From the NCBI GenBank assembly GCA_000403275.2, contig KE159598.1:1129540-1193539 (forward strand): a DNA stretch of 64,000 bases, given 5' to 3'. The position numbers and the translations under genes are program-made. The DNA comes from Lachnospiraceae bacterium 28-4 (GTDB lineage: Bacteria > Bacillota > Clostridia > Lachnospirales > Lachnospiraceae). The stretch's first letter is position 1. Every line of letters starts with the position of its first letter. This document shows, in pieces, positions 1 through 64,000 of the stretch. A model generated the notes under the pieces. It did not search any database, was not told where the DNA came from, and saw only the letters and a list, made by a program, of their open reading frames with translations.

Positions 1-493
1 TCTCTTCGCCTTTTTCCGCCAGCATATAGAGAAGTTTTTCCAGCTGTTTTTTCGTCCTTTCATGCATTGGAACCCGCTCTTTCCCCGAAAGGTAATATTC
101 CAGCGGACAGTTGTCCGTATATGCATCTTTCTTATATACCTTGCTTGCCGCAATACGATCCATCAGCATTTCCACCACATAGCGCCGGGGCATCGGGGCA
201 GGAGCCATGCCTCCAGGAATGTTTTTGGAGCTATAGTCGATCCAATATTCGTAATGATGCTTATTTCTTCCCTTATGGTGGAGCCATGAACTGGAATAAC
301 CGATCTCTTCTCTCTCCGCATTGTTCGGACTTCGGTTTCCCTGATAATACTTTGCGCCTACCAAAAATTCCGTCGGACTGTATTTAGATATGTCATGCAT
401 GATTCCCTGGTAATAAAGGCCAACGCGAAAACAGCCTTTCATGACAAGATATTTATGGTAAGTAATTGTTTTAAAATGCTTCCAAGCCTTCAT
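1..493 (-). CDS. DUF5662 family protein (3' end outside window)
   Basis: The gene starts at the ATG complementary to 491-493 and runs off the left edge, so its C-terminus is not visible. Conceptual translation begins MKAWKHFKTITYHKYLVMKG and continues with IMHDISKYSPTEF, NRSPNNAEREE, LHHKGRNKHHYEYW and DRIAASKVY. This His/Asp-rich pattern matches the DUF5662 proteins common in Lachnospiraceae, whose function is unknown; the HD-type spacing of His and Asp hints at metal binding, which is inference. Its start lies 3 bp beyond the stop of the GH13-like gene, so the two are probably cotranscribed. The ribosome site must lie inside that upstream gene and looks weak. Confidence 0.75.
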   Translation of the reverse strand, partial: MKAWKHFKTITYHKYLVMKGCFRVGLYYQGIMHDISKYSPTEFLVGAKYYQGNRSPNNAEREEIGYSSSWLHHKGRNKHHYEYWIDYSSKNIPGGMAPAPMPRRYVVEMLMDRIAASKVYKKDAYTDNCPLEYYLSGKERVPMHERTKKQLEKLLYMLAEKGEE

Positions 494-496
494 TTT

Positions 497-2398
497 CTAA
501 AAAGCGCTTTTTTCATATTGGGGTTTACTGTTCTGCGCGCCTTCCTCCTGTTTTGATATATAGATACGGATCGTACGGGAAGCCACCTCCACATGCTGCT
601 CCTTTTCGGCTTCTCCGCTGATCTTAATGCCATCCCCGGAACCGGTATCTGCCAGGAGATGCCACTCCATACCCTTCGGAAGTTTCGGAAGAGCGAATGT
701 GTGTGGGATCCAATGCATATTATATGCAATATAAAAGAAATCATCTTCCCGGCCTTTTCTGTCTCTGGCATAGCAGCCACAATACATCGCTCCCGCATGG
801 CGACTGTAATAATCCAGTTCCGGCCGCCACGCTTCCGCGCCATGGTAGGACAGATCCGGATAGCCGCATCCGGTATAATCCAGCACTTTCAGTTCATTCG
901 GGCAATGCAGGATAGGATGTTCTTTTTTCAGCCGGATGAGGTCTTTGATATAAGAAAAGATTTCCTCTCCCGAACCGTTTCTATTCCACTTGATCCAGCC
1001 CGTTTCATTATCCTGGCAATAGGGATTGTTATTCCCAAATCTGGTGTTGCAGAATTCGTCCCCGCTATAGATCAGAGGGGTTCCCTGTGCCATAAAAAGC
1101 ATGGTCAAAGCGTTTTTCATTTGCCGTCTGCGCAGCTCCACGATAGCTTTCTTGCGGCTGGCGCCCTCACAGCCGCAGTTCCATGTGGCATTGCAGTCAT
1201 CGCCGTCCGCATTATTTTCACCGTTGGCCTCGTTATGTTTCTTTTCATAGGCCACCATGTCCGCCAATGTAAATCCGTAGTAGTTTGTCATGTAATTGAC
1301 AACTCCATGCTGTTTTGGATTTTTTCTCTGCAACTCCAGGAAAAGCCCCAGCATATTGTCGTCTCCTTTTAGAAAACGCCGCGCCGCATACATATAATCA
1401 TCCGAATAAGAAGCCAGATTGCGGAATTTGGGCGTTTCATTTTCTTCGTAAATCTGTGAATAGGGAAAATCATAATAAAAAAGCTTGGTATCCGTCAAAA
1501 GCGGTTCCGTGCCGATCATATGGAGAGGAATGTGTTCTCCTTTTAAATGCACTCCGTCAATATGATATTCCAGCACCCAATATTTTACCACGTCCAAAAT
1601 CAGGCCCTGCTTAATATGGCTGGGAAAATAGAACTGCATGATCACCTCTATTTGATTGGCATGCAACGCTTTTACCATATCTTTAAACTCGGCTGCCGCA
1701 TCCCTATCCGCGCTGAAGGCAGATTTGGGCGAAAAATAAAAGCCTTCCTGATATCCCCAGCAATTATATTTTGAAGGCTGATCTTTTGGCAGCATAAATT
1801 GTCCGCGAACCTCATCAATCGTCATGGGAACGGTTTTCGGTTTTTCCGCTTCGTTAAATTCATAAGCGGGCATCAGTTCCAGCGCGGTAATTCCCAGTCC
1901 CTTCAGATGAGGAATTTTTTCAACGATTCCTTTAAAAGTTCCTTTATGAATTGCGCCGGAAGATTTGTGCTTTGTAAAAGCTCTCACATTAAGGCAATAA
2001 AGTATGCTGTCTTCATAAGGAATTTTTAATGGCTTATCATTTTCCCATAGATAATCCACCGGCAAGAATCCGCCTTTTAACAAATTGTCCGGTTTCCCCC
2101 ACTTCTCATGCCCATGGATCACCTTTGCATAGGGATCGGTAAAGACCTTGTCCCCGTCATAAAAATTATATGCGTAACGGCCGGTATCCAAATCCTTGAC
2201 CGCCATGCTGTAAATAGAACCGAATTTATTTTGTATGCCAAAGGGAATTCTTTTTTCTCTTCCCGTCTTTTTATCATACAAAATAATTCCGCAATCCCTG
2301 CCTTCTTTCATAACTACAGAAAAATAAGTACAATCAGATTCTGTCGTTACGCCTAACGGATATGGTTTATTGCCCTGCCTGCTGTCAACTGTGTACAT
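497..2398 (-). CDS. GH13 glycogen-debranching-like protein, apparently catalytically dead
   Basis: The 633-residue product starts at MYTVDSRQGNKPYPLG, preceded by a GGGGG ribosome site; the longer frame back to 2470 would begin inside the promoter. It has an N-terminal isoamylase/GlgX-type beta-sandwich followed by a GH13 barrel. The GlgX signatures KHNEANGENN and NNNPYCQDNETGW are well kept. The three catalytic positions look replaced: the nucleophile region reads HIDGVHLKGE (Lys where FRFD has Asp), the acid/base region reads TKLFYYDFP (Tyr for Glu), and the third region reads NYYGFTL instead of AHDGFTL. GlgX enzymes remove alpha-1,6 branches from glycogen; this paralogue more plausibly binds alpha-glucan or has a scaffold or regulatory role (inference). 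It is transcribed divergently from the DUF1292 gene. Confidence 0.85.
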   Translation of the reverse strand: MYTVDSRQGNKPYPLGVTTESDCTYFSVVMKEGRDCGIILYDKKTGREKRIPFGIQNKFGSIYSMAVKDLDTGRYAYNFYDGDKVFTDPYAKVIHGHEKWGKPDNLLKGGFLPVDYLWENDKPLKIPYEDSILYCLNVRAFTKHKSSGAIHKGTFKGIVEKIPHLKGLGITALELMPAYEFNEAEKPKTVPMTIDEVRGQFMLPKDQPSKYNCWGYQEGFYFSPKSAFSADRDAAAEFKDMVKALHANQIEVIMQFYFPSHIKQGLILDVVKYWVLEYHIDGVHLKGEHIPLHMIGTEPLLTDTKLFYYDFPYSQIYEENETPKFRNLASYSDDYMYAARRFLKGDDNMLGLFLELQRKNPKQHGVVNYMTNYYGFTLADMVAYEKKHNEANGENNADGDDCNATWNCGCEGASRKKAIVELRRRQMKNALTMLFMAQGTPLIYSGDEFCNTRFGNNNPYCQDNETGWIKWNRNGSGEEIFSYIKDLIRLKKEHPILHCPNELKVLDYTGCGYPDLSYHGAEAWRPELDYYSRHAGAMYCGCYARDRKGREDDFFYIAYNMHWIPHTFALPKLPKGMEWHLLADTGSGDGIKISGEAEKEQHVEVASRTIRIYISKQEEGAQNSKPQYEKSAF

Positions 2399-2460
2399 AT
2401 CAAACCCCCATTCCTGCTTTTCATCCGTTATTCTTTTGTTGAAAATTATTGTAGGTTTAT

Positions 2461-2491
2461 AGTATAACATAAAAATTTTTTCCTGTGTAAA
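2461..2491 (-). promoter_or_regulatory. Candidate sigma-A promoter for the GH13-like gene
   Basis: On the minus strand a TTTACA-like -35 box (2486-2491) and a TATACT -10 box (2461-2466) are separated by 19 bp, or 18 bp if the -35 is read as TTACAC. The -10 box overlaps the alternative upstream start codon at 2470, which supports the downstream start at 2398. Confidence 0.5.
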
Positions 2492-2516
2492 CTTATTGGA
2501 TATAAATGAAAAAATA

Positions 2517-2545
2517 TTGATAATTTTTACTTTTATTAGTACAAT
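2517..2545 (+). promoter_or_regulatory. Sigma-A promoter for the DUF1292 gene
   Basis: TTGATA (2517-2522) and TACAAT (2540-2545) are separated by exactly 17 bp. The predicted transcript start near 2552 lies downstream of the in-frame start at 2496, so translation must begin at the ATG at 2598, which has an AAAGGAG ribosome site. Confidence 0.65.
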
Positions 2546-2597
2546 AGAGGTGTATTTACAACAGTATATGGATGAATGCTACAAGAAAGGAGTTTTT

Positions 2598-2936
2598 ATG
2601 AAAGATTTTGACACAAATGCCAAACCCGGCAATGAAGAAGATGAAGAAATGATGGTAGAACTGGATCTGGACGATGGATCACATGTAGTCTGCGCGGTCA
2701 TTACGATTCTGGAATGCCGGAAAAAAGACTATATTGTTTTGCTTCCCTTAGATGAAAACGGGGAAAATAACGACGGGGAAGTATGGTTTTATCGTTATTA
2801 TGAAGATGAAAACGATACCAATGCGGAACCAGTGCTGGAATATATTGAAGATGATGAGGAATATGAGATGGTGGCGGAAGCTTTCGATGAATACCTTGAT
2901 AATGAAGAGTTCGATGAACTTATGGATGAATCATAA
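2598..2936 (+). CDS. DUF1292 domain protein
   Basis: This 112-residue, very acidic cytosolic protein starts at MKDFDTNAKPG, 7 bases after AAAGGAG. The core VELDLDDGSHVVCAVITILE, then DYIVLLPL, then GEVWFYRYYED, matches the DUF1292 family of small beta-sheet proteins found throughout Clostridia. The function is unknown. The C-terminal third is almost all Asp and Glu. It is monocistronic from its own promoter, and its last 17 bp overlap the 3' end of the convergent helicase gene, so there is no room for a dedicated terminator between them. Confidence 0.85.
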   Translation: MKDFDTNAKPGNEEDEEMMVELDLDDGSHVVCAVITILECRKKDYIVLLPLDENGENNDGEVWFYRYYEDENDTNAEPVLEYIEDDEEYEMVAEAFDEYLDNEEFDELMDES

Positions 2937-4830
2937 CGTGATTGGATGATCTTAGCTTATCAAGAAAGTACGACGGCCGGCCGGAACAAAGGATCTCCAG
3001 CTGCTCTTTGGCTCTTGTCATGGCAACGTACAGGAGCCGTCGTTCCTCTTCGATCTGTTGCGCGGATACCGCTTTATTATGGGGGATTATTTTTTCATTC
3101 ACATCGGGAATAAATACTTTATCATATTCCAGCCCTTTCGAACCGTGCATAGTGATTAGATGGACACCGTTTCTTTTTTTGCTCTCGTCTTCCGTATTCC
3201 TTTGCTGTGGGGAATTTGCAGCTTCGTTCTCATCTTCGGCAGACTGCCATTCATCCAAAGATGCAAGATTACGATAGCTTTCCTGTATGCAGTCCGCAAT
3301 TTCCATCCAGGTCTCGGAACCTTCTTTTTTTTCGCTTAAAAAAGAATCATATCCTATATTTTTTCTGATATAATCCACTGCCAGATATGGCCTTAGCGTC
3401 GATATTCGTTTCAAATCCACAAACAATTTTTGAATTTTTTTCTGCATATAAGGTCTGTCCCGATAATATTCCAAAAGATCCGATTCCGATACTATATGGC
3501 TGGAAAGAGCTTCCCTGTGGATATAACGGCACGGTTTGTTCATAATCCGCAGAAAATCTTCCCGTGTGCCCGCCTTGCCAGCCGCAAGATGCGAGGCAGT
3601 CTGCTTTGCAAATCGCAAATATGCGGACAGGTCTTTGGATACGGGATGTTCTTTCAGGCAGCCGGTTTTTCCCTGTATATGAAAGGGAATGCCGTGCCGG
3701 AATAAAACTTTCGATAATCCGGCGGCCTGAGCATTGGTACGGGAAATAACTGCCGTTTTTTCCAGATTTTCCGGTTTGATTTTTTTTAATTCTTCCACGA
3801 TGTAACCTTCCTCTTCTTCTTTGGAGGAAAACAGGTGAAGCTTTACTTTTTCCCCGCCCTGTTTTTCAGCCTGAAGATTTTTTGCAAAGCGTTCCCGGTT
3901 ATCTTCGATTAAAAGGGACGATGCCCTGACGATCTCTTCCCTGCACCGGTAATTTTTATTCAGCACAATTTGCTCCGCCGTCGGATAATCCCGTGCAAAC
4001 TGCTTCATAATCCCGGGCCCCGCCCCCCGAAACCCATAAATGGACTGATCGTCATCGCCCACGATAAACAAATTGTTTTCCGGCGCGGCCAAATTCCGTA
4101 AAATCTTATATTGGAGCGGGCTGATATCCTGGAATTCATCGACCAGAATATGGGAAAAACGTTTCTGCCAGCAAAATAACAGATCTTTATCCGTTGCTAA
4201 CGCCTTGTCGCACAGAATGATCATGTCATCAAAATCAAGTTTGCGGTTCTCTCTCATAATCCTGTTGTATTCTTCATAGATATACGGAAAATATTTTTCC
4301 ATAAGATCGTCTTCTTCCGTGTCAGTCTCAGTGGGAAGGCCGACCGAATAAAGTTCTTGTTTTTGGGGATCATCACTGTTTTTCAATCTGCTCATTTCAT
4401 GGAAAAGTTTGCCGAACGTATCATCGTCCGCATCTTCTATGCGGCACATGGAAAGGCAGTGTTTCATATATTCCTTTTTTTCTTTGGGAGATATGAGAAG
4501 CCAGTTCCTGGTCTTACCGCCGGATCTTAAGATCTGGTAGTAAACGGCATGAAAAGTTCCGAAAGAAACGGAGGAATATCCGTTCATCGTCAAACGGGCA
4601 AATCTTTCTTTCATTTCCAATGCGGCAGCTTTTGTGAAAGTGATAACGAGAATGCGGTCGGGAGATATTCCGTGATGACAGATTAGATGGCGGATTCGCC
4701 GGATCATCAGATAAGTTTTGCCCGCTCCCGGGCCGGCGAGTACCTGCATGGGCCCGGAAGCGTGTATAATAGCCCTTTTTTGGGCCGGGGAAGCTTCCCC
4801 GGTTATTTGTTGACATAAGTTGTTCTTCAT
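2920..4830 (-). CDS. UvrD/PcrA-like superfamily 1 DNA helicase
   Basis: The 636-residue protein has the ordered SF1A motifs: Walker [11 protein letters not shown] near residue 33, Walker [10 protein letters not shown] near 230, [31 protein letters not shown] near 560 and [14 protein letters not shown] near 605. These define an ATP-dependent 3'-5' helicase that acts in repair and removes replication obstacles. At 636 residues it is shorter than typical PcrA (about 720-750) because the C-terminal extension that binds RNA polymerase is missing, so it may be a secondary paralogue rather than the main PcrA. Its ATG overlaps the gltX stop by 4 bp, giving translational coupling in a hydrogenase-gltX-helicase operon. 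Confidence 0.85.
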
Positions 4831-6296
4831 TCGCTTTTGTGCGCTGCCTCCTTTAATAAGGCTATGCCCTTGCGAATACGGGACAGTGACTCTTCCTTAC
4901 CCAGAACTTCCATGATTTCGGTCGCACCTGCCGGCGTCATTTGTTTGCCGGATACGGCTGTCCTGACCGGCCACATGGCATAACCATTTTTACAGCCCTT
5001 TTTCTCCACATAGGAAAGGAGCATTTGATACAGGGAATCGTTGTCGAAAGCTTCCTGGTTTTCTATGACGGGAAGAAGCTCTTCCAGAACTTCGAGGGAA
5101 GACTCCGCCGTTGTTTTCATTTTTTTATGGGTATACATAGCCGTATCGTAATCGGGAAGTTCGCGGAAAAAGTCCACCATGTCCTTGATATCGGGAAAAA
5201 CTTCGATTCTTGTTTTTACCATTTCCGCTATTTTCTTAAGATCCAGATCTTTGCCGACCGCTTCTTCCAGATAAGGCTCTGCCATGGAATAAAAGGTATC
5301 AAAATCCATAGCTTTCATATATTCCCCATTCATCCATTTTAATTTCGTATAATCAAATACTGCCGGAGACTTGGAGATATGATGATAATCAAAAGCCTTT
5401 GTCAATTCTTCTAAAGTGAAGATTTCATCGTTTCCTTCCGGACTCCATCCTAAAAGGGCTACAAAATTAACAACAGCTTCGGATAAAAATCCCTGCTCGA
5501 TCAAATCTTCATAGGAAGAGTGGCCGCAACGCTTGGATAATTTATGGTGTTCCTCATCCGTGATCAAAGGGCAATGGACATAGGTAGGAACCTCCCATCC
5601 AAAAGCTTCATACAAACGGTTATATTTGGGCGAGGAGGACAGGTATTCATTCCCCCTTACCACATGAGTGATTCCCATCAGATGGTCATCCACCACATTC
5701 GCAAAATTATAAGTGGGATAGCCGTCGGATTTGATGAGTATCATATCGTCCAATTCTCCATTGTCCACCGTAATATCCCCGTAGATTTCGTCCTGGAAAG
5801 TCGTCGTTCCTTCCGTCGGATTGTTCTGGCGGATCACATAGGGTATGCCTGAAAGCAGTTTTGCTTCTATTTCTTCTTTCGGCAAGTGTAAACAATGTTT
5901 GTCATATACATTGATTTCTTTCCCCGCTATGATACGGTTTAAAGATGCCAGCCTTTCTTTATCGCAGAAACAATAATAAGCCTCTCCTTTATCGATCAAC
6001 TGTTTCGCATATTCCAGATAGACGCCCTTCGCCTGGCGTTCGCTCTGCACGTAAGGTCCTGCGCCTTTATCCTTATCCGGTCCTTCGTCATGAATCAAGC
6101 CTGTCTTTTCCAAGGTGCGGTAAATGATCTCCACCGCCCCTTCCACATAACGTTCCTGATCCGTGTCTTCTATGCGCAGTATAAAATCCCCGCCTTCATG
6201 TTTTGCAATTAAATAAGCGTAAAGAGCGGTTCTTAAATTGCCCACATGCATCCGTCCGGTAGGGCTTGGGGCATATCTTGTCCTTATTTTTGTCAT
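4827..6296 (-). CDS. gltX: Glutamyl-tRNA synthetase
   Basis: The 489-residue class I aminoacyl-tRNA synthetase charges tRNA-Glu, and probably also tRNA-Gln in organisms using GatCAB. The ATP-binding HIGH-type signature appears as [10 protein letters not shown] (residues 11-20) and the KMSKS-type loop as HHKLSKRCG near residue 255; [15 protein letters not shown] is the canonical glutamate-site region. Length is normal for bacterial GluRS. It begins 2 bp after the hydrogenase stop and overlaps the helicase start by 4 bp, so the three genes form one transcription unit. No leader regulatory RNA can fit before it. Confidence 0.97.
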
Positions 6297-6298
6297 TT

Positions 6299-7795
6299 TT
6301 ATTCCATTCCTTTCCCCGGTTCCATATCAGGTATTTTTTTCGCGGCGGCCGCCTTAAATCCGGCAACTTCCTTTGACGCCTGAAGGACAGGAATATTCGT
6401 TCCTGCTCCGGCCACACATCCTCCCGGACATGCCATTCCTTCGATCAGACAGCCGTTTTTCTTTCCTGCCTTGGCCAACATAAGGATTTTCCGGCATTCC
6501 GCAAGGCTTTCCGCATGTTCTATATTGACATCCACATCGGGATAATATTCCCTAATGCATTCTTCAATGGCATTGGCAACGCCGCCGGCCACCCCGTATC
6601 CTCTTCCGGCTCCGGTAGCATCCTCCATCTTCGCCGTTGGCTGGATATTGTCTAACTGGATGCCCTTTGCCTCAAACATTCCTGCCAGTTCTTCAAACGT
6701 AATGACGAAATCAACATCGGAGCGAATCGTCCTGCGCGAAGCTTCCAGTTTTTTCGAAGCGCAAGGCCCGATGAATACAACGCTGGCATCCGGATGATCC
6801 TCTTTGATCTTGCGGGCGGTAGCCACCATTGGGGTCAGCGCATTGGATATCTTGTCGATCGTTTCCGGGAAAAATTTCTTAGCGAGCATCGACCATGATG
6901 GGCAACAGGAAGTCAGTAAAAAAGGAAGTTCTTTGGAAGCAACCGCATGAACATAATGCTCCGCTTCCGCCATCGCGCCCATATCGGCACCGATTGCTGT
7001 CTCATAGATATCAAAAAATCCCAGCTCTTTTAAAGCCGTTTTTATCATATCCGGTGTTACTCCCTTTCCAAACTGCCCCACGAACGCAGGAGCAACCTGG
7101 GCGATAATCTTCCTGCCCGACTGCATGGCACGGATCAGCTGGAAAATCTGGGATTTGTCCGCAATCGCGCCAAAGGGACAGTTTACCATGCATTGTCCGC
7201 AGGATACACACAGATCCGTGTCGATTACTGCTCTGTCTTTTGCGTCGTTTTTAATGGCATTTACCCCACAGGCAGAAAGGCAGGGCCTTACCTGGTGGGA
7301 AATTGCATCGTAAGGGCAGACGGTTTTGCATTTTCCGCACTTAATGCATTTGTCCTGATCAATGATGGATTTGCCGTCCTTCATGGAAATAGCTCCCCTG
7401 GGGCATACTTCCCGGCAGGGATGAGCCACGCAGCCCATGCATTTATCGGTCACTTCATAACGATTTTCCGGACAGGCATTGCATGCGGAAGGAATAACCT
7501 GCATCAGCGGCGGTTCATAATATTTTTCATCGATATCGCTCTCCGCCAGTCCCTGTGTGACATGCACCGGCATGTTTTCCGGCCGCAGCGAAAGTCCCAT
7601 TGCAAGGCGGATGCGCTCCCGGACAATCGCTCGTTCTCTGTAAATATTCCCGTATTGGGACTCATCATAGTCTACGATCTTATAAGGCAACGCTTCTACA
7701 TCATTAATCAGATCTTCCGAAGTATAAGCGAGATTGGCTACTTCTTTAAAAACACGTCTGCGTATTTTACGGACCTGTGTGTCGATACCTCTCAT
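6299..7795 (-). CDS. Monomeric [FeFe]-hydrogenase with N-terminal 4Fe-4S clusters
   Basis: The start chosen is [10 protein letters not shown] at 7795, preceded by AGGAGAG; the frame back to 7852 lacks a ribosome site. The roughly 498-residue protein has cysteine groups [34 protein letters not shown] and [12 protein letters not shown] for several 4Fe-4S clusters, then the H-cluster loops [17 protein letters not shown] and [14 protein letters not shown]. It should interconvert protons and H2 with a ferredoxin-type partner in the cytosol during fermentation. The L2 loop differs from the usual MPCTAKKFE of bifurcating and ferredoxin-type enzymes and resembles group B hydrogenases, which are poorly characterised (subgroup is inference). 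It is the first gene of the operon with gltX. Confidence 0.9.
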
Positions 7796-8039
7796 TCTTC
7801 TCTCCTCTTTCATCGAAAACTTATATGGCCATACTACGTACCAAATAGGCATTCCCTAACTTTGTTAATAATTTATCATTGCGCTATCTACTATTTTTAC
7901 ATAAATGGAGCAAGAAATCAAGGTATTTTATTGTGAATCGGGAGGAAAAAGGCTGGAATCCTTAAGGCCGTTCTTTCCAAGCGGCTTAGGGGGTGGCGAT
8001 TCGGGGCCGTGGGACGGCAATGGGGATGGGTTTCCTTCT
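7796..8039. other. Intergenic leader region of the hydrogenase operon
   Basis: No gene was found here. The right part (about 7960-8039) is unusually G-rich on the plus strand, with runs of 3-5 G, and abuts repeat copy 1. The left part is AT-rich and must hold the hydrogenase promoter, but no convincing -35/-10 pair could be fixed. Confidence 0.4.
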
Positions 8040-8192
8040 GTTGCGTACAATCAGCAATTTCACTTATGAAATGGTCGATCATTAAGGGGGGAAACCGCAC
8101 GGATGCGGTTTTAGGAAGCTTAGGATACGATGTCCGTTGCTTCCGCCCCCGCTCGGTTTGATGTCATTTCCCCATTTCATTAGTGAAATCTG
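8040..8192 (+). repeat. Structured intergenic repeat, family A copy 1
   Basis: This roughly 150-bp unit is about 80% identical by eye to 37885-38035. It begins with GTTGCGTACAATCAGC and is bounded by the palindromes ATTTCACTTATGAAAT and ATTTCATTAGTGAAAT, which can also pair with each other. Inside are three stems: AAACCGC/GCGGTTT (8092-8098 with 8105-8111), GGAAGC/GCTTCC (8114-8119 with 8139-8144) and GGATA/TGTCC (8123-8127 with 8131-8135). All three are kept in the second copy through compensatory changes. The right palindrome encodes the last FeoB residues and its stop codon. Confidence 0.8.
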
Positions 8193-10207
8193 AAAAACAG
8201 GCTTCCCGTTTGAAATATGAGAACGGAAACCATCCATGCAAATAGCAGCTGAAAGGCGATCATTCCTGATGTAAATTTCCATGAGCCGCTTTCTTTTTTT
8301 ATAGTAGCTACCGTCGCGATGCAAGGAACGTAAAGCAGACAGAAAATCATAAGGCTGAAAGCGTTTAACGGCCCGAAACCGGGACTGGCGTTTTGGATGT
8401 TTTGTATAATCGTCTGCATTCCTGCCTGGGAATTGGCATTCGTTACTCCGAATAAAACGGCGAAACTGGAAACGACGACTTCTTTTGCCGAAATTCCCGA
8501 TATGAGCGCTACGACGATCTGCCACATGCCAAGGCCCGCAGGGGCAAGAACGGGTACTAGAAATCTTCCGATAGATGCGCCGAAACTGTTGGCCGGGTCT
8601 TCTACCATTCCACCGATGCCGAAATTCAATACAAACCAAATGATAATGGAGGCAACAAATATGGTAGTTCCTGCTTTGGACAGATAATCTTTCAGTTTGT
8701 TCCATACATAAATCCGAATGGTTCTTGGATTGGGCCGTTTGTATTCCGGCAGTTCAATCAGAAGAGAGTTATTCTCCTGCTCTTTTTCCATCTTATGTAT
8801 GATCTTTGCTACAAGTATAGCAATCGCCATCCCGATGACATACATGGAAAAAGCGACGATGGCCGCATAATCCCCAAAGAACATATCGGAAAACAGTACA
8901 TAAATTGGCAGACGTGCGGAACAGGACATAAAGGGAGTGACAATCATTGTTTTTTTTCTGTCATGTTCTGTTTCCAGGGCGCGGGTTGCCATAATAGCAG
9001 GAACCGTGCATCCAAAGCCAAGTATCATAGGCAGAAATGCTTTGCCGGAGAGTCCGACTTTCCCCATCATATGATCCATGACATATGCTACTCTAGACAT
9101 ATAGCCGCTGTCTTCCAAAATAGCGAGGGCCAGAAACAAAATAAAAATATTGGGTATAAAAGTAAGTATCCCTCCCACTCCGGCAATAATGCCGTCCACT
9201 ATCAAGGACTGCATCCATCCGGAAACATGAATAATGGTAAGGAGATGAGTTGTGCCGTTCGATAATTTGTCCAGACCGATTTCGAAAAATCCTTTCAGGA
9301 AATCGCCTACCACAAAAGTAAGAAAAAAAACAAATCCCATAATGAGAAGGAACATGGGAACGCCCCAAACGGGATGGGTAAGCAATGCATCGATTTTATC
9401 CGTCCGCTCTTTCTTTTTCTGTTTATAAAACAGGGTTTCATTTACAATATTTTCAATATAGGCGTATTTGGCCTGGATGATCTCTTTTTCATAGCTCCGG
9501 TCAACGACATTGGTAACAGAAATGGGATGCTCTTCCCACACTTCCTCATCTTCTTCCAACAGCTTAATAGCATGCCACCGCACGGAAGAATGGGTGGGAT
9601 AATGGGCCTGCATCATGACCTCCAGCTTGGCGAGTTTATGTTCGATCTCATCCCCATAATAAAGAACATTACCTTTAGAACCCTCCTCATAATGATGAAC
9701 CACCGCATGAAGGAGGATATCCAGGCCGGTTCGCCTGGCGGCAGAAACAGGGACTACCGGAATGTCCCCGAGCAGTTCCGGCAGACGGTGAAGGTCGATC
9801 TCCATTCCCCGCTCCTCTACAATATCCATCATATTCAATGCCAGAACCATAGGCTTGCCAAGCTCCAGCAGCTGCATCGTAAGATACAGATTTCTTTCCA
9901 ACGAAGAAGCATCCACAATATTGACGATTACTTCGATATCATCATCCATCACGCATTGTCTTGTCACCTTCTCCTCGATCGTATAACAAGTTAGGGAATA
10001 AATACCGGGCGTATCTACAAGAGTCAGATGAAAGCCTTCATATTCGGCCTCACCCTCCATTTTTTCCACCGTGACCCCCGGCCAGTTGGCAACTTTTAGT
10101 TTAGAACCGGTAATGGCATTGAATAAAGTTGTTTTTCCACAGTTCGGATTTCCTACAAATGCTACATGTACCGTTTTATCTTTATCTATCATTTCCCTGT
10201 CAATCAT
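8180..10207 (-). CDS. feoB: Ferrous iron transporter FeoB
   Basis: The 675-residue protein is a GTPase-coupled inner-membrane Fe2+ importer. The N-terminal G domain shows GNPNCGKTTLFN (G1, near residue 18), VDTPGIYSL (G3) and NMMD (G4); the membrane part carries the FeoB gate motif GCTVPAIMATR near residue 405, with several hydrophobic segments from about residue 285 on. Translation starts at MIDREM with GGAGG inside the last feoA codons, and the start overlaps the feoA stop by 4 bp. The final residues FFRFH and the stop are supplied by the palindromic end of repeat copy 1, so insertion of the repeat probably reset the C-terminus. Confidence 0.96.
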   Translation of the reverse strand: MIDREMIDKDKTVHVAFVGNPNCGKTTLFNAITGSKLKVANWPGVTVEKMEGEAEYEGFHLTLVDTPGIYSLTCYTIEEKVTRQCVMDDDIEVIVNIVDASSLERNLYLTMQLLELGKPMVLALNMMDIVEERGMEIDLHRLPELLGDIPVVPVSAARRTGLDILLHAVVHHYEEGSKGNVLYYGDEIEHKLAKLEVMMQAHYPTHSSVRWHAIKLLEEDEEVWEEHPISVTNVVDRSYEKEIIQAKYAYIENIVNETLFYKQKKKERTDKIDALLTHPVWGVPMFLLIMGFVFFLTFVVGDFLKGFFEIGLDKLSNGTTHLLTIIHVSGWMQSLIVDGIIAGVGGILTFIPNIFILFLALAILEDSGYMSRVAYVMDHMMGKVGLSGKAFLPMILGFGCTVPAIMATRALETEHDRKKTMIVTPFMSCSARLPIYVLFSDMFFGDYAAIVAFSMYVIGMAIAILVAKIIHKMEKEQENNSLLIELPEYKRPNPRTIRIYVWNKLKDYLSKAGTTIFVASIIIWFVLNFGIGGMVEDPANSFGASIGRFLVPVLAPAGLGMWQIVVALISGISAKEVVVSSFAVLFGVTNANSQAGMQTIIQNIQNASPGFGPLNAFSLMIFCLLYVPCIATVATIKKESGSWKFTSGMIAFQLLFAWMVSVLIFQTGSLFFRFH

Positions 10208-10443
10208 TGCTTTCCTCCTTTGATTTCGATTCCGGAAGAAATATGTTTCCCCAGCGCAAGCCGGGTTCCTCTTACCTGAATAATCAGTGCGCCGCCCTTT
10301 TTCCGGTTTAATATCCTGACTTTTGTGCCGTCGTTCAGTCCCAATGCCTGAAGCCTTCTCGTCACAGGTTCTTCTACATATACCCCGCTCACTTCATACA
10401 CTTCGCCCTTCTGTCCATCATAAAGAGTCATGTCCATCCTCAT
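10204..10443 (-). CDS. feoA: Ferrous iron transport protein A
   Basis: This 79-residue SH3-like protein has the FeoA pattern VTRRLQALGLNDGTKVRIL followed by GALIIQVRGTRLALGKHIS. FeoA is a small cytosolic partner thought to modulate FeoB. It is the first gene of feoAB, with its stop overlapping feoB by 4 bp. A consensus promoter and a Fur-like box lie directly upstream, so the operon should be induced by iron starvation. Confidence 0.93.
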   Translation of the reverse strand: MRMDMTLYDGQKGEVYEVSGVYVEEPVTRRLQALGLNDGTKVRILNRKKGGALIIQVRGTRLALGKHISSGIEIKGGKQ

Positions 10444-10489
10444 TTCTGCCCTGTCCAGCTATTGTATCCAACAGTTATGCTTTTGTTTT

Positions 10490-10504
10490 TGAAATTGATT
10501 CTCA
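10490..10504 (-). promoter_or_regulatory. Fur-like operator for feoAB
   Basis: The minus strand reads TGAGAATCAATTTCA, agreeing with the 7-1-7 Fur consensus TGATAATnATTATCA at 11 of 14 informative positions. It lies just downstream of the -10 box, where bound repressor would block transcription. A DtxR/IdeR-type site is less likely from the sequence. Confidence 0.6.
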
Positions 10505-10516
10505 TTAAATATATCA

Positions 10517-10545
10517 ATTATAGAACCCACAAGAAGGAATGTCAA
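10517..10545 (-). promoter_or_regulatory. Consensus sigma-A promoter of feoAB
   Basis: The minus strand has a perfect TTGACA (10540-10545), a 17-bp spacer and a perfect TATAAT (10517-10522). Such a strong core promoter fits one controlled mainly by a repressor, and the Fur-like box lies immediately downstream. Confidence 0.85.
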
Positions 10546-10681
10546 TATCACTCTTATTTTGCTGTTTGTCCATATGATTGTGAAATATGTCGTTTTAAAA
10601 AAAATTGGATTATACTAACACGATAAAAAGCACCCAACATACAGTATATTAGGAGTATTCAAAATCTATGAAAGGAGTATT

Positions 10682-10852
10682 ATGCAAGATTATAATTTTA
10701 ACGAATATTTTGACCGTTTCCCGCTAGCTATGGCATATGTGCCGTGGCAGCATCTTACACAGATTTATGAGGATCTGGATGAAGCGTACTGTACCGGCAC
10801 GATCTTTCCCGAATTAACGAAACCCTTTACAGGAAGGAGATGTGTTCAATGA
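10682..10852 (+). CDS. cotJA: Spore coat-associated protein CotJA
   Basis: This 56-residue ORF reads MQDYNFNEYFDRFPLAMAYV, then PWQHLTQIYEDLDEAYCTGT and IFPELTKPF, the typical CotJA pattern. It is preceded by GAAAGGAG. CotJA is a small inner spore-coat component made in the mother cell. It is the first gene of cotJABC and overlaps cotJB by 4 bp. A CATACAGTA sequence at 10638-10646 resembles the -10 element of mother-cell sigma factors, but no well-spaced -35 could be assigned. Confidence 0.92.
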   Translation: MQDYNFNEYFDRFPLAMAYVPWQHLTQIYEDLDEAYCTGTIFPELTKPFTGRRCVQ

Positions 10853-11118
10853 GCCATAAAATGAATGTTGAGCAGGAAAATATGCTGCGAAATATAGGAA
10901 TTGTCGATTTCGTAACGGTGGAAATGACGCAATATCTGGACACCCATCCTTTCGACAGAGAAGCGATGGAATATTTTAATCATTATATGCGCATGAAAAA
11001 TCAGATGATGCGTGATTATGCCATGAAATATGGCCCGCTCTCCCTTTCCGTAGCAGATACATGCAGCAAAGAATGGAAATGGGCGCTTCAGCCTATGCCC
11101 TGGGAAGGAGGATGTTAA
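10849..11118 (+). CDS. cotJB: Spore coat protein CotJB
   Basis: The product is 89 residues from MSHKMNVEQEN, whose ATG overlaps the cotJA stop and follows AGGAAGGAG; an ATG 9 bases upstream is less well placed. The sequence TVEMTQYLDTHPFDREAMEY, then FNHYMRMKNQMMRDYAMKYG and KWALQPMPWEGGC, is diagnostic of CotJB. It is a mother-cell spore-coat component that works with CotJA and CotJC. cotJC follows after 3 bp. Confidence 0.93.
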   Translation: MSHKMNVEQENMLRNIGIVDFVTVEMTQYLDTHPFDREAMEYFNHYMRMKNQMMRDYAMKYGPLSLSVADTCSKEWKWALQPMPWEGGC

Positions 11119-11121
11119 GAT

Positions 11122-11673
11122 ATGTGGAATTATGAAAAAAGATTACAGTTTCCGGTAAAAATTACGCAGCCCAATGCAAAGCTTGCCCAGGTTATTATCA
11201 GCCAGTTTGGAGGCCCCGACGGAGAACTTGCAGCGTCTATGAGGTATCTGTCACAGCGTTATTCCATGCCTTACAATGAGGTAGCAGGACTTTTGACGGA
11301 TATCGGAACGGAAGAACTGGCGCATATGGAAATGATTTCCGCTATCGTGTATCAGCTGACAAAGGATCTTTCCATGGATGAAATCGTTGCTTCCGGCTTC
11401 GATAAATATTATGTTGATCATACACTCGCCCTCTGGCCGCAGTCGGCGGGAGGAGTTCCTTTCAACGCTTGTGTGTTCCAGTCGAAAGGGGATGCGATTA
11501 CGGATTTGACGGAGGATATGGCGGCAGAGCAAAAAGCCAGAACTACCTATGATAATATTCTTCGCCTGGTTCATGACCAAGAAGTCTGCGACCCTATCCG
11601 TTTTCTGAGGGCAAGGGAAATTGTGCATTTCCAGAGATTCGGTGAAGCAAACCGGAAAGATTGTAGTAAATGA
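11122..11673 (+). CDS. cotJC: CotJC manganese-catalase-like coat protein, C-terminus displaced by an insertion
   Basis: The frame encodes 183 residues. The ferritin-like manganese catalase fold is visible: MRYLSQRYSMPYNEVAGLL, then GTEELAHMEM and REIVHFQRFGEA supply the Glu/His metal ligands. After GEA at 11646-11648 the frame reads NRKDCSK and stops, unlike any CotJC tail. The expected tail lies 3.9 kb away at 15583-15661, in frame across an 11-bp direct repeat. Joining the two gives a 201-residue protein (606 nt including the stop). The gene is therefore interrupted by an integrated element; the truncated form may keep its metal site but lacks the last 26 native residues or so. Confidence 0.9.
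   Translation: MWNYEKRLQFPVKITQPNAKLAQVIISQFGGPDGELAASMRYLSQRYSMPYNEVAGLLTDIGTEELAHMEMISAIVYQLTKDLSMDEIVASGFDKYYVDHTLALWPQSAGGVPFNACVFQSKGDAITDLTEDMAAEQKARTTYDNILRLVHDQEVCDPIRFLRAREIVHFQRFGEANRKDCSK
11638..11648 (+). repeat. attL-like core of the cotJC element
   Basis: TTCGGTGAAGC occurs here inside cotJC and again at 15572-15582. The bases flanking the two copies differ on the element sides and match cotJC on the outer sides, as expected for attL and attR of a serine-recombinase element. The core contains a GA dinucleotide suitable for strand exchange. Confidence 0.8.
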
Positions 11674-11762
11674 AAACACAAAAAATCACTAAAACGCATA
11701 CCCACACGCCCCTCAAAGCTATGGACTTCAGCTTTCGCACCCAAAGAAAGGACAAGCCTATA

Positions 11763-11933
11763 ATGCCAGTATTCAGAGTAGAAAAAATCAAAGATTATAC
11801 GATTCTGCCGATCAATCCATACAGGTTTTATCCCCCGCTTCTTTCCATACCGAATTTATATCCGACACCTAACAAAGTTTTTATATATGCTGGGTTCTTG
11901 CTGATTTCTCTTTTCCTCCTTGGCCTCAATTAA
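11763..11933 (+). pseudogene. Fragment of a RepA_N-type replication initiator
   Basis: The frame from the ATG at 11763 begins MPVFRVEKIKDYTI, which matches the usual start of helix-turn-helix replication initiator proteins (RepA_N type) carried by Firmicutes plasmids and ICEs. After that the sequence leaves the family, reading LPINPYRFYPPLLSIPN and then a hydrophobic tail, and stops after 56 codons. It is best read as a truncated or recombined remnant. Whether the short chimeric ORF is translated is unknown. Confidence 0.5.
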
Positions 11934-11953
11934 AATTAGAAATGCTTTTCCCG

Positions 11954-12739
11954 TTAAACCTTTAAATCCAAATTTGCACCAGCCTCCGCTTCTTGTTTTG
12001 TATTTGTTTTACCATTATTGTCTTCTTTGGCTGCTTCAATAATTGTCCGAATATCTGTATTGTTCAGATAAATTATGCCCTCTTTGGAAGCCGCCAATTT
12101 TTCATTTAGAAGCTGTTCCGCTTTGTTTGGAGTTGATTTTTCTTCTATCTTTCCATCTGCGCTATCTTTTTTTACTTCTTTCTTTTCTTTTAAAGTTTCA
12201 AATAATTCTTTTTCCTTTTCAACTGCCTTTTCTTTTGTCTTTTCAAGTAGTTTCTCAGAATTTTTCTTCCTTTCTTCCCGGAGTTTATCGCTCAGTTTTA
12301 ACATACCATCATTTCTGCCCTGCATTCTGCAATGATATTTTCCGTTTTCATCAATATAACTATGCTGATATACTATCGTCCAGCCACTGGCTTTCGCCAT
12401 GCTTTCTGCCAATTTAGACATAGACTCAACGCCTTTTATCATGTCTTTCATGTCCTTCTCTTTTTCGGGGTCATTCTGCATTTTTTCCAAGAGTTTTGGA
12501 TTAACAGTCAGTGACTTTCCGTTTTGGGCTGATGAACAGGCATTTCCAACCTTAAAATCTACGCTTGGAACAAGTTTTGCTAGTCCATTTGCATAATCCG
12601 TTGTCTTTTTCCCCTTACTACTTCCCAATGTTTCTGTTGTTTTTTCTGTTTCCTTTTTCTTTGTGCTGTTCTCTGTGTCATTTTCTACTACGCTCTGCGT
12701 TGCATAGCTGCTATAATTGTTTGTAATCTCCATTGCCAT
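11954..12739 (-). CDS. DUF6033-like accessory protein of the integrated element
   Basis: The 261-residue protein starts MAMEITNNYSSYATQSVVEN after AAGGAGG. That start is typical of DUF6033-type proteins found on Clostridia integrative elements; I recognise the pattern but not a function. The N-terminal 45 residues are Ser/Thr/Lys-rich and probably disordered, residues 50-150 look globular, and residues 150-215 form a long Lys/Glu-rich coiled coil. There is no signal peptide or membrane segment. It is transcribed opposite to the recombinase, so it is an independent cargo gene within the element. Confidence 0.55.
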   Translation of the reverse strand: MAMEITNNYSSYATQSVVENDTENSTKKKETEKTTETLGSSKGKKTTDYANGLAKLVPSVDFKVGNACSSAQNGKSLTVNPKLLEKMQNDPEKEKDMKDMIKGVESMSKLAESMAKASGWTIVYQHSYIDENGKYHCRMQGRNDGMLKLSDKLREERKKNSEKLLEKTKEKAVEKEKELFETLKEKKEVKKDSADGKIEEKSTPNKAEQLLNEKLAASKEGIIYLNNTDIRTIIEAAKEDNNGKTNTKQEAEAGANLDLKV

Positions 12740-12829
12740 GATTTTTTCCTCCTTGATAATAAATTTATTTGAAATCCATTTTCATGTTACATTTATAGCA
12801 TTTTAAATAATTTCGGACAAAATTTGATC

Positions 12830-12868
12830 TTTGTTAATGTTTGTTCCATAAATTTGTTAATGTTTGTT
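12830..12868. repeat. Two iteron-like direct repeats
   Basis: The 16-mer TTTGTTAATGTTTGTT occurs at 12830-12845 and 12853-12868, a 23-bp period. With a replication-initiator fragment in the same element, this could be a vestigial iteron site or an operator. Two copies alone do not settle it. Confidence 0.45.
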
Positions 12869-13027
12869 AAAATTCTTTATCTTTGCGTTTCCCTGCCTCG
12901 TTTCGGCTGCTTCGCTTACCGCAAGATATTGCCCATGTTCTGCTTGATTGTGTCGTACTGCTTCACTTTATAAAATTTCCAAGAAACTCTGCCATTTTTT
13001 GTCTTGCGTGCATAGTAAGGGGTAATT

Positions 13028-13049
13028 TACACTATTCCCGTATAGTGTA
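13028..13049. repeat. Inverted repeat upstream of the recombinase leader
   Basis: TACACTAT (13028-13035) and ATAGTGTA (13042-13049) are perfect inverted repeats around a 6-base loop. Position and size suit an operator in front of the small ORF/recombinase unit; no T run follows, so it is not a terminator. Confidence 0.45.
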
Positions 13050-13097
13050 CTTGCCGCTTCTCATAAAATATAGAGAAACCTTCAAAGGAGAAAGTTT

Positions 13098-13313
13098 ATG
13101 CCAAAAACGGATAACGCTCCTACACCTGATACACAAATACGAGTGGAAAGCCTTTCCAATGAAGAAAAGCATTTCATGGAAGAAAGTCTTTCCATAGATA
13201 AAATGAGGCTGACTGTTACCAACATCTACCCCGCCTTTCAAAAAAAATCAGAACAGGAAACCCGACAGGAAATCGGGGCACGGCTCTATCAGATTTTCAA
13301 AAACTATGCGTAA
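13098..13313 (+). CDS. Small protein preceding the serine recombinase
   Basis: The 71-residue ORF starts MPKTDNAPTPDTQIRVESLS after AAAGGAGAAAG. It has an acidic centre and a helical C-terminal part, QETRQEIGARLYQIFKNYA. Small ORFs in this position are common before large serine recombinases in Firmicutes elements (for example tnpW-like genes) and could include a directionality factor, but I do not recognise the family. It is 83 bp upstream of the recombinase on the same strand. Confidence 0.55.
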   Translation: MPKTDNAPTPDTQIRVESLSNEEKHFMEESLSIDKMRLTVTNIYPAFQKKSEQETRQEIGARLYQIFKNYA

Positions 13314-13396
13314 ATCCCTTACAAAACAGTCATACAAACAGTATGATTTGTTTGACATTGGGTATTGCGCCTTACGTTTTGGGAGGTAGATACTAA

Positions 13397-14905
13397 ATGT
13401 ATGACGCATTGTATGCGCGACAGTCAATCGAAAAAAAAGACAGCATATCCATAGAAAGCCAGCTTGAATATTGTAGATACGAAGCCCGCGGGGAATCCTG
13501 CATCGAATATATGGACAAAGGTTTTTCAGGCAAGGACACCAACCGTCCCGGATTTGAAAAAATGATGAATGATATTCGCGCGGGCAATATAAAGCGTGTC
13601 ATTGTCTACAAACTTGACCGTATCAGCCGTTCTATTCTGGATTTTGCAAACATGATGGAGATATTTCAGAAATATCATGTGGAGTTTGTTTCTTCCACGG
13701 AAAAATTTGACACATCCACACCGATCGGCAGGGCGATGTTAAATATCTGTATCGTGTTCGCCCAACTGGAACGGGAAACCATACAAAAGCGTGTAACGGA
13801 CGCTTATTATGCAAGGTGCAAGCGCGGCTTCTACATGGGCGGACGTATCCCCTACGGCTACCGTCTGACAAACACGGTCATTGACAATATCAGCACTTCC
13901 ATGTACGAAGAAGTCCCGGAGGAAAGCGAACAGCTAAAGCTGATTTATTCCATGTATGCGGACACGGACAATTCACTTGGGGATATTGTGCGGTACTTGA
14001 ACGAACACCAGATTAAAAATCTGCGCGGCGCAAACTGGAATACCGCCCGTATCAGCGAAATGCTCCGCAATCCTGTGTATGTGCAAGCTGATATTGACGT
14101 GTATCAGTTTTTCCAAAGTCAAGGCGCTAACATCTATAACCCGGCAAGTGATTTCACGGATTATAATGCCTGCTATCTCTACAAAGGTACGGTTTCCACT
14201 TCAAGAAAGCAATGTGACCTTTCTGACAAGGAAATTGTGCTTGCGCCGCATAAGGGGTTTATCCCCTCTAAGACATGGTTAGCCTGCCGCATACGGTGTC
14301 TGAACAACCGGCAGTCCACAAAGACCTGCAAACCGAAAAATTCATGGCTTGTAGGCAAAGTAAAATGTGGAAAGTGCGGTTATGCGCTGACAATCCGCAA
14401 GGCAAAAACAAAATGGGGACGTTACTTTGTTTGCAACCAATCGGGAAGCCGTGGAAGCAACTGCACAGGGGCGGGCTGTACGGTTTATGCAGACGTTTTG
14501 GAAGAATATATGCTTGGCGCAATTAAAGAAAGACTGTCGGAGTTTCAAAACCTCTCCTGTCTATCTGAAACAGGAGAAGAACAAAAGAATATGACGAAAA
14601 AAGTCCGTCTGACACAGATTGATGAAGAAATCGAAGAACTTCTCTCCAAAGTGTCCGGGGCAAGCGGCGTTCTGATGAAGTACATAGACGAAAAAGTATC
14701 AGAACTGGACGCGGAACAAAAGGCTTTGCAGGAAGAAATCGTTACGGCAAATGTCACAGACACAGAGGGCAGATTGAAGCAGATAACCAATCATGTGAAA
14801 ACATGGGAAATGCTCTCTTTCGAGGACAGACAGGCGGTAGTCGATACCCTTGTCAAGGTTATTCGGATTGCAGACGGAAACATTAAAATCACTTGGAACA
14901 TTTAA
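13397..14905 (+). CDS. Large serine site-specific recombinase
   Basis: The 502-residue protein begins MYDALYARQSIEKKDSISIE with the catalytic serine at about residue 10. The resolvase domain continues with YKLDRISRSILDFANMM and a LERETIQKRV helix; the recombinase domain follows (GGRIPYGYRL, then GDIVRYLNEHQIKNLRGANW), then a zinc ribbon CGKCGYALTIRK with a paired Cys region CNQSGSRGSNC, and a coiled coil near residues 400-460. This is the complete domain set of TndX/TnpX-like integrases, so it should catalyse integration and excision between the flanking cores. GGAGG lies 10 bases before the ATG. It reads toward the right end of the element. Confidence 0.93.
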   Translation: MYDALYARQSIEKKDSISIESQLEYCRYEARGESCIEYMDKGFSGKDTNRPGFEKMMNDIRAGNIKRVIVYKLDRISRSILDFANMMEIFQKYHVEFVSSTEKFDTSTPIGRAMLNICIVFAQLERETIQKRVTDAYYARCKRGFYMGGRIPYGYRLTNTVIDNISTSMYEEVPEESEQLKLIYSMYADTDNSLGDIVRYLNEHQIKNLRGANWNTARISEMLRNPVYVQADIDVYQFFQSQGANIYNPASDFTDYNACYLYKGTVSTSRKQCDLSDKEIVLAPHKGFIPSKTWLACRIRCLNNRQSTKTCKPKNSWLVGKVKCGKCGYALTIRKAKTKWGRYFVCNQSGSRGSNCTGAGCTVYADVLEEYMLGAIKERLSEFQNLSCLSETGEEQKNMTKKVRLTQIDEEIEELLSKVSGASGVLMKYIDEKVSELDAEQKALQEEIVTANVTDTEGRLKQITNHVKTWEMLSFEDRQAVVDTLVKVIRIADGNIKITWNI

Positions 14906-15039
14906 CGATTAAGCATGAAAGACTAAGCCACACAGTTTAGAGGAAAATTTAATAAAAATCTGTTGATAAGCCAATACTAAATACCGTATAATAATGAAGA
15001 AGAACGTTTCATAGAAAATAGTCGAAGGGAAGTGATACT

Positions 15040-15210
15040 ATGGCACCTGCAGCACAGGCAATCAGAAATCAAGAAGTCCTAAATACTGAATATTCCGAAA
15101 AAGCAGCCATAGGCGCATTATATGATGAACTCTCCAAAGGAATAAATAGTATGAAAAAAGGCGATGTTTATACGATTGATGAAGCATGGGAGGAAATTGA
15201 CAAAATATAA
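15040..15210 (+). CDS. Antitoxin of a type II toxin-antitoxin pair
   Basis: The 56-residue ORF starts MAPAAQAIRNQEVLNTEYSE after GAAGGGAAG and ends DEAWEEIDKI. Size, acidity and position fit a RelB/Phd-like antitoxin; family assignment is by context. Its stop TAA shares a base with the toxin ATG (TAATG), so translation is coupled. It lies close to the right end of the cotJC element and would stabilise it. Confidence 0.65.
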   Translation: MAPAAQAIRNQEVLNTEYSEKAAIGALYDELSKGINSMKKGDVYTIDEAWEEIDKI

Positions 15211-15551
15211 TGCCGGATAAACCTAAAAAATACAAAATTGTGATTTCCAAAGATGCCCTCTCGGATATTAAGTCAACAAAAAAGTATATTCTCGACACAT
15301 TCAAATATCGTGAATATGCGGAAAACTTTTCAAAGAAGATAAAGAAGGCTATCAAGGAGCTGGATTCCTTCCCCAAAGGCTATGAAGCTACGGGATATGT
15401 AATTGAGGGATTGAGCATTTATTTCAAGCCTTACGGTACATATTTAATCTTCTTTGTTGTGGAGGATTCTACGATTACGGTAATCCGGGTATTGAAAGAC
15501 CGCATGTATTGGCAGTCGATTATAAAGAAAATGCAGAAAATCAACAGATAG
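15210..15551 (+). CDS. RelE/ParE family toxin
   Basis: The 113-residue basic protein reads YKIVISKDALSDIKSTKKYI near its start, then KKIKKAIKELDSFPKGYEA and YGTYLIFFVVEDSTITVIRV LKDRMYW, the RelE/ParE fold with the characteristic final V-x-R-V-L pattern. Such toxins either cleave mRNA on the ribosome (RelE) or poison gyrase (ParE); the sequence alone does not decide. It overlaps the antitoxin gene by one base and ends 20 bp before the right core repeat. Confidence 0.8.
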   Translation: MPDKPKKYKIVISKDALSDIKSTKKYILDTFKYREYAENFSKKIKKAIKELDSFPKGYEATGYVIEGLSIYFKPYGTYLIFFVVEDSTITVIRVLKDRMYWQSIIKKMQKINR

Positions 15552-15571
15552 ATTTACTTCAATCCTCCCGT

Positions 15572-15582
15572 TTCGGTGAAGC
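15572..15582 (+). repeat. attR-like core of the cotJC element
   Basis: This is the second copy of TTCGGTGAAGC. Sequence to its right continues the cotJC reading frame, ALRIVQDKLDSKNFYAFNPE, while sequence to its left belongs to the element. Confidence 0.8.
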
Positions 15583-15661
15583 CTTGCGCATCGTACAGGA
15601 TAAACTAGATTCCAAGAATTTCTATGCGTTCAATCCTGAGTTTGACAGATGCAAAAAATAA
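15583..15661 (+). pseudogene. cotJC: Displaced 3' end of cotJC
   Basis: Read in the frame set by the upstream core, this stretch encodes LRIVQDKLDSKNFYAFNPEF and DRCKK followed by TAA, the expected C-terminal tail of a CotJC manganese-catalase-like protein. It has no start codon of its own. Joined to 11122-11648 it gives an uninterrupted frame of 202 codons including the stop. Confidence 0.85.
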
Positions 15662-15676
15662 CGAGATCACTTTTAA

Positions 15677-15704
15677 GGCCCCTGCAGGAACACTTGCAAG
15701 GGCC
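15677..15704 (+). terminator. Probable terminator after cotJC
   Basis: GGCCCCTGCA (15677-15686) pairs with TTGCAAGGGCC (15694-15704) around a short loop. It is followed only by a weak T-rich stretch on the plus strand; on the minus strand it would be followed by TTAAAAG. It may terminate both the cotJ unit and the convergent polysaccharide operon. Confidence 0.45.
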
Positions 15705-15726
15705 GCTTATTCATATTTAACATATG

Positions 15727-16503
15727 TTAATATTGTTCGTCATATATGAACTCCTGATAATCCTCAATATCCTTATGAATGCTGATTCCATCCCGGATCC
15801 ATGCCGTTCTTTCTCTTATGATCTTAGCAGGGATACCGGCAAGACAACAGTTTGGAGGAAATTTCTTTTTACAAACAAATGAATTGGCTCCTATAGTTGA
15901 TCCGGCACCTATCTCTACGCCGTTCAATAACGTTGCCCTCATTCCTACCCATACATGCTCTCCACAAATAACATCTCTCTCCGCATTATCATCCAAATGT
16001 TCCATTGAGTTCAGATCAATCATATTATGGCTATTGCCGGCACGCATAAAAACAGAATACGATACCATACAGTCCTTTCCTAAAGTTATCTTGGCATCAA
16101 AAGATGCAACAAGCGTACATTGTCTTTGCATAGTGCAATTCGATTCAATATGTACACTTCCTCCGCATGAACACCTGACCTTTATAAAGGAATCAAATTT
16201 GCAATCATGGTCTATTAGAATACTCCCATTTGTGCTTGAGATAGTTACATCTTTGCCAAATTTAACCCGCTCTCCTATTTTTACAAACGATTTTCCCGCT
16301 GAAGCAACTGTGGTTTCTCCGCCAAGTTCCTTCGTTTTAATCTCTATTACACCACCGCTTCTTAATTGAACATTCATGGGACAAATATTTTCTGTCACAA
16401 GTCTATTGCCATATAAATCCTGATAATTTTTTGTGCCATCCAATGCAATTATTCTTTCCGGATACCAAAAATCCACAAATTCTATATATTCCATTTCATC
16501 TAG
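15727..16503 (-). pseudogene. Hexapeptide-repeat acyltransferase, 3' part of an IS-split gene
   Basis: This part encodes a left-handed beta-helix acyltransferase: hexapeptide coils such as KFGKDVTISSTNGSILIDHD, ITLGKDCMVSYSVFM, then HVWVGMRATLLNGVEIGAG and IPAKII, typical of O-acetyltransferases that modify surface sugars. A local ATG at 16494 could allow separate translation (255 residues). It is really the C-terminal portion of a 353-residue gene whose N-terminal Rossmann-like part lies at 17781-18065. Removing the IS630 copy with one TA restores the frame ...DEVINQLVLDEMEYIEFVD... exactly. Confidence 0.85.
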
Positions 16504-16505
16504 TA

Positions 16506-17780
16506 TAATATCTTTTTAATAGCTCGACTATATTTAAGACCTGTGCTATAATGTCTTTATAAAAATTTTGGAGGACATTTTCATGGGCAAAAAAGCATCA
16601 TCAATCGAACTTAGCAATGAAGAAAGAGAATATCTGGAACTTCAAACTCGTGCCAGAACAATTCAAGCTCAAACCGTTACAAGAGCGCGAATTTTATTAT
16701 TACGTGCGGATGCCATGTCAATAGATGCGATTGCTGATAAAGTAGGTCTCAACCGCTGCAGCGTCATGCTCTGCCTTAAAAAGTTTAAAGAAGGAGGCAT
16801 TGAAAACGCACTCTTTGATGCTCCCGGCCGTGGAAGAAATGCTGAGATTACAGACGAAGAAAAAGCCTGGATCATTAACACCGCGTGCCAGAAGCCAGTT
16901 GATTTTGGATATGCTGCCGAAACCTGGACTTATGCAGGGCTGACCTCACATATTAATAAAACTGCTGAAGCAGCTGGATACACAAGACTTTCCACCATTC
17001 ATAAAAGTACAGTAAATACGATTCTTGACGAGGCAGACATAAAACCACATAAAATAACTTATTATTGTGAGAACAGAGATCCTGATTTTGATTCCAAAAT
17101 GCATAATGTACTGCTTGTGTATAAGCAGCTTGAAATGCAGTTTAACGAATCCGGAGAACTTATTGTATCTGATGATTCACCCGTACATGTGCTGTCTTAT
17201 GATGAAAAGCCTGGAATACAGGCTGTTGCAACAACATCGGATGATTTAATGCCGGACGAAAGGCATCAGACCATCAGTAGGGATTACGAATACAAACGTT
17301 TAGGTACTCTTTCATTATTAGCTGCAATCGATCTCCAAACAGGAGAAGCGATTCCGCTTGTAAGAGACAGGCACAGCAGCAGGGAATACATAGAATTTTT
17401 AAAGCTGTTAGACGACAAGTACCAAAAGGGAGACAAAATCCGCATAGTACTCGATAATCTTAAAGTTCATACATCGGAGGCAACCAGAAAATACCTGGCA
17501 ACCGTACCAGGAAGATTCGAATTTGTATTCACTCCCAAACATGGATCATGGCTTAATATGGTTGAAGGTTTCTTCAGCAAGATGACTCGTCAGATGCTTA
17601 AAGGCATCCGTGTCAAATCTAAGGAGGAACTTACTAATCGCATCTACAACTATTTTGCAGAAATAAACGAAGAACCGATTGTGTTCCACTGGAAATATAA
17701 ACTTGATGACATTGATGTATCGGAAGAAATCATTGTTGATACTCTGCCTGTCAAAAAGTCGATTTAATTAAAAGATGAAA
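16506..17780 (+). mobile_element. IS630-family insertion sequence
   Basis: The 1,275-bp element is flanked by TA dinucleotides (16504-16505 and 17781-17782), the IS630/Tc1 target duplication. Its imperfect terminal inverted repeats share CTTTT near the ends and TCGACT inside. It encodes one DDE transposase that fills most of its length. Both flanks belong to one acyltransferase gene, which confirms the boundaries independently. The element is likely intact and a recent arrival. Confidence 0.88.
16583..17767 (+). CDS. IS630-family DDE transposase
   Basis: The 394-residue protein starts at MGKKASSIELSNEEREYLEL after TTGGAGG; an upstream TTG at 16568 overlaps that ribosome site and is unlikely. 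The N-terminal helix-turn-helix region DAIADKVGLNRCSVMLCLKK is followed by the DDE domain, with VLSYDEKPGIQA (first Asp), IRIVLDNLKVHTSE (second Asp) and WLNMVEGFFSKMTRQML (Glu). It cuts and pastes the surrounding IS at TA sites. The frame is intact. Confidence 0.93.
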   Translation: MGKKASSIELSNEEREYLELQTRARTIQAQTVTRARILLLRADAMSIDAIADKVGLNRCSVMLCLKKFKEGGIENALFDAPGRGRNAEITDEEKAWIINTACQKPVDFGYAAETWTYAGLTSHINKTAEAAGYTRLSTIHKSTVNTILDEADIKPHKITYYCENRDPDFDSKMHNVLLVYKQLEMQFNESGELIVSDDSPVHVLSYDEKPGIQAVATTSDDLMPDERHQTISRDYEYKRLGTLSLLAAIDLQTGEAIPLVRDRHSSREYIEFLKLLDDKYQKGDKIRIVLDNLKVHTSEATRKYLATVPGRFEFVFTPKHGSWLNMVEGFFSKMTRQMLKGIRVKSKEELTNRIYNYFAEINEEPIVFHWKYKLDDIDVSEEIIVDTLPVKKSI

Positions 17781-18065
17781 TACTAGCTGATTAATTACTT
17801 CATCATAGTGGGCTTTCAACGCAACAAATACAAAATATTTGGATTCCACCAGCTTTTCTATCGGATATACCGGATAACCATTATATTCAGAAACATTGCT
17901 AAAATTCTTATCTATGTAACCGGCGATAGGCAGTCCCCAGTTTTCCAACACCGAAAAGATCCTATCACTTTTAGGCGATGCCCCCCATATGATTATCTGG
18001 CGTTCCATCCTACGCTCATGGTTTCCAAGCACTTCTTTTAAGTTTTTAATCCATAGTTCCTGCAT
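17781..18065 (-). pseudogene. Rossmann-like N-terminal part of the IS-split acyltransferase gene
   Basis: The start is MQELWIKNLKEVLGNHERRM at 18065, preceded by GGAGG. The sequence RQIIIWGASPKSDRIFSVLE, then GYIDKNFSNVSEYNGYPVYP and YFVFVALKAHYDEVINQL, is a small nucleotide-binding-like domain often fused to hexapeptide acyltransferases in Lachnospiraceae polysaccharide loci. The frame is broken by IS630 and ends with 7 foreign codons. The intact gene (285 + 777 nt) would encode 353 residues. It is the last gene of the operon running from 26255. Confidence 0.82.
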
Positions 18066-18106
18066 GTTAACCTCCATTTTTCCGATAAGCAAACAATTAC
18101 CTGCTA

Positions 18107-19459
18107 TCAGATATTTGCAACTGAAACATTCTGAATCATAATTGGCTTATGAATTGCATTGCACAGAATAACAAGGCTGCTTTGGTCTCCGTAATAAGCA
18201 TCTGCCAGCACAAGTGCCCGATCCATATCCGATGAATCATCATAGATGCCGAATCCTTCTCTCTTATATTTTTCTACTATTTCCAGATATTGTTCATACA
18301 ACTGTGGGCGCGTAGAACAAACAGTCGCTTCCATAAGCGGATGCGGCCTCCATAAAAGGGCTATCTCATCTTTCTGTCTTTTGAAAATTTCAAATACTTG
18401 TTCCATCTTGTGAAGCATCCGATCCGATTCTTTCAGGAACGCACTTATGCTTGTATTATAAAGTACCACTTTCTTTTTTCTTCCGTCCGGCTGAAAAAAA
18501 TATGGTTTCCATTCTTCCGGTATTTCTATTCCCTCATCATTCATTTTTCTGATTTTTTCAATTTTGGGAGAACCTATGCCTTTGATTTTCTGCTCGTATG
18601 CTTTTCTCACCGTTTCTCCGGCCACCATCACCATGCATTCAATATAAAACCGCCGCATATTTTCTGACTGAACAATAATCTCATCCGCATATATGACGGC
18701 AGGCAGCTGTACATAATGTGATTTTTCCATAACTTTGTTCTTATTTTTAATATCTATCTCCTTCAATATAAAATAAGGGATATACACGAGTTTATCCGTA
18801 TACTTCTTTAAATTCTTTGAATAAAAAAAGGGATGTACACTCGTCACAACATTCCAATTATCATATGGATTGTGGATATATATTTCATCAGGATGGCTCT
18901 TTTCGAAATCATAAGAATCATAATGAATGATCGGAACATATGGCGGGAATTCTTCGCCCTCATAATGTAATTTCCCAAAAGAGCCATCAGGATTTTTATC
19001 GTAATAGGGAATCGGGATAACTTTAGCCTCAATACACGGATCCGCATTCGCTTTTTCCCATACACTTTCGAGAGAGTCCCACATAGAAGCCTTATAAGGC
19101 AGAAATACGACTTCCATTATTTCCGGGAGTTCCTGTTCCATCCTATGTACAATGCTATGATAGCTTTTATCCAGTTTGTTATAGGTTTCGGATGGCTTCA
19201 ATAAATTGCCGCCAAGAATCTGCTCATATATTGTATACACAAGATCACAGTAATTCTCCAGCCTTGCAACAGACGCCGTACCCGTCCCCTCGGTTTCATC
19301 AATTTTAGTCCCAACCGCTATCGCAGTATTCTGACATTCTTCAAGGTATGCCTTGGCTGCAGCTCTATTATCTTTTTCAATACTTTCTGCAATAATCTTA
19401 TGTGCCTCCTCCAAGAGGGCCAAAAGCTTCATAAGCTGCTTTTTCATTTGTTTCTTCAA
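18107..19459 (-). CDS. CDP-glycerol glycerophosphotransferase-like GT-B protein
   Basis: The 450-residue protein begins with a TTG at 19459 preceded by GTGAGG; an in-frame ATG 12 bases downstream has no well-placed ribosome site. The first 90 residues are helical, MKKQLMKLLALLEEAHKIIA. The rest resembles the CDP-glycerol:polyol-phosphate transferase fold: KVVLYNTSISAFLKES, ALLWRPHPLMEAT (the RPHP motif) and a final DRALVLADAYYGDQSSLVIL in place of the usual ITDYSS. It probably adds polyol-phosphate or a sugar phosphate to a surface polymer. Neighbouring LicD and cytidylyltransferase genes support a teichoic-acid-like product. Confidence 0.75.
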   Translation of the reverse strand: MKKQMKKQLMKLLALLEEAHKIIAESIEKDNRAAAKAYLEECQNTAIAVGTKIDETEGTGTASVARLENYCDLVYTIYEQILGGNLLKPSETYNKLDKSYHSIVHRMEQELPEIMEVVFLPYKASMWDSLESVWEKANADPCIEAKVIPIPYYDKNPDGSFGKLHYEGEEFPPYVPIIHYDSYDFEKSHPDEIYIHNPYDNWNVVTSVHPFFYSKNLKKYTDKLVYIPYFILKEIDIKNKNKVMEKSHYVQLPAVIYADEIIVQSENMRRFYIECMVMVAGETVRKAYEQKIKGIGSPKIEKIRKMNDEGIEIPEEWKPYFFQPDGRKKKVVLYNTSISAFLKESDRMLHKMEQVFEIFKRQKDEIALLWRPHPLMEATVCSTRPQLYEQYLEIVEKYKREGFGIYDDSSDMDRALVLADAYYGDQSSLVILCNAIHKPIMIQNVSVANI

Positions 19460-19490
19460 TCCAATTCCTCACATTCCGCATTTAACATTC

Positions 19491-20366
19491 TCAAAATAAT
19501 AAAGCCAGGCTAAGGCCATCCCCAATCGGATACTTTATAATATCTTTTCCGGTGCAAAATTCATCGACTGCCTTCCTGGTTCCGGTAAATATCTCATTAT
19601 AATAGTCATGAACCAATATTACACCGCCTTTTACCATTCTGCCGGAGAAGAATTCCAATGCTGCAAGCTGTGGTGCATATAAATCCATGTCCAGATTCAC
19701 AAAACAAAAATTCGAATGAATACCCGAAAAGCTATCTGGGACATATCCTTTCCGAATCTTCAATTTATTCCGATGCATACATCTTAATTTCACAATCGTT
19801 TCCGATGTCACATAAAACCTGTCAAACATTCCCTCTCTAATGGCCTTTTTTGCCGGTTCCATATCAATCTCAATATCTCTTTCATCAAAACCTGAAAAAG
19901 TGTCAAAAAGCCACAAGGTTTCATTGGGAAAACTATCATTAATGACAGATGCAAACCATCCCCGGTACACTCCACACTCTGCTACATCACCATGAATATT
20001 ATTTTTATGCATCATTTCACTTAATTCTGTCAAATAGACTTTTCGAGGAAAGCGATGGACATGATGTTCTAAAGATTTAAAACTTTGCAGTATAATTTTC
20101 TCTTCTTCTACACCAAGTTTCTGCAAATACTGATACACCTCTAAAATAGTTTTATCCATTCCAGGTTTCAAATCATCCAGCGCAATAATTACCAATTCGA
20201 ATTCAAATTGCAGGACATTTTCCGGTGCAACTACCTTGTGACCGCATAAAGTCTTGATCCTTTCCCATTTCCTGTCCAAAATAGCGCTAATCTCATAATC
20301 ACTTGTCCCATTCTTTAAATAATTTTTTGTTAATTCTCCTGCTCCATACAAAACTACTTTTTTCAT
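19491..20366 (-). CDS. TylF-like methyltransferase with N-terminal nucleotide-binding domain
   Basis: The start is MKKVVLYGAGELTKNYLKNG, whose ATG shares a base with the upstream stop (TGATG). Residues 1-85 form a small Rossmann-like domain of the type fused to several sugar-modifying enzymes. Residues 95-290 match TylF/MycF O-methyltransferases: GDVAECGVYRGWFASVIN for SAM binding, LWLFDTFSGFDERD, FVNLDMDLYAPQLAALEFF and GGVILVHDYYN for metal and acceptor binding. It probably O-methylates a sugar of the surface polymer. The product has 291 residues. Confidence 0.78.
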   Translation of the reverse strand: MKKVVLYGAGELTKNYLKNGTSDYEISAILDRKWERIKTLCGHKVVAPENVLQFEFELVIIALDDLKPGMDKTILEVYQYLQKLGVEEEKIILQSFKSLEHHVHRFPRKVYLTELSEMMHKNNIHGDVAECGVYRGWFASVINDSFPNETLWLFDTFSGFDERDIEIDMEPAKKAIREGMFDRFYVTSETIVKLRCMHRNKLKIRKGYVPDSFSGIHSNFCFVNLDMDLYAPQLAALEFFSGRMVKGGVILVHDYYNEIFTGTRKAVDEFCTGKDIIKYPIGDGLSLALLF

Positions 20367-21664
20367 CAGTGGTATTCCTCTGTTTTCCAATTTATACACT
20401 CCGCATATTTCCCTTTTAATCTGATATATGGCCTTCCCTGCAAATAAGGCAGGGCTGCCTGGTAGGCACCGGGAATGGCCGTAATAATGATAACTTCTTT
20501 ATCTAATTCAGGAATCATATCTGGTTTTATAGTCTTAACGCCGAAAAAATCCTGTTTTACATAGCTATCAATCCCACATACAAGTTCTGCCTCCGGATAT
20601 AACCGCCGAATGATATCCGGCACGAAATATGATACGCTGGATATGACTCCTAATACAGCATATTTAAAATCTCTATGCGGAAATGCCACGCTTTCTAATG
20701 CGGTTCTTGTCTGAGGTTCATAGTGTATATTGCTTTTTATTTCTTTTGACGCCCACATTTTTCTCAATTCCTGATTTGCCGCTTCGCTTCTTATTCTTTG
20801 AAAAAATGCTTGTTTTATTACATTTTTTTCCCATTCTATATCGATCGGCTGTGGATTCCAGTCAATACAATCCGTATCCCAATTCGTATAGGAGGTCAGA
20901 AAACGATCGATAAATCCGAATCTGTCATCATGTTTGGTCATGATGACTGGAATTCCCATTGCCAGACATGGTGCGGCAGCGTGCAGCCTGGATGTAATAA
21001 CAAGTTTCGCTGTATCGCGAAGAAGCGCAATACGATCTTCTCCTAATTTATGGAAATCAAATGCTTCCTGCTCTGTCATTCTCCTGGAGCCATGTACAAT
21101 AGCAAACCGATGAATATTGGATAATTCCACAGCATTCTCCAAAATCTCCTTTGGAATGAAATCTTCAAATCCTGATTGCACATCAATCAAATATACTTTA
21201 TCTGCATTATGATCTTGTGCTTGCGTTCTGCGTGGAAATGTCAAAGACAGACAGCCAGTCAAATACGCATTGACGCCAAGTGCGGCCAATTTCCTTGCCG
21301 TAAACTCATCACGGCATCCAACATCGGTACAGCTGCGATAGTATTCCAACTCATCTGCCGCAATATCCCTGTTTATGTGCAAGGAAAACGGCACGGCATG
21401 TATTTTTCTGCCAGGAGGCATAAAGTGAGAATCATATGCCAGTTCTTCATAAGTTGAACATGTATTTATGGTGCATATACATTCCTCACCATCATAATTT
21501 GTCATGTCATATCTCGGAACAGGAATAATATCTTCTTCTGCAATTCCCATCTCCCTGTACAATAATTTTACAGCATAAGATTGTATAGGATCGCCCAAAT
21601 TAACCGGTCGATTCGGCATCTCTGGTATTAAAGGTTTTTGATAAAGCAAATATCCATACTTCAT
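20366..21664 (-). CDS. Polysaccharide pyruvyl transferase family protein
   Basis: The 432-residue protein opens MKYGYLLYQKPLIPEMPNRP with NLGDPIQSYAVKLLY and later LVITSRLHAAAPCLAMGIPV, the N- and C-terminal hallmarks of the pyruvyl transferase family (CsaB/WcaK-like). Members attach pyruvyl ketals to sugars or act as related transferases. Residues 325-425 form an extra nucleotide-binding-like domain (AVLGVISSVSYFVPDIIRRL) resembling the Rossmann domains of the neighbouring genes. Translation is coupled to the downstream TylF-like gene. The start follows GAGGG. Confidence 0.75.
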   Translation of the reverse strand: MKYGYLLYQKPLIPEMPNRPVNLGDPIQSYAVKLLYREMGIAEEDIIPVPRYDMTNYDGEECICTINTCSTYEELAYDSHFMPPGRKIHAVPFSLHINRDIAADELEYYRSCTDVGCRDEFTARKLAALGVNAYLTGCLSLTFPRRTQAQDHNADKVYLIDVQSGFEDFIPKEILENAVELSNIHRFAIVHGSRRMTEQEAFDFHKLGEDRIALLRDTAKLVITSRLHAAAPCLAMGIPVIMTKHDDRFGFIDRFLTSYTNWDTDCIDWNPQPIDIEWEKNVIKQAFFQRIRSEAANQELRKMWASKEIKSNIHYEPQTRTALESVAFPHRDFKYAVLGVISSVSYFVPDIIRRLYPEAELVCGIDSYVKQDFFGVKTIKPDMIPELDKEVIIITAIPGAYQAALPYLQGRPYIRLKGKYAECINWKTEEYH

Positions 21665-21681
21665 ATATTATTCCCTCTTCT

Positions 21682-23334
21682 TTAATCGTAAGAATACAAG
21701 TCACCTATTTCAATCATGGCATCGTGCGTTGGCAATCTGCCAGATACATTAGGATACAGCTTCCAATCCGGCGAGAAACAAAACTCCAAAGACCCCTCAT
21801 AGTGCTTAGGCGCGTAAAACTTACGCCCCTCAAACATCAATTCAACTGCTTCATCAAAATTATCTTTTCGCACAAGATCTACATTGTACGGACTTCTATC
21901 CACAGAAGTCCAAAATTTGAGTCTGCCTTTGTTGTTATCAAATTTCGTAGCATATTTCAAAAAATTCTTCCGGCACTTTTCTGTTCCCATAAGAGCCAAT
22001 TTCTTATAATAAAATCTTTTTATAGGATTCTTCTCGCTGCCAGCCCCTACGGTAGACCACAAGGCAGTTCTCCAAAATCTGCATATTCTGGTATGAAAAA
22101 AATCTATAAATGCATTAGGTGCCGCCGGATACATAGGGAAAATATCTATAAATACGCCAATTTTGTTTTTTAATTTATCTCTTCCCGCTTTTGTATAGGC
22201 TGTGCCTTTATGTTCCAGGTGATTAAATATAATATGGTGATAAGGTTCTGTCTGTGGACAACGGTAAAAATATTTGCTCTGATCCAGTTCTTTCTGCATA
22301 ATCTCATATAGCTTATCGCAGTCCTCATAGTACATCGTCACATCAATATCATCATCCCACGGAATAAATCCCTTGTGCCTGAGCGCACCGATCAAAGTGC
22401 CAAAATTTATGTTATATTTCAAGCCATACTTTCTGCAAATACGGTCAAATTCTGTCAGTAATTCGATCTGAATCAACTGTATTCTTCGTATCTCTTCTGC
22501 CCCTGAAAGCAACAATTCACTTTTTACAGGCGTCAGAATCTTCTTCTTGTTTTCTCTGGAATACAAAGATAGTAATTTTTCCCTATTCCTGACGCAAAAA
22601 CATTTCATGCCGCAAAAATCAATTCTCTCCACATTTGACCAGAAAGCCGTGTATGTCAATTCTGAAATCTTAGAGGGAAAAACATCCAGCGACAAATTGA
22701 TTCCACTAAACTTTGTCGTCATTTCCGGGAAAAAAATATATTCTGACTTCTTTCGGTTTTCTAATTGGCTGATATTTTTCTTAAAATCATTGAAAACCCT
22801 TTTCTTCAGATAGAACTTTGTTCGAATGCGGCGAGGTGTCAATTTTAACCATGTAACAATTGGTTTCTTTTTTAACATTTCCCGAAAAAATACAGGAAAT
22901 AAATGATTTTTAAAAAAATGATTAACCTGTTTCCACTCCGCTTTCGTATTTCCTGCATAGTAAAGCGGTGTGATAGACAGATGTGTCCCGTAATAGAACT
23001 CTTCGTCTTTTCTCGTTTCGTCAAGCTTTACTCTGGAATGCTTTACAAACCATGTATAGCATGCATAGAATTGCTTTGTATTTTCATAATTGTGAACAGA
23101 AAAAACTGGGTGCTGTAAACAAAATTCTTTCAAATAATCCACTATTTTCCGAAATCCTTCGTATTCAACTGCAATATATAAGGCAGGATAACACTGACTA
23201 AAATCAATATTTCCCAATGCAATCAATGTACTTCCTGATAAGGTATAAACAATATTTTCACGGACACAATATTCGTCTACTATCTTCAATAATTCTAAGG
23301 CTTCCCGATGCGCCCTGTTCAGTACTTTCGTCAT
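21682..23334 (-). CDS. Tandem LicD-family protein with a degenerate first domain
   Basis: The 550-residue protein has two LicD-type nucleotidyltransferase-fold domains. The second (about residues 275-545) is canonical: LLTEFDRICRKYGLKYNINF, then GTLIGALRHKGFIPWDDDID, with the metal-binding DDDID. The first (residues 1-250) begins similarly, REALELLKIVDEYCVRENIV, but the DDDID position reads CYPALYIAVE and so lacks the acidic triad. LicD proteins transfer phosphocholine or other phospho-groups from CDP-donors to surface glycans. With the cytidylyltransferase gene just upstream it likely decorates the polymer. Gaps to its neighbours are 17 bp on both sides. Confidence 0.82.
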   Translation of the reverse strand: MTKVLNRAHREALELLKIVDEYCVRENIVYTLSGSTLIALGNIDFSQCYPALYIAVEYEGFRKIVDYLKEFCLQHPVFSVHNYENTKQFYACYTWFVKHSRVKLDETRKDEEFYYGTHLSITPLYYAGNTKAEWKQVNHFFKNHLFPVFFREMLKKKPIVTWLKLTPRRIRTKFYLKKRVFNDFKKNISQLENRKKSEYIFFPEMTTKFSGINLSLDVFPSKISELTYTAFWSNVERIDFCGMKCFCVRNREKLLSLYSRENKKKILTPVKSELLLSGAEEIRRIQLIQIELLTEFDRICRKYGLKYNINFGTLIGALRHKGFIPWDDDIDVTMYYEDCDKLYEIMQKELDQSKYFYRCPQTEPYHHIIFNHLEHKGTAYTKAGRDKLKNKIGVFIDIFPMYPAAPNAFIDFFHTRICRFWRTALWSTVGAGSEKNPIKRFYYKKLALMGTEKCRKNFLKYATKFDNNKGRLKFWTSVDRSPYNVDLVRKDNFDEAVELMFEGRKFYAPKHYEGSLEFCFSPDWKLYPNVSGRLPTHDAMIEIGDLYSYD

Positions 23335-23351
23335 TTTAACTTACATTCCCT

Positions 23352-24404
23352 TCACTCAATCGTCTCTATCCCATAATAGTTCATCATATTTTTACAGGCA
23401 TCTTCTAACGATATTCGCGGCATCCATCCCAAAGATCTTAGTTTCTCCGAACTTGCCGTCACATAAGATACGGCATGTTTCACTTCCACATCATATTTGT
23501 CTGCTTCCATACTGCGCTCAATATCAATCTGTTCTTTTGCACATGAAGACATAATCCGTGCAAATTCCCAAACAGATGCTTCTGCATCTTCATTACTGAC
23601 ATTATAGGTCTGCCCGTCCTCTCCATCTGTTAAAACAGTTAATATACCTGTAATTGCATCGGTCATATATAGAAATGATCGCACCTGGCTTCCATCTCCT
23701 TTCAGAACGATCCTATGCTGATTTAAAATCTGGGAAATAAAATCAATATGAATTCTCCCATCATCCAGCGCTACACCGCCACCCATAATCTGTGTTGGAC
23801 GAACTATTTTTACCCGGACACCTCGCTGTCTGTAACAAGCACAAAGATTTTCTGACGCACGTTTGGAATATGCATACACATTTCTAACGTCCATAGTGTC
23901 CAGAAAACCAAGTTGTGATTCCACGAAGCGTTTTTCTCCTATTTTCCCATATACATCTACACTGGAAAAAAGCAGAAATTCTGCTTTCTTTTTTTCGGCC
24001 AACATAAGAAGATTGTCACAACCCAATACATTGACTTTAAATGTTTCCACCGGATTTATATTGCTGTTCACCAATCCCGCCGGGCTTGCAGCATGAATGA
24101 TATAATGAACCTCCTGTTCAATTTCTATAGGTGTCAGAATATCCTGAATGACAAGTTTAAAATCGTCTCTTGTGTAATACATGGAAAAGCGAAGATCTGC
24201 TTTGGCCTTACTTCGGCAGAGAACAATCACATTCATATTAGCCTGAAACAGATCATTTCTTTTTAATACCCCGTGTACTATGTATTGTGGTACATATCCT
24301 GTTGCACCGGATATGAGAAGCGTTTTTCCGTGTAACTTCTCCCAGTTGACAGATGAATCCGCTATTCGTTCCGCATCTTGGTTTATCATATCTTTCCTAT
24401 TCAT
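23352..24404 (-). CDS. NAD-dependent epimerase/dehydratase (extended SDR)
   Basis: The 350-residue protein has the cofactor motif LLISGATGYVPQYIV near residue 30 and the active-site pair in NVYAYSKRASENLCA (YxxxK) near residue 160, followed by the extended-SDR substrate region VRPTQIMGGGVALDDGRIHI. It resembles UDP-glucuronate decarboxylase-type and CDP-sugar SDRs and would prepare a nucleotide-activated sugar in the cytosol. It lies between the cytidylyltransferase and LicD genes, so a CDP-linked substrate is plausible (inference). The SD GGAGG is 15 bases before the first ATG; a second start five codons in cannot be excluded. Confidence 0.8.
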   Translation of the reverse strand: MNRKDMINQDAERIADSSVNWEKLHGKTLLISGATGYVPQYIVHGVLKRNDLFQANMNVIVLCRSKAKADLRFSMYYTRDDFKLVIQDILTPIEIEQEVHYIIHAASPAGLVNSNINPVETFKVNVLGCDNLLMLAEKKKAEFLLFSSVDVYGKIGEKRFVESQLGFLDTMDVRNVYAYSKRASENLCACYRQRGVRVKIVRPTQIMGGGVALDDGRIHIDFISQILNQHRIVLKGDGSQVRSFLYMTDAITGILTVLTDGEDGQTYNVSNEDAEASVWEFARIMSSCAKEQIDIERSMEADKYDVEVKHAVSYVTASSEKLRSLGWMPRISLEDACKNMMNYYGIETIE

Positions 24405-24412
24405 ATCTGATC

Positions 24413-25153
24413 TTAATTTCCTCCTGCTATACCTCCATATTTTTCTTCCTGCTGCAAAAACAGAGGATGCAGCGACTCTGCAATCGCAAGATCTTCCGGA
24501 TATGTTACTTTAATACAAAAGCGATCTCCCATGACCATATAGCATTCAACTCCCATATTAAGCACTAGTTCGCTGTCTTCCGTAACATCCATTTTACAAT
24601 ATTCCTCATCTTCCATATAAATCTTGTGTCCCATTAGGAGGACTCCATACCGGAACACTTGTGGACCTTGTTGGAGATACAGTTTTCGTTTTTGCAATGT
24701 TCGATTTACTCTTTTGCCGTCATTGCTAAAGGTAATAGCGTCCGTAGCTTTCACAACGGTAATCGTTGCATCGTATAGCCGGATCATCTCATAATGTTTG
24801 TCTATTGTTTTTTGGGACACAAATGGACACACCGATGTCATAATCATAACCGTGTCCCTGCCTTTTGCGGGTATTTTCTGAAGTCCATGAAACACGGACT
24901 GCTGCCGTTCTTTTCCCGGACGTGCAAAATACTTTACCTTTGTGATTCCATATTCTCTGATCCAATGTCTTACCTTATCTTCCTCTTTCTCTGCAACAAC
25001 AATACAAACCTCGTCTATATTTTTGTTTTTCTCAGCAATCTTTAACGAATATACAATCATGGGAACTCCGGTTAGTTCAATAAACTGCTTTGATATTTGT
25101 TCATTCCCGAAGCGCTGGCCCTTCCCACCGGCTAATACAATCGCGTAATTCAT
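24413..25153 (-). CDS. IspD/TarI-like cytidylyltransferase
   Basis: The 246-residue protein shows the nucleotidyltransferase signature AIVLAGGKGQRFGNEQISKQ at the N-terminus and the KVTYPEDLAIAESL end typical of the IspD/TarI superfamily. It transfers CMP from CTP to a polyol or sugar phosphate. Because it is embedded in a polysaccharide operon with LicD and a CDP-glycerol-type transferase, a TarI/LicC-like role (CDP-ribitol or similar) is more likely than MEP-pathway IspD. AAGGAG lies directly before the start, and the gap to the upstream gene is 10 bp. Confidence 0.82.
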   Translation of the reverse strand: MNYAIVLAGGKGQRFGNEQISKQFIELTGVPMIVYSLKIAEKNKNIDEVCIVVAEKEEDKVRHWIREYGITKVKYFARPGKERQQSVFHGLQKIPAKGRDTVMIMTSVCPFVSQKTIDKHYEMIRLYDATITVVKATDAITFSNDGKRVNRTLQKRKLYLQQGPQVFRYGVLLMGHKIYMEDEEYCKMDVTEDSELVLNMGVECYMVMGDRFCIKVTYPEDLAIAESLHPLFLQQEEKYGGIAGGN

Positions 25154-25163
25154 ATTTATCTCC

Positions 25164-26255
25164 TTATATTAACCCCAAAAAATCTTCCAATTTAAAATTC
25201 TCAGTTTCTCTTACTGATTCTCCCATTTCTATTACAAGATTCAGGCGATCCCTTTGATTCTCTTTCTGCCGCTCTGCTTCCAATACATAATCCTCTGTTT
25301 TGCCATCTTTTTTACAGATCCTATAATGTTTGGAAAGTCCGACCGACCGATTCGCCTCATAAAAGTAATAGTGTTCACCCGTCTCAAACATACAAGCTAC
25401 CATGGAACCTTCCTGCGGTTTCCACCGGTCTTCCAACGCCAATTCTTTTGACTCTATTTTTACTGAAAGCACACGATTGGCAGATGCCGGCATAAAAAAC
25501 AATTTATCTTTGCAACGAATGATTTTAGAAAACACAATTTTTCCTGATTGAAATCCAATCGGATAATCTTGTATTTCACTGATTAAATTGCATGCAGGAT
25601 TCCATATCACAATCGACCCTTTTTGCCTTGGCGCAATCCAGTAATCTTTACCGTATCTGTACATACACATCGCACCGTTGTTATATTTCCCGATTCGGTG
25701 GATAATTCCCTTCTCTGTTTCCATATTAAATTCAAGTATTATATTGTTATTGCCGCTCGGTATATAGACGTTATTGCCATCTACACATAGTCCGCCTCTG
25801 AAAAAGTATCCTTCTTTTGGAATCCACTGGCGAAGCACTATAATCTTATTTGTCTTAATATCCAGTTTTAATATTCCTGGATAAGTAAATGGAATTATAA
25901 ATATATTCTCTCTCCAGCATACTGCCGCAACAAACTTAAAAGCTTCTTTATAAAATGAATATTCAGAGAATGGTAATGGTATGGATAATTGTTTTATCGT
26001 TTTCTGTTCGACATTATAAATGGAGATATATTTCCCGGACATTGGAATGAAATAGATTTTTGAATTGCAATGCAATGCTGAACTGTATAAGCGTTTGCCA
26101 TTTGCATTTTCATTAGGAAATAACATCATGTATTTGCATTTTTGATTTTCCAGATCAATCTCATATAATCCGTTGAATGCAAATGCAGATGCATATCCTG
26201 TCCCATTTTCGGTAAATGCGATTGCTTCAAATTCTACTATAGATTTTTCTTTCAT
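25164..26255 (-). CDS. Beta-propeller-like protein of the polysaccharide locus
   Basis: The 363-residue protein has repeating beta-rich units such as NGTGYASAFAFNGLYEIDLE, NSKIYFIPMSGKYISIYNVE and NNVYIPSGNNNIILEFNMET, about 45-50 residues apart. This suggests a six- or seven-bladed propeller. There is no signal peptide, membrane segment or catalytic motif. I do not recognise a named family. It is the first gene of the minus-strand polysaccharide operon, so it may be a carbohydrate-binding or regulatory component. The TnpB-like gene and its downstream structured region lie immediately upstream, where the operon promoter should be. Confidence 0.6.
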   Translation of the reverse strand: MKEKSIVEFEAIAFTENGTGYASAFAFNGLYEIDLENQKCKYMMLFPNENANGKRLYSSALHCNSKIYFIPMSGKYISIYNVEQKTIKQLSIPLPFSEYSFYKEAFKFVAAVCWRENIFIIPFTYPGILKLDIKTNKIIVLRQWIPKEGYFFRGGLCVDGNNVYIPSGNNNIILEFNMETEKGIIHRIGKYNNGAMCMYRYGKDYWIAPRQKGSIVIWNPACNLISEIQDYPIGFQSGKIVFSKIIRCKDKLFFMPASANRVLSVKIESKELALEDRWKPQEGSMVACMFETGEHYYFYEANRSVGLSKHYRICKKDGKTEDYVLEAERQKENQRDRLNLVIEMGESVRETENFKLEDFLGLI

Positions 26256-26349
26256 AATTTTTTACACCACCCTATTATCTCCTTTAAATAACAACAACCT
26301 CCGATCCGATAGTACCTGAGTTTTGCTTTTATAAAGTAAGGCATATTGG

Positions 26350-26473
26350 TTACTCTGTCGAGTAATGCGAAACTGCATCCAAACGGCAGTTCCGCTTCGC
26401 TCCTTCATACATCACAGCTCGTGTTCTGAAGGTCTTGGCGCACCCAATTCACGAAAACCGCTATTCCAGCGCC
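26350..26473 (-). ncRNA. Structured RNA/right-end region downstream of the TnpB-like gene
   Basis: Read on the minus strand, four stems follow one another: GGCGC/GCGCC (26437-26441 with 26469-26473), CCTTCA/TGAAGG (26402-26407 with 26427-26432), the 10-bp stem formed by 26367-26376 with 26386-26395, and TTACTC/GAGTAA (26350-26355 with 26360-26365). Downstream structured RNAs of this kind are the omegaRNA or right-end hairpins of IS200/IS605-type tnpB genes. If it works as an omegaRNA scaffold, the guide would begin just below 26350. No expression evidence is available. Confidence 0.5.
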
Positions 26474-26565
26474 GTTGCTTTTTTTATTTTCATAAAATAT
26501 TCCACAGTCCGAAAAACTCTTCGGTAAAATCCCGGTTTCAAACAAAATTCATCTATGAAATATTT

Positions 26566-27915
26566 TTAATGAACTACAGGAGTGTACTGTTGTTCCAATC
26601 TGCCTCGATTTATTGCATTTTTTGCAGCATTGGTTTTTTTATCATCTTCATATCCGCAGCTTTTGCATATAAAAATATCTTTTTGATATTTTCCCTGTGT
26701 GCCGCATCTACTACATTCCGTGCTGATTGCTTTTCCTGTTACTTCTATATATTTAATAGAGTTTTCCAGACATTTTTGTTTGATCCTGTCTTTCACAAAT
26801 CCCTTTTTCCATACGTTTACGGAATAATTCACTTTCTTATCATAACCTTTTGTATTATTCCGGGGAAATTTAGGCAGATAGACAGCCTCTGGTTTCTCTT
26901 CGGCAATCATACGGTTAATCTCCTGATTGACATATGTTTCAAGCCGTGCGTCCAGTTTCGCTTTGTGCGCTTTATATTTCTTGCGGCCTGCATTGTTCTT
27001 TTTTTCTTTTCGATATGTTTGATCAGAAGCTTTCACATATTCCACCAGTTCTTGCTGGATCTGGCCAAAACATTCTCCATAAATATTTCCGGTATCCGTC
27101 GTGATCATATGCCACATCCCCAGTGAAACTCCTGTCTCGTTTGTATAGTCCTTGTGACTTCTAATTTTCTGCTCGATGGGAACTGCTATTTCTATACCGC
27201 ATTTCTCTGGTTTTAACCGGATATAAAGTTGCCTGTCATACGCATTGTTATCTGTAAGAGAAATAAACATCCGTTTTCTGCTCTCTTTTGTAGAAAGAAA
27301 GATCCCTTGTTCTTTCCCGCATGTTCCATAGCGGTATGCACGTTCCGTAAGCGAAAAACCATCCGCTTTGTCGGTTTGAAGTCTTTGTAGTTTTTTTCGT
27401 ACCTGGCGGCAAAGATATTTATTCAATTTCTCTATAGAAGAAGAACCGCCTAAAGCCGCCATAATGTGATCATATGTTTCCTCCATCTTTTCCGGTATGG
27501 CTATTTTTTTTCCATTTAAAACATGATCGAAGCATCCACTTGTTTTTATAACAAATCTTAAATAATGTTTTTCCTCTGGAGTAAATCCATTATTTTTGTG
27601 AATTGCTGACAAGACGCTGCTTTTTGTATTTGTCCACTGTGTTTTGATATCTCCCAATGCCTCGAAAACAGCGCAGTAAAAATACACAGAAGGAAGCTTA
27701 ACTTGTTCGCGTATCCCACTCTTCGTCATTTCATTCTGGACAGTATATCCAGGATAAATTTTCAAAAGACCGCCCACGCCGCTGTATCTCTGGTATGTAC
27801 AATTTTTTACATAAGCGTAGTCCCTGGCAATTTCTTGCAATTTACACATATCTTCCGTTTGGAGAGGCTTTTTATTATATTGGCGTACCGTCTTATAAAT
27901 CTTATTCTGTGGCAT
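26566..27915 (-). CDS. TnpB/IS605 OrfB-like protein lacking the RuvC catalytic residues
   Basis: The 449-residue protein ends with the TnpB zinc ribbon CSRCGTQGKYQKDIFICKSC and a KTNAAKNAINRG tail, and carries a long linker helix region like TnpB. The RuvC core looks inactivated: motif I reads ETGVSLGMWHM (Ser for the Asp of GIDLG), motif II reads EAVYLPKFPRNN (no Glu) and motif III reads DDKKTNAAKN (Lys for the Asp of DxNAA). TnpB normally is an RNA-guided DNA nuclease; nuclease-dead homologues (TldR) act as RNA-guided repressors, which makes that a plausible role here (inference). There is no TnpA gene. It sits between the polysaccharide operon and the A-rich tract. Confidence 0.8.
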   Translation of the reverse strand: MPQNKIYKTVRQYNKKPLQTEDMCKLQEIARDYAYVKNCTYQRYSGVGGLLKIYPGYTVQNEMTKSGIREQVKLPSVYFYCAVFEALGDIKTQWTNTKSSVLSAIHKNNGFTPEEKHYLRFVIKTSGCFDHVLNGKKIAIPEKMEETYDHIMAALGGSSSIEKLNKYLCRQVRKKLQRLQTDKADGFSLTERAYRYGTCGKEQGIFLSTKESRKRMFISLTDNNAYDRQLYIRLKPEKCGIEIAVPIEQKIRSHKDYTNETGVSLGMWHMITTDTGNIYGECFGQIQQELVEYVKASDQTYRKEKKNNAGRKKYKAHKAKLDARLETYVNQEINRMIAEEKPEAVYLPKFPRNNTKGYDKKVNYSVNVWKKGFVKDRIKQKCLENSIKYIEVTGKAISTECSRCGTQGKYQKDIFICKSCGYEDDKKTNAAKNAINRGRLEQQYTPVVH

Positions 27916-27961
27916 TCTTTCTTCTTATGGCTCGTCAGGCCGGCAAATTTTAATCTTTAAA

Positions 27962-29432
27962 ATTTTTCGCAGATTTTCTTAATCTAAGAAAAACAAACAA
28001 AACATAAAGAAAAATAGAATACCATACCGCATGAACACAAACACGACCATAAAAAAATGAAAAAGCATCCATAGAAAACCAATATAAATTCACAGAAAAA
28101 ACAACATAAAGAGAAAAAAAAAAAAAAATATCAGAATGGCACAGCAAAAAACTAACACAATATACAACGATCACATCTACAATCCAAAAAATAGAAAAAA
28201 AAAGCCACAAAACGGACAAAAAAGAAACCAACAACATGACCGCAAGAAACACAGAAAAAAAAAGAAAAAGGAAAGACCGGCGGTCCAAAGGACGCTATCC
28301 GCCAAACAGAGAGACAAAAAAAAAGCAAAAAGACAGGACAAGTTAAAACAGGGCATAACACAAAGGAAGTGAAAAATTGGAGGAGCAAAGAATCCGCACA
28401 GGGGCAAATAAAAGACAAGAAGACACAAAAAACCAAAAAAAAAGCAGCCAGACTCTACTGACAAACCCGACAAGAGAATGACCAAAAGAGATAAAAAAAA
28501 AAAGAAAAGCACAGAATTACCCAAAACACAATCCCATAAATAAAAACAACAACAAAAAAAGGTTAGAAAAGACCATTTTGTCAGAAAGCACCAAAATAAA
28601 GGCGAAAGAAAATATTCCGGAAAATGTATCAAACAGAATGCAAAAAAGAATGGAAAGCGAATTGAAAAAAAACCGAAAGTTTGGAACAAGAAAAGAATAC
28701 ATTACGGATACAAAACCAAAAATTTGGGAAAAAACGCAATAAAAAATACGGAACAAAACAACAAAAAAATGAACAAGAAAAGAACAAAAAAAAAAGATAC
28801 CCACAATTTAAAAAAAAATGAAAATATAAAAAATGGCAGCAATAAGATGCTGAAAAACAAGACTAAAACTGACAGAAGTAGATAACTTAAAATGGGCTGA
28901 CACAGAGACGAACCATAAGATGCCCCCAGCCAGAAAAACAATACAACGAAGAAAAATGGAAGGAGGCAGAACAAAAACGAGCACAGGGCAAACGCCAACA
29001 AAGAGCGAAAAAGCCAAGCGGGAAAGGACTTCATCAGAAAAAATGCCAGAAACACAAAGAGAAACTCACGGCAGCGAGAAATAAAAATACACAAAAGACA
29101 AACCGCCCCAACCCACGACTTTACAAAATCATATAAAAAAACCACGCAAACACACAAAAATAACCCACAATAACATCCAAGTTTACCGAAATACTATACC
29201 CACTAATTCCACCAAAAAACGAACCAAAAAAAAGACTCGCACCGAGATGCTAGGAAAAGCGGATATACAAATCACTCCGAACAGTTATCAGCAACCATCA
29301 AGCAACACAAAACCAAAGCACAAAAAGAATCTGTCAGAAAAGTAAAAACAGAGTAAACGTAAGCCAAGAAAAAACAACATAGTGAACAATAAAAAATTTA
29401 TGTTTCTCAGACTAAGAAAATCTGCGAAAAAT
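27962..29432. repeat. A-rich, T-poor non-coding tract bounded by inverted repeats
   Basis: About 30-bp inverted repeats close this 1,471-bp region: 27962-27991 against 29403-29432, with roughly 28 of 30 positions matching; the shared outer part is ATTTTTCGCAGATTTTCTTA. Each repeat also contains its own small hairpin. The interior is strongly A-rich on the plus strand and nearly T-free in places: bases 28201-28260 hold 37 A, 14 C, 8 G and 1 T. Open frames inside (Lys-rich on plus, Phe/Leu/Cys-rich on minus) are composition artefacts without ribosome sites or domains. It may be a non-autonomous element or a structured or synthesised sequence; I know of no matching class. Confidence 0.75.
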
Positions 29433-29466
29433 AAGAAAAAAGAGCTGATATCAGCTCTTTTTTCTT
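29433..29466. terminator. Bidirectional intrinsic terminator after degV
   Basis: A 34-bp perfect palindrome centred on GATATC has the GC stem GAGCTGATATCAGCTC flanked by A6 on the left and T6 on the right. It can therefore terminate in both directions. It ends the degV transcript and insulates it from the A-rich tract. Confidence 0.9.
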
Positions 29467-29499
29467 TGATTCTATGATAAAATGATGCACGCTTTTTTC

Positions 29500-30369
29500 T
29501 TATCGGGATTCTCCCATAAAGAACAGCGCAATCGTCCCTGGGCCGGAATGGGCTCCGATGGTAGGTCCGATATGATTGATCATAAAGGTACTGATCCCAA
29601 AACGTTTCTGAATCTCGTCTCTCACGAACTCTGCGTCTTCCAGAGCATCTCCATGGCTGATAAATATAATGTCATTGGAATCCCTGTATTTTCCCATCTT
29701 CTCTTCCATATAATCTACAAGGGTATTCAGCGATTTTTTTCTTCCTCTCACCTTTTGAATAGGAATCAGATGTCCTTCATCGTCTACATGAAGAATAGGT
29801 TTAATACCCACAACGCTTCCGATCACTGCCGCTGTCCGGCTCACTCTTCCGCCTCTATACAAATGATTCAGATCGTCCACGGTAAATATATGTATCAGGC
29901 GGGGGATGTTTTCCTTCACCCAAGCAGCAGTTTCCTCCATGCTTTTTCCTGCTTTCTGCATCTGTACGGCCTTGTGAACCAACAGCCCTTCGCCCATAGA
30001 TGCGCACCTGCTGTCAATAATCTCTATCTTACAGTCAGGATGAGCTTCCATTGCCATGTCCGCAGCGATACAGGCGCTTCCATAACTACCGCTTAAACCG
30101 GAAGAAAAAGACAAATAGAGCAGATGATCGCTCTCTTTTAAATATTCTTCAAAATATTCCCTGCATTCCTCAGGATTTACCTGAGACGTCGTCGGCATGT
30201 GACCCTCTCTCATCAGGGCATAGAATTTTTTCCAGTCCAATTCTTTTCCTTTGGTATAAGTTTCCCCTTTTATGGTGTAATTAAAAACCATTAATCCAAG
30301 GCGGTTCTCATTTATATAATTTAAGGGCAGGTCTGCAGTCGTGTTCGTAATTATTTTAAAATCAGACAA
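29500..30369 (-). CDS. DegV family fatty-acid-binding protein
   Basis: The 289-residue protein begins with a TTG at 30369, preceded by GGAGGAG at ideal spacing; no ATG is better placed. The DegV signature is clear: ITNTTADLPLNYI, TSQVNPEECREYF, LSFSSGLSGSYGSACIAADM, IEIIDSRCASMGEGLLV, NHLYRGGRVSRTAAVIG and the terminal HIGPTIGAHSGPGTIALFFM. DegV/FakB-type proteins bind a fatty acid and may present it to the FakA kinase. It is monocistronic, with a strong terminator after it. Confidence 0.92.
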   Translation of the reverse strand: MSDFKIITNTTADLPLNYINENRLGLMVFNYTIKGETYTKGKELDWKKFYALMREGHMPTTSQVNPEECREYFEEYLKESDHLLYLSFSSGLSGSYGSACIAADMAMEAHPDCKIEIIDSRCASMGEGLLVHKAVQMQKAGKSMEETAAWVKENIPRLIHIFTVDDLNHLYRGGRVSRTAAVIGSVVGIKPILHVDDEGHLIPIQKVRGRKKSLNTLVDYMEEKMGKYRDSNDIIFISHGDALEDAEFVRDEIQKRFGISTFMINHIGPTIGAHSGPGTIALFFMGESR

Positions 30370-30462
30370 AATAGTCTCCTCCTTATAAAGCCTCTTGGCA
30401 AAGATAACCTTTCAGATTAAAATATCACGTTTATTGTATCACTCCTTCCAAAAAAATTCAAA

Positions 30463-31926
30463 TTATTCTTTTTCGGAGCGGGGCAGACGACATCGAACCA
30501 ATCGGCGCAACAGTTGTTTCGGCCGAAAAGGCACCAATGGATAGACATAACTTTTTCCCGATACTGTCCTGTTGGAAATAACGGCAATTACGAAAAGAGC
30601 TACCGCCGCAAGAAATCCATAAAAACCAAAAATCTGAGTCAGAACCAGATTGATGATTCGCATAAATTTTATGGCATAACTCAATTCATAGTTTTGTTGT
30701 GTATAGCTTGCAATCGCCACAAAAGCCATGTAAAGCATGACTTCAGGACTAAACCATCCGCTGTTGACGGAAAACTCGCCGAGTACGAGGGCTGCCATGA
30801 CGCTGAGAGGCGTACTTAGCATATTCGGAGTATTGACTGCCGCCAGCCGCAGACCATCTATCGCAAGCTCTAAAAGAAGAAATTGCCATAAAAGCGGAAT
30901 ATTGGGCGATTCTTTTACCATAATGAACTGAAAGCTCTCCGGTATCCATTCGGGATGCTGCATAAGAAGAAGGAAGGTGGGAGTTACAAAATAAGTCATC
31001 AAAGAGATCAGGAAACGTGACATCCTGAGGTAAGTTCCCGTGATTGGCGGAAAATAATAGTCATCCGCTTCTTCCACAATATCGAATATGGAAGTGGGCG
31101 TGATCATTGCAGAGGGCGAATTGTCCACCAATATTACCACATCCCCCTCCAACACCTGTGCGGCCGCTGTATCCGGGCGTTCCGTAAACTTAAATTTGGG
31201 AAAAGGATTAAACCACTTGCGTTCAAACAGACATTCTGCCAGGCTTTCCTGATTCATAGTGAGTGCATCCACCTGAATATGGTTGATTTTATTTTTCAGA
31301 TCATCCAAAAAGCCATGATCCACCCGGGAATCCATATAACATAATACGATATCCGTCCTGGAGCTTTCGCCGGCCTGAAACATCTCCATGCGAAGATCCG
31401 CACTTCGAATACGCCGTCTGATCAACGCCGTATTAAACACAACCGTTTCCACAAATCCGTCTTTTGACCCCCGCAGCGCTTTATCCTTTTCGGGTTCGGA
31501 AACACTTCTTGCCGGATATGTTCTGGAATCAATCAGAAGACATTGGGCATACCCGTCGATGAACAATACAAATACGCCGGATAAAATGCTGTAAACGATC
31601 TGCTCCCATTCATCTGTCATATCCACTTCCACATATGGAATGCTTTTTTTAGACATTTCATGGGCATCCCCTGGCATTTCCTCCGGCACTATATCCATAA
31701 AATACTGTAGCAGCTTCTGCATCAGATCATCTTTGCAGAAGCCGTCCACCAAATACATACAGGCGTTTTTTCCGCCTACCTGAATGACTCGGTAAATAAT
31801 ATCAAAACTGGCGTCCGTGCCAAGTTCTTTATTTAAATACCTCATATTTTCTTCCAGAGACGACGAGATATTGTCTTGCCGCACTTCGTTTCCGCCGCTC
31901 CTGGTACCTTTTGATTCCGTTTCCAT
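30463..31926 (-). CDS. SpoVAF/GerA-type spore germination membrane protein
   Basis: The 487-residue protein starts METESKGTRSGG after AAGGAG. The cytosolic N-terminal domain (about residues 25-280) contains LLIDSRTYPARSVSEPEKDK and LRGSKDGFVETVVFNTALIR, the signature of the GerA family and especially SpoVAF, and VLVDNSPSAMITPTSIFDI. Four to five hydrophobic segments follow from about residue 305. GerA-class proteins sense germinants in the spore inner membrane; SpoVAF modulates the dipicolinate channel. The other spoVA genes are not beside it, so a stand-alone GerA-A subunit is an alternative. Confidence 0.85.
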   Translation of the reverse strand: METESKGTRSGGNEVRQDNISSSLEENMRYLNKELGTDASFDIIYRVIQVGGKNACMYLVDGFCKDDLMQKLLQYFMDIVPEEMPGDAHEMSKKSIPYVEVDMTDEWEQIVYSILSGVFVLFIDGYAQCLLIDSRTYPARSVSEPEKDKALRGSKDGFVETVVFNTALIRRRIRSADLRMEMFQAGESSRTDIVLCYMDSRVDHGFLDDLKNKINHIQVDALTMNQESLAECLFERKWFNPFPKFKFTERPDTAAAQVLEGDVVILVDNSPSAMITPTSIFDIVEEADDYYFPPITGTYLRMSRFLISLMTYFVTPTFLLLMQHPEWIPESFQFIMVKESPNIPLLWQFLLLELAIDGLRLAAVNTPNMLSTPLSVMAALVLGEFSVNSGWFSPEVMLYMAFVAIASYTQQNYELSYAIKFMRIINLVLTQIFGFYGFLAAVALFVIAVISNRTVSGKSYVYPLVPFRPKQLLRRLVRCRLPRSEKE

Positions 31927-31996
31927 AATAAAAACTCCTTCCGCCGCTTTCTCATTTTATTATGCCTTGGAAGGAGTTTCTTATACGATTTCTTTC

Positions 31997-32040
31997 ATTT
32001 ACTATTTCTTTATTTACTATTTCTTTATTTACTATTTTCT
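31997..32040. repeat. 15-bp tandem repeat, three units
   Basis: The unit ATTTACTATTTCTTT occurs at 31997-32011 and 32012-32026, followed by a near-copy at 32027-32040. It lies in the short gap directly downstream of dut. The repeat is perfect in the first two units, so copy number could vary among strains. Confidence 0.85.
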
Positions 32041-32043
32041 TAT

Positions 32044-32478
32044 TCAGTTTTTTCCGGTGCTTCCGAAACCGCCCCGGTTCTTTCCTGACAAGGAATCTAC
32101 CTCGTCAAATTCCAGTGCCGGTTGGTTTTCCATAATGCGGAACTGGCAGATCCTGTCATTGATTTCTATATGGGTATCCCTGAAAGCATATGCCGGCATA
32201 AACCATTGATCGTTATCGCCGCAATAAGAGCAATCAATGACTCCCTGATGGTTTGTCTGGATAATCCCAAAATTTTTAAAGGTGCTGCTCCTTGGCACGA
32301 TATGGGCTTCATAGCCTTCCGGCAGTTCCATGGCCACTCCTAAAGGAATCAGCCGGAATTCTCCCGCTTTCATATCCACGCTTTCCGCCGCCCTAAGATC
32401 AATCCAATCCGATTTGCCTCCGATATACGTCAATTTTTCTATTTTTTCCGTAAAATATTTTATTTTTATTGTTTTCAC
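32044..32478 (-). CDS. dut: dUTP diphosphatase
   Basis: The 144-residue protein hydrolyses dUTP to dUMP, keeping uracil out of DNA and feeding dTMP synthesis. The five dUTPase motifs are visible: SDWIDLRA (I), [10 protein letters not shown] (II), [15 protein letters not shown] (III), DRICQFRI (IV) and [10 protein letters not shown] (V, the C-terminal P-loop-like arm). The start is a GTG at 32478 after GGGAC, with no usable ATG nearby. The gene lies just downstream of nrdDG, so nucleotide functions cluster here. Confidence 0.93.
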
Positions 32479-32498
32479 TTCACGTCCCTTTTTCTTTC

Positions 32499-33023
32499 TC
32501 AGGATTTATTGTCCGCCGCATAATCGCCGCAATGCAATACGGGAATGGATGGGTCTGGTGACCGGAGCGTTTCTTGCACATCAATGACTCTTTGATTCCG
32601 GCTTCCTTTCCATAACAGCCTTACATCCTTTAATTCTATTTTAAACTCTCCGTCCACCACCACATCTGCGTATTTCATCAAAGAATAATGGAAGATATTT
32701 TCCCATAGATCTCCGGTATAAAGCCAAATAGTCTTATCCGTATATTTTTCCTTTATTTCCGCCATCAGATCGCGCACCTCCATCCGGTTTGCCGCATGAA
32801 GGGGATCGCCGCCCGAAAATGTAATTCCTGAAATATACGGCTTGTCTAACTGCTCAAAAATTTCTTTCCGTGCCCGGTCGTCGAAGGAAAGTCCTCCGTC
32901 CGGATCCCAGGTAAGCGGATTATGGCATTCCTTGCAGCAATGAGAGCAGCCGGCTACCCATAGGACGACCCGCAGACCGTCGCCGTTTAGCATATCGTCC
33001 CTGGTAATGTTGTGATATCTCAT
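32499..33023 (-). CDS. nrdG: Anaerobic ribonucleotide reductase activating protein
   Basis: The start is [20 protein letters not shown], whose ATG overlaps the nrdD stop (TAATG); a longer frame into nrdD is an artefact. The 174-residue radical SAM enzyme has [13 protein letters not shown], giving the Cx3Cx2C cluster ligands, and [15 protein letters not shown], the SAM-binding GGDP motif. NrdG uses SAM and a 4Fe-4S cluster to create the glycyl radical on NrdD. Coupled translation with nrdD fits their one-to-one work. Confidence 0.95.
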
Positions 33024-35212
33024 TACATGCTCTTCCTTTCCGCAATTTCCGCCATTTTGGCATCGTTCAGCCTCGTATCTCCATGTACTCTGGAATAAGA
33101 TAGATAACCGTTCATTCTGTCGATCTTTGTCAGATTCCGGCTGCCGCATTTTGGACATACGTCCATTTCCAATTCCTGGTGTCCGCAATCGTCACAATAA
33201 GCGAGGGAAAGATTGACGCCTTCGTAAAATCCCATATCCATAGCGCGCCGGATCAATGTTTTTATCGCTTCTAAATTATAATCGATTGGATATTTGACAT
33301 ATTGGATCTTTCCGCCATTGGCAAGTTCCCAAAAACGATACTCCAAGTCCTGCTTTTCGATAGGCGTAATATCCTCCGTTACGTGGCAATGGAAGCTGTT
33401 GGACACATATTCTCTGTCGGAAACTCCTTCTATAATACCGTATTTTGCCCGGAACTGTTTTACCTGGAGCCCGCAGAGATTTTCCGCCGGTGTCCCGTAA
33501 ATAGCATACAAATTCCCGTCGGCCTCTTTAAACTCATTGATTCTTTTATTGATATGCTCCAAAACCTCCAGCGCAAACTGTCCGTCTTCCACCAGGGATT
33601 TCCCATTATAAAGCTCCTGCAATTCGTTAAAAGCGGTGATACCAAAGCTTGCCGTTGCCGATTTCAGGATTGGCTTGATCTTGTCGCTTAGTTTTAAATT
33701 CCCCCCTAAAAAACCGCCCTCGCAGTATGCCAGAGGATTCGTGGAAGCACGCATTTCCCCGAGGTATGCATATGTGCGTATATGGAGTTGGCGAATCAGG
33801 TTCAGATAATAATCCAGCACTTGATAAAAGTCTTTACTCTCCTGTTTTGCTTTTGCAAGGATCATCGGAAGATGGAGGGAAACAGCTCCGATATTGAACC
33901 GCCCTACAAAAACAGGCTTATCTTGATCGTCCGCCGGATGCATTCCTCCTCTTTCATACCAAGGTGAAAGGAAGGCGCGGCATCCCATCGGAGAGATAAC
34001 TTTGCCATATCGTTTATACATGCTGGCAATATAACCTTTTCCGGTCAGGCTCAGCCAGTCAGGATACATTGTTTTTGCGGAGCATTTGACGCCGGCCTCG
34101 AATACATCTTCCAATGGCTTTCCAGGGCCGTGCAGGTTTTCATCGTACAGGAAAACGATCTTAGGGAAAAGCACCGGTTTTTTACATTCCTTTTTCCCCT
34201 GTCCTTTGCGCCTCACATTGAGCATACAAATACATGCCAGTCTGGCAAAACGCCCTGTCCCTATGCCTCCTGTCACCGTAATGAATGGATAATCCCCTCT
34301 GCTGCTGGCTACCGTATTAAACTTATATTCCCATCCCTGGAAACCCTGCTCAAATTCCCGGACAACATCCGCATAAGCTTCGTTTTCCGCCGCCTCTTTG
34401 CCGATCCCCAGCCGTTCGTATTTTACCAGGCTTTTCTGATAGGTTTTTTCTGCATAGGGTTCCAATATCTTGTCCACTTCCGGTACAGTAAAACCGCCGT
34501 ATTGCTGGCTTGCCGCACTCAGAACGATATCCCCGATCACGTCAAACGCTACATCCAGCGTTTTTGGCTCATTATACCAGATATTTCCCATTTCAAAACC
34601 GCCGGTCAACACATTGGACACGTCGAAAAGACAGCAGTTCATCGTATCCCTGCGGGCCGACATGTCATGAACATAAATATAACCGTCCCGGCAAGCCTGT
34701 ATCTCTTCCGTAGTCATAAAAAATTTCTGGTACAGTTCCTTATTAAACTGATTAAAAATCAGGCTTCTTTTTGTGGATACAAGAGCGCTGTCCGTATTAG
34801 CGTTTTCCTTGTCTCCCACATACATAATAGACTGGCTTTTTTTATAAACATCGTCCATCATGCGTACAAAATCCTGCTTATAATTGCGGTAATCCCGATA
34901 ACTTTTTGCAACAATCGGTTTTACGTTTTCAAGAGCGCTTTCTACAATATTATGCATAATCGGAATCGGGATTTCACTCTGTTCCAATTCCGTTACCTTA
35001 TCCACTACATATTGACAGATATGCTGCTTTTCCTCTTCCGTAAACTTGGTCAGGGCACGATATGCGCTTTTGCCAACCGCATCGATGACCTTCTGCACGT
35101 TGAAAGCTTCCAGACTTCCGTCTTTCTTGATTACCTTTACTTCTCTCTGCGGTCTGAACTCTTCCCCATAATTGGCCCCAGATTCCATTGCAGCAGCTTC
35201 CATACTACTCAT
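33023..35212 (-). CDS. nrdD: Anaerobic (class III) ribonucleoside-triphosphate reductase
   Basis: The start is MSSMEAAAMESGANYGEEFR at 35212 after AGGAGG, giving 729 residues; a start at 35272 would include the operator region. An ATP-cone (VKVIKKDGSLEAFNVQKVID) precedes the glycyl-radical barrel with HDMSARRDTMNCCLFDVSN and TASFGITAFNEL. Near the C-terminus CDDCGHQELEMDVCPKCGS is the zinc site and RMNGYLSYSRV carries the radical glycine. The enzyme reduces NTPs to dNTPs without oxygen and marks a strict or facultative anaerobe. Two candidate NrdR boxes lie in its promoter. Confidence 0.95.
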   Translation of the reverse strand: MSSMEAAAMESGANYGEEFRPQREVKVIKKDGSLEAFNVQKVIDAVGKSAYRALTKFTEEEKQHICQYVVDKVTELEQSEIPIPIMHNIVESALENVKPIVAKSYRDYRNYKQDFVRMMDDVYKKSQSIMYVGDKENANTDSALVSTKRSLIFNQFNKELYQKFFMTTEEIQACRDGYIYVHDMSARRDTMNCCLFDVSNVLTGGFEMGNIWYNEPKTLDVAFDVIGDIVLSAASQQYGGFTVPEVDKILEPYAEKTYQKSLVKYERLGIGKEAAENEAYADVVREFEQGFQGWEYKFNTVASSRGDYPFITVTGGIGTGRFARLACICMLNVRRKGQGKKECKKPVLFPKIVFLYDENLHGPGKPLEDVFEAGVKCSAKTMYPDWLSLTGKGYIASMYKRYGKVISPMGCRAFLSPWYERGGMHPADDQDKPVFVGRFNIGAVSLHLPMILAKAKQESKDFYQVLDYYLNLIRQLHIRTYAYLGEMRASTNPLAYCEGGFLGGNLKLSDKIKPILKSATASFGITAFNELQELYNGKSLVEDGQFALEVLEHINKRINEFKEADGNLYAIYGTPAENLCGLQVKQFRAKYGIIEGVSDREYVSNSFHCHVTEDITPIEKQDLEYRFWELANGGKIQYVKYPIDYNLEAIKTLIRRAMDMGFYEGVNLSLAYCDDCGHQELEMDVCPKCGSRNLTKIDRMNGYLSYSRVHGDTRLNDAKMAEIAERKSM

Positions 35213-35235
35213 TCCTATACCTCCTGTCTGCTTTT

Positions 35236-35302
35236 CCACTATATATTGTGATCCCCATAAAACGACCACCAATATTTAGCGGTTATCCTATAGTATAGTG
35301 TA
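35236..35302 (-). promoter_or_regulatory. Pair of candidate NrdR boxes upstream of nrdD
   Basis: CCACTATATATTGTGA (35236-35251) and CCTATAGTATAGTGTA (35287-35302) resemble the NrdR palindrome ACACTATATATAGTGT. Their centres are 51 bp apart, about five helical turns rather than the usual three or so. The upstream box covers the -10 region and the other lies downstream, which fits repression. Confidence 0.6.
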
Positions 35303-35320
35303 AGACAGAACCGGTGTCAA
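35292..35320 (-). promoter_or_regulatory. Consensus sigma-A promoter of nrdDG
   Basis: On the minus strand TTGACA (35315-35320) and TATACT (35292-35297) are separated by 17 bp. The -10 box lies inside one of the candidate NrdR boxes. Confidence 0.8.
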
Positions 35321-35443
35321 TACGGAATAAATAAAAGTCACGGAAATCAATTTTTATAAGTGCCAGGGCGGGAAAAGTCCAAGGGGCAGGGGCAGTTGGG
35401 AAAGGGGCCGGCGGGGTGCCGGGTTTCTGCCGGAACTTCCAGC

Positions 35444-35462
35444 CAGATTTCACTAATGAAAT
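35444..35462 (-). repeat. Family A repeat, partial copy 3 (right end only)
   Basis: The minus strand carries ATTTCATTAGTGAAATCTG, identical to the right-end palindrome of copies 1 and 2. It starts on the last base of the aminotransferase stop codon. A C-rich stretch follows on the minus strand (about 35360-35440), in the style of copy 2's outer arm. The core and the left end are missing. Confidence 0.7.
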
Positions 35463-36634
35463 TATTCGATCATTCCCGATTCTTTCACCGCTTTTACAGC
35501 CGCTTGGATCTGTTCCACCGGCATAGTCAGGGCGAAACGGACATGTCCCTTTCCCAGCGAGCCGAAGCTGCTCCCCGGAGTACAGAGTACGCCTGAACGC
35601 TCCATCAGTTCCATGACAAAAGCGACATCATCCGTACCATATTTTTCAGGAATAGCCCCCCACGCAAACATCGTTCCCTCGCTGTCCTTAATATCCCAGC
35701 CGACAGAACGCAGCCCTCCGCAAAGAGCATCTCTTCTCCTCTGATATTCTGCACACTGCGCCTTGATCATATCATCGGGTCCGTTCAGCGCGGCAATGGC
35801 CCCATACTGTACAGGAAAAAAAGTTCCGTAATCGATTTGTGAGCGAAGTTTTTTAAAGTTTGCAATGATTTCTTTATTTCCTACAAGAAAACCCATTCTT
35901 GCCCCCGTATAGTTATAAGATTTGGACAAAGAATAGAATTCCACGCAAACTTCTTTGGCGTCCGGTATGGAAAGAATCGATATGCCTTCCCTTCCATCAT
36001 AAACAATATCGGAATAAGCATTATCGTGAACAATAATGATATTTTTCCGCTTTGCCCAGGGAATCAGTTTTTCATAAAAGCTTTTTGGCGCTGTTTTACA
36101 GATCGGATTCATAGGGTATGACACAATCATAAACTTCACGTTTTCCAGCATTTCATCATCCATTCCGTCCAGATCAGGCAGATAATCGTTTTCCGGCAAT
36201 AAATCATAGGGAATCAACTCTGCATTTGCCAAGGAAGGCCCGATTGCAAAAATAGGATAACCTGGGTTCGGAACAAGTACGCCCTCCCCGGGATCGCACA
36301 GCGACAGCCCGATATGGGTGATTCCTTCCTGAGAACCATAGACGGACATAATTTCTTCCGGCTCCAGGATGACTTTATACCTTTTTCGGAACCTATTTAT
36401 GACCGACTCGGTCAGTTCTGGAAGATCCGCAAGGGAATATTTATAATTTTCCGGTTTTTTGGCCGCTTCCACCAATGCTTCTATAATGTGCCCGGCCGGC
36501 GGAAAATCCGGCGTCCCCACGGAAAGATTGTAGACCGTTCTCCCCTGGGCAAGCAATTCATTCTTTTTTTCATTCAATACTTGAAAGATTCCTTCTTCAA
36601 ATTCTTTCATTCTATCCGCAAATTTCAGTTCCAT
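35462..36634 (-). CDS. PLP-dependent class I/II aminotransferase
   Basis: The start is MELKFADRMKEFEEGIFQVL at 36634 after GGAGAG, giving 390 residues; the frame back to 36691 runs through repeat B. Fold-type I features are clear: NLSVGTPDFPPAGHIIEAL, the cofactor region YGSQEGITHIGLSLCDPGEG, DNAYSDIVYDG with the PLP-binding Asp/Tyr, and the Schiff-base lysine in YSLSKSYNYTGARMGF. It resembles LL-diaminopimelate and related aminotransferases, but the substrate cannot be fixed. The stop codon abuts the palindrome of repeat copy 3, which may act as its 3' end. Confidence 0.85.
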   Translation of the reverse strand: MELKFADRMKEFEEGIFQVLNEKKNELLAQGRTVYNLSVGTPDFPPAGHIIEALVEAAKKPENYKYSLADLPELTESVINRFRKRYKVILEPEEIMSVYGSQEGITHIGLSLCDPGEGVLVPNPGYPIFAIGPSLANAELIPYDLLPENDYLPDLDGMDDEMLENVKFMIVSYPMNPICKTAPKSFYEKLIPWAKRKNIIIVHDNAYSDIVYDGREGISILSIPDAKEVCVEFYSLSKSYNYTGARMGFLVGNKEIIANFKKLRSQIDYGTFFPVQYGAIAALNGPDDMIKAQCAEYQRRRDALCGGLRSVGWDIKDSEGTMFAWGAIPEKYGTDDVAFVMELMERSGVLCTPGSSFGSLGKGHVRFALTMPVEQIQAAVKAVKESGMIE

Positions 36635-36642
36635 TTTTCTCT

Positions 36643-36721
36643 CCATTTCTGCGCTGTTTTTGCCGCAATTATTAAAACAATACATCGGCAAGTTTGTGAA
36701 TGCCGCGAAGATACAAACTTA
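36643..36721 (-). repeat. Family B intergenic repeat, copy 1
   Basis: On the minus strand this unit begins with TAAGTTTGTATCTTCGCGGC and ends with GCGCAGAAATGG just before the aminotransferase ribosome site. It aligns to 39843-39905 over the AAGTTTGT, GCGGCAT, ACAA.CTTGCCGATG and GCGCAGAAATG segments. AAGTTTGT and ACAAACTT within it form an 8-bp inverted repeat. Confidence 0.65.
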
Positions 36722-36732
36722 GGATGCCTTCT

Positions 36733-37419
36733 TTAAAGTATGTCCCATATTTCATTCAGATTTCTGATCTCATAATCGATCTTAACGTCCGAAAGGTTCT
36801 TAAGGCCCGCCGGATTATACCAGCATGTGGCGATTCCGGCATTATTGCCTCCGCGCATATCGCTGCTTAAAGAATCTCCGACGATCACTGCCTTTTCCTT
36901 GCAAAATCCGGGAATCATGGAAAAACATTTTTCAAAAAAATCCTTATGAGGTTTTGGAATTCCGATTTGTTCCGAAACGAAAATACCATCTGTCAGCTGG
37001 TCGAAACCGGAAAGGCGCAGCTTTTTCATCTGTGTAAGGGTGACTCCGTTCGTCACCAGATATTGACGGTATTTTCCCCGAAGTTTTTTTACCAACTCAT
37101 ACGAATCATCCAGATAATAATAAACGCTCCCGAGAGCCTCCGCATATTCCTTCTGGAATGCCCCGGCGTCCATATCTTGTTCGCCGATTTGCTGGAAGAG
37201 CTGCTCAAACCGCTGAACCAAAGCATCCTTTCTATTGATCTCGCCTTTTTCAATCCGCTTCCAGAATCCCTCGTTAATCCGGGAATAAATAGCGACTGTC
37301 TCATCTGACGCCTCTTTGCCGAATTTGCGGAAACAATATCTGACAGCGTAATCCTCCGACTTTTTAAAATCCAGAAGGGTTTGATCCACATCCCATAAAA
37401 TTGTATCAAATTTTGCCAT
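36733..37419 (-). CDS. HAD-superfamily hydrolase, YjjG-like nucleotidase
   Basis: The start is MAKFDTILWDVDQTLLDFKK, giving 228 residues, with GGAGG upstream. HAD motifs are present: DVDQTLLDF (motif I with the nucleophilic Asp), VTNGVTLTQ (II), IPKPHKDFF (III Lys) and AVIVGDSLSSDMRGGNNAGI (IV). The cap-domain pattern resembles YjjG-type pyrimidine nucleotidases that clean up non-canonical nucleoside monophosphates. The exact substrate is inference. It precedes the aminotransferase by about 100 bp that contain repeat B. Confidence 0.85.
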   Translation of the reverse strand: MAKFDTILWDVDQTLLDFKKSEDYAVRYCFRKFGKEASDETVAIYSRINEGFWKRIEKGEINRKDALVQRFEQLFQQIGEQDMDAGAFQKEYAEALGSVYYYLDDSYELVKKLRGKYRQYLVTNGVTLTQMKKLRLSGFDQLTDGIFVSEQIGIPKPHKDFFEKCFSMIPGFCKEKAVIVGDSLSSDMRGGNNAGIATCWYNPAGLKNLSDVKIDYEIRNLNEIWDIL

Positions 37420-37463
37420 TTTTCTATTTTCCTCCATTAGAACATACGCCTGCCGAGTACACC

Positions 37464-37491
37464 GAAAAAGAGTTGGCCCGACGGCCAACTC
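37464..37491 (-). terminator. Intrinsic terminator after the small membrane-protein gene
   Basis: GAGTTGGC (37470-37477) pairs with GCCAACTC (37484-37491) around a 6-base loop, and on the minus strand the stem is followed by TTTTT (37465-37469). It lies 9 bp after the small membrane-protein stop. Confidence 0.85.
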
Positions 37492-37499
37492 ATTAGAAT

Positions 37500-37685
37500 T
37501 TATTTTCCATTATTGATATTGACAGTATCCGGCATTGACGGACCATCCGCCTTCCCTGCTTTTGCATCCGAACTTCTGCTCCATTTTGCTCCAATGATAC
37601 AAGCGATCACTACCAATGCTACAATAATCGCAAATACCAGTAAATAGGAAAAAAAGGAATTAAAAAATAAAATCACATTCGTCAT
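37500..37685 (-). CDS. Small single-pass membrane protein
   Basis: The 61-residue protein has one long hydrophobic helix (about residues 4-32, FFSYLLVFAIIVALVVIACI) and then a short basic and polar tail. It lacks any enzymatic motif. Similar small ORFs are common in Lachnospiraceae and often carry misleading database names. A preceding AGGAGGGG ribosome site and the downstream terminator show it is a real monocistronic gene. Function is unknown. Confidence 0.75.
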   Translation of the reverse strand: MTNVILFFNSFFSYLLVFAIIVALVVIACIIGAKWSRSSDAKAGKADGPSMPDTVNINNGK

Positions 37686-37804
37686 TTTACTACCCCTCCT
37701 GTCCTCTTTCTCATAGCCGAATGTTTTCTACGGTATCTATCATACCACTGTTTCCCTTCCGCCGTCAAGCAGTTGCTTCTCATACACATAGAAATCCCTT
37801 TTCG

Positions 37805-38128
37805 AGAAAGCATGGCGCTTCAAAGAATTCCATGGGGCCGGCTGAAAGAGGGTGCGGCGCGGCTGGGTGGTGGTATTTTCTGTCGTTGCGTTCAATCAGC
37901 AATTTCACTTATGAAATGAGCCAATCATTTAGGGAAAAATCGCATGGACGCGATTTTAGGAAACATAGGGCACGATGCCCGTTGTTTCCGACCCGGTCGG
38001 TTTGATTCCATATCCCCATTTCATTAGTGAAATCTGATTGAAAGCTTCGACGGAAAATACCACCACCCAGCCGCCCCCCGCCCTCTTTCAGCCGGCCCCA
38101 TGGAATTCTTTGAAGCGCCATGCTTTCT
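37805..38128. repeat. 324-bp long inverted-repeat element around repeat copy 2
   Basis: The left arm (about 37805-37920) and right arm (about 38019-38128) are near-perfect reverse complements. The outermost 48 bases match without a mismatch, CGGCTGGGTGGTGGTATTTT also matches, and small mismatched blocks lie between. The arms enclose the family A core, so the whole unit would fold into one long hairpin topped by a branched head. There is no ORF of significance. It lies between the small membrane-protein gene's promoter side and the MutS-like stop. Confidence 0.88.
37885..38035 (+). repeat. Structured intergenic repeat, family A copy 2
   Basis: This copy matches 8040-8192 with the same end palindromes. 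Its three stems are AAATCGC/GCGATTT (37937-37943 with 37950-37956), GGAAAC/GTTTCC (37959-37964 with 37984-37989) and GGGCA/TGCCC (37968-37972 with 37976-37980). Each differs from copy 1 by paired substitutions that keep the pairing, and the loop CGA of the innermost stem is identical. Confidence 0.82.
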
Positions 38129-38155
38129 TTAAAAAGGATCTCTATGCTGCATTTT

Positions 38156-39835
38156 CTACCAACTTCCTTTTTCTAAAAAGTTTTCTGCCATTTCTTCCGC
38201 TTCCCGTATAATTGTATCGTCATATCCCATCACGCCAAGCAGTTTGATAGCATTTCTTGTGGCAGCTCTGCCTTTTAGGAGACGGTAATGAAATACTACA
38301 TCGTTGTCTATGATTTCTTCTTCAAAATGATAATTATTGTAATAGCGTTCCAACAAATGCGTTAGTTCGATATCATGGGTGGCGGCAAAGCAAAGTACCG
38401 ATGAGCGGGCGAGGCTTTTTAAGATCTGTGTAGAAGCCGCGATGCGTTCCACGGTATTCGTTCCTCTTAATACCTCATCCACGAAACAAAGCACCGGATT
38501 TCCATTTTCCCCGATCTGATTTAAAATCCGTTTTAAAGATTTGATCTCCACGATATAATAGCTGTCGCCTCCCGCCAGATCATCCCGCAAGGCCATGGAT
38601 GACATGATCCGGTACAAGCCGGCATGATAATGATCCGCCATACAAGTATGTATGGTTTGCGCAAGGATGGCGTTTACCGCAACGGTTTTTAAAAAAGTGG
38701 ATTTTCCTGAGGCGTTAGAACCCGTTATGAGTACCCCTTTTTCTGTTAAAATACTGTTTTTCACCGGTTTTTCCAATAACGGATGGTACAAATTCCCGGC
38801 TTTGATCCCTCTCCTCTTATCAAATTCCGGAATGCAGTACTTTTCTAAAGAGGTGCGGAAAGCGCCAATAGCTGCCATTGCTTCCATATATCCTATAATA
38901 GTCAGCATACGGTCTATGACTTCCTTATTTTTTCGGACTTCTGACAGCATCGAATTGAATTTGATCAGATCCAGGTGCAACGCCATCCTCAGATAATCCA
39001 AGAGGATCTCCAGCGGATTGCCCGATGCGCTCATTCTGGAAGAAGACATTACGATATAAGAGCCGGTTTTAAAGCTTCCCATTTTTTTCCTGCATTTTTT
39101 CAGCTCTTCCATCTCTTTTTCGAAGGCCCGGGCCGGAAGTTTTTCCATTTTTTCCACATTTCCTATCAGCCTTAAGATATATCCAAAACTGGTAATATAG
39201 GGATCGATCTCGTTTTTATCTTTAAAATAAGAAGTAATATTGTACATCAGGGTGATAATCAGAAGGAGGATACCGTACTGAACGGAAAAAAACAGAAAAC
39301 CAAGGGCTGCCACAATAGCCAGGTTCCCCAGATAATGTTTCCAGTTATTCCTCTCTCCCAGCAGATCCAGGTAATTCAAATAATTATAGATCGAATATTT
39401 TCCCGTCTTCCCTATTTCAGCAAATAAAGTCTGGTATGCGACTCTGTCCTCTTTATTTTGCATAAAATAAGCAATATGTTTCTCCATCGCTTCCAATCCC
39501 GTATCGTCCTGCACCGGAGTACGGAGCAGATAATAAAGGTATTCTTCTCCTGCTGCAGAATAAGTATAATTCATTCGCTGGAAGACTTCATCCATATTCA
39601 GGTCATTCCATGTAATATCATCGATATGAAAGCCTTCATTTTCATGCGCCTTGTAATAACTGGCGATTTTTATCAGTTCTTCTTCCTTATATTCTTCGCG
39701 TTTTGGCAGTTCCCCATAATGATCCTTGAGCCAAAGAACAAAATTCTTCTTTCTTTTCTGTTCATCCCAAAATCCTTTCAGCATGATCAGGACGATTATG
39801 GCAAAAATCACTCCGGCAAATATGATATATTCCAT
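38156..39835 (-). CDS. Membrane-anchored MutS-like ATPase
   Basis: The 559-residue protein starts MEYIIFAGVIFAIIVLIMLK with an N-terminal membrane helix, and a hydrophobic pair lies near residues 170-205. A MutS-type core/lever region leads to the ATPase domain: Walker A ITGSNASGKSTFLKTVAVN near residue 370, DDLAGGDSYYIVEIKSLKRI, Walker B VLCFVDEVLRGTNTVERIA and the ATHDIEL switch. It lacks mismatch-recognition and connector domains, so it is not mismatch repair MutS. This membrane-associated MutS-related family is common in Firmicutes and Bacteroidetes and its role is unknown. The ATG follows GAGG within repeat B's conserved end. Confidence 0.85.
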   Translation of the reverse strand: MEYIIFAGVIFAIIVLIMLKGFWDEQKRKKNFVLWLKDHYGELPKREEYKEEELIKIASYYKAHENEGFHIDDITWNDLNMDEVFQRMNYTYSAAGEEYLYYLLRTPVQDDTGLEAMEKHIAYFMQNKEDRVAYQTLFAEIGKTGKYSIYNYLNYLDLLGERNNWKHYLGNLAIVAALGFLFFSVQYGILLLIITLMYNITSYFKDKNEIDPYITSFGYILRLIGNVEKMEKLPARAFEKEMEELKKCRKKMGSFKTGSYIVMSSSRMSASGNPLEILLDYLRMALHLDLIKFNSMLSEVRKNKEVIDRMLTIIGYMEAMAAIGAFRTSLEKYCIPEFDKRRGIKAGNLYHPLLEKPVKNSILTEKGVLITGSNASGKSTFLKTVAVNAILAQTIHTCMADHYHAGLYRIMSSMALRDDLAGGDSYYIVEIKSLKRILNQIGENGNPVLCFVDEVLRGTNTVERIAASTQILKSLARSSVLCFAATHDIELTHLLERYYNNYHFEEEIIDNDVVFHYRLLKGRAATRNAIKLLGVMGYDDTIIREAEEMAENFLEKGSW

Positions 39836-39842
39836 CTTTCAC

Positions 39843-39905
39843 CTCATTTCTGCGCGGCCAGCGCATCGGCAAGCTTGTCGATGCCGCACGGACACAAACT
39901 TGAGT
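39843..39905 (-). repeat. Family B intergenic repeat, copy 2
   Basis: On the minus strand this reads CTCAAGTTTGTGTCCGTGCG through a GCATCG/CGATGC stem to GCGCAGAAATGAGG, the last bases forming the ribosome site of the MutS-like gene. It aligns with 36643-36721. The conserved tail also occurs alone before the DUF512 gene at 53883-53896. Confidence 0.7.
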
Positions 39906-39906
39906 C

Positions 39907-40617
39907 TTATAACTCCCATTCTGTTCTGTCGGTCTCCATGATTCGTTCTTTATATCTTTTTCCTACCGACGTTGTTTTATATTTTCCGATATATTCATAT
40001 TTTTCCCACATATGCATGGGAAAAACCATATCCGCGGCCGTATGCTCCAAAAAGTAATCCATCCCCCATCCATATGCTTTTCCCAGCCTTGGATCCAGCG
40101 GCACAAAAGCCGCGTCAAAATGCATGCCCTGGATGGCATCTATTTCTTTTTTATAATCCTTTTCCATATTTTCATTCCACGGGTAAGGTTCTCCCTCCCA
40201 ATGCCACCAGTTCAGATCACCGGCATGGTAAAAACGGTATCCTTCCGCACAAACAATAAATGCGACTCCGGCATCGGTAGAACGAAGAGAACGTATCTCC
40301 AGGCCTTCCAAAGAGATGCTTTTATTTTTTTCCACCTTCGTAATCTGGCCGAGGACGGACGGATCAATTCGGTTTCTTTCCAAATATTTCTCATTCAGCT
40401 TAATATCGCTGCCAAGGAAAAAATGTACCTTCGGATACTTTTTCACCAGATCAAATATTTTTAACTGGAAATGATCCTGATGTTTATGGGATGCAAAAAT
40501 ATAAATTTTTTTCCCTTTGTCCCATAGCGGGAGTTCCCCTTTATAATAATCGAACAGTAATACACATGTATTCAGTTCTATTGCAAAACCGCTATGATAA
40601 ATATAAGTGATCTTCAT
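39907..40617 (-). CDS. Metallo-beta-lactamase-fold hydrolase
   Basis: The 236-residue protein opens MKITYIYHSGFAIELNTCVL with the fold's first strand motif and has ASHKHQDHFQ, the HxHxDH metal site, near residue 45; FYHAGDLNWWHW supplies the later His and Asp, and VFPMHMWEKYEYI the last His. It resembles UlaG-like or metal-dependent hydrolases of unknown substrate. It lies directly upstream of the MutS-like gene and is separated from it by repeat B copy 2. Confidence 0.82.
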   Translation of the reverse strand: MKITYIYHSGFAIELNTCVLLFDYYKGELPLWDKGKKIYIFASHKHQDHFQLKIFDLVKKYPKVHFFLGSDIKLNEKYLERNRIDPSVLGQITKVEKNKSISLEGLEIRSLRSTDAGVAFIVCAEGYRFYHAGDLNWWHWEGEPYPWNENMEKDYKKEIDAIQGMHFDAAFVPLDPRLGKAYGWGMDYFLEHTAADMVFPMHMWEKYEYIGKYKTTSVGKRYKERIMETDRTEWEL

Positions 40618-40639
40618 ATCTTTTCCCTGTTGAAAAGCA

Positions 40640-40683
40640 GGAAGCGTTCATTCCATAAATAGATCCACGGAATGAATGCTTCC
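40640..40683 (-). terminator. Terminator after the NCS2 permease gene
   Basis: GGAAGCGTTCATTCC (40640-40654) and GGAATGAATGCTTCC (40669-40683) form a 15-bp stem with one mismatch and a 14-base loop. On the minus strand the stem is followed by TGCTTTTC. The T run is short, so strength is uncertain. Confidence 0.65.
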
Positions 40684-40712
40684 CTTTCGTTGATGGTAAC
40701 GGCAATTTTATT

Positions 40713-42083
40713 TTATAAGAAAATATACTTTAATATAAATAATACGGTAAGCACATACATTAATACGCTGACTTTCTTTTCCTTCGCTTTACCGGATACC
40801 AGGCTGACAATCGTCCATGAAATCACACCGATCGCGATGCCTTCGGAAATGCTGTATGCCAACGGCATAGCGATAATGCAAAGGAATGCAGGAATCGCAT
40901 CCGTCATATCGTTAAAATCGATTTTTACCACGGACCCCATCATGTAGAAACCAACGATGACCAACGCGGGAGCCGTTGCAAAAGACGGTATGGTCAGGAA
41001 TAAGGGTGAGAAAATCAGGGCAAGCAGGAACAAAAGCCCTGTTACAACAGCCGTAAGTCCTGTTCTTCCGCCCTCGGTTACGCCCGAAGCGCTTTCCACA
41101 TAAGTTGTTGTAGTGGATGTGCCGAATACGGCACCGACACTGGTCGCAACCGCATCCGCCAGAAGCGCTCCTTTGATTCTCGGAAGTTTTCCATCCTTAT
41201 CGAGCATATTCGCCTTGGAAGAAACGCCGATCAGAGTACCCAGTGTATCGAACAGATCGACAAACAGGAAGGAAAACATAATCACGATGAAATCCAATAC
41301 ATTAATGGAAGAAAAATCGGCTTTAAATACCTGGCCGAACGTATTGCCGATCGAAGAAAAATCAAAACTTACGATGGCATGCGGGATGGTGGAAAACCAG
41401 CCGGCATCCGGATTGGGCACATACAGTCCCAGTAATTCGCAGATAATGCCGAGTACCCAAGTGGCAACGATGCCAAGAAGGATTCCGCCTTTTACATTTT
41501 TTATTAAAAGAACTGCTGTAATCAGAATGCCGATAATCGCCAGCAATGCGGTAATACCCACTGTAGAGAATTCTTCCCCTGCAAATTTCTGGTATGTCAG
41601 CAAAGTCGAATCGTCATTAACAATCACTTTTGCATTCTGAAGGCCGATAAATGCAATAAACAGGCCGATACCAACGCTTACTGCGGATTTCAATGTCATA
41701 GGGATCGCATTAAAGATTGCCTCGCGCACATTTGTCAAAGACAATACGATAAAAATCAAACCTTCTACAAAAACTGCCAGCAGAGCGATCTGCCAGGAAT
41801 AACCATTCTGCAATACTACCGTAAAAGCAAAATAGGCGTTTAAGCCCATGCCGGGAGCTAATGCAAACGGATAGTTTGCCAAAAGCGCCATCAGCAAAGT
41901 ACCCACAAAAGAAGCCAGCGCCGTTGCTATCAGCACCGCATTGGCATCCATTCCCGCAGCGGAAAGGATACTGGGGTTTACTGCAAGAATATAAGCCATT
42001 GTCATGAAGGTAGTCACACCGGCCATTACTTCGGTCTTCATGTCTGTCTTATTTTCTTTCAATCTGAAAAATTGTTCCAACAT
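40713..42083 (-). CDS. NCS2 family purine permease (guanine/hypoxanthine type)
   Basis: The 456-residue integral membrane protein has 12-14 hydrophobic segments and NCS2 AzgA-type markers: TEVMAGVTTFMTMAYILAVN at the start, FALAPGMGLNAYFAF near residue 75, SVGIGLFIAFIGLQNAKVI, and GTSTTTTYVESASGVTEGGR near residue 320 in the substrate region. PbuG/PbuO-like transporters import hypoxanthine and guanine with protons. It is the last gene of a purine-salvage run with a nucleoside phosphorylase and an amidohydrolase. AAGGAG precedes the ATG. No purine riboswitch was recognised in its 77-bp leader. Confidence 0.9.
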   Translation of the reverse strand: MLEQFFRLKENKTDMKTEVMAGVTTFMTMAYILAVNPSILSAAGMDANAVLIATALASFVGTLLMALLANYPFALAPGMGLNAYFAFTVVLQNGYSWQIALLAVFVEGLIFIVLSLTNVREAIFNAIPMTLKSAVSVGIGLFIAFIGLQNAKVIVNDDSTLLTYQKFAGEEFSTVGITALLAIIGILITAVLLIKNVKGGILLGIVATWVLGIICELLGLYVPNPDAGWFSTIPHAIVSFDFSSIGNTFGQVFKADFSSINVLDFIVIMFSFLFVDLFDTLGTLIGVSSKANMLDKDGKLPRIKGALLADAVATSVGAVFGTSTTTTYVESASGVTEGGRTGLTAVVTGLLFLLALIFSPLFLTIPSFATAPALVIVGFYMMGSVVKIDFNDMTDAIPAFLCIIAMPLAYSISEGIAIGVISWTIVSLVSGKAKEKKVSVLMYVLTVLFILKYIFL

Positions 42084-42129
42084 ATCTCCTTGTACCTCCT
42101 AAGATAAAAAAATTATGTGATATTTATTG

Positions 42130-42157
42130 AAAAGCAAAATTAAAAATCGAATTTTGC
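42130..42157 (-). terminator. Weak terminator between the amidohydrolase and permease genes
   Basis: GCAAAATT (42134-42141) and AATTTTGC (42150-42157) form an AT-rich 8-bp stem followed on the minus strand by TTTTC. It may partly uncouple the permease from the upstream genes. Confidence 0.5.
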
Positions 42158-42160
42158 TGG

Positions 42161-43477
42161 TCAATCTTTCACCCGGCCTATGATCTCATTGGCTTTCCGG
42201 TAAATATTTTCCGGGTCTTCCGAAAGTAGGAATTTCCCATCCCGATATAGAATTTTTCCATGGATCATCGTCATTTTTACATTCTGTTTACTGCCGCTGT
42301 ATACAATATTTTTCGCAATATGGTTCAACGGCTGCATATTCGGCATATGCAGGTCTATCATAATCAAATCGGCCAGCTTGTCCTTCGCCAGCGTGTCGGC
42401 ATCCCACAGACGCATCGCTTTTGCCCCGTTTACCGTAGCCATTTTCAGGACTTCCATGGCATCCACCGCCGCCGCATCCCTGTTTTTCAGCTTGGCCAGA
42501 CCTGTTACGAGGAACATTTCGCGGAACATATCCAGACAGTTGTTGCTGGCCGGCCCGTCCGTACCGATCGCTACATTTAATCCTTCTTCCAGGAAACTGC
42601 TGACCGGTGCGATTCCGCTGGCCAATTTGGTATTGGAGCCGGGGTTGGTAATTACGCTGACATTTCTTTCCTTAAAAAGCTTCATTTCTTCCTTTGTCAG
42701 CCATACGCCGTGGTAAACGCCTCCTCCGTATGCAAACATGCCAAGGGAATCGAGGAACATGCCGGGGGTCATTCCATAACGTTCCCTGCATCCCTCTACT
42801 TCCGATTCCGTTTCCGACAGATGGACATAAATGGGCGCTTTTTTTCGTGATGCAAATTCGGCAATCTCCTCCATCAGTTCTTTCGAACATGTATATTCCG
42901 CATGGAAACCGGGCAGGAAGGAAAGAAGCGGATGTTTTCCATTCAATTCTTCATACCATTTTTCCAAAAGTTCCATGGACTGGCTGAAATTATTCACGCC
43001 TCCCGTCTGCACGCAGCGCATGCCCATCTCCGCACAGGCCTTTCCAATGCTTTCCGGCGTAAGGTACATATCGAAAATAGAAGTGATCCCGCTGGTCAGA
43101 TATTCCAAAACGGCCAGCTTGGTCAGATGATAAATATCCTCTTCCGAGAGTTTTGCTTCGATCGGAAATACTTGTTCGTTCAGCCAGTCATGCAAAGGGA
43201 GATCGTCCGCATAGGAACGGAGCAAAGTCATTCCTGAATGGGTGTGGGCATTTTTAAATCCCGGCATCAACAGGTTTCCCTGGCAGTCGATTTCTTCATC
43301 CCAAAGGATGTCCTCTTTTACGGAACAACCAAAGAATGCACAGGATTCTGAGACGTCCTGGACACTGCCGTCGCCCACATACCGTATCCGTTCATCCTTG
43401 ATCCAAACTTCCCCTTCAAAAATAGACCTGTTTTCTTCCATTGTCAATAGCAACGCATGGTAAAGCCGAATATTCAT
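42161..43477 (-). CDS. Amidohydrolase, MTA/SAH deaminase-like (MtaD family)
   Basis: The 438-residue metal-dependent deaminase has GFKNAHTHSGMTLLRSYADD (first metal His pair), LPGFHAEYTCSKELM, PIYVHLSETESEVE and IGTDGPASNNCLDMFREM (metal Asp), followed by the C-terminal beta-sandwich KLADLIMIDL. This is the pattern of 5-methylthioadenosine/S-adenosylhomocysteine deaminases, though guanine or other N-heterocycle deamination cannot be excluded. Its purine-salvage neighbours support an adenine-nucleoside substrate. The ATG follows AAGGAGG. Confidence 0.85.
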   Translation of the reverse strand: MNIRLYHALLLTMEENRSIFEGEVWIKDERIRYVGDGSVQDVSESCAFFGCSVKEDILWDEEIDCQGNLLMPGFKNAHTHSGMTLLRSYADDLPLHDWLNEQVFPIEAKLSEEDIYHLTKLAVLEYLTSGITSIFDMYLTPESIGKACAEMGMRCVQTGGVNNFSQSMELLEKWYEELNGKHPLLSFLPGFHAEYTCSKELMEEIAEFASRKKAPIYVHLSETESEVEGCRERYGMTPGMFLDSLGMFAYGGGVYHGVWLTKEEMKLFKERNVSVITNPGSNTKLASGIAPVSSFLEEGLNVAIGTDGPASNNCLDMFREMFLVTGLAKLKNRDAAAVDAMEVLKMATVNGAKAMRLWDADTLAKDKLADLIMIDLHMPNMQPLNHIAKNIVYSGSKQNVKMTMIHGKILYRDGKFLLSEDPENIYRKANEIIGRVKD

Positions 43478-43534
43478 AGATGTATTTCCTCCTTATTTTT
43501 CTTTCCGTATCAGGCGATCCTTAGAATAGTAATT

Positions 43535-43591
43535 GCGGCAAATGATCGTTTTCCTTCGCATCTATGCGCAGTGACACGATCCATATGCCGC
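43535..43591 (-). repeat. Hairpin in the leader of the amidohydrolase gene
   Basis: GCGGCA (43535-43540) pairs with TGCCGC (43586-43591), and inside it GATCGT pairs with ACGATC. The structure lies between the nucleoside phosphorylase and amidohydrolase genes. No T run follows, so it is not an obvious terminator; it may be a processing or stability element. Confidence 0.5.
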
Positions 43592-43619
43592 ATTCTCTAT
43601 GTTACAGCTGCTATATTTT

Positions 43620-44444
43620 CTATAGAAACTTTTTCACAGATTCCGCCACCAGCTTTGTAAACAAAGGCGCTGCCTGGCTGGCTGCTTCCTGTACCTCTTC
43701 ATGGGTCAAAGGATTCTCCGTCATCCCTGCCGCCAGATTGCATACGCAGGAGATCCCGCATATCCGCATTCCCATATGGTTCGCGGCAATGGCTTCAACT
43801 ACCGTACTCATCCCTACGGCATCCGCCCCAAGAACGCGCACCATGCGTATTTCTGCCGGGGATTCAAAAGAAGGCCCCGTCAACTGCATATATACCCCTT
43901 CTTTCATGGGGATCCCGTATTCCTCCGCCGTTTGTCTGAGTATTTCCTGAAGCCCCTTGTCATATACGCTGCTCATATCCGGGAAACGGGTGCCTAACTC
44001 TTCCACATTCGGCCCTACCAGCGGATTCGGCACAAAACAGGAAATATGATCGGTAATCATCATCAAATCCCCTGCATGGAAAGAAGCGTTGACCCCTCCC
44101 GAGGCGTTGGTAAGGAACAATATCTCCGCTCCCATCATCTTCATCAATCTGGTGGGAAGCACAACATCTCCGATCGGATAGCCTTCATAATAGTGAACGC
44201 GCCCTTTCATACATACGACAGGCACTTTTCCAAGATAGCCGAAGATAAACTTTCCTTCATGGCCCGGCACGGTGGATACCGGAAATCCTTCGATTTCTCC
44301 ATAAGGAAGTTCTTCGGCTATTTCTATCTGATCCGCAAAATTTCCAAGGCCGGAACCAAGTACGATAGCCGCTTTCGGTTGAAATTTTATTTTTTCACGA
44401 ACGCTCTCATAGCATTTCAATAGTTTTTCGTAATCCTTTTTCAT
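43620..44444 (-). CDS. Purine nucleoside phosphorylase, trimeric (PNP-I)
   Basis: The start is MKKDYEKLLKCYESVREKIK at 44444, giving 274 residues, the usual trimeric PNP length; the longer frame to 44510 has no ribosome site. Key motifs are KAAIVLGSGLGNFADQIE, GFPVSTVPGHEGKF, KGRVHYYEGY, FLTNASGGVNASFHAGDLM and the purine-binding TGPSFESPAEIRM with GADAVGMSTVVEAIAANHMG. The enzyme cleaves inosine and guanosine with phosphate to free base plus ribose-1-phosphate. It begins the salvage run followed by the deaminase-like gene and the purine permease. Confidence 0.93.
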   Translation of the reverse strand: MKKDYEKLLKCYESVREKIKFQPKAAIVLGSGLGNFADQIEIAEELPYGEIEGFPVSTVPGHEGKFIFGYLGKVPVVCMKGRVHYYEGYPIGDVVLPTRLMKMMGAEILFLTNASGGVNASFHAGDLMMITDHISCFVPNPLVGPNVEELGTRFPDMSSVYDKGLQEILRQTAEEYGIPMKEGVYMQLTGPSFESPAEIRMVRVLGADAVGMSTVVEAIAANHMGMRICGISCVCNLAAGMTENPLTHEEVQEAASQAAPLFTKLVAESVKKFL

Positions 44445-44515
44445 ATGCGTAACCACCCTTCTTCCGTTTGTCAATAGTAACAATATACCATGTGATGAAA
44501 AAAAAGGCAACTATC

Positions 44516-45997
44516 TTAAATAATAATGCAGACCATCCCTCCATTGCTGTCATTTACTATTTTTTGCATGGTTTCCTGCAATTTTACCTGGCTTTCTTCT
44601 CCAATCATCGCTATCTTACCTGTAATTCCGTCATTTACAAGCTGTTCTACCGTTTTTCCAAAAATGTTCGTTTCCCAGATTCCTTCTTCGCTCGTTCCTG
44701 CATCGGAAATATAGCGGATCAAGTCTTCCGCCTGCTGTTCCGTGCCTACGATAGGGGATATTTCGGTTTCGATATTGGCGCGTATCATATGGATGCTGGG
44801 GCTCTCCGCTTTGATCTTTACGCCGAATTTATTGCCATGGCGTATTACCTCCGGCCTATCCAGCGTAATCTCATCCCGGTCGGGAGTAACGACTCCGTAG
44901 CCCTTGCATCTGACTGCCTCCACGGCATGAAGGACTTTGACATATTCTTTTTTCATCTTAGCCATATCTTTTAAAATGGACAATAGCTGGTATTCTCCGG
45001 TAATGCTTTCACCGATCAGGTCGCTAAGCATTTCATAATAATAAGAATCATCCACATCGAGCGATACGGATACGCATCCGCTGGCCATATCCACGCCATC
45101 CATCTTACATTTCCGTATGTAATCGCTTTCCAGCATAATGCTGTTTCCGATCACATCCCTGACACAGCTTAAACGGCCCATCAGTTCTTTGATCTGTGCT
45201 ATGATATCGGCTTTCATTCTATGCGTATTCGGAAGCATTTCCACCCATTTCGGCATATAAAACTCGATCATTGTCAACGGGAATTCATACAGGATATTCT
45301 CCATAATGGTATGGATATCATCCTTCTTCAACTGCTCACAGTTTACGGACATCGCGCTGACCTGATATTTTTTTGCGATATCGTTTGTCAGTTTTTTCGT
45401 CTCCTCCGAATAAGGTTTCTCGGAATTTACCAAAACGATAAACGGTTTATGTATCTTTTTCAGTTCCTGTATCGTCCTTTCCTCCGCGGGAATATAATTT
45501 TCCCTTGGTATCTCGCTGAAACTGCCGTCACAGGTAATGACAATCCCTATGGTGGAATGATCGTTGATCACCTTTCGCGTGCCGATCTCCGCCGCCTGGG
45601 TAAAAGGAATCTCTTCTGAGGACCAGGGGGTTTTTACCATCCTCTCCACATCCTCTTCCATATGGCCGCTGGCTCCGTCCACCATATATCCTACGCAGTC
45701 GATCAAGCGTACATTGACATCGATGTCTTCGTTCAATGTGATTTTTGCCGCTTCTTTCGGAATAAATTTCGGTTCCGTAGTTGTAATAGTCTTGCCGCCG
45801 GCGCTTTGAGGCAGTTCATCTCTTGCCCTCTCTTTTTCATGCTCCTGCGTCATATACGGAAGTACCATAATATCCATGAATCGTTTGATAAAAGTGGATT
45901 TTCCGGTTCTTACCGGCCCCACTACTCCTATGTAGATTTCCCCTCCGGTGCGGGATTGAATATCCTTGTATAAGTTATGTGTATGCAGCGCATCCAT
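44516..45997 (-). CDS. spoIVA: Stage IV sporulation protein A
   Basis: The 493-residue protein begins MDALHTHNLYKDIQSRTGGE and has a P-loop VVGPVRTGKSTFIKRFM near residue 27 and RLIDCVGYMVDGASGH as Walker B region. SpoIVA is a cytoskeletal ATPase that polymerises around the forespore and forms the basement layer on which the coat assembles. The terminal VNDSNGGMVCIII supplies the conserved C-terminal end used for membrane attachment. GGGGAGC lies before the ATG. A sigma-E-type promoter overlaps the end of tyrS immediately upstream, consistent with mother-cell expression. Confidence 0.96.
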   Translation of the reverse strand: MDALHTHNLYKDIQSRTGGEIYIGVVGPVRTGKSTFIKRFMDIMVLPYMTQEHEKERARDELPQSAGGKTITTTEPKFIPKEAAKITLNEDIDVNVRLIDCVGYMVDGASGHMEEDVERMVKTPWSSEEIPFTQAAEIGTRKVINDHSTIGIVITCDGSFSEIPRENYIPAEERTIQELKKIHKPFIVLVNSEKPYSEETKKLTNDIAKKYQVSAMSVNCEQLKKDDIHTIMENILYEFPLTMIEFYMPKWVEMLPNTHRMKADIIAQIKELMGRLSCVRDVIGNSIMLESDYIRKCKMDGVDMASGCVSVSLDVDDSYYYEMLSDLIGESITGEYQLLSILKDMAKMKKEYVKVLHAVEAVRCKGYGVVTPDRDEITLDRPEVIRHGNKFGVKIKAESPSIHMIRANIETEISPIVGTEQQAEDLIRYISDAGTSEEGIWETNIFGKTVEQLVNDGITGKIAMIGEESQVKLQETMQKIVNDSNGGMVCIII

Positions 45998-46029
45998 AAA
46001 AAAAGCTCCCCTTCCATATTTGCTGTTAC

Positions 46030-46058
46030 AATATATGCAAGGGGGCTTTACATTATTC
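46030..46058 (-). promoter_or_regulatory. Sigma-E-type promoter of spoIVA
   Basis: On the minus strand GAATAAT (46052-46058) and CATATATT (46030-46037) are separated by 14 bp, matching the sigma-E pattern of a GHATAWT-like -35 and CATACAHT-like -10. The -35 box overlaps the tyrS stop codon. Confidence 0.75.
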
Positions 46059-47279
46059 TGTGTATATGAGTTTCTTAAAATTCTTTTTTCCGCGTTTCAA
46101 CACGAGGCCATCGCCGGAAAACTGTTCTTTTTCAAAAGTCGCTTTAATATCGTCTACTTTTTCACCGTTTACGCTGACGCCGCCCTGTTCTACTGCCCGC
46201 CGCCCTTCGGAACGGGAAGCTGCCAGACCGGAAACGGTCAGCATAGACAAAATATCAATTTTATCTTCCAAAAAATTTTCTGCTTCCAGGGAGACCGAAG
46301 GCATCTGCGATGCATTTCCGCTGGCGAACAATTCCTTTGCACCTTCCAACGCCTTCTGCGCTTCCTCTTCGCCATGAACAAGCTTGGTCAGTTCAAAAGC
46401 AAGAATTTCTTTCGCCTTATTCAGCTCGCTTCCTTCCCATCGATCCATTTCATCAATCTGCTCTAACGGGAGGAACGTAAGCATACGGATGCATTTGAGT
46501 ACATCGGCATCAGACACATTGCGCCAATACTGGAAAAATTCAAAAGGAGATGTCTTATTCGGATCAAGCCACACAGCGCCTTTCTGCGTTTTCCCCATTT
46601 TCTTTCCTTCGGAGTTAAGCAGCAAAGTAATCGTCATAGCATACGCATCTTTTCCCAGCTTGCGGCGGATCAGTTCCGTGCCGCCCAGCATATTGCTCCA
46701 CTGGTCGTCCCCGCCAAACTGCATATTACAGCCGTATTTCTGATACAATACATAAAAATCATAGCTCTGCATGATCATATAGTTGAATTCCAGAAAACTC
46801 AGCCCCTTTTCCATGCGCTGCTTATAACATTCCGCCGTCAGCATCCGATTCACACTAAAATGCGAACCCACTTCGCGCAAAACTTCAATATAGTTCAGAT
46901 CCATCAGCCAGTCCGCGTTATTTACCATCAGTGCCTTTCCTTCGGAAAAGTCAATAAACCGGCTCATCTGCTTCTTAAAACAATCGCAGTTATGCTGAAT
47001 CATTTCCGGCGTCATCATCGTGCGCATATCGCTCCTGCCGGAAGGATCGCCGATCATGCCCGTACCGCCCCCAATCAAAGCGATCGGCTTATTTCCCGCC
47101 ATCTGCAGCCTTTTCATCAGGCACAATGCCATAAAATGCCCCACATGAAGACTATCCGCCGTAGGATCAAAACCAATATAAAACGTTGCCTTTCCGTTAT
47201 TAATCAGTTCCTTGATCTCCTCTTCATCAGTAAGCTGGGCAAGCAGCCCCCTTGCCTTCAATTCCTCAAATATCGTCAT
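46053..47279 (-). CDS. tyrS: Tyrosyl-tRNA synthetase
   Basis: The start is [20 protein letters not shown] at 47279 after AAGGAGCAGG, giving 408 residues; the frame upstream to 47312 is non-specific. Class Ic features are [15 protein letters not shown] (HIGH-like) near residue 45, the tyrosine-binding [14 protein letters not shown] and [15 protein letters not shown] (KMSKS-like) near residue 235. The C-terminal S4 domain is [20 protein letters not shown]. It charges tRNA-Tyr. The usual T-box leader is absent: the 5' region is short and contains a 32-bp palindrome instead. Confidence 0.95.
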
Positions 47280-47351
47280 TTCCCTGCTCCTTATCTCTTT
47301 TTCTAATACCACTTATATGCTTATGCTAATTGCAAAACCAACAAACCTGCT

Positions 47352-47383
47352 GAATATTCTGACAATATATTGTCAGAATATTC
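47352..47383. repeat. 32-bp perfect palindrome upstream of tyrS
   Basis: The half-site GAATATTCTGACAATA is followed directly by its exact reverse complement. It lies between the VWA gene and tyrS, 72 bp before the tyrS start. It lacks a loop and a T run, so it is better suited to a dimeric repressor site than to a terminator. Confidence 0.85.
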
Positions 47384-47417
47384 CCACAGCCTAGCGGCGT
47401 TTTCCAATTAACATTTA

Positions 47418-48620
47418 TCACTTATTTACCATCAGCTTTACCATCGCCTGGTTCAGCCCGTCCACAGTCAGCTTGTACATAGGAAACATATTTTTGATCG
47501 CCGTTTCCGCTTCCCGCCAGGGCGCATGGCCCGGAGCCATCTTCGGATTGAGCCAGACAATCTTTTTATAATGCCTCTTCATTAACAGCAGCCAGTCCAT
47601 GCCGGAGAGACCGCCGTTCGGCCCCCTGTAATTCCCCGAAGTGGAATATAGCTCTTCCGGTGCCATGGCGGCATCCCCGACAATGATCACCTTATAATCG
47701 CTGTCCAGGTTGCGGAACATCCATTCCGTATCGATCCAATCTCCGTTTTCGCATTCCGGCGTTTTATAGAGCTTGCTGTAAATGCAATTATGAAAAAAAT
47801 AAGTTTTTACATCTTTATAATGGTTGGATTTGTGTATGGACTGGAACAGCTCGCTCAATAAAGTGGTATAAGGAATCATTGTTCCGCCCGAATCCATCAA
47901 AAGCAACAGCTTGACCGCATTTTTTCTCGGTTTATCCATCACGATCTGGAGGCATCCGCCGTTGTTGCATGTCTTATTTACGGTTCCGTCGATATCCAAC
48001 TCCGTTCTCGGAATATCTAGTCTGCTGGAAAACTGGCGCAATCTGCGCAGCGCCTGTTGGAACTGTCGGTTATCGATTACCTTATCTTCCCTGAAATCCC
48101 GATATTTCCTGGCTCCGATCACCTGAAAGGCCGACTGGTATCCGGTAGTTCCTCCTACGCGGACTCCACCCACGTTGCCGCCGGTATTTCCGAAAGAAGT
48201 CTTTCCCATCGTTCCGATCCAGTAGCTTCCGCCATTATGTTCGCTGTCCTGATCCTTCAGACGTTGTTTGAACTTTTCTTCCACGTCTTCTTTATCGATC
48301 TGAACCTCTTCCATCCGGTTCAGATGATCCCTGGCTTCTTCATGGGCAAGCTCCATCATATCGGACTTGTCCAGCCACCGCAGCATTTGGGAAGTCACTT
48401 CATTTTCCGACTGAACTCCTTTAAAATGTTCCTCAAAGGCCATATCGAACTTGTCGTATTCGGTCTCGCTCTTCACAAGGATCATTCTCGCCACATAATA
48501 AAAGCGGGTCAGGCTGCTGTCGCATAAGCCCTTGTCCAAAGCATCCTGTAAAGTAAGCCATTCGCTCAAAGTTACTTCCAGTCCTTTTGCTTTTAAGGTG
48601 TCAAAAAATTTTTCAAACAT
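47418..48620 (-). CDS. VWA domain protein of a MoxR/VWA pair
   Basis: The 400-residue protein has a helical N-terminal half (residues 1-170), a Gly-rich patch (NTGGNVGGVRVGGTTG) and a von Willebrand A-type domain from about residue 235. Its metal-site motif reads LLLLMDSGGTMIPY, a variant of DxSxS seen in CoxE-like proteins, with VIIVGDAAMAPEEL later. VWA proteins coupled to MoxR ATPases act as chaperones or metal-cofactor insertion factors. The target is not evident from neighbours. The MoxR gene ends 5 bp upstream. Confidence 0.85.
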   Translation of the reverse strand: MFEKFFDTLKAKGLEVTLSEWLTLQDALDKGLCDSSLTRFYYVARMILVKSETEYDKFDMAFEEHFKGVQSENEVTSQMLRWLDKSDMMELAHEEARDHLNRMEEVQIDKEDVEEKFKQRLKDQDSEHNGGSYWIGTMGKTSFGNTGGNVGGVRVGGTTGYQSAFQVIGARKYRDFREDKVIDNRQFQQALRRLRQFSSRLDIPRTELDIDGTVNKTCNNGGCLQIVMDKPRKNAVKLLLLMDSGGTMIPYTTLLSELFQSIHKSNHYKDVKTYFFHNCIYSKLYKTPECENGDWIDTEWMFRNLDSDYKVIIVGDAAMAPEELYSTSGNYRGPNGGLSGMDWLLLMKRHYKKIVWLNPKMAPGHAPWREAETAIKNMFPMYKLTVDGLNQAMVKLMVNK

Positions 48621-48625
48621 ATTTC

Positions 48626-49447
48626 TTAATTCACCCTGTCCCTTACTGTCTCCAAGTCTTCGTCTTTCTTTATAATAACCCCTACAAACGGGAGTTCCTT
48701 CTGAATCTTCTCAAGGGGGATGCCTCCGATCTGAAGCGCATTGACCCAATCTATCAGCTCGGAAGTACTCGGTTTTTTGCGCACGTCCTTAATGGCACGT
48801 ATCTGGTAAAATACATCCATCGCGCTTTTTAACAATTTATCTTCGATATCGGGGAAATGAGTCCTGACGATCTCCGCCATCAATTCTTCCCCCGGAAAAT
48901 CGATATAATGAAAAATACACCTTCTTAAAAATGCATCCGGCAGTTCTTTCTCCGCATTGGAAGTAATGATTACGATCGGCCTGTTCTTTGCTTTTACCGT
49001 TCTCTTCGTCTCATGGATATAAAATTCCATCTGATCCAGTTCCCATAAAAGGTCATTGGGAAACTCCAGATCCGCTTTGTCAATTTCATCGATCAGTAGC
49101 ACCACCTGTTCTTCGCTCTCAAAAGCCTCTCCCAGCTTGCCGAGCTTAATGTATCTGGCAATATCGTCCACGCCTTCTTCCCCGAACTGCCCGTCATAAA
49201 GTCTCTGGATCGTATCATATACATACAATCCTTCCTGCGCCTTCGTCGTCGATTTAATATTCCAAATAATCAATTTTTTACCAAGGGATTTTGCAACCGC
49301 TTCCGCCAGCATCGTTTTCCCTGTTCCCGGTTCCCCTTTGATCAGCAAAGGTTTTTGCAGCGCGATCGCCACATTTACGCTTGCCATTAATTGTTCCGAA
49401 GCCACATATTCGGATGTGCCGGAAAATCCTTGTTTCAGTCCGCTCAT
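48626..49447 (-). CDS. MoxR-family AAA+ ATPase
   Basis: The 273-residue AAA+ protein has Walker A LLIKGEPGTGKTMLAEAVAK near residue 35, Walker B VVLLIDEIDKADLEFPNDLL near residue 117, sensor IVIITSNAEKELPDAFLRRC with the Arg finger, and a compact C-terminal lid. MoxR ATPases cooperate with VWA proteins in maturation of enzyme complexes; the paired gene follows 5 bp downstream. GGGGTAG precedes the ATG. Confidence 0.9.
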   Translation of the reverse strand: MSGLKQGFSGTSEYVASEQLMASVNVAIALQKPLLIKGEPGTGKTMLAEAVAKSLGKKLIIWNIKSTTKAQEGLYVYDTIQRLYDGQFGEEGVDDIARYIKLGKLGEAFESEEQVVLLIDEIDKADLEFPNDLLWELDQMEFYIHETKRTVKAKNRPIVIITSNAEKELPDAFLRRCIFHYIDFPGEELMAEIVRTHFPDIEDKLLKSAMDVFYQIRAIKDVRKKPSTSELIDWVNALQIGGIPLEKIQKELPFVGVIIKKDEDLETVRDRVN

Positions 49448-49478
49448 ATTCTACCCCATTTCTTCTCTTTTCTATATG

Positions 49479-50501
49479 TTACGATATAAACTGGTCAAAC
49501 GCAAGGTCTGAATTCTCCAGCTTTTTATCCCGGATCATTAATTCTTTCACCGCCGCTCCCGCTTCTTTCCCATCGAACAGCACGGCATTCACCTGTTCGA
49601 TAATCGGAATCTGTACCTGGTACTTCTGTGCAAGTGCCAGCGCGGCTTTTGCCGAATATACGCCTTCCACCACCATTTTTACTTCCTTCATGGCCTCTTC
49701 CATGGAATAGCCCTTGCCGATCAATATACCTGCCCGTCTATTTCTGGAATGCATGGAAGCGCAGGTAACGATCAGATCCCCGATTCCCGTGAGCCCGCAG
49801 AAAGTTTCAAAATGTCCGCCCATGGCGATACCCAGACGGGCAATCTCCGTGATCCCCCTCGTAATAAGGGCTGCTTTTGTATTATCCCCATATCCTAGAC
49901 CGTCTGCAATTCCGGCCGCCAGCGCAACCACGTTTTTCAGAGCCCCGCCCAGTTCGATTCCCAGAACATCCGGGCTGATATATACCCGGAAAACTTCATT
50001 CATAAATATATTCTGCAAATACTCTGCCGTTTCTTTATCCTTTGCACCCACCACGATCGTCGTCGGAAGCCCTCTTCCAACTTCTTCCGCATGGGAAGGC
50101 CCTGACAATACGGCTACTTTGGCTTGTGGAATCTCTTCCTCAACGATCTGAGACAAGGTAAGAAGGCTCTTTTCTTCGATTCCCTTCGCCACATTGACTA
50201 TGATCTGCCCTTCCGCTACATATTCCTTCATACGGTTTGCCGTACTCCGTGTAAAAGGCGACGGAACGGCAAGAACAAGAATATCTTTTCCTTTTACCGC
50301 TCCTTTCAGATCCGCAGTAAAAACCATATCTTCCGGCAGTTTTACGCCCGGCAGCTTGTCTTTATGCTCATGCTCTTTTTCCAGCATGTCAATCTCTTCC
50401 TGCAGAATGGACCATACCGTAACCCTATGTCCGTTTTTATACAACAGCGCCGCTAAAGCGGTTCCCCAGCTTCCGGCCCCAATAACGCTTATATCCGCCA
50501 T
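49479..50501 (-). CDS. gpsA: Glycerol-3-phosphate dehydrogenase [NAD(P)+]
   Basis: The 340-residue protein begins MADISVIGAGSWGTALAALL with the NAD(P)-binding GxGxxG. It continues with NVAKGIEEKSLLTLSQIVEE, VLSGPSHAEEVGRGLPT and the active-site lysine region IELGGALKNVVALAAGIADG. It reduces dihydroxyacetone phosphate to sn-glycerol-3-phosphate for phospholipid synthesis. plsY, the next enzyme of the pathway, lies 23 bp upstream in the same transcript, with der before it. Confidence 0.96.
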   Translation of the reverse strand: MADISVIGAGSWGTALAALLYKNGHRVTVWSILQEEIDMLEKEHEHKDKLPGVKLPEDMVFTADLKGAVKGKDILVLAVPSPFTRSTANRMKEYVAEGQIIVNVAKGIEEKSLLTLSQIVEEEIPQAKVAVLSGPSHAEEVGRGLPTTIVVGAKDKETAEYLQNIFMNEVFRVYISPDVLGIELGGALKNVVALAAGIADGLGYGDNTKAALITRGITEIARLGIAMGGHFETFCGLTGIGDLIVTCASMHSRNRRAGILIGKGYSMEEAMKEVKMVVEGVYSAKAALALAQKYQVQIPIIEQVNAVLFDGKEAGAAVKELMIRDKKLENSDLAFDQFIS

Positions 50502-50524
50502 ATCCTTTCCTCTTTTCTACCTTT

Positions 50525-51178
50525 TTATTTGTCGCTTTGTTTCTTAAAAAGATAAGTCCTTCTTTCTTCTCCTTTCAGAAGGCGTTTGATATTTTCCCGA
50601 TGCTTATAATATGCCATGATCGTTAAAAATGCAGCAATTCCGTACAGTTCCCACAAATTCCCCTGCTTCATGCCTTCAAAAAATCCTGTCTGCCCAGAAA
50701 CGACGATTTGTATCATGAAGGCGGCGTATACGAGCAACGATCCCAGGGAAACATAATGTGTCGTTAGAAAAGTGCCGAAAAACATAACTACCCCGACTGC
50801 TAAAAATGCCGGATGAAAAGATAAAAGAAGCCCTGCCGTGGCAGCAATCCCTTTTCCTCCTTTGAAATTCAGGTAAAACGGGAAATTATGGCCTAAGATC
50901 GCTCCGGCCGCCGCATACATTTTCCATAAATAGACCATTTCCGGATATTTCTTTCCAAACAAGATCGAACAAACCACGACCGCCAGCACGCATTTCAATA
51001 CATCCCCGGCAAAAACGATAAGCCCCGCTTTTGTTCCAAGCACCCGCAAAGTGTTAGTCGTTCCGGCATTACCGCTTCCATGCTGCCGGATATCGATGCC
51101 GTGCATCTTGCCATAAATATACGCTGTCTGGAATAGCCCGAACAAATACCCGATTACCAAACATAAGATCCGTTCCAC
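50525..51178 (-). CDS. plsY: Acyl-phosphate:glycerol-3-phosphate acyltransferase
   Basis: The 217-residue membrane protein has five or more hydrophobic segments and the PlsY motifs DIRQHGSGNAGTTNTLRVLG (motif 1), HNFPFYLNFKGGKGIAATAG (motif 2, G3P binding) and a third conserved loop near LKGEERRT. It transfers the acyl group from acyl-phosphate to G3P to make lysophosphatidate. The start codon is a GTG at 51178, two bases after the der stop, so it is coupled to der. GpsA downstream makes its substrate. Confidence 0.95.
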   Translation of the reverse strand: MERILCLVIGYLFGLFQTAYIYGKMHGIDIRQHGSGNAGTTNTLRVLGTKAGLIVFAGDVLKCVLAVVVCSILFGKKYPEMVYLWKMYAAAGAILGHNFPFYLNFKGGKGIAATAGLLLSFHPAFLAVGVVMFFGTFLTTHYVSLGSLLVYAAFMIQIVVSGQTGFFEGMKQGNLWELYGIAAFLTIMAYYKHRENIKRLLKGEERRTYLFKKQSDK

Positions 51179-51179
51179 T

Positions 51180-52514
51180 TTACCGATTCTCCTTCCTTTC
51201 CCTGATGAAAAACTTCAAAGGTGTCCCCCGGAATCCGAAAGCCTCCCTGATCTGATTCTCAATATACCTCGTATAGGAAAAATGCATCAATTCCTTGTCG
51301 TTGACAAAGATAACAAAGGTAGGCGGTTTCACCGACACTTGGGTAATGTAATAGAGTCTGAGCCTCTTTCCCTTGTCGGAAGGCGGCTGCTGCAAAGCGA
51401 CCGCTTCCGCCATGATTTCATTCAAAACGCCCGTTGCTATACGCATAGAGTGGTTTTCATTAACGATATCTATGGTTTCATATAATTTGGTAAAACGCTG
51501 TCCGGTCATTGCCGAAATATAGAGGATTTCGGCGTAAGGCATAAAGGACAATACTTCCCTTACCCTGCCGGTAAACTTCTTCATAGTATGGTTGTTCTTC
51601 TCAATGGCATCCCATTTATTGACCGCTACGATTACCGCTTTACCGCGTTCATGGGCGATTCCCGCGATCTTGGCATCCTGTTCCGTTACGCCTTCTACTG
51701 CGTCGATCACCAACACGGCGATGTCGGCGCGTTCCACGGCGCTGACCGCCCTTATAATCATGTACTTTTCCAGTTCTTCTTTGATTTTATTCTTACGTCT
51801 CAGTCCGGCGGTATCGATAAATACATATTCTTTTCCGTTATATTTTACTTCCGTATCCACGGCATCCCTGGTAGTTCCGGCAATGTTCGATACAATGAGG
51901 CGGTTTTCCCCGATCAGCCGGTTAATAATGGAAGATTTCCCCACGTTAGGCTTTCCGATAATGGCCACCCTGATCCGGTCGTCCTCTTCCTCTTCTTCCC
52001 CTGACTTATCGAAATAAGAAACCACTTCATCCAGCATATCCCCCATCCCCAGCTTATTTATCGATGACACGGGATGCGGATCTCCGATTCCGAGATTATA
52101 AAACTCATAGACATCCGCTATATACTTATCATAATTATCCACTTTATTTACAACAAGAATCACCGGCTTTTGAGAGCGTCTCAACATATCTGCCACTTTC
52201 GCGTCCGCATCCACAAGCCCCTGCTTTACATCCGTCATAAATAAGATCACATCTGCCGTGTCGATGGCAATCTGAGCCTGTTCCCGCATCTGTGACAAAA
52301 TAATATCTTTGCTGTCCGGTTCAATGCCTCCCGTATCGATCAGGGTAAACGATGTATCCAGCCATGTAACATCCGCATAGATCCTGTCCCGCGTGATACC
52401 GGGAGTATCCTTTACAATCGATATCCTTTCCCCGGCCAACACATTAAACAGTGTGGATTTTCCCACGTTGGGCCGTCCTACCACTGCAACTATCGGCTTT
52501 TTTCCTTTTTTCAT
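51180..52514 (-). CDS. der: Ribosome biogenesis GTPase Der (EngA)
   Basis: The start is MKKGKKPIVAVVGRPNVGKS at 52514 after GGGAGG; a TTG two codons earlier is unlikely. The 444-residue protein has two tandem GTPase domains, GRPNVGKSTLFNVL with DTGGIE, and GKPNVGKSSIINRL with DTAGLRRK near residue 180, followed by a KH-like domain (TPLKFFIRERKENR). Der acts in 50S subunit assembly. It heads the der-plsY-gpsA run, which pairs ribosome assembly with lipid synthesis as in other Firmicutes. Confidence 0.97.
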   Translation of the reverse strand: MKKGKKPIVAVVGRPNVGKSTLFNVLAGERISIVKDTPGITRDRIYADVTWLDTSFTLIDTGGIEPDSKDIILSQMREQAQIAIDTADVILFMTDVKQGLVDADAKVADMLRRSQKPVILVVNKVDNYDKYIADVYEFYNLGIGDPHPVSSINKLGMGDMLDEVVSYFDKSGEEEEEDDRIRVAIIGKPNVGKSSIINRLIGENRLIVSNIAGTTRDAVDTEVKYNGKEYVFIDTAGLRRKNKIKEELEKYMIIRAVSAVERADIAVLVIDAVEGVTEQDAKIAGIAHERGKAVIVAVNKWDAIEKNNHTMKKFTGRVREVLSFMPYAEILYISAMTGQRFTKLYETIDIVNENHSMRIATGVLNEIMAEAVALQQPPSDKGKRLRLYYITQVSVKPPTFVIFVNDKELMHFSYTRYIENQIREAFGFRGTPLKFFIRERKENR

Positions 52515-52544
52515 TTCCAACCTCCCGCCTTTCCGTTTCAGGCT

Positions 52545-53876
52545 TCAGCTATTTCCTAATATAGCATTCACAAAATCACGTCCGCTTGATTTTACAATAT
52601 CTACCCGGACTTGTAAAGCTTTTTCCAGCTCTTCCACCGTCATATCGTCCAGAAAAACCCTTTCTCCGCTGCGCAACACATTTTCCGGGAGCAGGATGCG
52701 TTCCCCGAGTTCTTTCCCCTTTAGTTGTTTTTCAATATCCTGTCCGGTCAGAAGCCCCGATACCGTAATGCGCTCTCCAAAAAAATCATTTATAATCCCA
52801 AACACGTTGATCCGAAGAAAACCAAAAGCTTTCTCCATCCGCTCTGCCATGGAAAGAATATAAGGATAGGCCAGCTTTCCGGTGACAAGAGAAAGAACCT
52901 TTTTTGTCCCATCATCGCTTTCTTTGTTTCCTTCTGCCTCTTTCAATGCCTCTTCAAATTCGTTCAGCAAAAGCCTGAGCATCCCGACACCATTTTCCAG
53001 CTGCAGATAGCCGTCGTAACGTTCTTCCTCCGGCAGTTCTTCTTCCGCCAGGATATACCATTCATCACTGGCGTGAATAAAATGCAGCCCATAGAGGGGA
53101 TATAACTTTTCCTGCCACCGGTGAATGAGCTCCAATACTTCCCTTGCATCTTCTTTCGTAAAAGGTTCCAGGGGATATAACCCCTCCCTGTATCTGGAAA
53201 GTCCTACCGGAACTACGGACACGCTTTCCAATACTGGTAAATATCCCGCCAGATCCGAAATGGTCCGCTCCAATTCTTCCCTATCGTTTACCCCCCTGCA
53301 AAGCACGATCTGGCCATTCATGGTAATCCCCGCATCATAAAACCTGTCCGCCTTTTTTAATGCTTCCCCTGCAAAACGGTTGTTCAGCATTTTGCATCTT
53401 AGCCCGGGATTGGTCGTTTGAAACGAAATATTAATCGGTGACAGACGATATTTGATGATGCGATCAATATCATGATCCGACATATTCGTAAGCGTCACAT
53501 AATTCCCTTGTAAAAAAGAAAGCCTGGAATCGTCATCTTTAAAATAAAGAGTCTCCCGCATTCCTTTCGGCATCTGATCAATAAAGCAAAAAATGCATTT
53601 GTTGCAGCAGGAACGGTATTCATCCATAAAACTGTTTTCGAATTCGACGCCCAGTTCCTCCCCATATTCTTTATCGATTTCCAGCAGCCATTCCTCGCCG
53701 TCTGTTTTTTCTATTAATACTTCTATATATTCGTCCTGGATGAGATATTCATAATCAAAAACATCTTCCATTTCTTTTCCATTGATTTGCAACAGCCTGT
53801 CCCCGGCCTCTATTCCCATCTCCCGGGCAATCCCGTTTTGGGCCGTACTCTTAATAATATGTCCCTTCTTCTTCAT
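52545..53876 (-). CDS. DUF512/PDZ radical-SAM-like protein
   Basis: The 443-residue protein begins at MKKKGHIIKSTAQNGIAREM after TGAGG. A PDZ-like domain occupies residues 1-65 (AGDRLLQINGKEMEDVFDYE), followed by RSCCNKCIFCFIDQMPKGMR, giving CNKCIFC as the CxxxCxxC-like cluster site, a radical-SAM barrel, and the DUF512 domain at the C-terminus (IKSSGRDFVNAIL). The family lies beside der in many Clostridia and its role is unknown. Its ribosome site lies within the GCGCAGAAATGAGG tail shared with repeat family B. Confidence 0.88.
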   Translation of the reverse strand: MKKKGHIIKSTAQNGIAREMGIEAGDRLLQINGKEMEDVFDYEYLIQDEYIEVLIEKTDGEEWLLEIDKEYGEELGVEFENSFMDEYRSCCNKCIFCFIDQMPKGMRETLYFKDDDSRLSFLQGNYVTLTNMSDHDIDRIIKYRLSPINISFQTTNPGLRCKMLNNRFAGEALKKADRFYDAGITMNGQIVLCRGVNDREELERTISDLAGYLPVLESVSVVPVGLSRYREGLYPLEPFTKEDAREVLELIHRWQEKLYPLYGLHFIHASDEWYILAEEELPEEERYDGYLQLENGVGMLRLLLNEFEEALKEAEGNKESDDGTKKVLSLVTGKLAYPYILSMAERMEKAFGFLRINVFGIINDFFGERITVSGLLTGQDIEKQLKGKELGERILLPENVLRSGERVFLDDMTVEELEKALQVRVDIVKSSGRDFVNAILGNS

Positions 53877-53882
53877 TCTTTT

Positions 53883-53896
53883 CCTCATTTCTGCGC
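53883..53896 (-). repeat. Isolated tail of repeat family B
   Basis: The minus strand reads GCGCAGAAATGAGG, the same 14-mer that ends the family B copy upstream of the MutS-like gene and nearly the same as the one upstream of the aminotransferase. The rest of the repeat is absent here. In all three cases the 14-mer provides the AGG/GAGG of the next gene's ribosome site. Confidence 0.55.
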
Positions 53897-53943
53897 GATT
53901 TTATCCCAATCATTGCGCTCACCTATATTCTACTAGAATTTCC

Positions 53944-53973
53944 TTGACGTGTCACTACCAGGAATGATATAAA
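53944..53973 (+). promoter_or_regulatory. Promoter of the PRPP synthetase gene
   Basis: TTGACG (53944-53949) and TATAAA (53968-53973) are separated by 18 bp on the plus strand, giving a leader of about 70 bases before the ATG at 54052. Confidence 0.6.
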
Positions 53974-54051
53974 TGAAGATATATAGTTCCGTTTTTACTT
54001 TGACAGGAAGATTTAAGACAAACTGAAGATTTAAATAGCATGGAGGTTATT

Positions 54052-55239
54052 ATGCCTAATTTACATGAACTGGAGGCCGCTATACCGGTTGCCCCATTAA
54101 AGATCGTTGCTACGGAATCCGCCGTACAGCTGGCGGATCGTGTCAACCAATATCTGATAGAATTTCGGAAGACAGTGAATAACCTTGCTAAAAACGACCC
54201 CGCTTTTCAGGGTTATGTAGAGGATAACTATCTTGCCAAAGCTTCCTGCCCCCGTTTTGGCACGGGTGAAGGCAAGGGAGTGCTTCATGAATCTATCCGT
54301 GGAAAGGATGTTTTCTTTCTCGTAGATGTCTGCAATCACAGCATTACATACAAAATGAACGGTTATATCAACCACAAATCCCCGGACGACCATTATCAGG
54401 ATCTGAAACGGCTCATCGCCGCAGCGAACGGAAAAGCCCGCAGAATCAATGTCATTATGCCCTTTTTATATGAAGGAAGACAACATAAGAGAACCGGAAG
54501 GGAATCCCTGGACTGCGCTTATGCCATTGAAGAGTTGAGCCGCATGGGCGTATCCAATTTTATTACATTTGACGCGCATGACCCGAGGGTTCAGAACGCA
54601 GCCCCGCTCTCCGGTTTTGACAATTTTATCCCCCCCTACCAATTTATCAGGGCGCTTTTGCATACCGAGGAAGATCTGATCATTGATAAATATCATACCG
54701 TTGTTATCAGCCCCGATGAGGGCGCGCTCGACCGGGCCGTATATTTTGCCAATGTCCTTGGTGTGGATACGGGTATGTTCTATAAGCGAAGGGACTATTC
54801 CACTATCATCAACGGAAAAAATCCGATCGTAGCCCATGAATTTCTGGGCGATAATATCGATAGAAAAGATGTTATTATCATTGATGATATGGTTTCCTCC
54901 GGAGGCAGTATGCTGGATACTGCCAGAAAACTTAAATCCATGAATGCAAAAAGAGTATTTATTTGCTGTAGTTTCGGCCTGTTTACCGATGGTCTTGCCG
55001 CTTTCGACGAAGCCTATGAGAAATGCTATTTCGATAAGGTAGTAACCACCAATCTGACCTACCAGCCTCCTGAGCTGAAGGAACGTCCCTATTACGTAGA
55101 AGCCGACATGAGCAAATTCCTCGCTTCCATTATTGACTTTATGAACCACGATTCTTCCATGGCCAACGTTTCCACTCCTACGGAGAAGATCCACGAACTG
55201 CTGGCAAAATATAATAACCGGGAAGAAATGATTTTATAA
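54052..55239 (+). CDS. prs: Ribose-phosphate pyrophosphokinase, long form
   Basis: The start is MPNLHELEAAIPVAPLKIVA after GGAGG, giving 395 residues, longer than the roughly 315 of standard Prs. The fold is intact: VNVIMPFLYEGRQHKR-like catalytic-loop region (reads INVIMPFLYEGRQHKRTGRE), FITFDAHDPRVQNA near residue 165, VISPDEGALDRAVYFANVLG and the PRPP-loop VIIIDDMVSSGGSMLD, where DDMVSSGGS replaces the more usual DDMIDTAGT. It makes PRPP from ribose-5-phosphate and ATP. The family is a Clostridia long form, so regulation may differ from canonical Prs. It converges with the kinase gene and overlaps it by 6 bp. Confidence 0.85.
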   Translation: MPNLHELEAAIPVAPLKIVATESAVQLADRVNQYLIEFRKTVNNLAKNDPAFQGYVEDNYLAKASCPRFGTGEGKGVLHESIRGKDVFFLVDVCNHSITYKMNGYINHKSPDDHYQDLKRLIAAANGKARRINVIMPFLYEGRQHKRTGRESLDCAYAIEELSRMGVSNFITFDAHDPRVQNAAPLSGFDNFIPPYQFIRALLHTEEDLIIDKYHTVVISPDEGALDRAVYFANVLGVDTGMFYKRRDYSTIINGKNPIVAHEFLGDNIDRKDVIIIDDMVSSGGSMLDTARKLKSMNAKRVFICCSFGLFTDGLAAFDEAYEKCYFDKVVTTNLTYQPPELKERPYYVEADMSKFLASIIDFMNHDSSMANVSTPTEKIHELLAKYNNREEMIL

Positions 55240-57732
55240 CAGTGCAAAAGTTAAAATAACTTTGAACAGATCTCCGTCCAATACGATCCGGAACGTCCCT
55301 TTCTGGGCTTCCGTGAGGTTTTTTGCAATGGACAGGCCCAAACCGCTTCCTTCCGTGCTTCGCGCCACATCGCCACGGATAAAGCGTTCGGTCAGTTCAT
55401 CCGCATTAATATTCAACGGCTGGGCGGAGATATTCTTCAAAGAAAACTCTACATATCTCTTCCCGTCGCCATCGGACAAGTCTGACATTTCGATATACAC
55501 TCTCGTCCCTTCCATGGCATATTTCACAATATTGTTAAACAGGTTTTCCACTACTCTCCATATTCTCCTGCTGTCCGCTTCAATATACATAGCATTATCC
55601 GTATATTGGATAACAGGAGTCAGGCTTTTCTGTTCAAATTTTTCCGAAAACTCTCCGATCGTCTGATTCACCAGCTCTACCAGATTGATTTTCTCCCATT
55701 GAAGGGAAATATTGCCCGAAGAAATTTTGGAAGCCTCTACCAGATCATCGGTCAGCTGCTTTAATCGCTGGGACTTGGAATCCAGGACTTCCACATATCC
55801 CTTTACTTTATCGCTTTCTATATTTTCCCTCTTGATCAGATCCACATAATTAATAATAGAAGTCAGAGGGGTTTTGATGTCATGGGATACGTTTGTAATC
55901 AGATCCGCTTTGAGCCTCTCGTCTTTCATGCTCGTTTCTACCGCCACCCGTATGCCTTCGCCGATGCTGTTGACCGCTCTGGCTAATACGAGATTATCGC
56001 CATGAAGATGATTCTCATCCACCTTATGTTTAAACTCACCTTCCCGTATTTTCTCAATTCCTTCTACAATACGTTGCCTGTCTCTCGTATTGCGGTAGAT
56101 CAGTACGCCGAAAGCCAGGTCAAAGCAGCCGGCCAAAGCGATTCCTTTCCATCCGAGCAGACTGAAAATAAAATTAATCATAAGGAAAATGATATAAGGA
56201 AGCCATGATTTCGCCACCACGTCTCCATTATCATAGATCTTCCATGCGGCTGCCCTGCCGTTGACGATCGCTTTGAACGTCAGGCTTTCCTTCCATAGAT
56301 TATCCGCCTTTAGCCTCCGCACAAGGCTGTAATAAAATCCCGTAAACAGCAATTCGCAGATGAATACAACCATTCCTGCCGCCACAACGAACCATTTCTC
56401 GTAATAAAATTCATGGGACATAGAGTCATAAGTGTAGGTCAAAGCCACTATGATTCCGCCAATCAGTAAAACCGCGGCAAGAGCCATACATTCCGTCGGA
56501 AAATGATCCATTTTTTTTAAACGTATGGATATATTTCCCTCCTCATCCATAAAGCGCCCTTCCATAACCGTCAAATAGACCAAAAGGAGCAGCCATATGC
56601 AAATACATGCGAAAGCAAATCCTATCAGCTGCCAATAATAAGGCATATAGCTTTCGTATCCTTTCATGCCCTGAATATATACATCGTCCGCCGTATAGGA
56701 AGTGTCCACCCCGATCCAGACCTTCATCATCTCTGGATAAGCATACTCAAAAGAATTAAATACATGCCGTACCGTCTTTTCTTCAATTAAAGTATTGGAA
56801 TCATATTTCATATCTTCTGGGCTGAAATATAAATATTTTTCATATGACCGGAATTTGCTGTCCGCTTCTTCTTCCGAAAGATGGGAAGGCAGATTGGTAT
56901 AAACTTCCTTCCTCTCCCCTATTTTTTTAATCACATAAAACCGTAAGTTGGAATGATCGACATCGTAAAATTCCTTATACTTTAAATATTCCTGGTAATT
57001 ATCCGCAAGCTCGGTTGCCGTTGTCTGTACATATTGGCATAGGTCTTTATAGTCCTGCCATGTTCCGGTATATTCTTCAATATTTTTCCCATCCACCGTC
57101 TGGTACCGGTTAAAAAGCACATCGGCTCCTGTGTCGTCCCTGTAAAACTCTCCGTTTTCCAGTCCGTTTGCCGATACGCTATACTCTTCCGTATACTCAT
57201 CGAGCTGGGCATTGAAAGGTGTTACGATTCCTCCGGGCAAATTGCCGGAGCTGTAATCGATTCTTGTATAAGTGCTGGTTCTGCTTAAGAATGCATCCGC
57301 CTGTTCACCAGTAAACCAGCGTTCCTCATATTCAACGCCATACTGCCCCCACTTGATCAAATCTTCCAGATAATATTTTGCCGTCACATATTTTTCCGGC
57401 AATCCTCCAAACCGATAATAAAAAGTGGCAACATCTATAATCTTGCTCCCATCAAAGCGCCCATCCGTTTCCATCTGTGAGCGGATTGCCACCATCCGCG
57501 CAACATCCGCAATTCCTCTTCCAAATATATGATTGAACAGAAGGGAGTCTTCATAAGCTTTTTCTTTTTCTCCCGCGTCCATGCTATAACTGTAGTTTTC
57601 ATCCACTCCGGTCAGCATAACGCTGGAACCTGTCAATACAACCAGTATGGAAACTGCAGCCGCTACGATCAGCACATGCTGTATCGCCAGCAGGATCCCC
57701 CTGGTATTTTTCTTCAACGGTTTCTTTTTCAT
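55234..57732 (-). CDS. Membrane sensor histidine kinase
   Basis: The start is set at MKKKPLKKNTRGILLAIQHV (57732) after GGGGGGA; an ATG at 57759 overlapping the regulator stop is an alternative. The 832-residue protein has a first helix near residues 13-35, a long extracellular sensor of about 330 residues, a cluster of membrane helices from about 370 to 560, then HAMP-like, H-box NVSHDIKTPLTSIINYVDL, N-box RVVENLFNNIVKYAMEG and G-box STEGSGLGLSIAKN. It should phosphorylate the adjacent regulator in response to an envelope signal. Confidence 0.9.
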   Translation of the reverse strand: MKKKPLKKNTRGILLAIQHVLIVAAAVSILVVLTGSSVMLTGVDENYSYSMDAGEKEKAYEDSLLFNHIFGRGIADVARMVAIRSQMETDGRFDGSKIIDVATFYYRFGGLPEKYVTAKYYLEDLIKWGQYGVEYEERWFTGEQADAFLSRTSTYTRIDYSSGNLPGGIVTPFNAQLDEYTEEYSVSANGLENGEFYRDDTGADVLFNRYQTVDGKNIEEYTGTWQDYKDLCQYVQTTATELADNYQEYLKYKEFYDVDHSNLRFYVIKKIGERKEVYTNLPSHLSEEEADSKFRSYEKYLYFSPEDMKYDSNTLIEEKTVRHVFNSFEYAYPEMMKVWIGVDTSYTADDVYIQGMKGYESYMPYYWQLIGFAFACICIWLLLLVYLTVMEGRFMDEEGNISIRLKKMDHFPTECMALAAVLLIGGIIVALTYTYDSMSHEFYYEKWFVVAAGMVVFICELLFTGFYYSLVRRLKADNLWKESLTFKAIVNGRAAAWKIYDNGDVVAKSWLPYIIFLMINFIFSLLGWKGIALAGCFDLAFGVLIYRNTRDRQRIVEGIEKIREGEFKHKVDENHLHGDNLVLARAVNSIGEGIRVAVETSMKDERLKADLITNVSHDIKTPLTSIINYVDLIKRENIESDKVKGYVEVLDSKSQRLKQLTDDLVEASKISSGNISLQWEKINLVELVNQTIGEFSEKFEQKSLTPVIQYTDNAMYIEADSRRIWRVVENLFNNIVKYAMEGTRVYIEMSDLSDGDGKRYVEFSLKNISAQPLNINADELTERFIRGDVARSTEGSGLGLSIAKNLTEAQKGTFRIVLDGDLFKVILTFALL

Positions 57733-57755
57733 CCCGTTCCCCCCGTTCCGTTTCC

Positions 57756-58448
57756 TCATTGCTTTTCTATTTTGTACCCTACTCCCCACACTACCTTAAG
57801 ATATCTGGGATCCTTCGGATCGATCTCTATCTTTTCCCTGATATGTCTGATATGAACGGCCACCGTATTATCGGCGCCGATCGCTTCTTCGTTCCATATG
57901 CTTTCGTAGATCTGGTTGATGGAAAAGACTCTTCCCTGGTTTTTTACAAGAAGGAGCAGAATATTATATTCAATAGGCGTCAATTTAACACTCTCCCCAT
58001 CCACCGTAACTTCTTTCGTATCGTCGTTGATACAAAGACCTCCGGCACGGAACAAGGCATTATTTTCTACGTTCAGATTTCCCAGCGTTGTATATCTGCG
58101 CAAATTCGATTTTACCCTCGCTACCAGTTCCAGAGGATTGAACGGTTTTGTCACATAATCATCGGCTCCTATATTCAGGCCCAGAATCTTATCCGTATCT
58201 TCTGACTTCGCAGATAAGATAATGATGGGAATGCTGCTGTATTCCCTGATTTTCAAGGTGGCGTGGATACCGTCCAGCTTCGGCATCATTACATCGATAA
58301 TTAAAAGATGTATGTCTTTTTCCTTCAATACTTTGAGCGCTTGCTCTCCATCATAAGCTTTGTATACTTCGTACCCTTCCTGCATCAGATAGATCTCGAT
58401 CGCATCTACAATTTCCTTATCATCATCGCATACAAGTATTGCCGCCAT
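57756..58448 (-). CDS. OmpR-family response regulator
   Basis: The 230-residue protein has a receiver domain, MAAILVCDDDKEIVDAIEIY with LLIIDVMMPKLDG carrying the phosphoacceptor Asp, and a C-terminal winged-helix domain, VKLTPIEYNILLLLVKNQGR with AIGADNTVAVHIRHIREKIE and VWGVGYKIEKQ. It is a DNA-binding transcription factor. The gene immediately precedes the kinase gene and overlaps its possible upstream start by 4 bp, so they form one two-component operon. Targets are unknown. Confidence 0.95.
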   Translation of the reverse strand: MAAILVCDDDKEIVDAIEIYLMQEGYEVYKAYDGEQALKVLKEKDIHLLIIDVMMPKLDGIHATLKIREYSSIPIIILSAKSEDTDKILGLNIGADDYVTKPFNPLELVARVKSNLRRYTTLGNLNVENNALFRAGGLCINDDTKEVTVDGESVKLTPIEYNILLLLVKNQGRVFSINQIYESIWNEEAIGADNTVAVHIRHIREKIEIDPKDPRYLKVVWGVGYKIEKQ

Positions 58449-58523
58449 AATATCCGTCCTCTCTTGTTCATAAATATATCTGCATTTTTTTAAGGCATAT
58501 ATAGGAATTTCTTTAAGATTTTC

Positions 58524-59378
58524 TTAAATCAGGCAAAGAAACGCGCCCAGGTTTCCTCTCTTCCCCTGGCTTGCCCTATGGGAAAAAAGATAATTGGGAT
58601 TGCAGCATGTACAGATATCCGTTACGCTGATCTGCTCCTTTGGGACGCCCGCCATATGGAAAATATATTCATTTGCCTTCCACAGATCCAGATGATATTT
58701 TCCGCCGCCTTTGGCAAAGAGGATATCTTTCCGTACTTTGTCAGGAAATCCGGCGGCAAAAGCTTCGGCTACATCTTCTCCCACCTCGTAGCAGTCTTTG
58801 CAGATCGAAGGCCCGATTCCAATCTCCACATCTTCCGGGTTTGTTCCATAAGCTTCCCTCATTGCCAGAAGCGTATGCTCCCCCATGCGCCCTGCCGTTC
58901 CTTTCCATCCCGAATGCGACAGCCCGATCGCGCGATGTTTCTTATCCACCAAAAAAAGCGGCACACAATCCGCATAAAAAGTAGCCAGTACTATGTGCCT
59001 TTCGTTCGTAATCAGCCCGTCCACATCACAGTAATCCTTTTGATAAACGATACCTTTTCCCCTGTCTTCTTCCGTGACTTTACGGACATTGGCCGTATGT
59101 GTCTGATCCGATAAGACAAAATCCTGTATTTCCCGTCCCATGATTTCCGCTATCCTCCGAAAGTTCTCGTCTACGGCTTCCTTCCGGTCTCCCCTCGCAT
59201 AACTTAAATTCATGGAAGCATAGATGCCTTCGCTCGCCCCGCCGATACGGGTGGAAAAGAGATGGCTGACAATCCCCGTTTTTTCAAGAGAGGGAAAAGT
59301 CAGATATTCCACGCCACGGCTTTCATTTCTTTTCAAAACCTCTTTGTTTCCCTTTCTTTTTATATGATATAAATCCAT
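58524..59378 (-). CDS. pgeF: Peptidoglycan editing factor PgeF/YlmD-like oxidoreductase
   Basis: The start is MDLYHIKRKGNKEVLKRNES at 59378 after AGGAGG, giving 284 residues. The multicopper-oxidase-like DUF152 fold carries LSDQTHTANV, FYADCVPLFLVDK and LSHSGWKGTAGRMGEHTL, the His/Cys metal site, then IGPSICKDCYEVGEDVAEAF. PgeF proteins edit L-Ser in place of L-Ala in UDP-MurNAc or act as purine nucleoside phosphorylases/deaminases. It is the last gene of a run starting with rbgA. Confidence 0.88.
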   Translation of the reverse strand: MDLYHIKRKGNKEVLKRNESRGVEYLTFPSLEKTGIVSHLFSTRIGGASEGIYASMNLSYARGDRKEAVDENFRRIAEIMGREIQDFVLSDQTHTANVRKVTEEDRGKGIVYQKDYCDVDGLITNERHIVLATFYADCVPLFLVDKKHRAIGLSHSGWKGTAGRMGEHTLLAMREAYGTNPEDVEIGIGPSICKDCYEVGEDVAEAFAAGFPDKVRKDILFAKGGGKYHLDLWKANEYIFHMAGVPKEQISVTDICTCCNPNYLFSHRASQGKRGNLGAFLCLI

Positions 59379-59394
59379 AGACAGCCTCCTGTTT

Positions 59395-59760
59395 CTACCG
59401 GAATATGTGGGCAAAGGCATTCTGATACCAGACAATATGAGGTTTCTCTTCCTCTCCTTGTATTGCCACTACGTCATACCGTATTGCCCTGTTTTCGCCT
59501 ATTCCATGGCGGTAACGGTAATAATCCGCCGTCCGACATATTTTCCTTTGCTTTGTTTCCGTTACGGCTTCCGCCGCATGGCCCGCGTTTTCTGCCCGGT
59601 ACTTTACCTCCACAAACGCAAGATATTCTCCATGGAAACCGATGAGATCGATTTCCCCCTGCCGGCACCGGAAATTTTTCTCCACAATTTTCATTCCCTG
59701 GCTTTCCAAATATTGACAGGCCTTTTCTTCATACTTTTTCCCTAATGCCCTTTTATTCAA
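59395..59760 (-). CDS. YraN family (UPF0102) endonuclease-like protein
   Basis: The 121-residue protein reads MNKRALGKKYEEKACQYLES, RCRQGEIDLIGFHGEYLAFV EVKYRAENA, the GEIDLI...VFVEVK restriction-endonuclease-like core of UPF0102. Its start is a TTG overlapping the previous stop by 4 bp (TTGA). The family has a predicted nuclease fold and a role that is not established, though it is often next to rnhB as here. Confidence 0.9.
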   Translation of the reverse strand: MNKRALGKKYEEKACQYLESQGMKIVEKNFRCRQGEIDLIGFHGEYLAFVEVKYRAENAGHAAEAVTETKQRKICRTADYYRYRHGIGENRAIRYDVVAIQGEEEKPHIVWYQNAFAHIFR

Positions 59761-60086
59761 TGCTTCTTTCCTTTTTGATCCATTTTTGCTTTGATCTTAT
59801 CCATAGCATCTACAAAAACAAGTATTTCCGCTACCACTTCGTATAATTCCGGCGGTATCATATCCCCGATCTCCAGGCGGGAAAGCGTATCCGCCAATTT
59901 ATGATCCTGATGAACCGGCACATCCGCTTCCTGCGCCCGTTCAATGATTCTTTCTGCCAAAGCCCCCCTGCCGCTGGCTATAACCCGGGGCGCTTCTTCA
60001 TCAGGATCGTAGGAAAGCGCGATCGCCTGTTTCGGTTTTTCTTCGTTTTGCCCTTTTTTTGTCCTTTTCGCCCGATATTGATCCAT
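59757..60086 (-). CDS. FlhB/EscU C-terminal-like protein (YlqH family)
   Basis: The start is MDQYRAKRTKKGQNEEKPKQ at 60086, 6 bases after GTGAGG, giving 109 residues. The core AIALSYDPDEEAPRVIASGR, then GALAERIIERAQEADVPVHQ and IPPELYEVVAEILVFV, matches the cytoplasmic domain of the type III export switch protein FlhB. The membrane domain and the autocleavage NPTH motif are absent. It follows the FliK-like gene as ylqH follows ylqG in Bacillus. The role outside flagella is unknown. Confidence 0.85.
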   Translation of the reverse strand: MDQYRAKRTKKGQNEEKPKQAIALSYDPDEEAPRVIASGRGALAERIIERAQEADVPVHQDHKLADTLSRLEIGDMIPPELYEVVAEILVFVDAMDKIKAKMDQKGKKH

Positions 60087-60110
60087 TTTCATCCTCACTT
60101 CTTATTATAC

Positions 60111-61910
60111 TTAAGCTCTGACATCAAATGCATACTGTGCCAGCAATGCCGATCTGGATTCCTGCGCCGTTATTTTTTTCATTACATCCACTGTTTCCTT
60201 TTCATCTTCCCTTACTTTCATTTCCGCATGCATGGAATATCCTCTTTTTTCCAGCCTTTCGTTCAGAATATGAATATGGTCGGCGATAAAATCGATCATA
60301 CTTTCGTCCTGGAGATAAAACTGAGTATTCACGCGCTGCTCTTTCAGCACTACATACACATCCAAAGGGCCGAGATGGTCCATATCGAGATGAAGCAGGG
60401 CGCTGACGCTTCCATCCTCTCTTACCGCACTCTTTTTGTTTGTATATACATACAGATCCCCATGCGCTTCTCCGCCGCTCATTTTCAGCGGAAGCTGTAT
60501 ATAATTGAACATCTGGTTTAACTGGTTCATAAAGTCGATATTATTCTGCACCGTAGTAAGGCTTTTGGCCAATGGGGTATCCTTTGCCGCCTGTCCCAGC
60601 GATTCCGTCAGCCGCATCGTCTGCTGCCTGAGCCTGTTATACAGCGCTTCCACATCTTTTTTATTTGCCACTTCTTCCGGCCGTATCGTCCATTGCTGTC
60701 CTATATGTTGGTTCAATATCCGCCCATATTCTTTGCTGCCAAACAGTTTTAACAGTTCCTCTTTATTGACAGAATCTCCCTTTTCGGCCAGCAAAGACTG
60801 CAAATTTTTCAAAAGCTGTTCGATGGGCATATTCCCATCCCGTATCTGCTGAAGCTGTTCCGGCAAGAAACCGAGCCGTCCAAGAGAAGCCGCCAGCTGG
60901 TATCGCTCCCCTATATTCAGGCTGTCTCCTAGCGGCGCGGAATATCCACCGCCATCCGGCGCCTCCTTTATGCCATCCGGCGTCTCTTGTCCTTCTTTTC
61001 CTCCCATGCCTAACAGGCTTTCCGACATCTCTCCTTTTGCCTGTATATACGTTTCCTGCAAAACCCCTGCCTCTGGCCGGGACACTGCCGCATCATTTCC
61101 ATTGTCCGCTATTGGAACATTTTCACCCTCTGCGCCTATCGTTTCTTCTATAATATCGGCAAAGACATTGCCGCCCGCAGCCGCATTTATGTTTTCGCCT
61201 CCGACCGCCTGGTCACCGCCAAAAAGCTGAAGGATCTGCATATAAAAATCAATGGCGGCATTTTCATTGCCTCCATTTACCATAGCTGCAAATGTCTGTG
61301 GGATTTCCATCAGAATATCCGTAACGCTGCTTAATATCTGGTGTTCATACCGTTCGTAATTTTCAAACTGCCCGATATTTTCAGGAGTGATTGGAATCTG
61401 AAAGTTTTTCATCATTACAATAGTCTTCGGATCTGTCCCCTGATTCGACATTACAAGTCTGCTCATGTCCGTCAACGCGCTTTTGTCAATAGACATCCCG
61501 TTTTCCATCATGGCGGAAACCATGCGAACCATTTCATTTGTTGCAGGAAGCTTTGCCGCCTCCAGCGCTTTCAACACATTGCCATCGCTTGTCAGGTTCT
61601 CGTAGAGCGGACGAAGCGCTATCTGGGAGCCGGTGCCATTTTTCACCTCAAAAGTCATGCTCTGCCCCACGGACACATTCATATCCGCATCCAGTTTTGC
61701 GGATATGACAACATCTCTGTTATCCACTCTGATCTGCACTTCATTGCCATTCTTGCTCACCACTTCCCCTTGTATGGTCTGGCCTGTAGATAAATTCCGT
61801 ACGGCATGGGACGAAGAACTATTCGATGAATTGTTCTGTATCTGCACCTTTCCCGTATTCCTGCTTTTCAAATTTCTATTTCCATACTGAAATAAACCGG
61901 ATAAGTTCAA
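60111..61910 (-). CDS. FliK C-terminal-like protein (YlqG family)
   Basis: The 599-residue protein starts with a TTG (MNLSGLFQYGNRNLKSRNTG) overlapping the rnhB stop by 4 bp and preceded by GGAGG. An OB-like N-terminal part (TIQGEVVSKNGNEVQIRVDN) is followed by a long low-complexity middle rich in Gly, Ala and Glu (residues 220-310) and a C-terminal hook-length-control domain: IQLPLKMSGGEAHGDLYVYT, LHLDMDHLGPLDVYVVLK, then NTQFYLQDESMIDFIADHIH. FliK acts as ruler in flagellar hook export; this copy lies away from any flagellar genes, next to a FlhB-like partner. Confidence 0.8.
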   Translation of the reverse strand: MNLSGLFQYGNRNLKSRNTGKVQIQNNSSNSSSSHAVRNLSTGQTIQGEVVSKNGNEVQIRVDNRDVVISAKLDADMNVSVGQSMTFEVKNGTGSQIALRPLYENLTSDGNVLKALEAAKLPATNEMVRMVSAMMENGMSIDKSALTDMSRLVMSNQGTDPKTIVMMKNFQIPITPENIGQFENYERYEHQILSSVTDILMEIPQTFAAMVNGGNENAAIDFYMQILQLFGGDQAVGGENINAAAGGNVFADIIEETIGAEGENVPIADNGNDAAVSRPEAGVLQETYIQAKGEMSESLLGMGGKEGQETPDGIKEAPDGGGYSAPLGDSLNIGERYQLAASLGRLGFLPEQLQQIRDGNMPIEQLLKNLQSLLAEKGDSVNKEELLKLFGSKEYGRILNQHIGQQWTIRPEEVANKKDVEALYNRLRQQTMRLTESLGQAAKDTPLAKSLTTVQNNIDFMNQLNQMFNYIQLPLKMSGGEAHGDLYVYTNKKSAVREDGSVSALLHLDMDHLGPLDVYVVLKEQRVNTQFYLQDESMIDFIADHIHILNERLEKRGYSMHAEMKVREDEKETVDVMKKITAQESRSALLAQYAFDVRA

Positions 61911-62677
61911 TCCTCTACCTCCATAAAATTCCGAATAAAAGAATGCCTGTGTATCGCGGTGGACCCGTATTTTCTCAGCGCTTCCAGATGCACCGCAGCC
62001 CCATACCCCTTATTGGATGCGAAACCATAACCGGGGAAAATTTGGTCATATTGTACCATGAGCCTGTCTCTGGTCACTTTGGCGATAATGCTCGCCGCAG
62101 CGATAGATATGCTTTTAGCATCTCCTTTGATAATCGGTATCTGCTGAAAAGGCACCCCCGGAATCGTCACCGCATCGTTCAAGAGCAAATCCGGCCGTAC
62201 CGGAAGCATTCCGATAGCCTGGCGCATCGCTTCATAGGTCGCCTGCAGGATATTAATTTCATCGATCCTTTGGGGCGATGCATACCCGATACCTGTCGCC
62301 ACCGCTTTTTCCATAATAATATCGTATAACTCTTCTCTTTTTTTTTCGGATAATTGCTTGGAATCATTAAGATATAAAATATCACAATTCGTCGGAAGAA
62401 TAACGGCTCCGGCAACCACCGGCCCCGCAAGCGGCCCCCTCCCTACCTCGTCGATGCCGCAAATATACGAATATTCCTTATATGCATATTCGTATTCCTT
62501 CATTTTTTCCGTCCGTTCTATTTCTTTTTCCAGATTGGTTAATTTCTTTTCCGCATTTTTGATCAATGTCCGCACGCCGCTTCTTTGATCTGAAGAATAT
62601 GTTTTTATAAGTTCAGGCAGCTTTTCGATATTGGCTGCCTGAAAAATCGCTTTTATTTCATTTATCTTCTGTTCCAT
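61907..62677 (-). CDS. rnhB: Ribonuclease HII
   Basis: The 256-residue protein has an N-terminal extension of about 70 residues, then ICGIDEVGRGPLAGPVVAGA with the catalytic DE pair, YLNDSKQLSEKKREELYDII and SIAAASIIAKVTRDRLMVQY with the later acidic residues. It removes ribonucleotides from DNA and RNA-DNA hybrids. It lies between lepB and the FliK-like gene and overlaps the latter by 4 bp. Confidence 0.95.
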   Translation of the reverse strand: MEQKINEIKAIFQAANIEKLPELIKTYSSDQRSGVRTLIKNAEKKLTNLEKEIERTEKMKEYEYAYKEYSYICGIDEVGRGPLAGPVVAGAVILPTNCDILYLNDSKQLSEKKREELYDIIMEKAVATGIGYASPQRIDEINILQATYEAMRQAIGMLPVRPDLLLNDAVTIPGVPFQQIPIIKGDAKSISIAAASIIAKVTRDRLMVQYDQIFPGYGFASNKGYGAAVHLEALRKYGSTAIHRHSFIRNFMEVED

Positions 62678-62709
62678 ATTTTATCCATATCCCTTCCATT
62701 GCCCGGCTT

Positions 62710-63249
62710 TTATTGATGCTTTAAAATCCCGAATTTGTTTAACGGCCAGATGCGTATCCATGCCCTTCCGATAATATCGCTCCGGGCAATATTTCCAACG
62801 GTAGGATCCCTGCTGTCCTGGCTGTTGTTCCGGTTGTCGCCCATGACAAAATATTCGTCTTCTCCCAAAGTGACCGGCTCATAAGCGCGGCCGGCATCTT
62901 TTATGATTTCTTTGCCGTAGCTTTCTGTCAGCAATTCATCGTCGATAAAAATATTTCCTTCCTCATCGATAAAAATGGTTTCGCCGGGCAGACCGATGAT
63001 TCTTTTGATATAATAAGTATCCTTTTCGTATTGGAAAGGAAATACAACAATGTCAAACCGTTTTGGCTCCCGGAAACGGTAAGTCAGCTTATCTACAATC
63101 AAATTGTCATTTTCACTGAGAGTAGTCTCCATCGACCCTCCGATTACCTGTGTTCTCTGCCCTACAAAATGAATGACAATATAAGTCAGGCAAAGTACAA
63201 TAAGAAGATATAGACTTGTACTTAATATTTCTTTCAATACCTTTTTCAT
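62710..63249 (-). CDS. lepB: Signal peptidase I
   Basis: The 179-residue protein has one N-terminal membrane helix (EILSTSLYLLIVLCLTYIVI) and the catalytic serine in IGGSMETTLSENDNLIVDK; the catalytic lysine is in YYIKRIIGLPGETI, followed by DEYFVMGDNRNNSQDSR. It cleaves signal peptides from exported proteins at the outer membrane face. AGGAG precedes the ATG. It sits between rbgA and rnhB in one operon, as in many Firmicutes. Confidence 0.95.
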   Translation of the reverse strand: MKKVLKEILSTSLYLLIVLCLTYIVIHFVGQRTQVIGGSMETTLSENDNLIVDKLTYRFREPKRFDIVVFPFQYEKDTYYIKRIIGLPGETIFIDEEGNIFIDDELLTESYGKEIIKDAGRAYEPVTLGEDEYFVMGDNRNNSQDSRDPTVGNIARSDIIGRAWIRIWPLNKFGILKHQ

Positions 63250-63261
63250 ATTATTCAGCTC

Positions 63262-64000
63262 CTATGAATTTGACTGCACTTCATTCGGAAATTCCAACGT
63301 AATACGTCCCAGCCTTCCATGCCTGAAATCATCCAGAACAATAGCAGCGGCTCTTGATATATCCGGTTCTTCCCCTTTTAAATAGCAGCGTCTGTTGATA
63401 CATATTTCTTTTAATATTTCAAAAGTGTTCTCCGTTTTCCTATCGGTTTCGTAACGCTCCATCAGCGACCCCGGATAATTTTTTTCCAAAAAGCTTATGA
63501 GTTCCAGCGCCAGTTCATCGATATTCAATATTTCATCATTCATGGATCCGATCAACGCCAGCCGCATTCCTACCGCCTGTTCTTCGAATTTCGGCCAAAG
63601 GATACCCGGAGTATCCAGAAGTTCCAGCCCCTTATTCAGCCGTATCCACTGTTTTCCCTTGGTTACTCCCGGTTTATTGCCCGTTTTCGCACACGCTTTT
63701 CCCGCAAAAGAATTAATAAAAGTAGATTTTCCCACATTGGGTATGCCCACTACCATAGCCCGTACCGGACGGTTGATGATTCCCCTCATTTTATTTCTTT
63801 CGATCTTCTCCTTGCATGCTTCCTGCACCGCTTTTTGGATGTTTTTCATTCCTGTCTTGCTTCTGGAGTCGATCTCCACCGCGTAAAATCCTTTTTCCTT
63901 AAAATAACTGCTCCATTTTTTATTATATTCCGCATCCGCCAGGTCAAATTTATTTAAAAGCAATATCCTCGACTTATTTTTAGCCAGTTCATCGATATCC
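63262..64000 (-). CDS. rbgA: Ribosome biogenesis GTPase YlqF/RbgA (5' end outside window)
   Basis: The visible C-terminal 246 codons run open to the right edge; the start is beyond 64000 and the first visible residues are DIDELAKNKSRILLLNKFDL. Circularly permuted GTPase order is seen: G4 NKFDLAD before G1 VVGIPNVGKSTFINSFAG, then KPGVTKGKQWIRL and LLDTPGILWPKFE (G3). RbgA acts late in 50S subunit assembly. It heads the rbgA-lepB-rnhB run, 12 bp upstream of lepB. Confidence 0.95.
   Translation of the reverse strand, partial: DIDELAKNKSRILLLNKFDLADAEYNKKWSSYFKEKGFYAVEIDSRSKTGMKNIQKAVQEACKEKIERNKMRGIINRPVRAMVVGIPNVGKSTFINSFAGKACAKTGNKPGVTKGKQWIRLNKGLELLDTPGILWPKFEEQAVGMRLALIGSMNDEILNIDELALELISFLEKNYPGSLMERYETDRKTENTFEILKEICINRRCYLKGEEPDISRAAAIVLDDFRHGRLGRITLEFPNEVQSNS

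Follow-up and report, generated by a model that had tools for sequence, protein, structure and literature searches.

Is the spore-coat gene cotJC of Lachnospiraceae bacterium 28-4 a broken gene, or might the DNA that divides it be removed again when spores form? We addressed this question in a 64,000-nucleotide stretch of contig KE159598.1 (the window), in which cotJC is interrupted by an element that encodes its own recombinase. To our knowledge, examples of mother cells removing DNA in a programmed way are mainly a handful of cases from Bacillus and the clostridia, most of them prophage-like.

The divided cotJC gene and its element

A 3,934-bp element interrupts the gene behind codon 176. 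It lies between two copies of TTCGGTGAAGC, and the tail of cotJC continues in frame from 15584. The parts of the locus are as follows.

10682..10852, + strand: cotJA (Pfam CotJA, 62 bits)
10840..11118, + strand: cotJB (Pfam CotJB, 91 bits)
11122..11648, + strand: 5' part of cotJC, core included (Pfam Mn_catalase, 166 bits; 99% protein identity to the intact gene of genome G004)
11638..11648, + strand: left core TTCGGTGAAGC (attL); the same core, slightly varied, occurs in relatives
15572..15582, + strand: right core TTCGGTGAAGC (attR), the second copy of the 11-mer
15584..15661, + strand: 3' part of cotJC, 25 codons and stop (near-identical tail in the intact G004 gene)

The original prediction, that cotJC departs from its native sequence past 11648, was borne out by the reading frame, which is native through 11648, runs on for 25 bases of element sequence and stops at 11673. 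The predicted 11-mer was found at both junctions, 3,934 bp apart. The tail restarts as proposed, but at 15584 and not at 15583, which is the last base of a GCC codon; the native tail LRIVQDKLDSKNFYAFNPEFDRCKK occupies 15584-15658 and the stop codon 15659-15661.

The same-genus genome G004 contains an uninterrupted cotJC, a single ORF of 201 aa reading ...FGEALRIVQDKLDSKNFYAFNPEFD..., and supplies the empty site. Predicted removal of the element between the 11-bp cores restores a frame that matches G004, and the 201-residue CotJC proposed for the join matches the protein at this empty site. The junction pattern is not due to chance, since the whole G004 CotJC reads straight through it (G004 ends CKN; the window's tail ends CKK). 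A mismatch with the empty site in a relative had been named beforehand as a refuting outcome, as had a CotJC that naturally ends after RFGEA; the G004 site matched, and intact CotJC continues past that point, the gene being whole in 5 of the 14 same-genus genomes having a match. The two halves and the G004 empty site place the element within a sporulation gene's coding frame. This split copy is the sole Mn-catalase-family gene in the window's genome, with no second cotJC.

The element carries five ORFs and a putative promoter between inverted arms.

11653..11670, - strand: left member of the inverted pair of arms in the predicted attP (agrees with the right arm at 15 of 18 bases)
11954..12739, - strand: cargo, DUF6033 protein of 261 aa (Pfam DUF6033, 26 bits against a cut-off of 25)
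13042..13069, + strand: sigmaE-like promoter ATA-N17-CATAAAAT (a conserved stretch amid upstream sequence that mostly cannot be aligned)
13098..13313, + strand: orf71, 71 aa, candidate recombination directionality factor (RDF), conserved directly 5' of the recombinase
13397..14905, + strand: large serine recombinase, 502 aa (Pfam Resolvase, Recombinase, Zn_ribbon_recom; PHROG integrase, 319 bits)
15040..15210, + strand: weak RelB/ParD-like antitoxin (NCBIfam, 19.6 bits, below the cut-off of 60)
15210..15551, + strand: ParE-family toxin (Pfam ParE_toxin, 43 bits)
15553..15570, + strand: right member of the same inverted pair, TTTACTTCAATCCTCCCG (kept at attR in relatives)

An intact large serine recombinase had been anticipated, and the 502-aa frame is open with its Resolvase, Recombinase and Zn-ribbon domains. 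The arms fit what is expected of a serine-integrase attP; with up to two mismatches allowed, the arm pattern occurs three times in the genome, and two of these are the element ends. No match to orf71 was found in Pfam, NCBIfam, PHROGs or solved structures (best structure E 0.67), and its conserved place before the recombinase makes it a candidate directionality factor. Against PHROGs, the recombinase matched integrase, invertase and transposase families, ParE matched one family of unknown function and the remaining three ORFs matched none. We recognised no phage structural or packaging genes among the five ORFs with PHROGs and no conjugation genes with Pfam, and a pattern scan of viral contigs returned no relatives of the recombinase. 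A prophage origin was rejected on the lack of viral-contig relatives and of phage structural families. Anti-phage defence was likewise rejected as a role of the cargo after 10 cargo proteins from other elements gave one weak match in PADLOC.

Recurrence, mobility and the upstream motif

Among the best 80 of the 88 recombinase relatives, 74 of the 79 named loci were cotJC, interrupted at the same site, with hosts mostly from the Lachnospiraceae; at 4 loci the element was found outside cotJC. Together with the window and locus L031, the 79 gave 81 loci: a usable 5' half was available for 33, a 3' half for 69, a recombinase for 73 and all three for 26. No stop codon was present in any of the 33 5' halves or the 69 3' halves, which were located by homology, so that badly decayed halves may be missed. 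The recombinase was full and open in 63 of the 69 loci with a 3' half, cut by a contig end in four and affected by a deletion in one (L107); the only frame-broken recombinase (L117) adjoins an intact cotJC. Elements at codon 177 measure 2.6-9.1 kb (L072 omitted); in them a small ORF and the recombinase lie under a sigmaE-like promoter that is conserved, and the cargo varies. At the same site, G009 holds a 55.9-kb element with conjugation genes, which qualifies as an ICE.

The split is also found elsewhere in the gene. Four integration sites were recognised in cotJC, at about codons 32, 64, 135 and 177, and the recombinases at the other three differ from those at codon 177. The sites at about codons 64, 135 and 177 each have their own recombinases with a small gene just 5', and in most members a putative mother-cell-type promoter of shared design; ATAnnGTAC-N11-CATA is present at all three. 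Up to three elements are stacked within a single cotJC. The gene lies in pieces in at least 27 of the 75 cotJC-bearing genera sampled, with four pieces in one genome; the count excludes five genomes in which a split was represented by one side only. In 25 further genera, in-register pieces occur at other sites. A cotJC match is absent from 45 of the 120 family genomes surveyed, and of the 25 genomes whose cotJC is split, 5 also have another long homologue, as does G044.

The mobility of the element is evident from a 7-kb copy that is 99.9% identical between two hosts whose cotJC genes are saturated at silent sites. Recombinase and host divergence are nearly uncorrelated (Spearman 0.09; 465 pairs, 31 loci). 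Since the element is mobile, much of the conservation of the tail may predate insertion. A trio of loci (L104, L106 and L108) was informative: all seven variable columns of the 3' half are silent, and in the 5' half 49 are silent and 4 fall in codons whose residue differs. The element was likely inherited vertically in this trio, and only likely, because at silent sites the recombinase has diverged somewhat less (0.18-0.25) than cotJC (0.29-0.40).

The sigmaE-like motif precedes 59 of the 61 site-III cotJC recombinases, against 5.5 expected, and 1 of 8 related recombinases found elsewhere; duplicates and loci with fewer than 400 upstream bases were removed, and the 61 upstream regions are homologous and not independent. 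We call the block ahead of orf71 sigmaE-like by its resemblance to the sequence blocks conserved upstream of spoIIID and spoIVA in this genus (the L177 and L163 sequences, cut at a wrong start, did not align); its spacing is 17, compared with 16 at those two genes. A test of the strict motif in the window's genome did not validate sigmaE: there are 8 occurrences against 4 in the control, and the first ORF downstream of the others has no evident link to sporulation. For the finer pattern ATANNGTACN11CATA, 2 matches compare with 4 in the control. A somewhat stricter form of the sigmaE-type motif was looked for ahead of cotJA, and neither the window nor 22 relatives had it.

Predicted excision and competing readings

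We propose, with a probability of roughly three in four, that a mobile element at cotJC codons 173-177 is excised in the mother cell by its recombinase and orf71, restoring cotJC. The serine recombinase would integrate the element at these codons; in the mother cell, sigmaE or a similar signal would turn on orf71, whose product would act as the directionality factor and, with the recombinase, recombine attL with attR. The element would then leave as a circle and an in-frame cotJC of 201 codons would be rebuilt in the terminal cell, with the spore chromosome retaining the element. Because the spore chromosome would keep it, insertion would be nearly silent and the element free to carry cargo and to spread. 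Excision itself, its mother-cell timing and the RDF role of orf71 are what we infer. The sporulation-linked intervening element originally suggested is favoured by recurrence at the same bases, conserved tails, open recombinases and the sigmaE-like promoter.

The element might instead merely use cotJC as a conserved, dispensable attB, the gene staying broken and any excision being accidental or serving transfer. Its clear mobility, in near-identical 7-kb copies and in the lack of correlation with host divergence, would suit such a life, as would the genomes without a cotJC match, which suggest that the gene is dispensable in some lineages, and those with a further homologue beside the split copy. 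We nevertheless consider it unlikely, given that both halves are open and have changed almost only silently in the trio, with the element in all three, and given the intact recombinases of split loci, the sigmaE-like motif and the in-register pieces at other sites in 25 further genera.

That a CotJC shortened to 183 residues by an insertion so close to the 3' end still works, with no need for excision, seems quite improbable to us: at 69 loci the lost tail can be recognised and is open, in the trio it has changed only silently, and a working short form gives no account of the elements at about codons 32, 64 and 135. The truncated protein may keep some function; 176 of the 201 codons are retained, including the Mn-ligand segments, which we take to lie before the cut. 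It is very improbable indeed that excision restores cotJC by vegetative switching, a form of phase variation. Activity of the element between genomes and a promoter read by resemblance would allow for it; against it stand the role of cotJC in sporulation and the likeness of the orf71 upstream block to those of spoIIID and spoIVA.

Known systems and wider occurrence

The preferred reading, excision in the mother cell, has close parallels. Skin-Cd in sigK of C. difficile is reported to combine a large serine recombinase with a 72-aa RDF under sigmaE/SpoIIID control, its precise excision rebuilding a mother-cell gene (CD1231/CD1234; PMC5025042). Like skin in sigK of B. subtilis and C. difficile, the cotJC element pairs a large serine recombinase with a small RDF candidate and would rebuild a mother-cell gene; it differs in lying in the coat gene cotJC, in its size of 3.9 kb and in having no recognised phage genes. 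The gin element in gerE of B. cereus ATCC10987 is described as non-phage, 28.6 kb long, with a 9-bp core, three recombinases and the serine recombinase GirC with GirX (PMC5595907). Both are non-phage with a short core and a serine recombinase, whereas cotJC elements are compact (2.6-9.1 kb), have one recombinase and are mobile between genomes. Insertions in sporulation genes are also reported for SP-beta in spsM, vfbin in spoVFB, vrin in spoVR and yin in yabG, all of them prophages or prophage-like and yin reportedly unique to one strain (PMC4191935; PMC10747680); the cotJC element recurs in dozens of species genomes. Our literature search, which covered parts of the papers, found no published element in cotJC, and the vfbin study (Abe et al. 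2013) may list one. The cotJC element would work like skin and gin and is non-phage; its stacking and spread were not found described.

In NCBIfam the recombinase comes closest to XisF; scoring 137 bits, well below the cut-off of 375, the recombinase is not a member of that family. XisF belongs to the fdxN element of heterocyst-forming cyanobacteria, which is excised in a terminal cell; the logic proposed here is the same, whereas host, target and element differ.

The split cotJC looks like a common genome architecture in gut Lachnospiraceae, and spoIIID likewise hosts an element in two genomes. We lean towards the view that cotJC in this family is a gene in pieces whose stacked elements are all removed in the mother cell, and that cotJC, and spoIIID in those two genomes, would be a safe harbour for small islands of cargo, and even for a conjugative element, because loss is confined to the dying cell. 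If so, excision in the soma only would be a general strategy for mobile elements, non-phage cargo islands and a conjugative element included, at little cost to the host. Automatic annotation would call such genes broken, and attempts to predict which gut bacteria form spores may be misled. The cotJC of L047 was considered as a pseudogene and rejected as such; its three in-frame stops 5' of the junction mark a split at about codon 32.

The split cotJC and its element

The element in the window is best supported as a skin-like or gin-like intervening sequence, with excision in the mother cell as its predicted fate; in its proposed mode of working it resembles skin (in sigK) and gin (in gerE), and its structure places it, as judged from sequence, among the intervening elements of sporulation genes. 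Four features look new: cotJC as the target, a compact design of non-phage type, movement from genome to genome, and several elements stacked within a single gene; among the listings and passages of a literature search, no description of an element in cotJC was recognised. The family search found cotJA, cotJB and then codons 1-176 of cotJC, and past the left core the cotJC frame runs on for 25 bases, in foreign sequence. The features at and between the junctions are as follows.

11638-11648, left core, TTCGGTGAAGC
11653-11670, left arm, 18 bp
11954-12739, strand opposite to the recombinase, DUF6033 protein, between the left arm and orf71
13098-13313, plus strand, orf71 (71 aa, a candidate recombination directionality factor), followed by a serine recombinase of 502 aa, right of the DUF6033 gene
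Between the recombinase and the right arm, a RelB/ParD-like antitoxin (weak match) with a ParE toxin
15553-15570, right arm, matching the left arm at 15 of 18 bases
15572-15582, right core, the identical 11-mer TTCGGTGAAGC
15584 to the stop codon, ending at 15661, native cotJC tail

The original prediction, of an 11-mer at both junctions, a tail resuming beyond the element and an intact large serine recombinase, agrees with these features. It had further proposed that the joined halves encode a 201-residue CotJC, and this was borne out by the closest same-genus genome (G004), in which CotJC is one unbroken ORF of 201 residues that equals the predicted join except at two residues. No second Mn-catalase gene was found in the window's genome besides the split cotJC. 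Downstream of cotJC lie an acetyltransferase-like gene (15727-16494, minus strand) and a transposase-like ORF of 399 aa (16568-17767), both labelled by eye without a family search.

An inverted repeat around the core is the usual attP layout of serine integrases, and circularising the element would place one arm on each side of the core in this way. When as many as two mismatches are allowed, the genome contains three copies of the arm pattern, one at each element end and one at another place. Complete elements (n = 33, including the window's own and the remnant at locus L117) range from 2,563 to 9,094 bp, and 30 of them contain a relative of orf71. Comparison of 12 sequences shows that about 36 residues of orf71 form a conserved core, and related recombinases are preceded by small ORFs of similar appearance, as judged by eye. 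Cargo varies among elements. Pfam names among 20 of the larger cargo ORFs, chosen from 13 elements, include MATE and other transporters, LysR regulators, acyl-CoA dehydrogenase, P-type ATPase, EAL/GGDEF proteins, an EF-G-like protein and two transposases, with no conjugation or phage structural families among the 20. Two diverged relatives of the window's DUF6033 protein (59% and 49%) are encoded elsewhere in its genome, along with a weaker match.

Recurrence and movement at site III

Using the recombinase as a query over 84,980 species genomes yielded 88 relatives; the best 80 represent 79 distinct loci, mostly titled Lachnospiraceae or other gut Clostridia, and a cotJC tail with an open frame was present at 68 of these 79 (69 tails with the window). 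At six more loci (L064, L075, L087, L092, L109 and L119) the 5' half adjoins the element end and no tail was scored because the contig ends first, except at L109, where nothing similar enough lies beyond. The right element end is joined to non-cotJC sequence at L045, L062, L094 and L095, and L120, a truncated recombinase, is counted in none of these groups. The recombinases at L094, on a contig titled Spirochaetales, and at L095, on one titled Mailhella, share 98.7-100% identity with the recombinase of L091, from a Lachnoclostridium isolate, reflecting either cross-phylum transfer or misbinned contigs.

Recombinase and cotJC divergence are nearly uncorrelated (Spearman 0.09; 465 pairs, 31 loci), and loci L050 and L054 share a 7-kb element that is 99.9% identical over its full length, while their cotJC 5' halves, over the stretch compared, are saturated at silent sites. 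Together these results show that the element moves between genomes and re-finds identical target bases. The single-contig genome G009 carries a 55.9-kb element at the same cotJC site (2495938-2551869; loci L031 and L216-L218), with a related recombinase (56%); its T4SS coupling protein, TrbL, PrgI and TraG families identify it, by gene content, as an integrative and conjugative element (ICE). It also encodes a 2,239-aa DarB-like/methyltransferase-like protein.

Selection on the gene halves and putative control of orf71

Given this mobility, conservation of the cotJC tail could predate insertion. Three loci (L104, L106 and L108) have downstream flanks 94.8-96.1% identical, recombinases 91.8-93.0% identical and elements collinear at 92-95% in two of the three pairs, so they probably inherited cotJC with the element already in place; silent divergence of their recombinases (0.18-0.25) is a little under that of cotJC (0.29-0.40). 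Within the 21 codons of their tails, all seven variable columns are silent, and the 5' half has 49 silent columns versus 4 that fall in codons whose residue changes. With the addition of L085 and L086, where the recombinases roughly track the flanks but the cargo is different, the tail shows 11 silent and no replaced columns, for which the neutral probability is about 2e-8 (silent fraction of sites 0.198), treating columns as independent and without correction for transition bias. Stop codons were absent from all 33 5' halves and all 69 tails, with the caveat that halves were found by similarity. Among the 69 loci with a tail, 63 have a full, open recombinase and four have one that stays open until the contig ends; it carries a deletion at L107 and is frame-broken at L117. 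At L117 (5878-11654) a complete cotJC lies directly left of the element remnant with its broken recombinase, and the cotJC tail occurs again beyond it, an arrangement that looks like repair of the gene at one of the junctions. In G001 a degenerate recombinase and a whole cotJC are on different contigs.

The region upstream of orf71 is largely unalignable among relatives except for one block, ATAGTGTACTTGC-N7-CATAAAAT, about 28 bases ahead of the start codon. It resembles the conserved blocks (ATA-N16-CATA) that stand ahead of spoIIID and spoIVA in this genus; in model spore-formers both genes depend on sigmaE. Searching for ATA-N16/17-CATA within 450 bp upstream of the recombinase, with expectations from shuffles, recovered the motif before 59 of the 61 recombinases at site III, against 5.5 expected, in 4/4 and 0/2 members of two site-II subfamilies, at 3/4 site-I, 1/2 spoIIID and 0/1 ICE recombinases, and in 1/8 related recombinases not sorted by insertion site (0.9 expected). 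In C. difficile skin, the directionality factor CD1234 has 72 aa and is under sigmaE and SpoIIID control, and the skin recombinase is not specific to the mother cell (PMC5025042).

Other cut sites and stacking

Besides site III (codons ~173-177), cotJC is cut at three places, at which the pieces as read meet in frame.

Cut sites in cotJC other than site III
Site 0: codon ~32; core TACGGTGGTC; junctions examined in a single genome; one recombinase observed beside the junction
Site I: codons ~61-70; core GGTA; recombinases more diverse, ~40-97% identical
Site II: codons 133-136; core GCAGCAGA; recombinases mostly ~60-90% identical among themselves, ~23% to the window's

Of 16 genomes from the window's genus, 14 have a match to cotJC. 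The gene is split in eight of them (no middle piece was recovered from G003 and G005, and the G008 contig ends before the tail), whole in five and, in G012, frame-broken in both copies. In a family survey of one genome per genus, cotJC was found in 75 of 120 genomes, with both sides of a split at site 0, I or II in 25 and splits at site III in G000 and G044. Thus cotJC is split in at least 27 of the 75 cotJC-bearing genera sampled, a lower bound because the survey query cannot see site III. Both pieces were on one contig in 10 of the 25, and in all ten they share a strand and follow each other in the expected order; in the other 15 they were on separate contigs of drafts. Another long cotJC homologue occurs in five of the 25 (G048, G118, G184, G195 and G198) and in G044, so the split gene is not always the sole copy. 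At L195 (G103) and L080 (G107) a second, split copy sits next to a complete cotJC or the terminal part of one.

In one genome (G110, contig C46; L185 and L186) elements at sites I, II and III, with three different recombinases, divide a single cotJC into four pieces. In Eubacterium sp. 14-2 (G111) the two halves at site I are separated by about 72 kb, and a site-III element is present as well. Two genomes of the genus also have a split spoIIID, the gene of a mother-cell regulator (L205, 3931-8000, in G013; L206, 5518-10604, in G005), interrupted by elements of 3.8-4.8 kb whose serine recombinases are 84% identical to each other and preceded by a small ORF.
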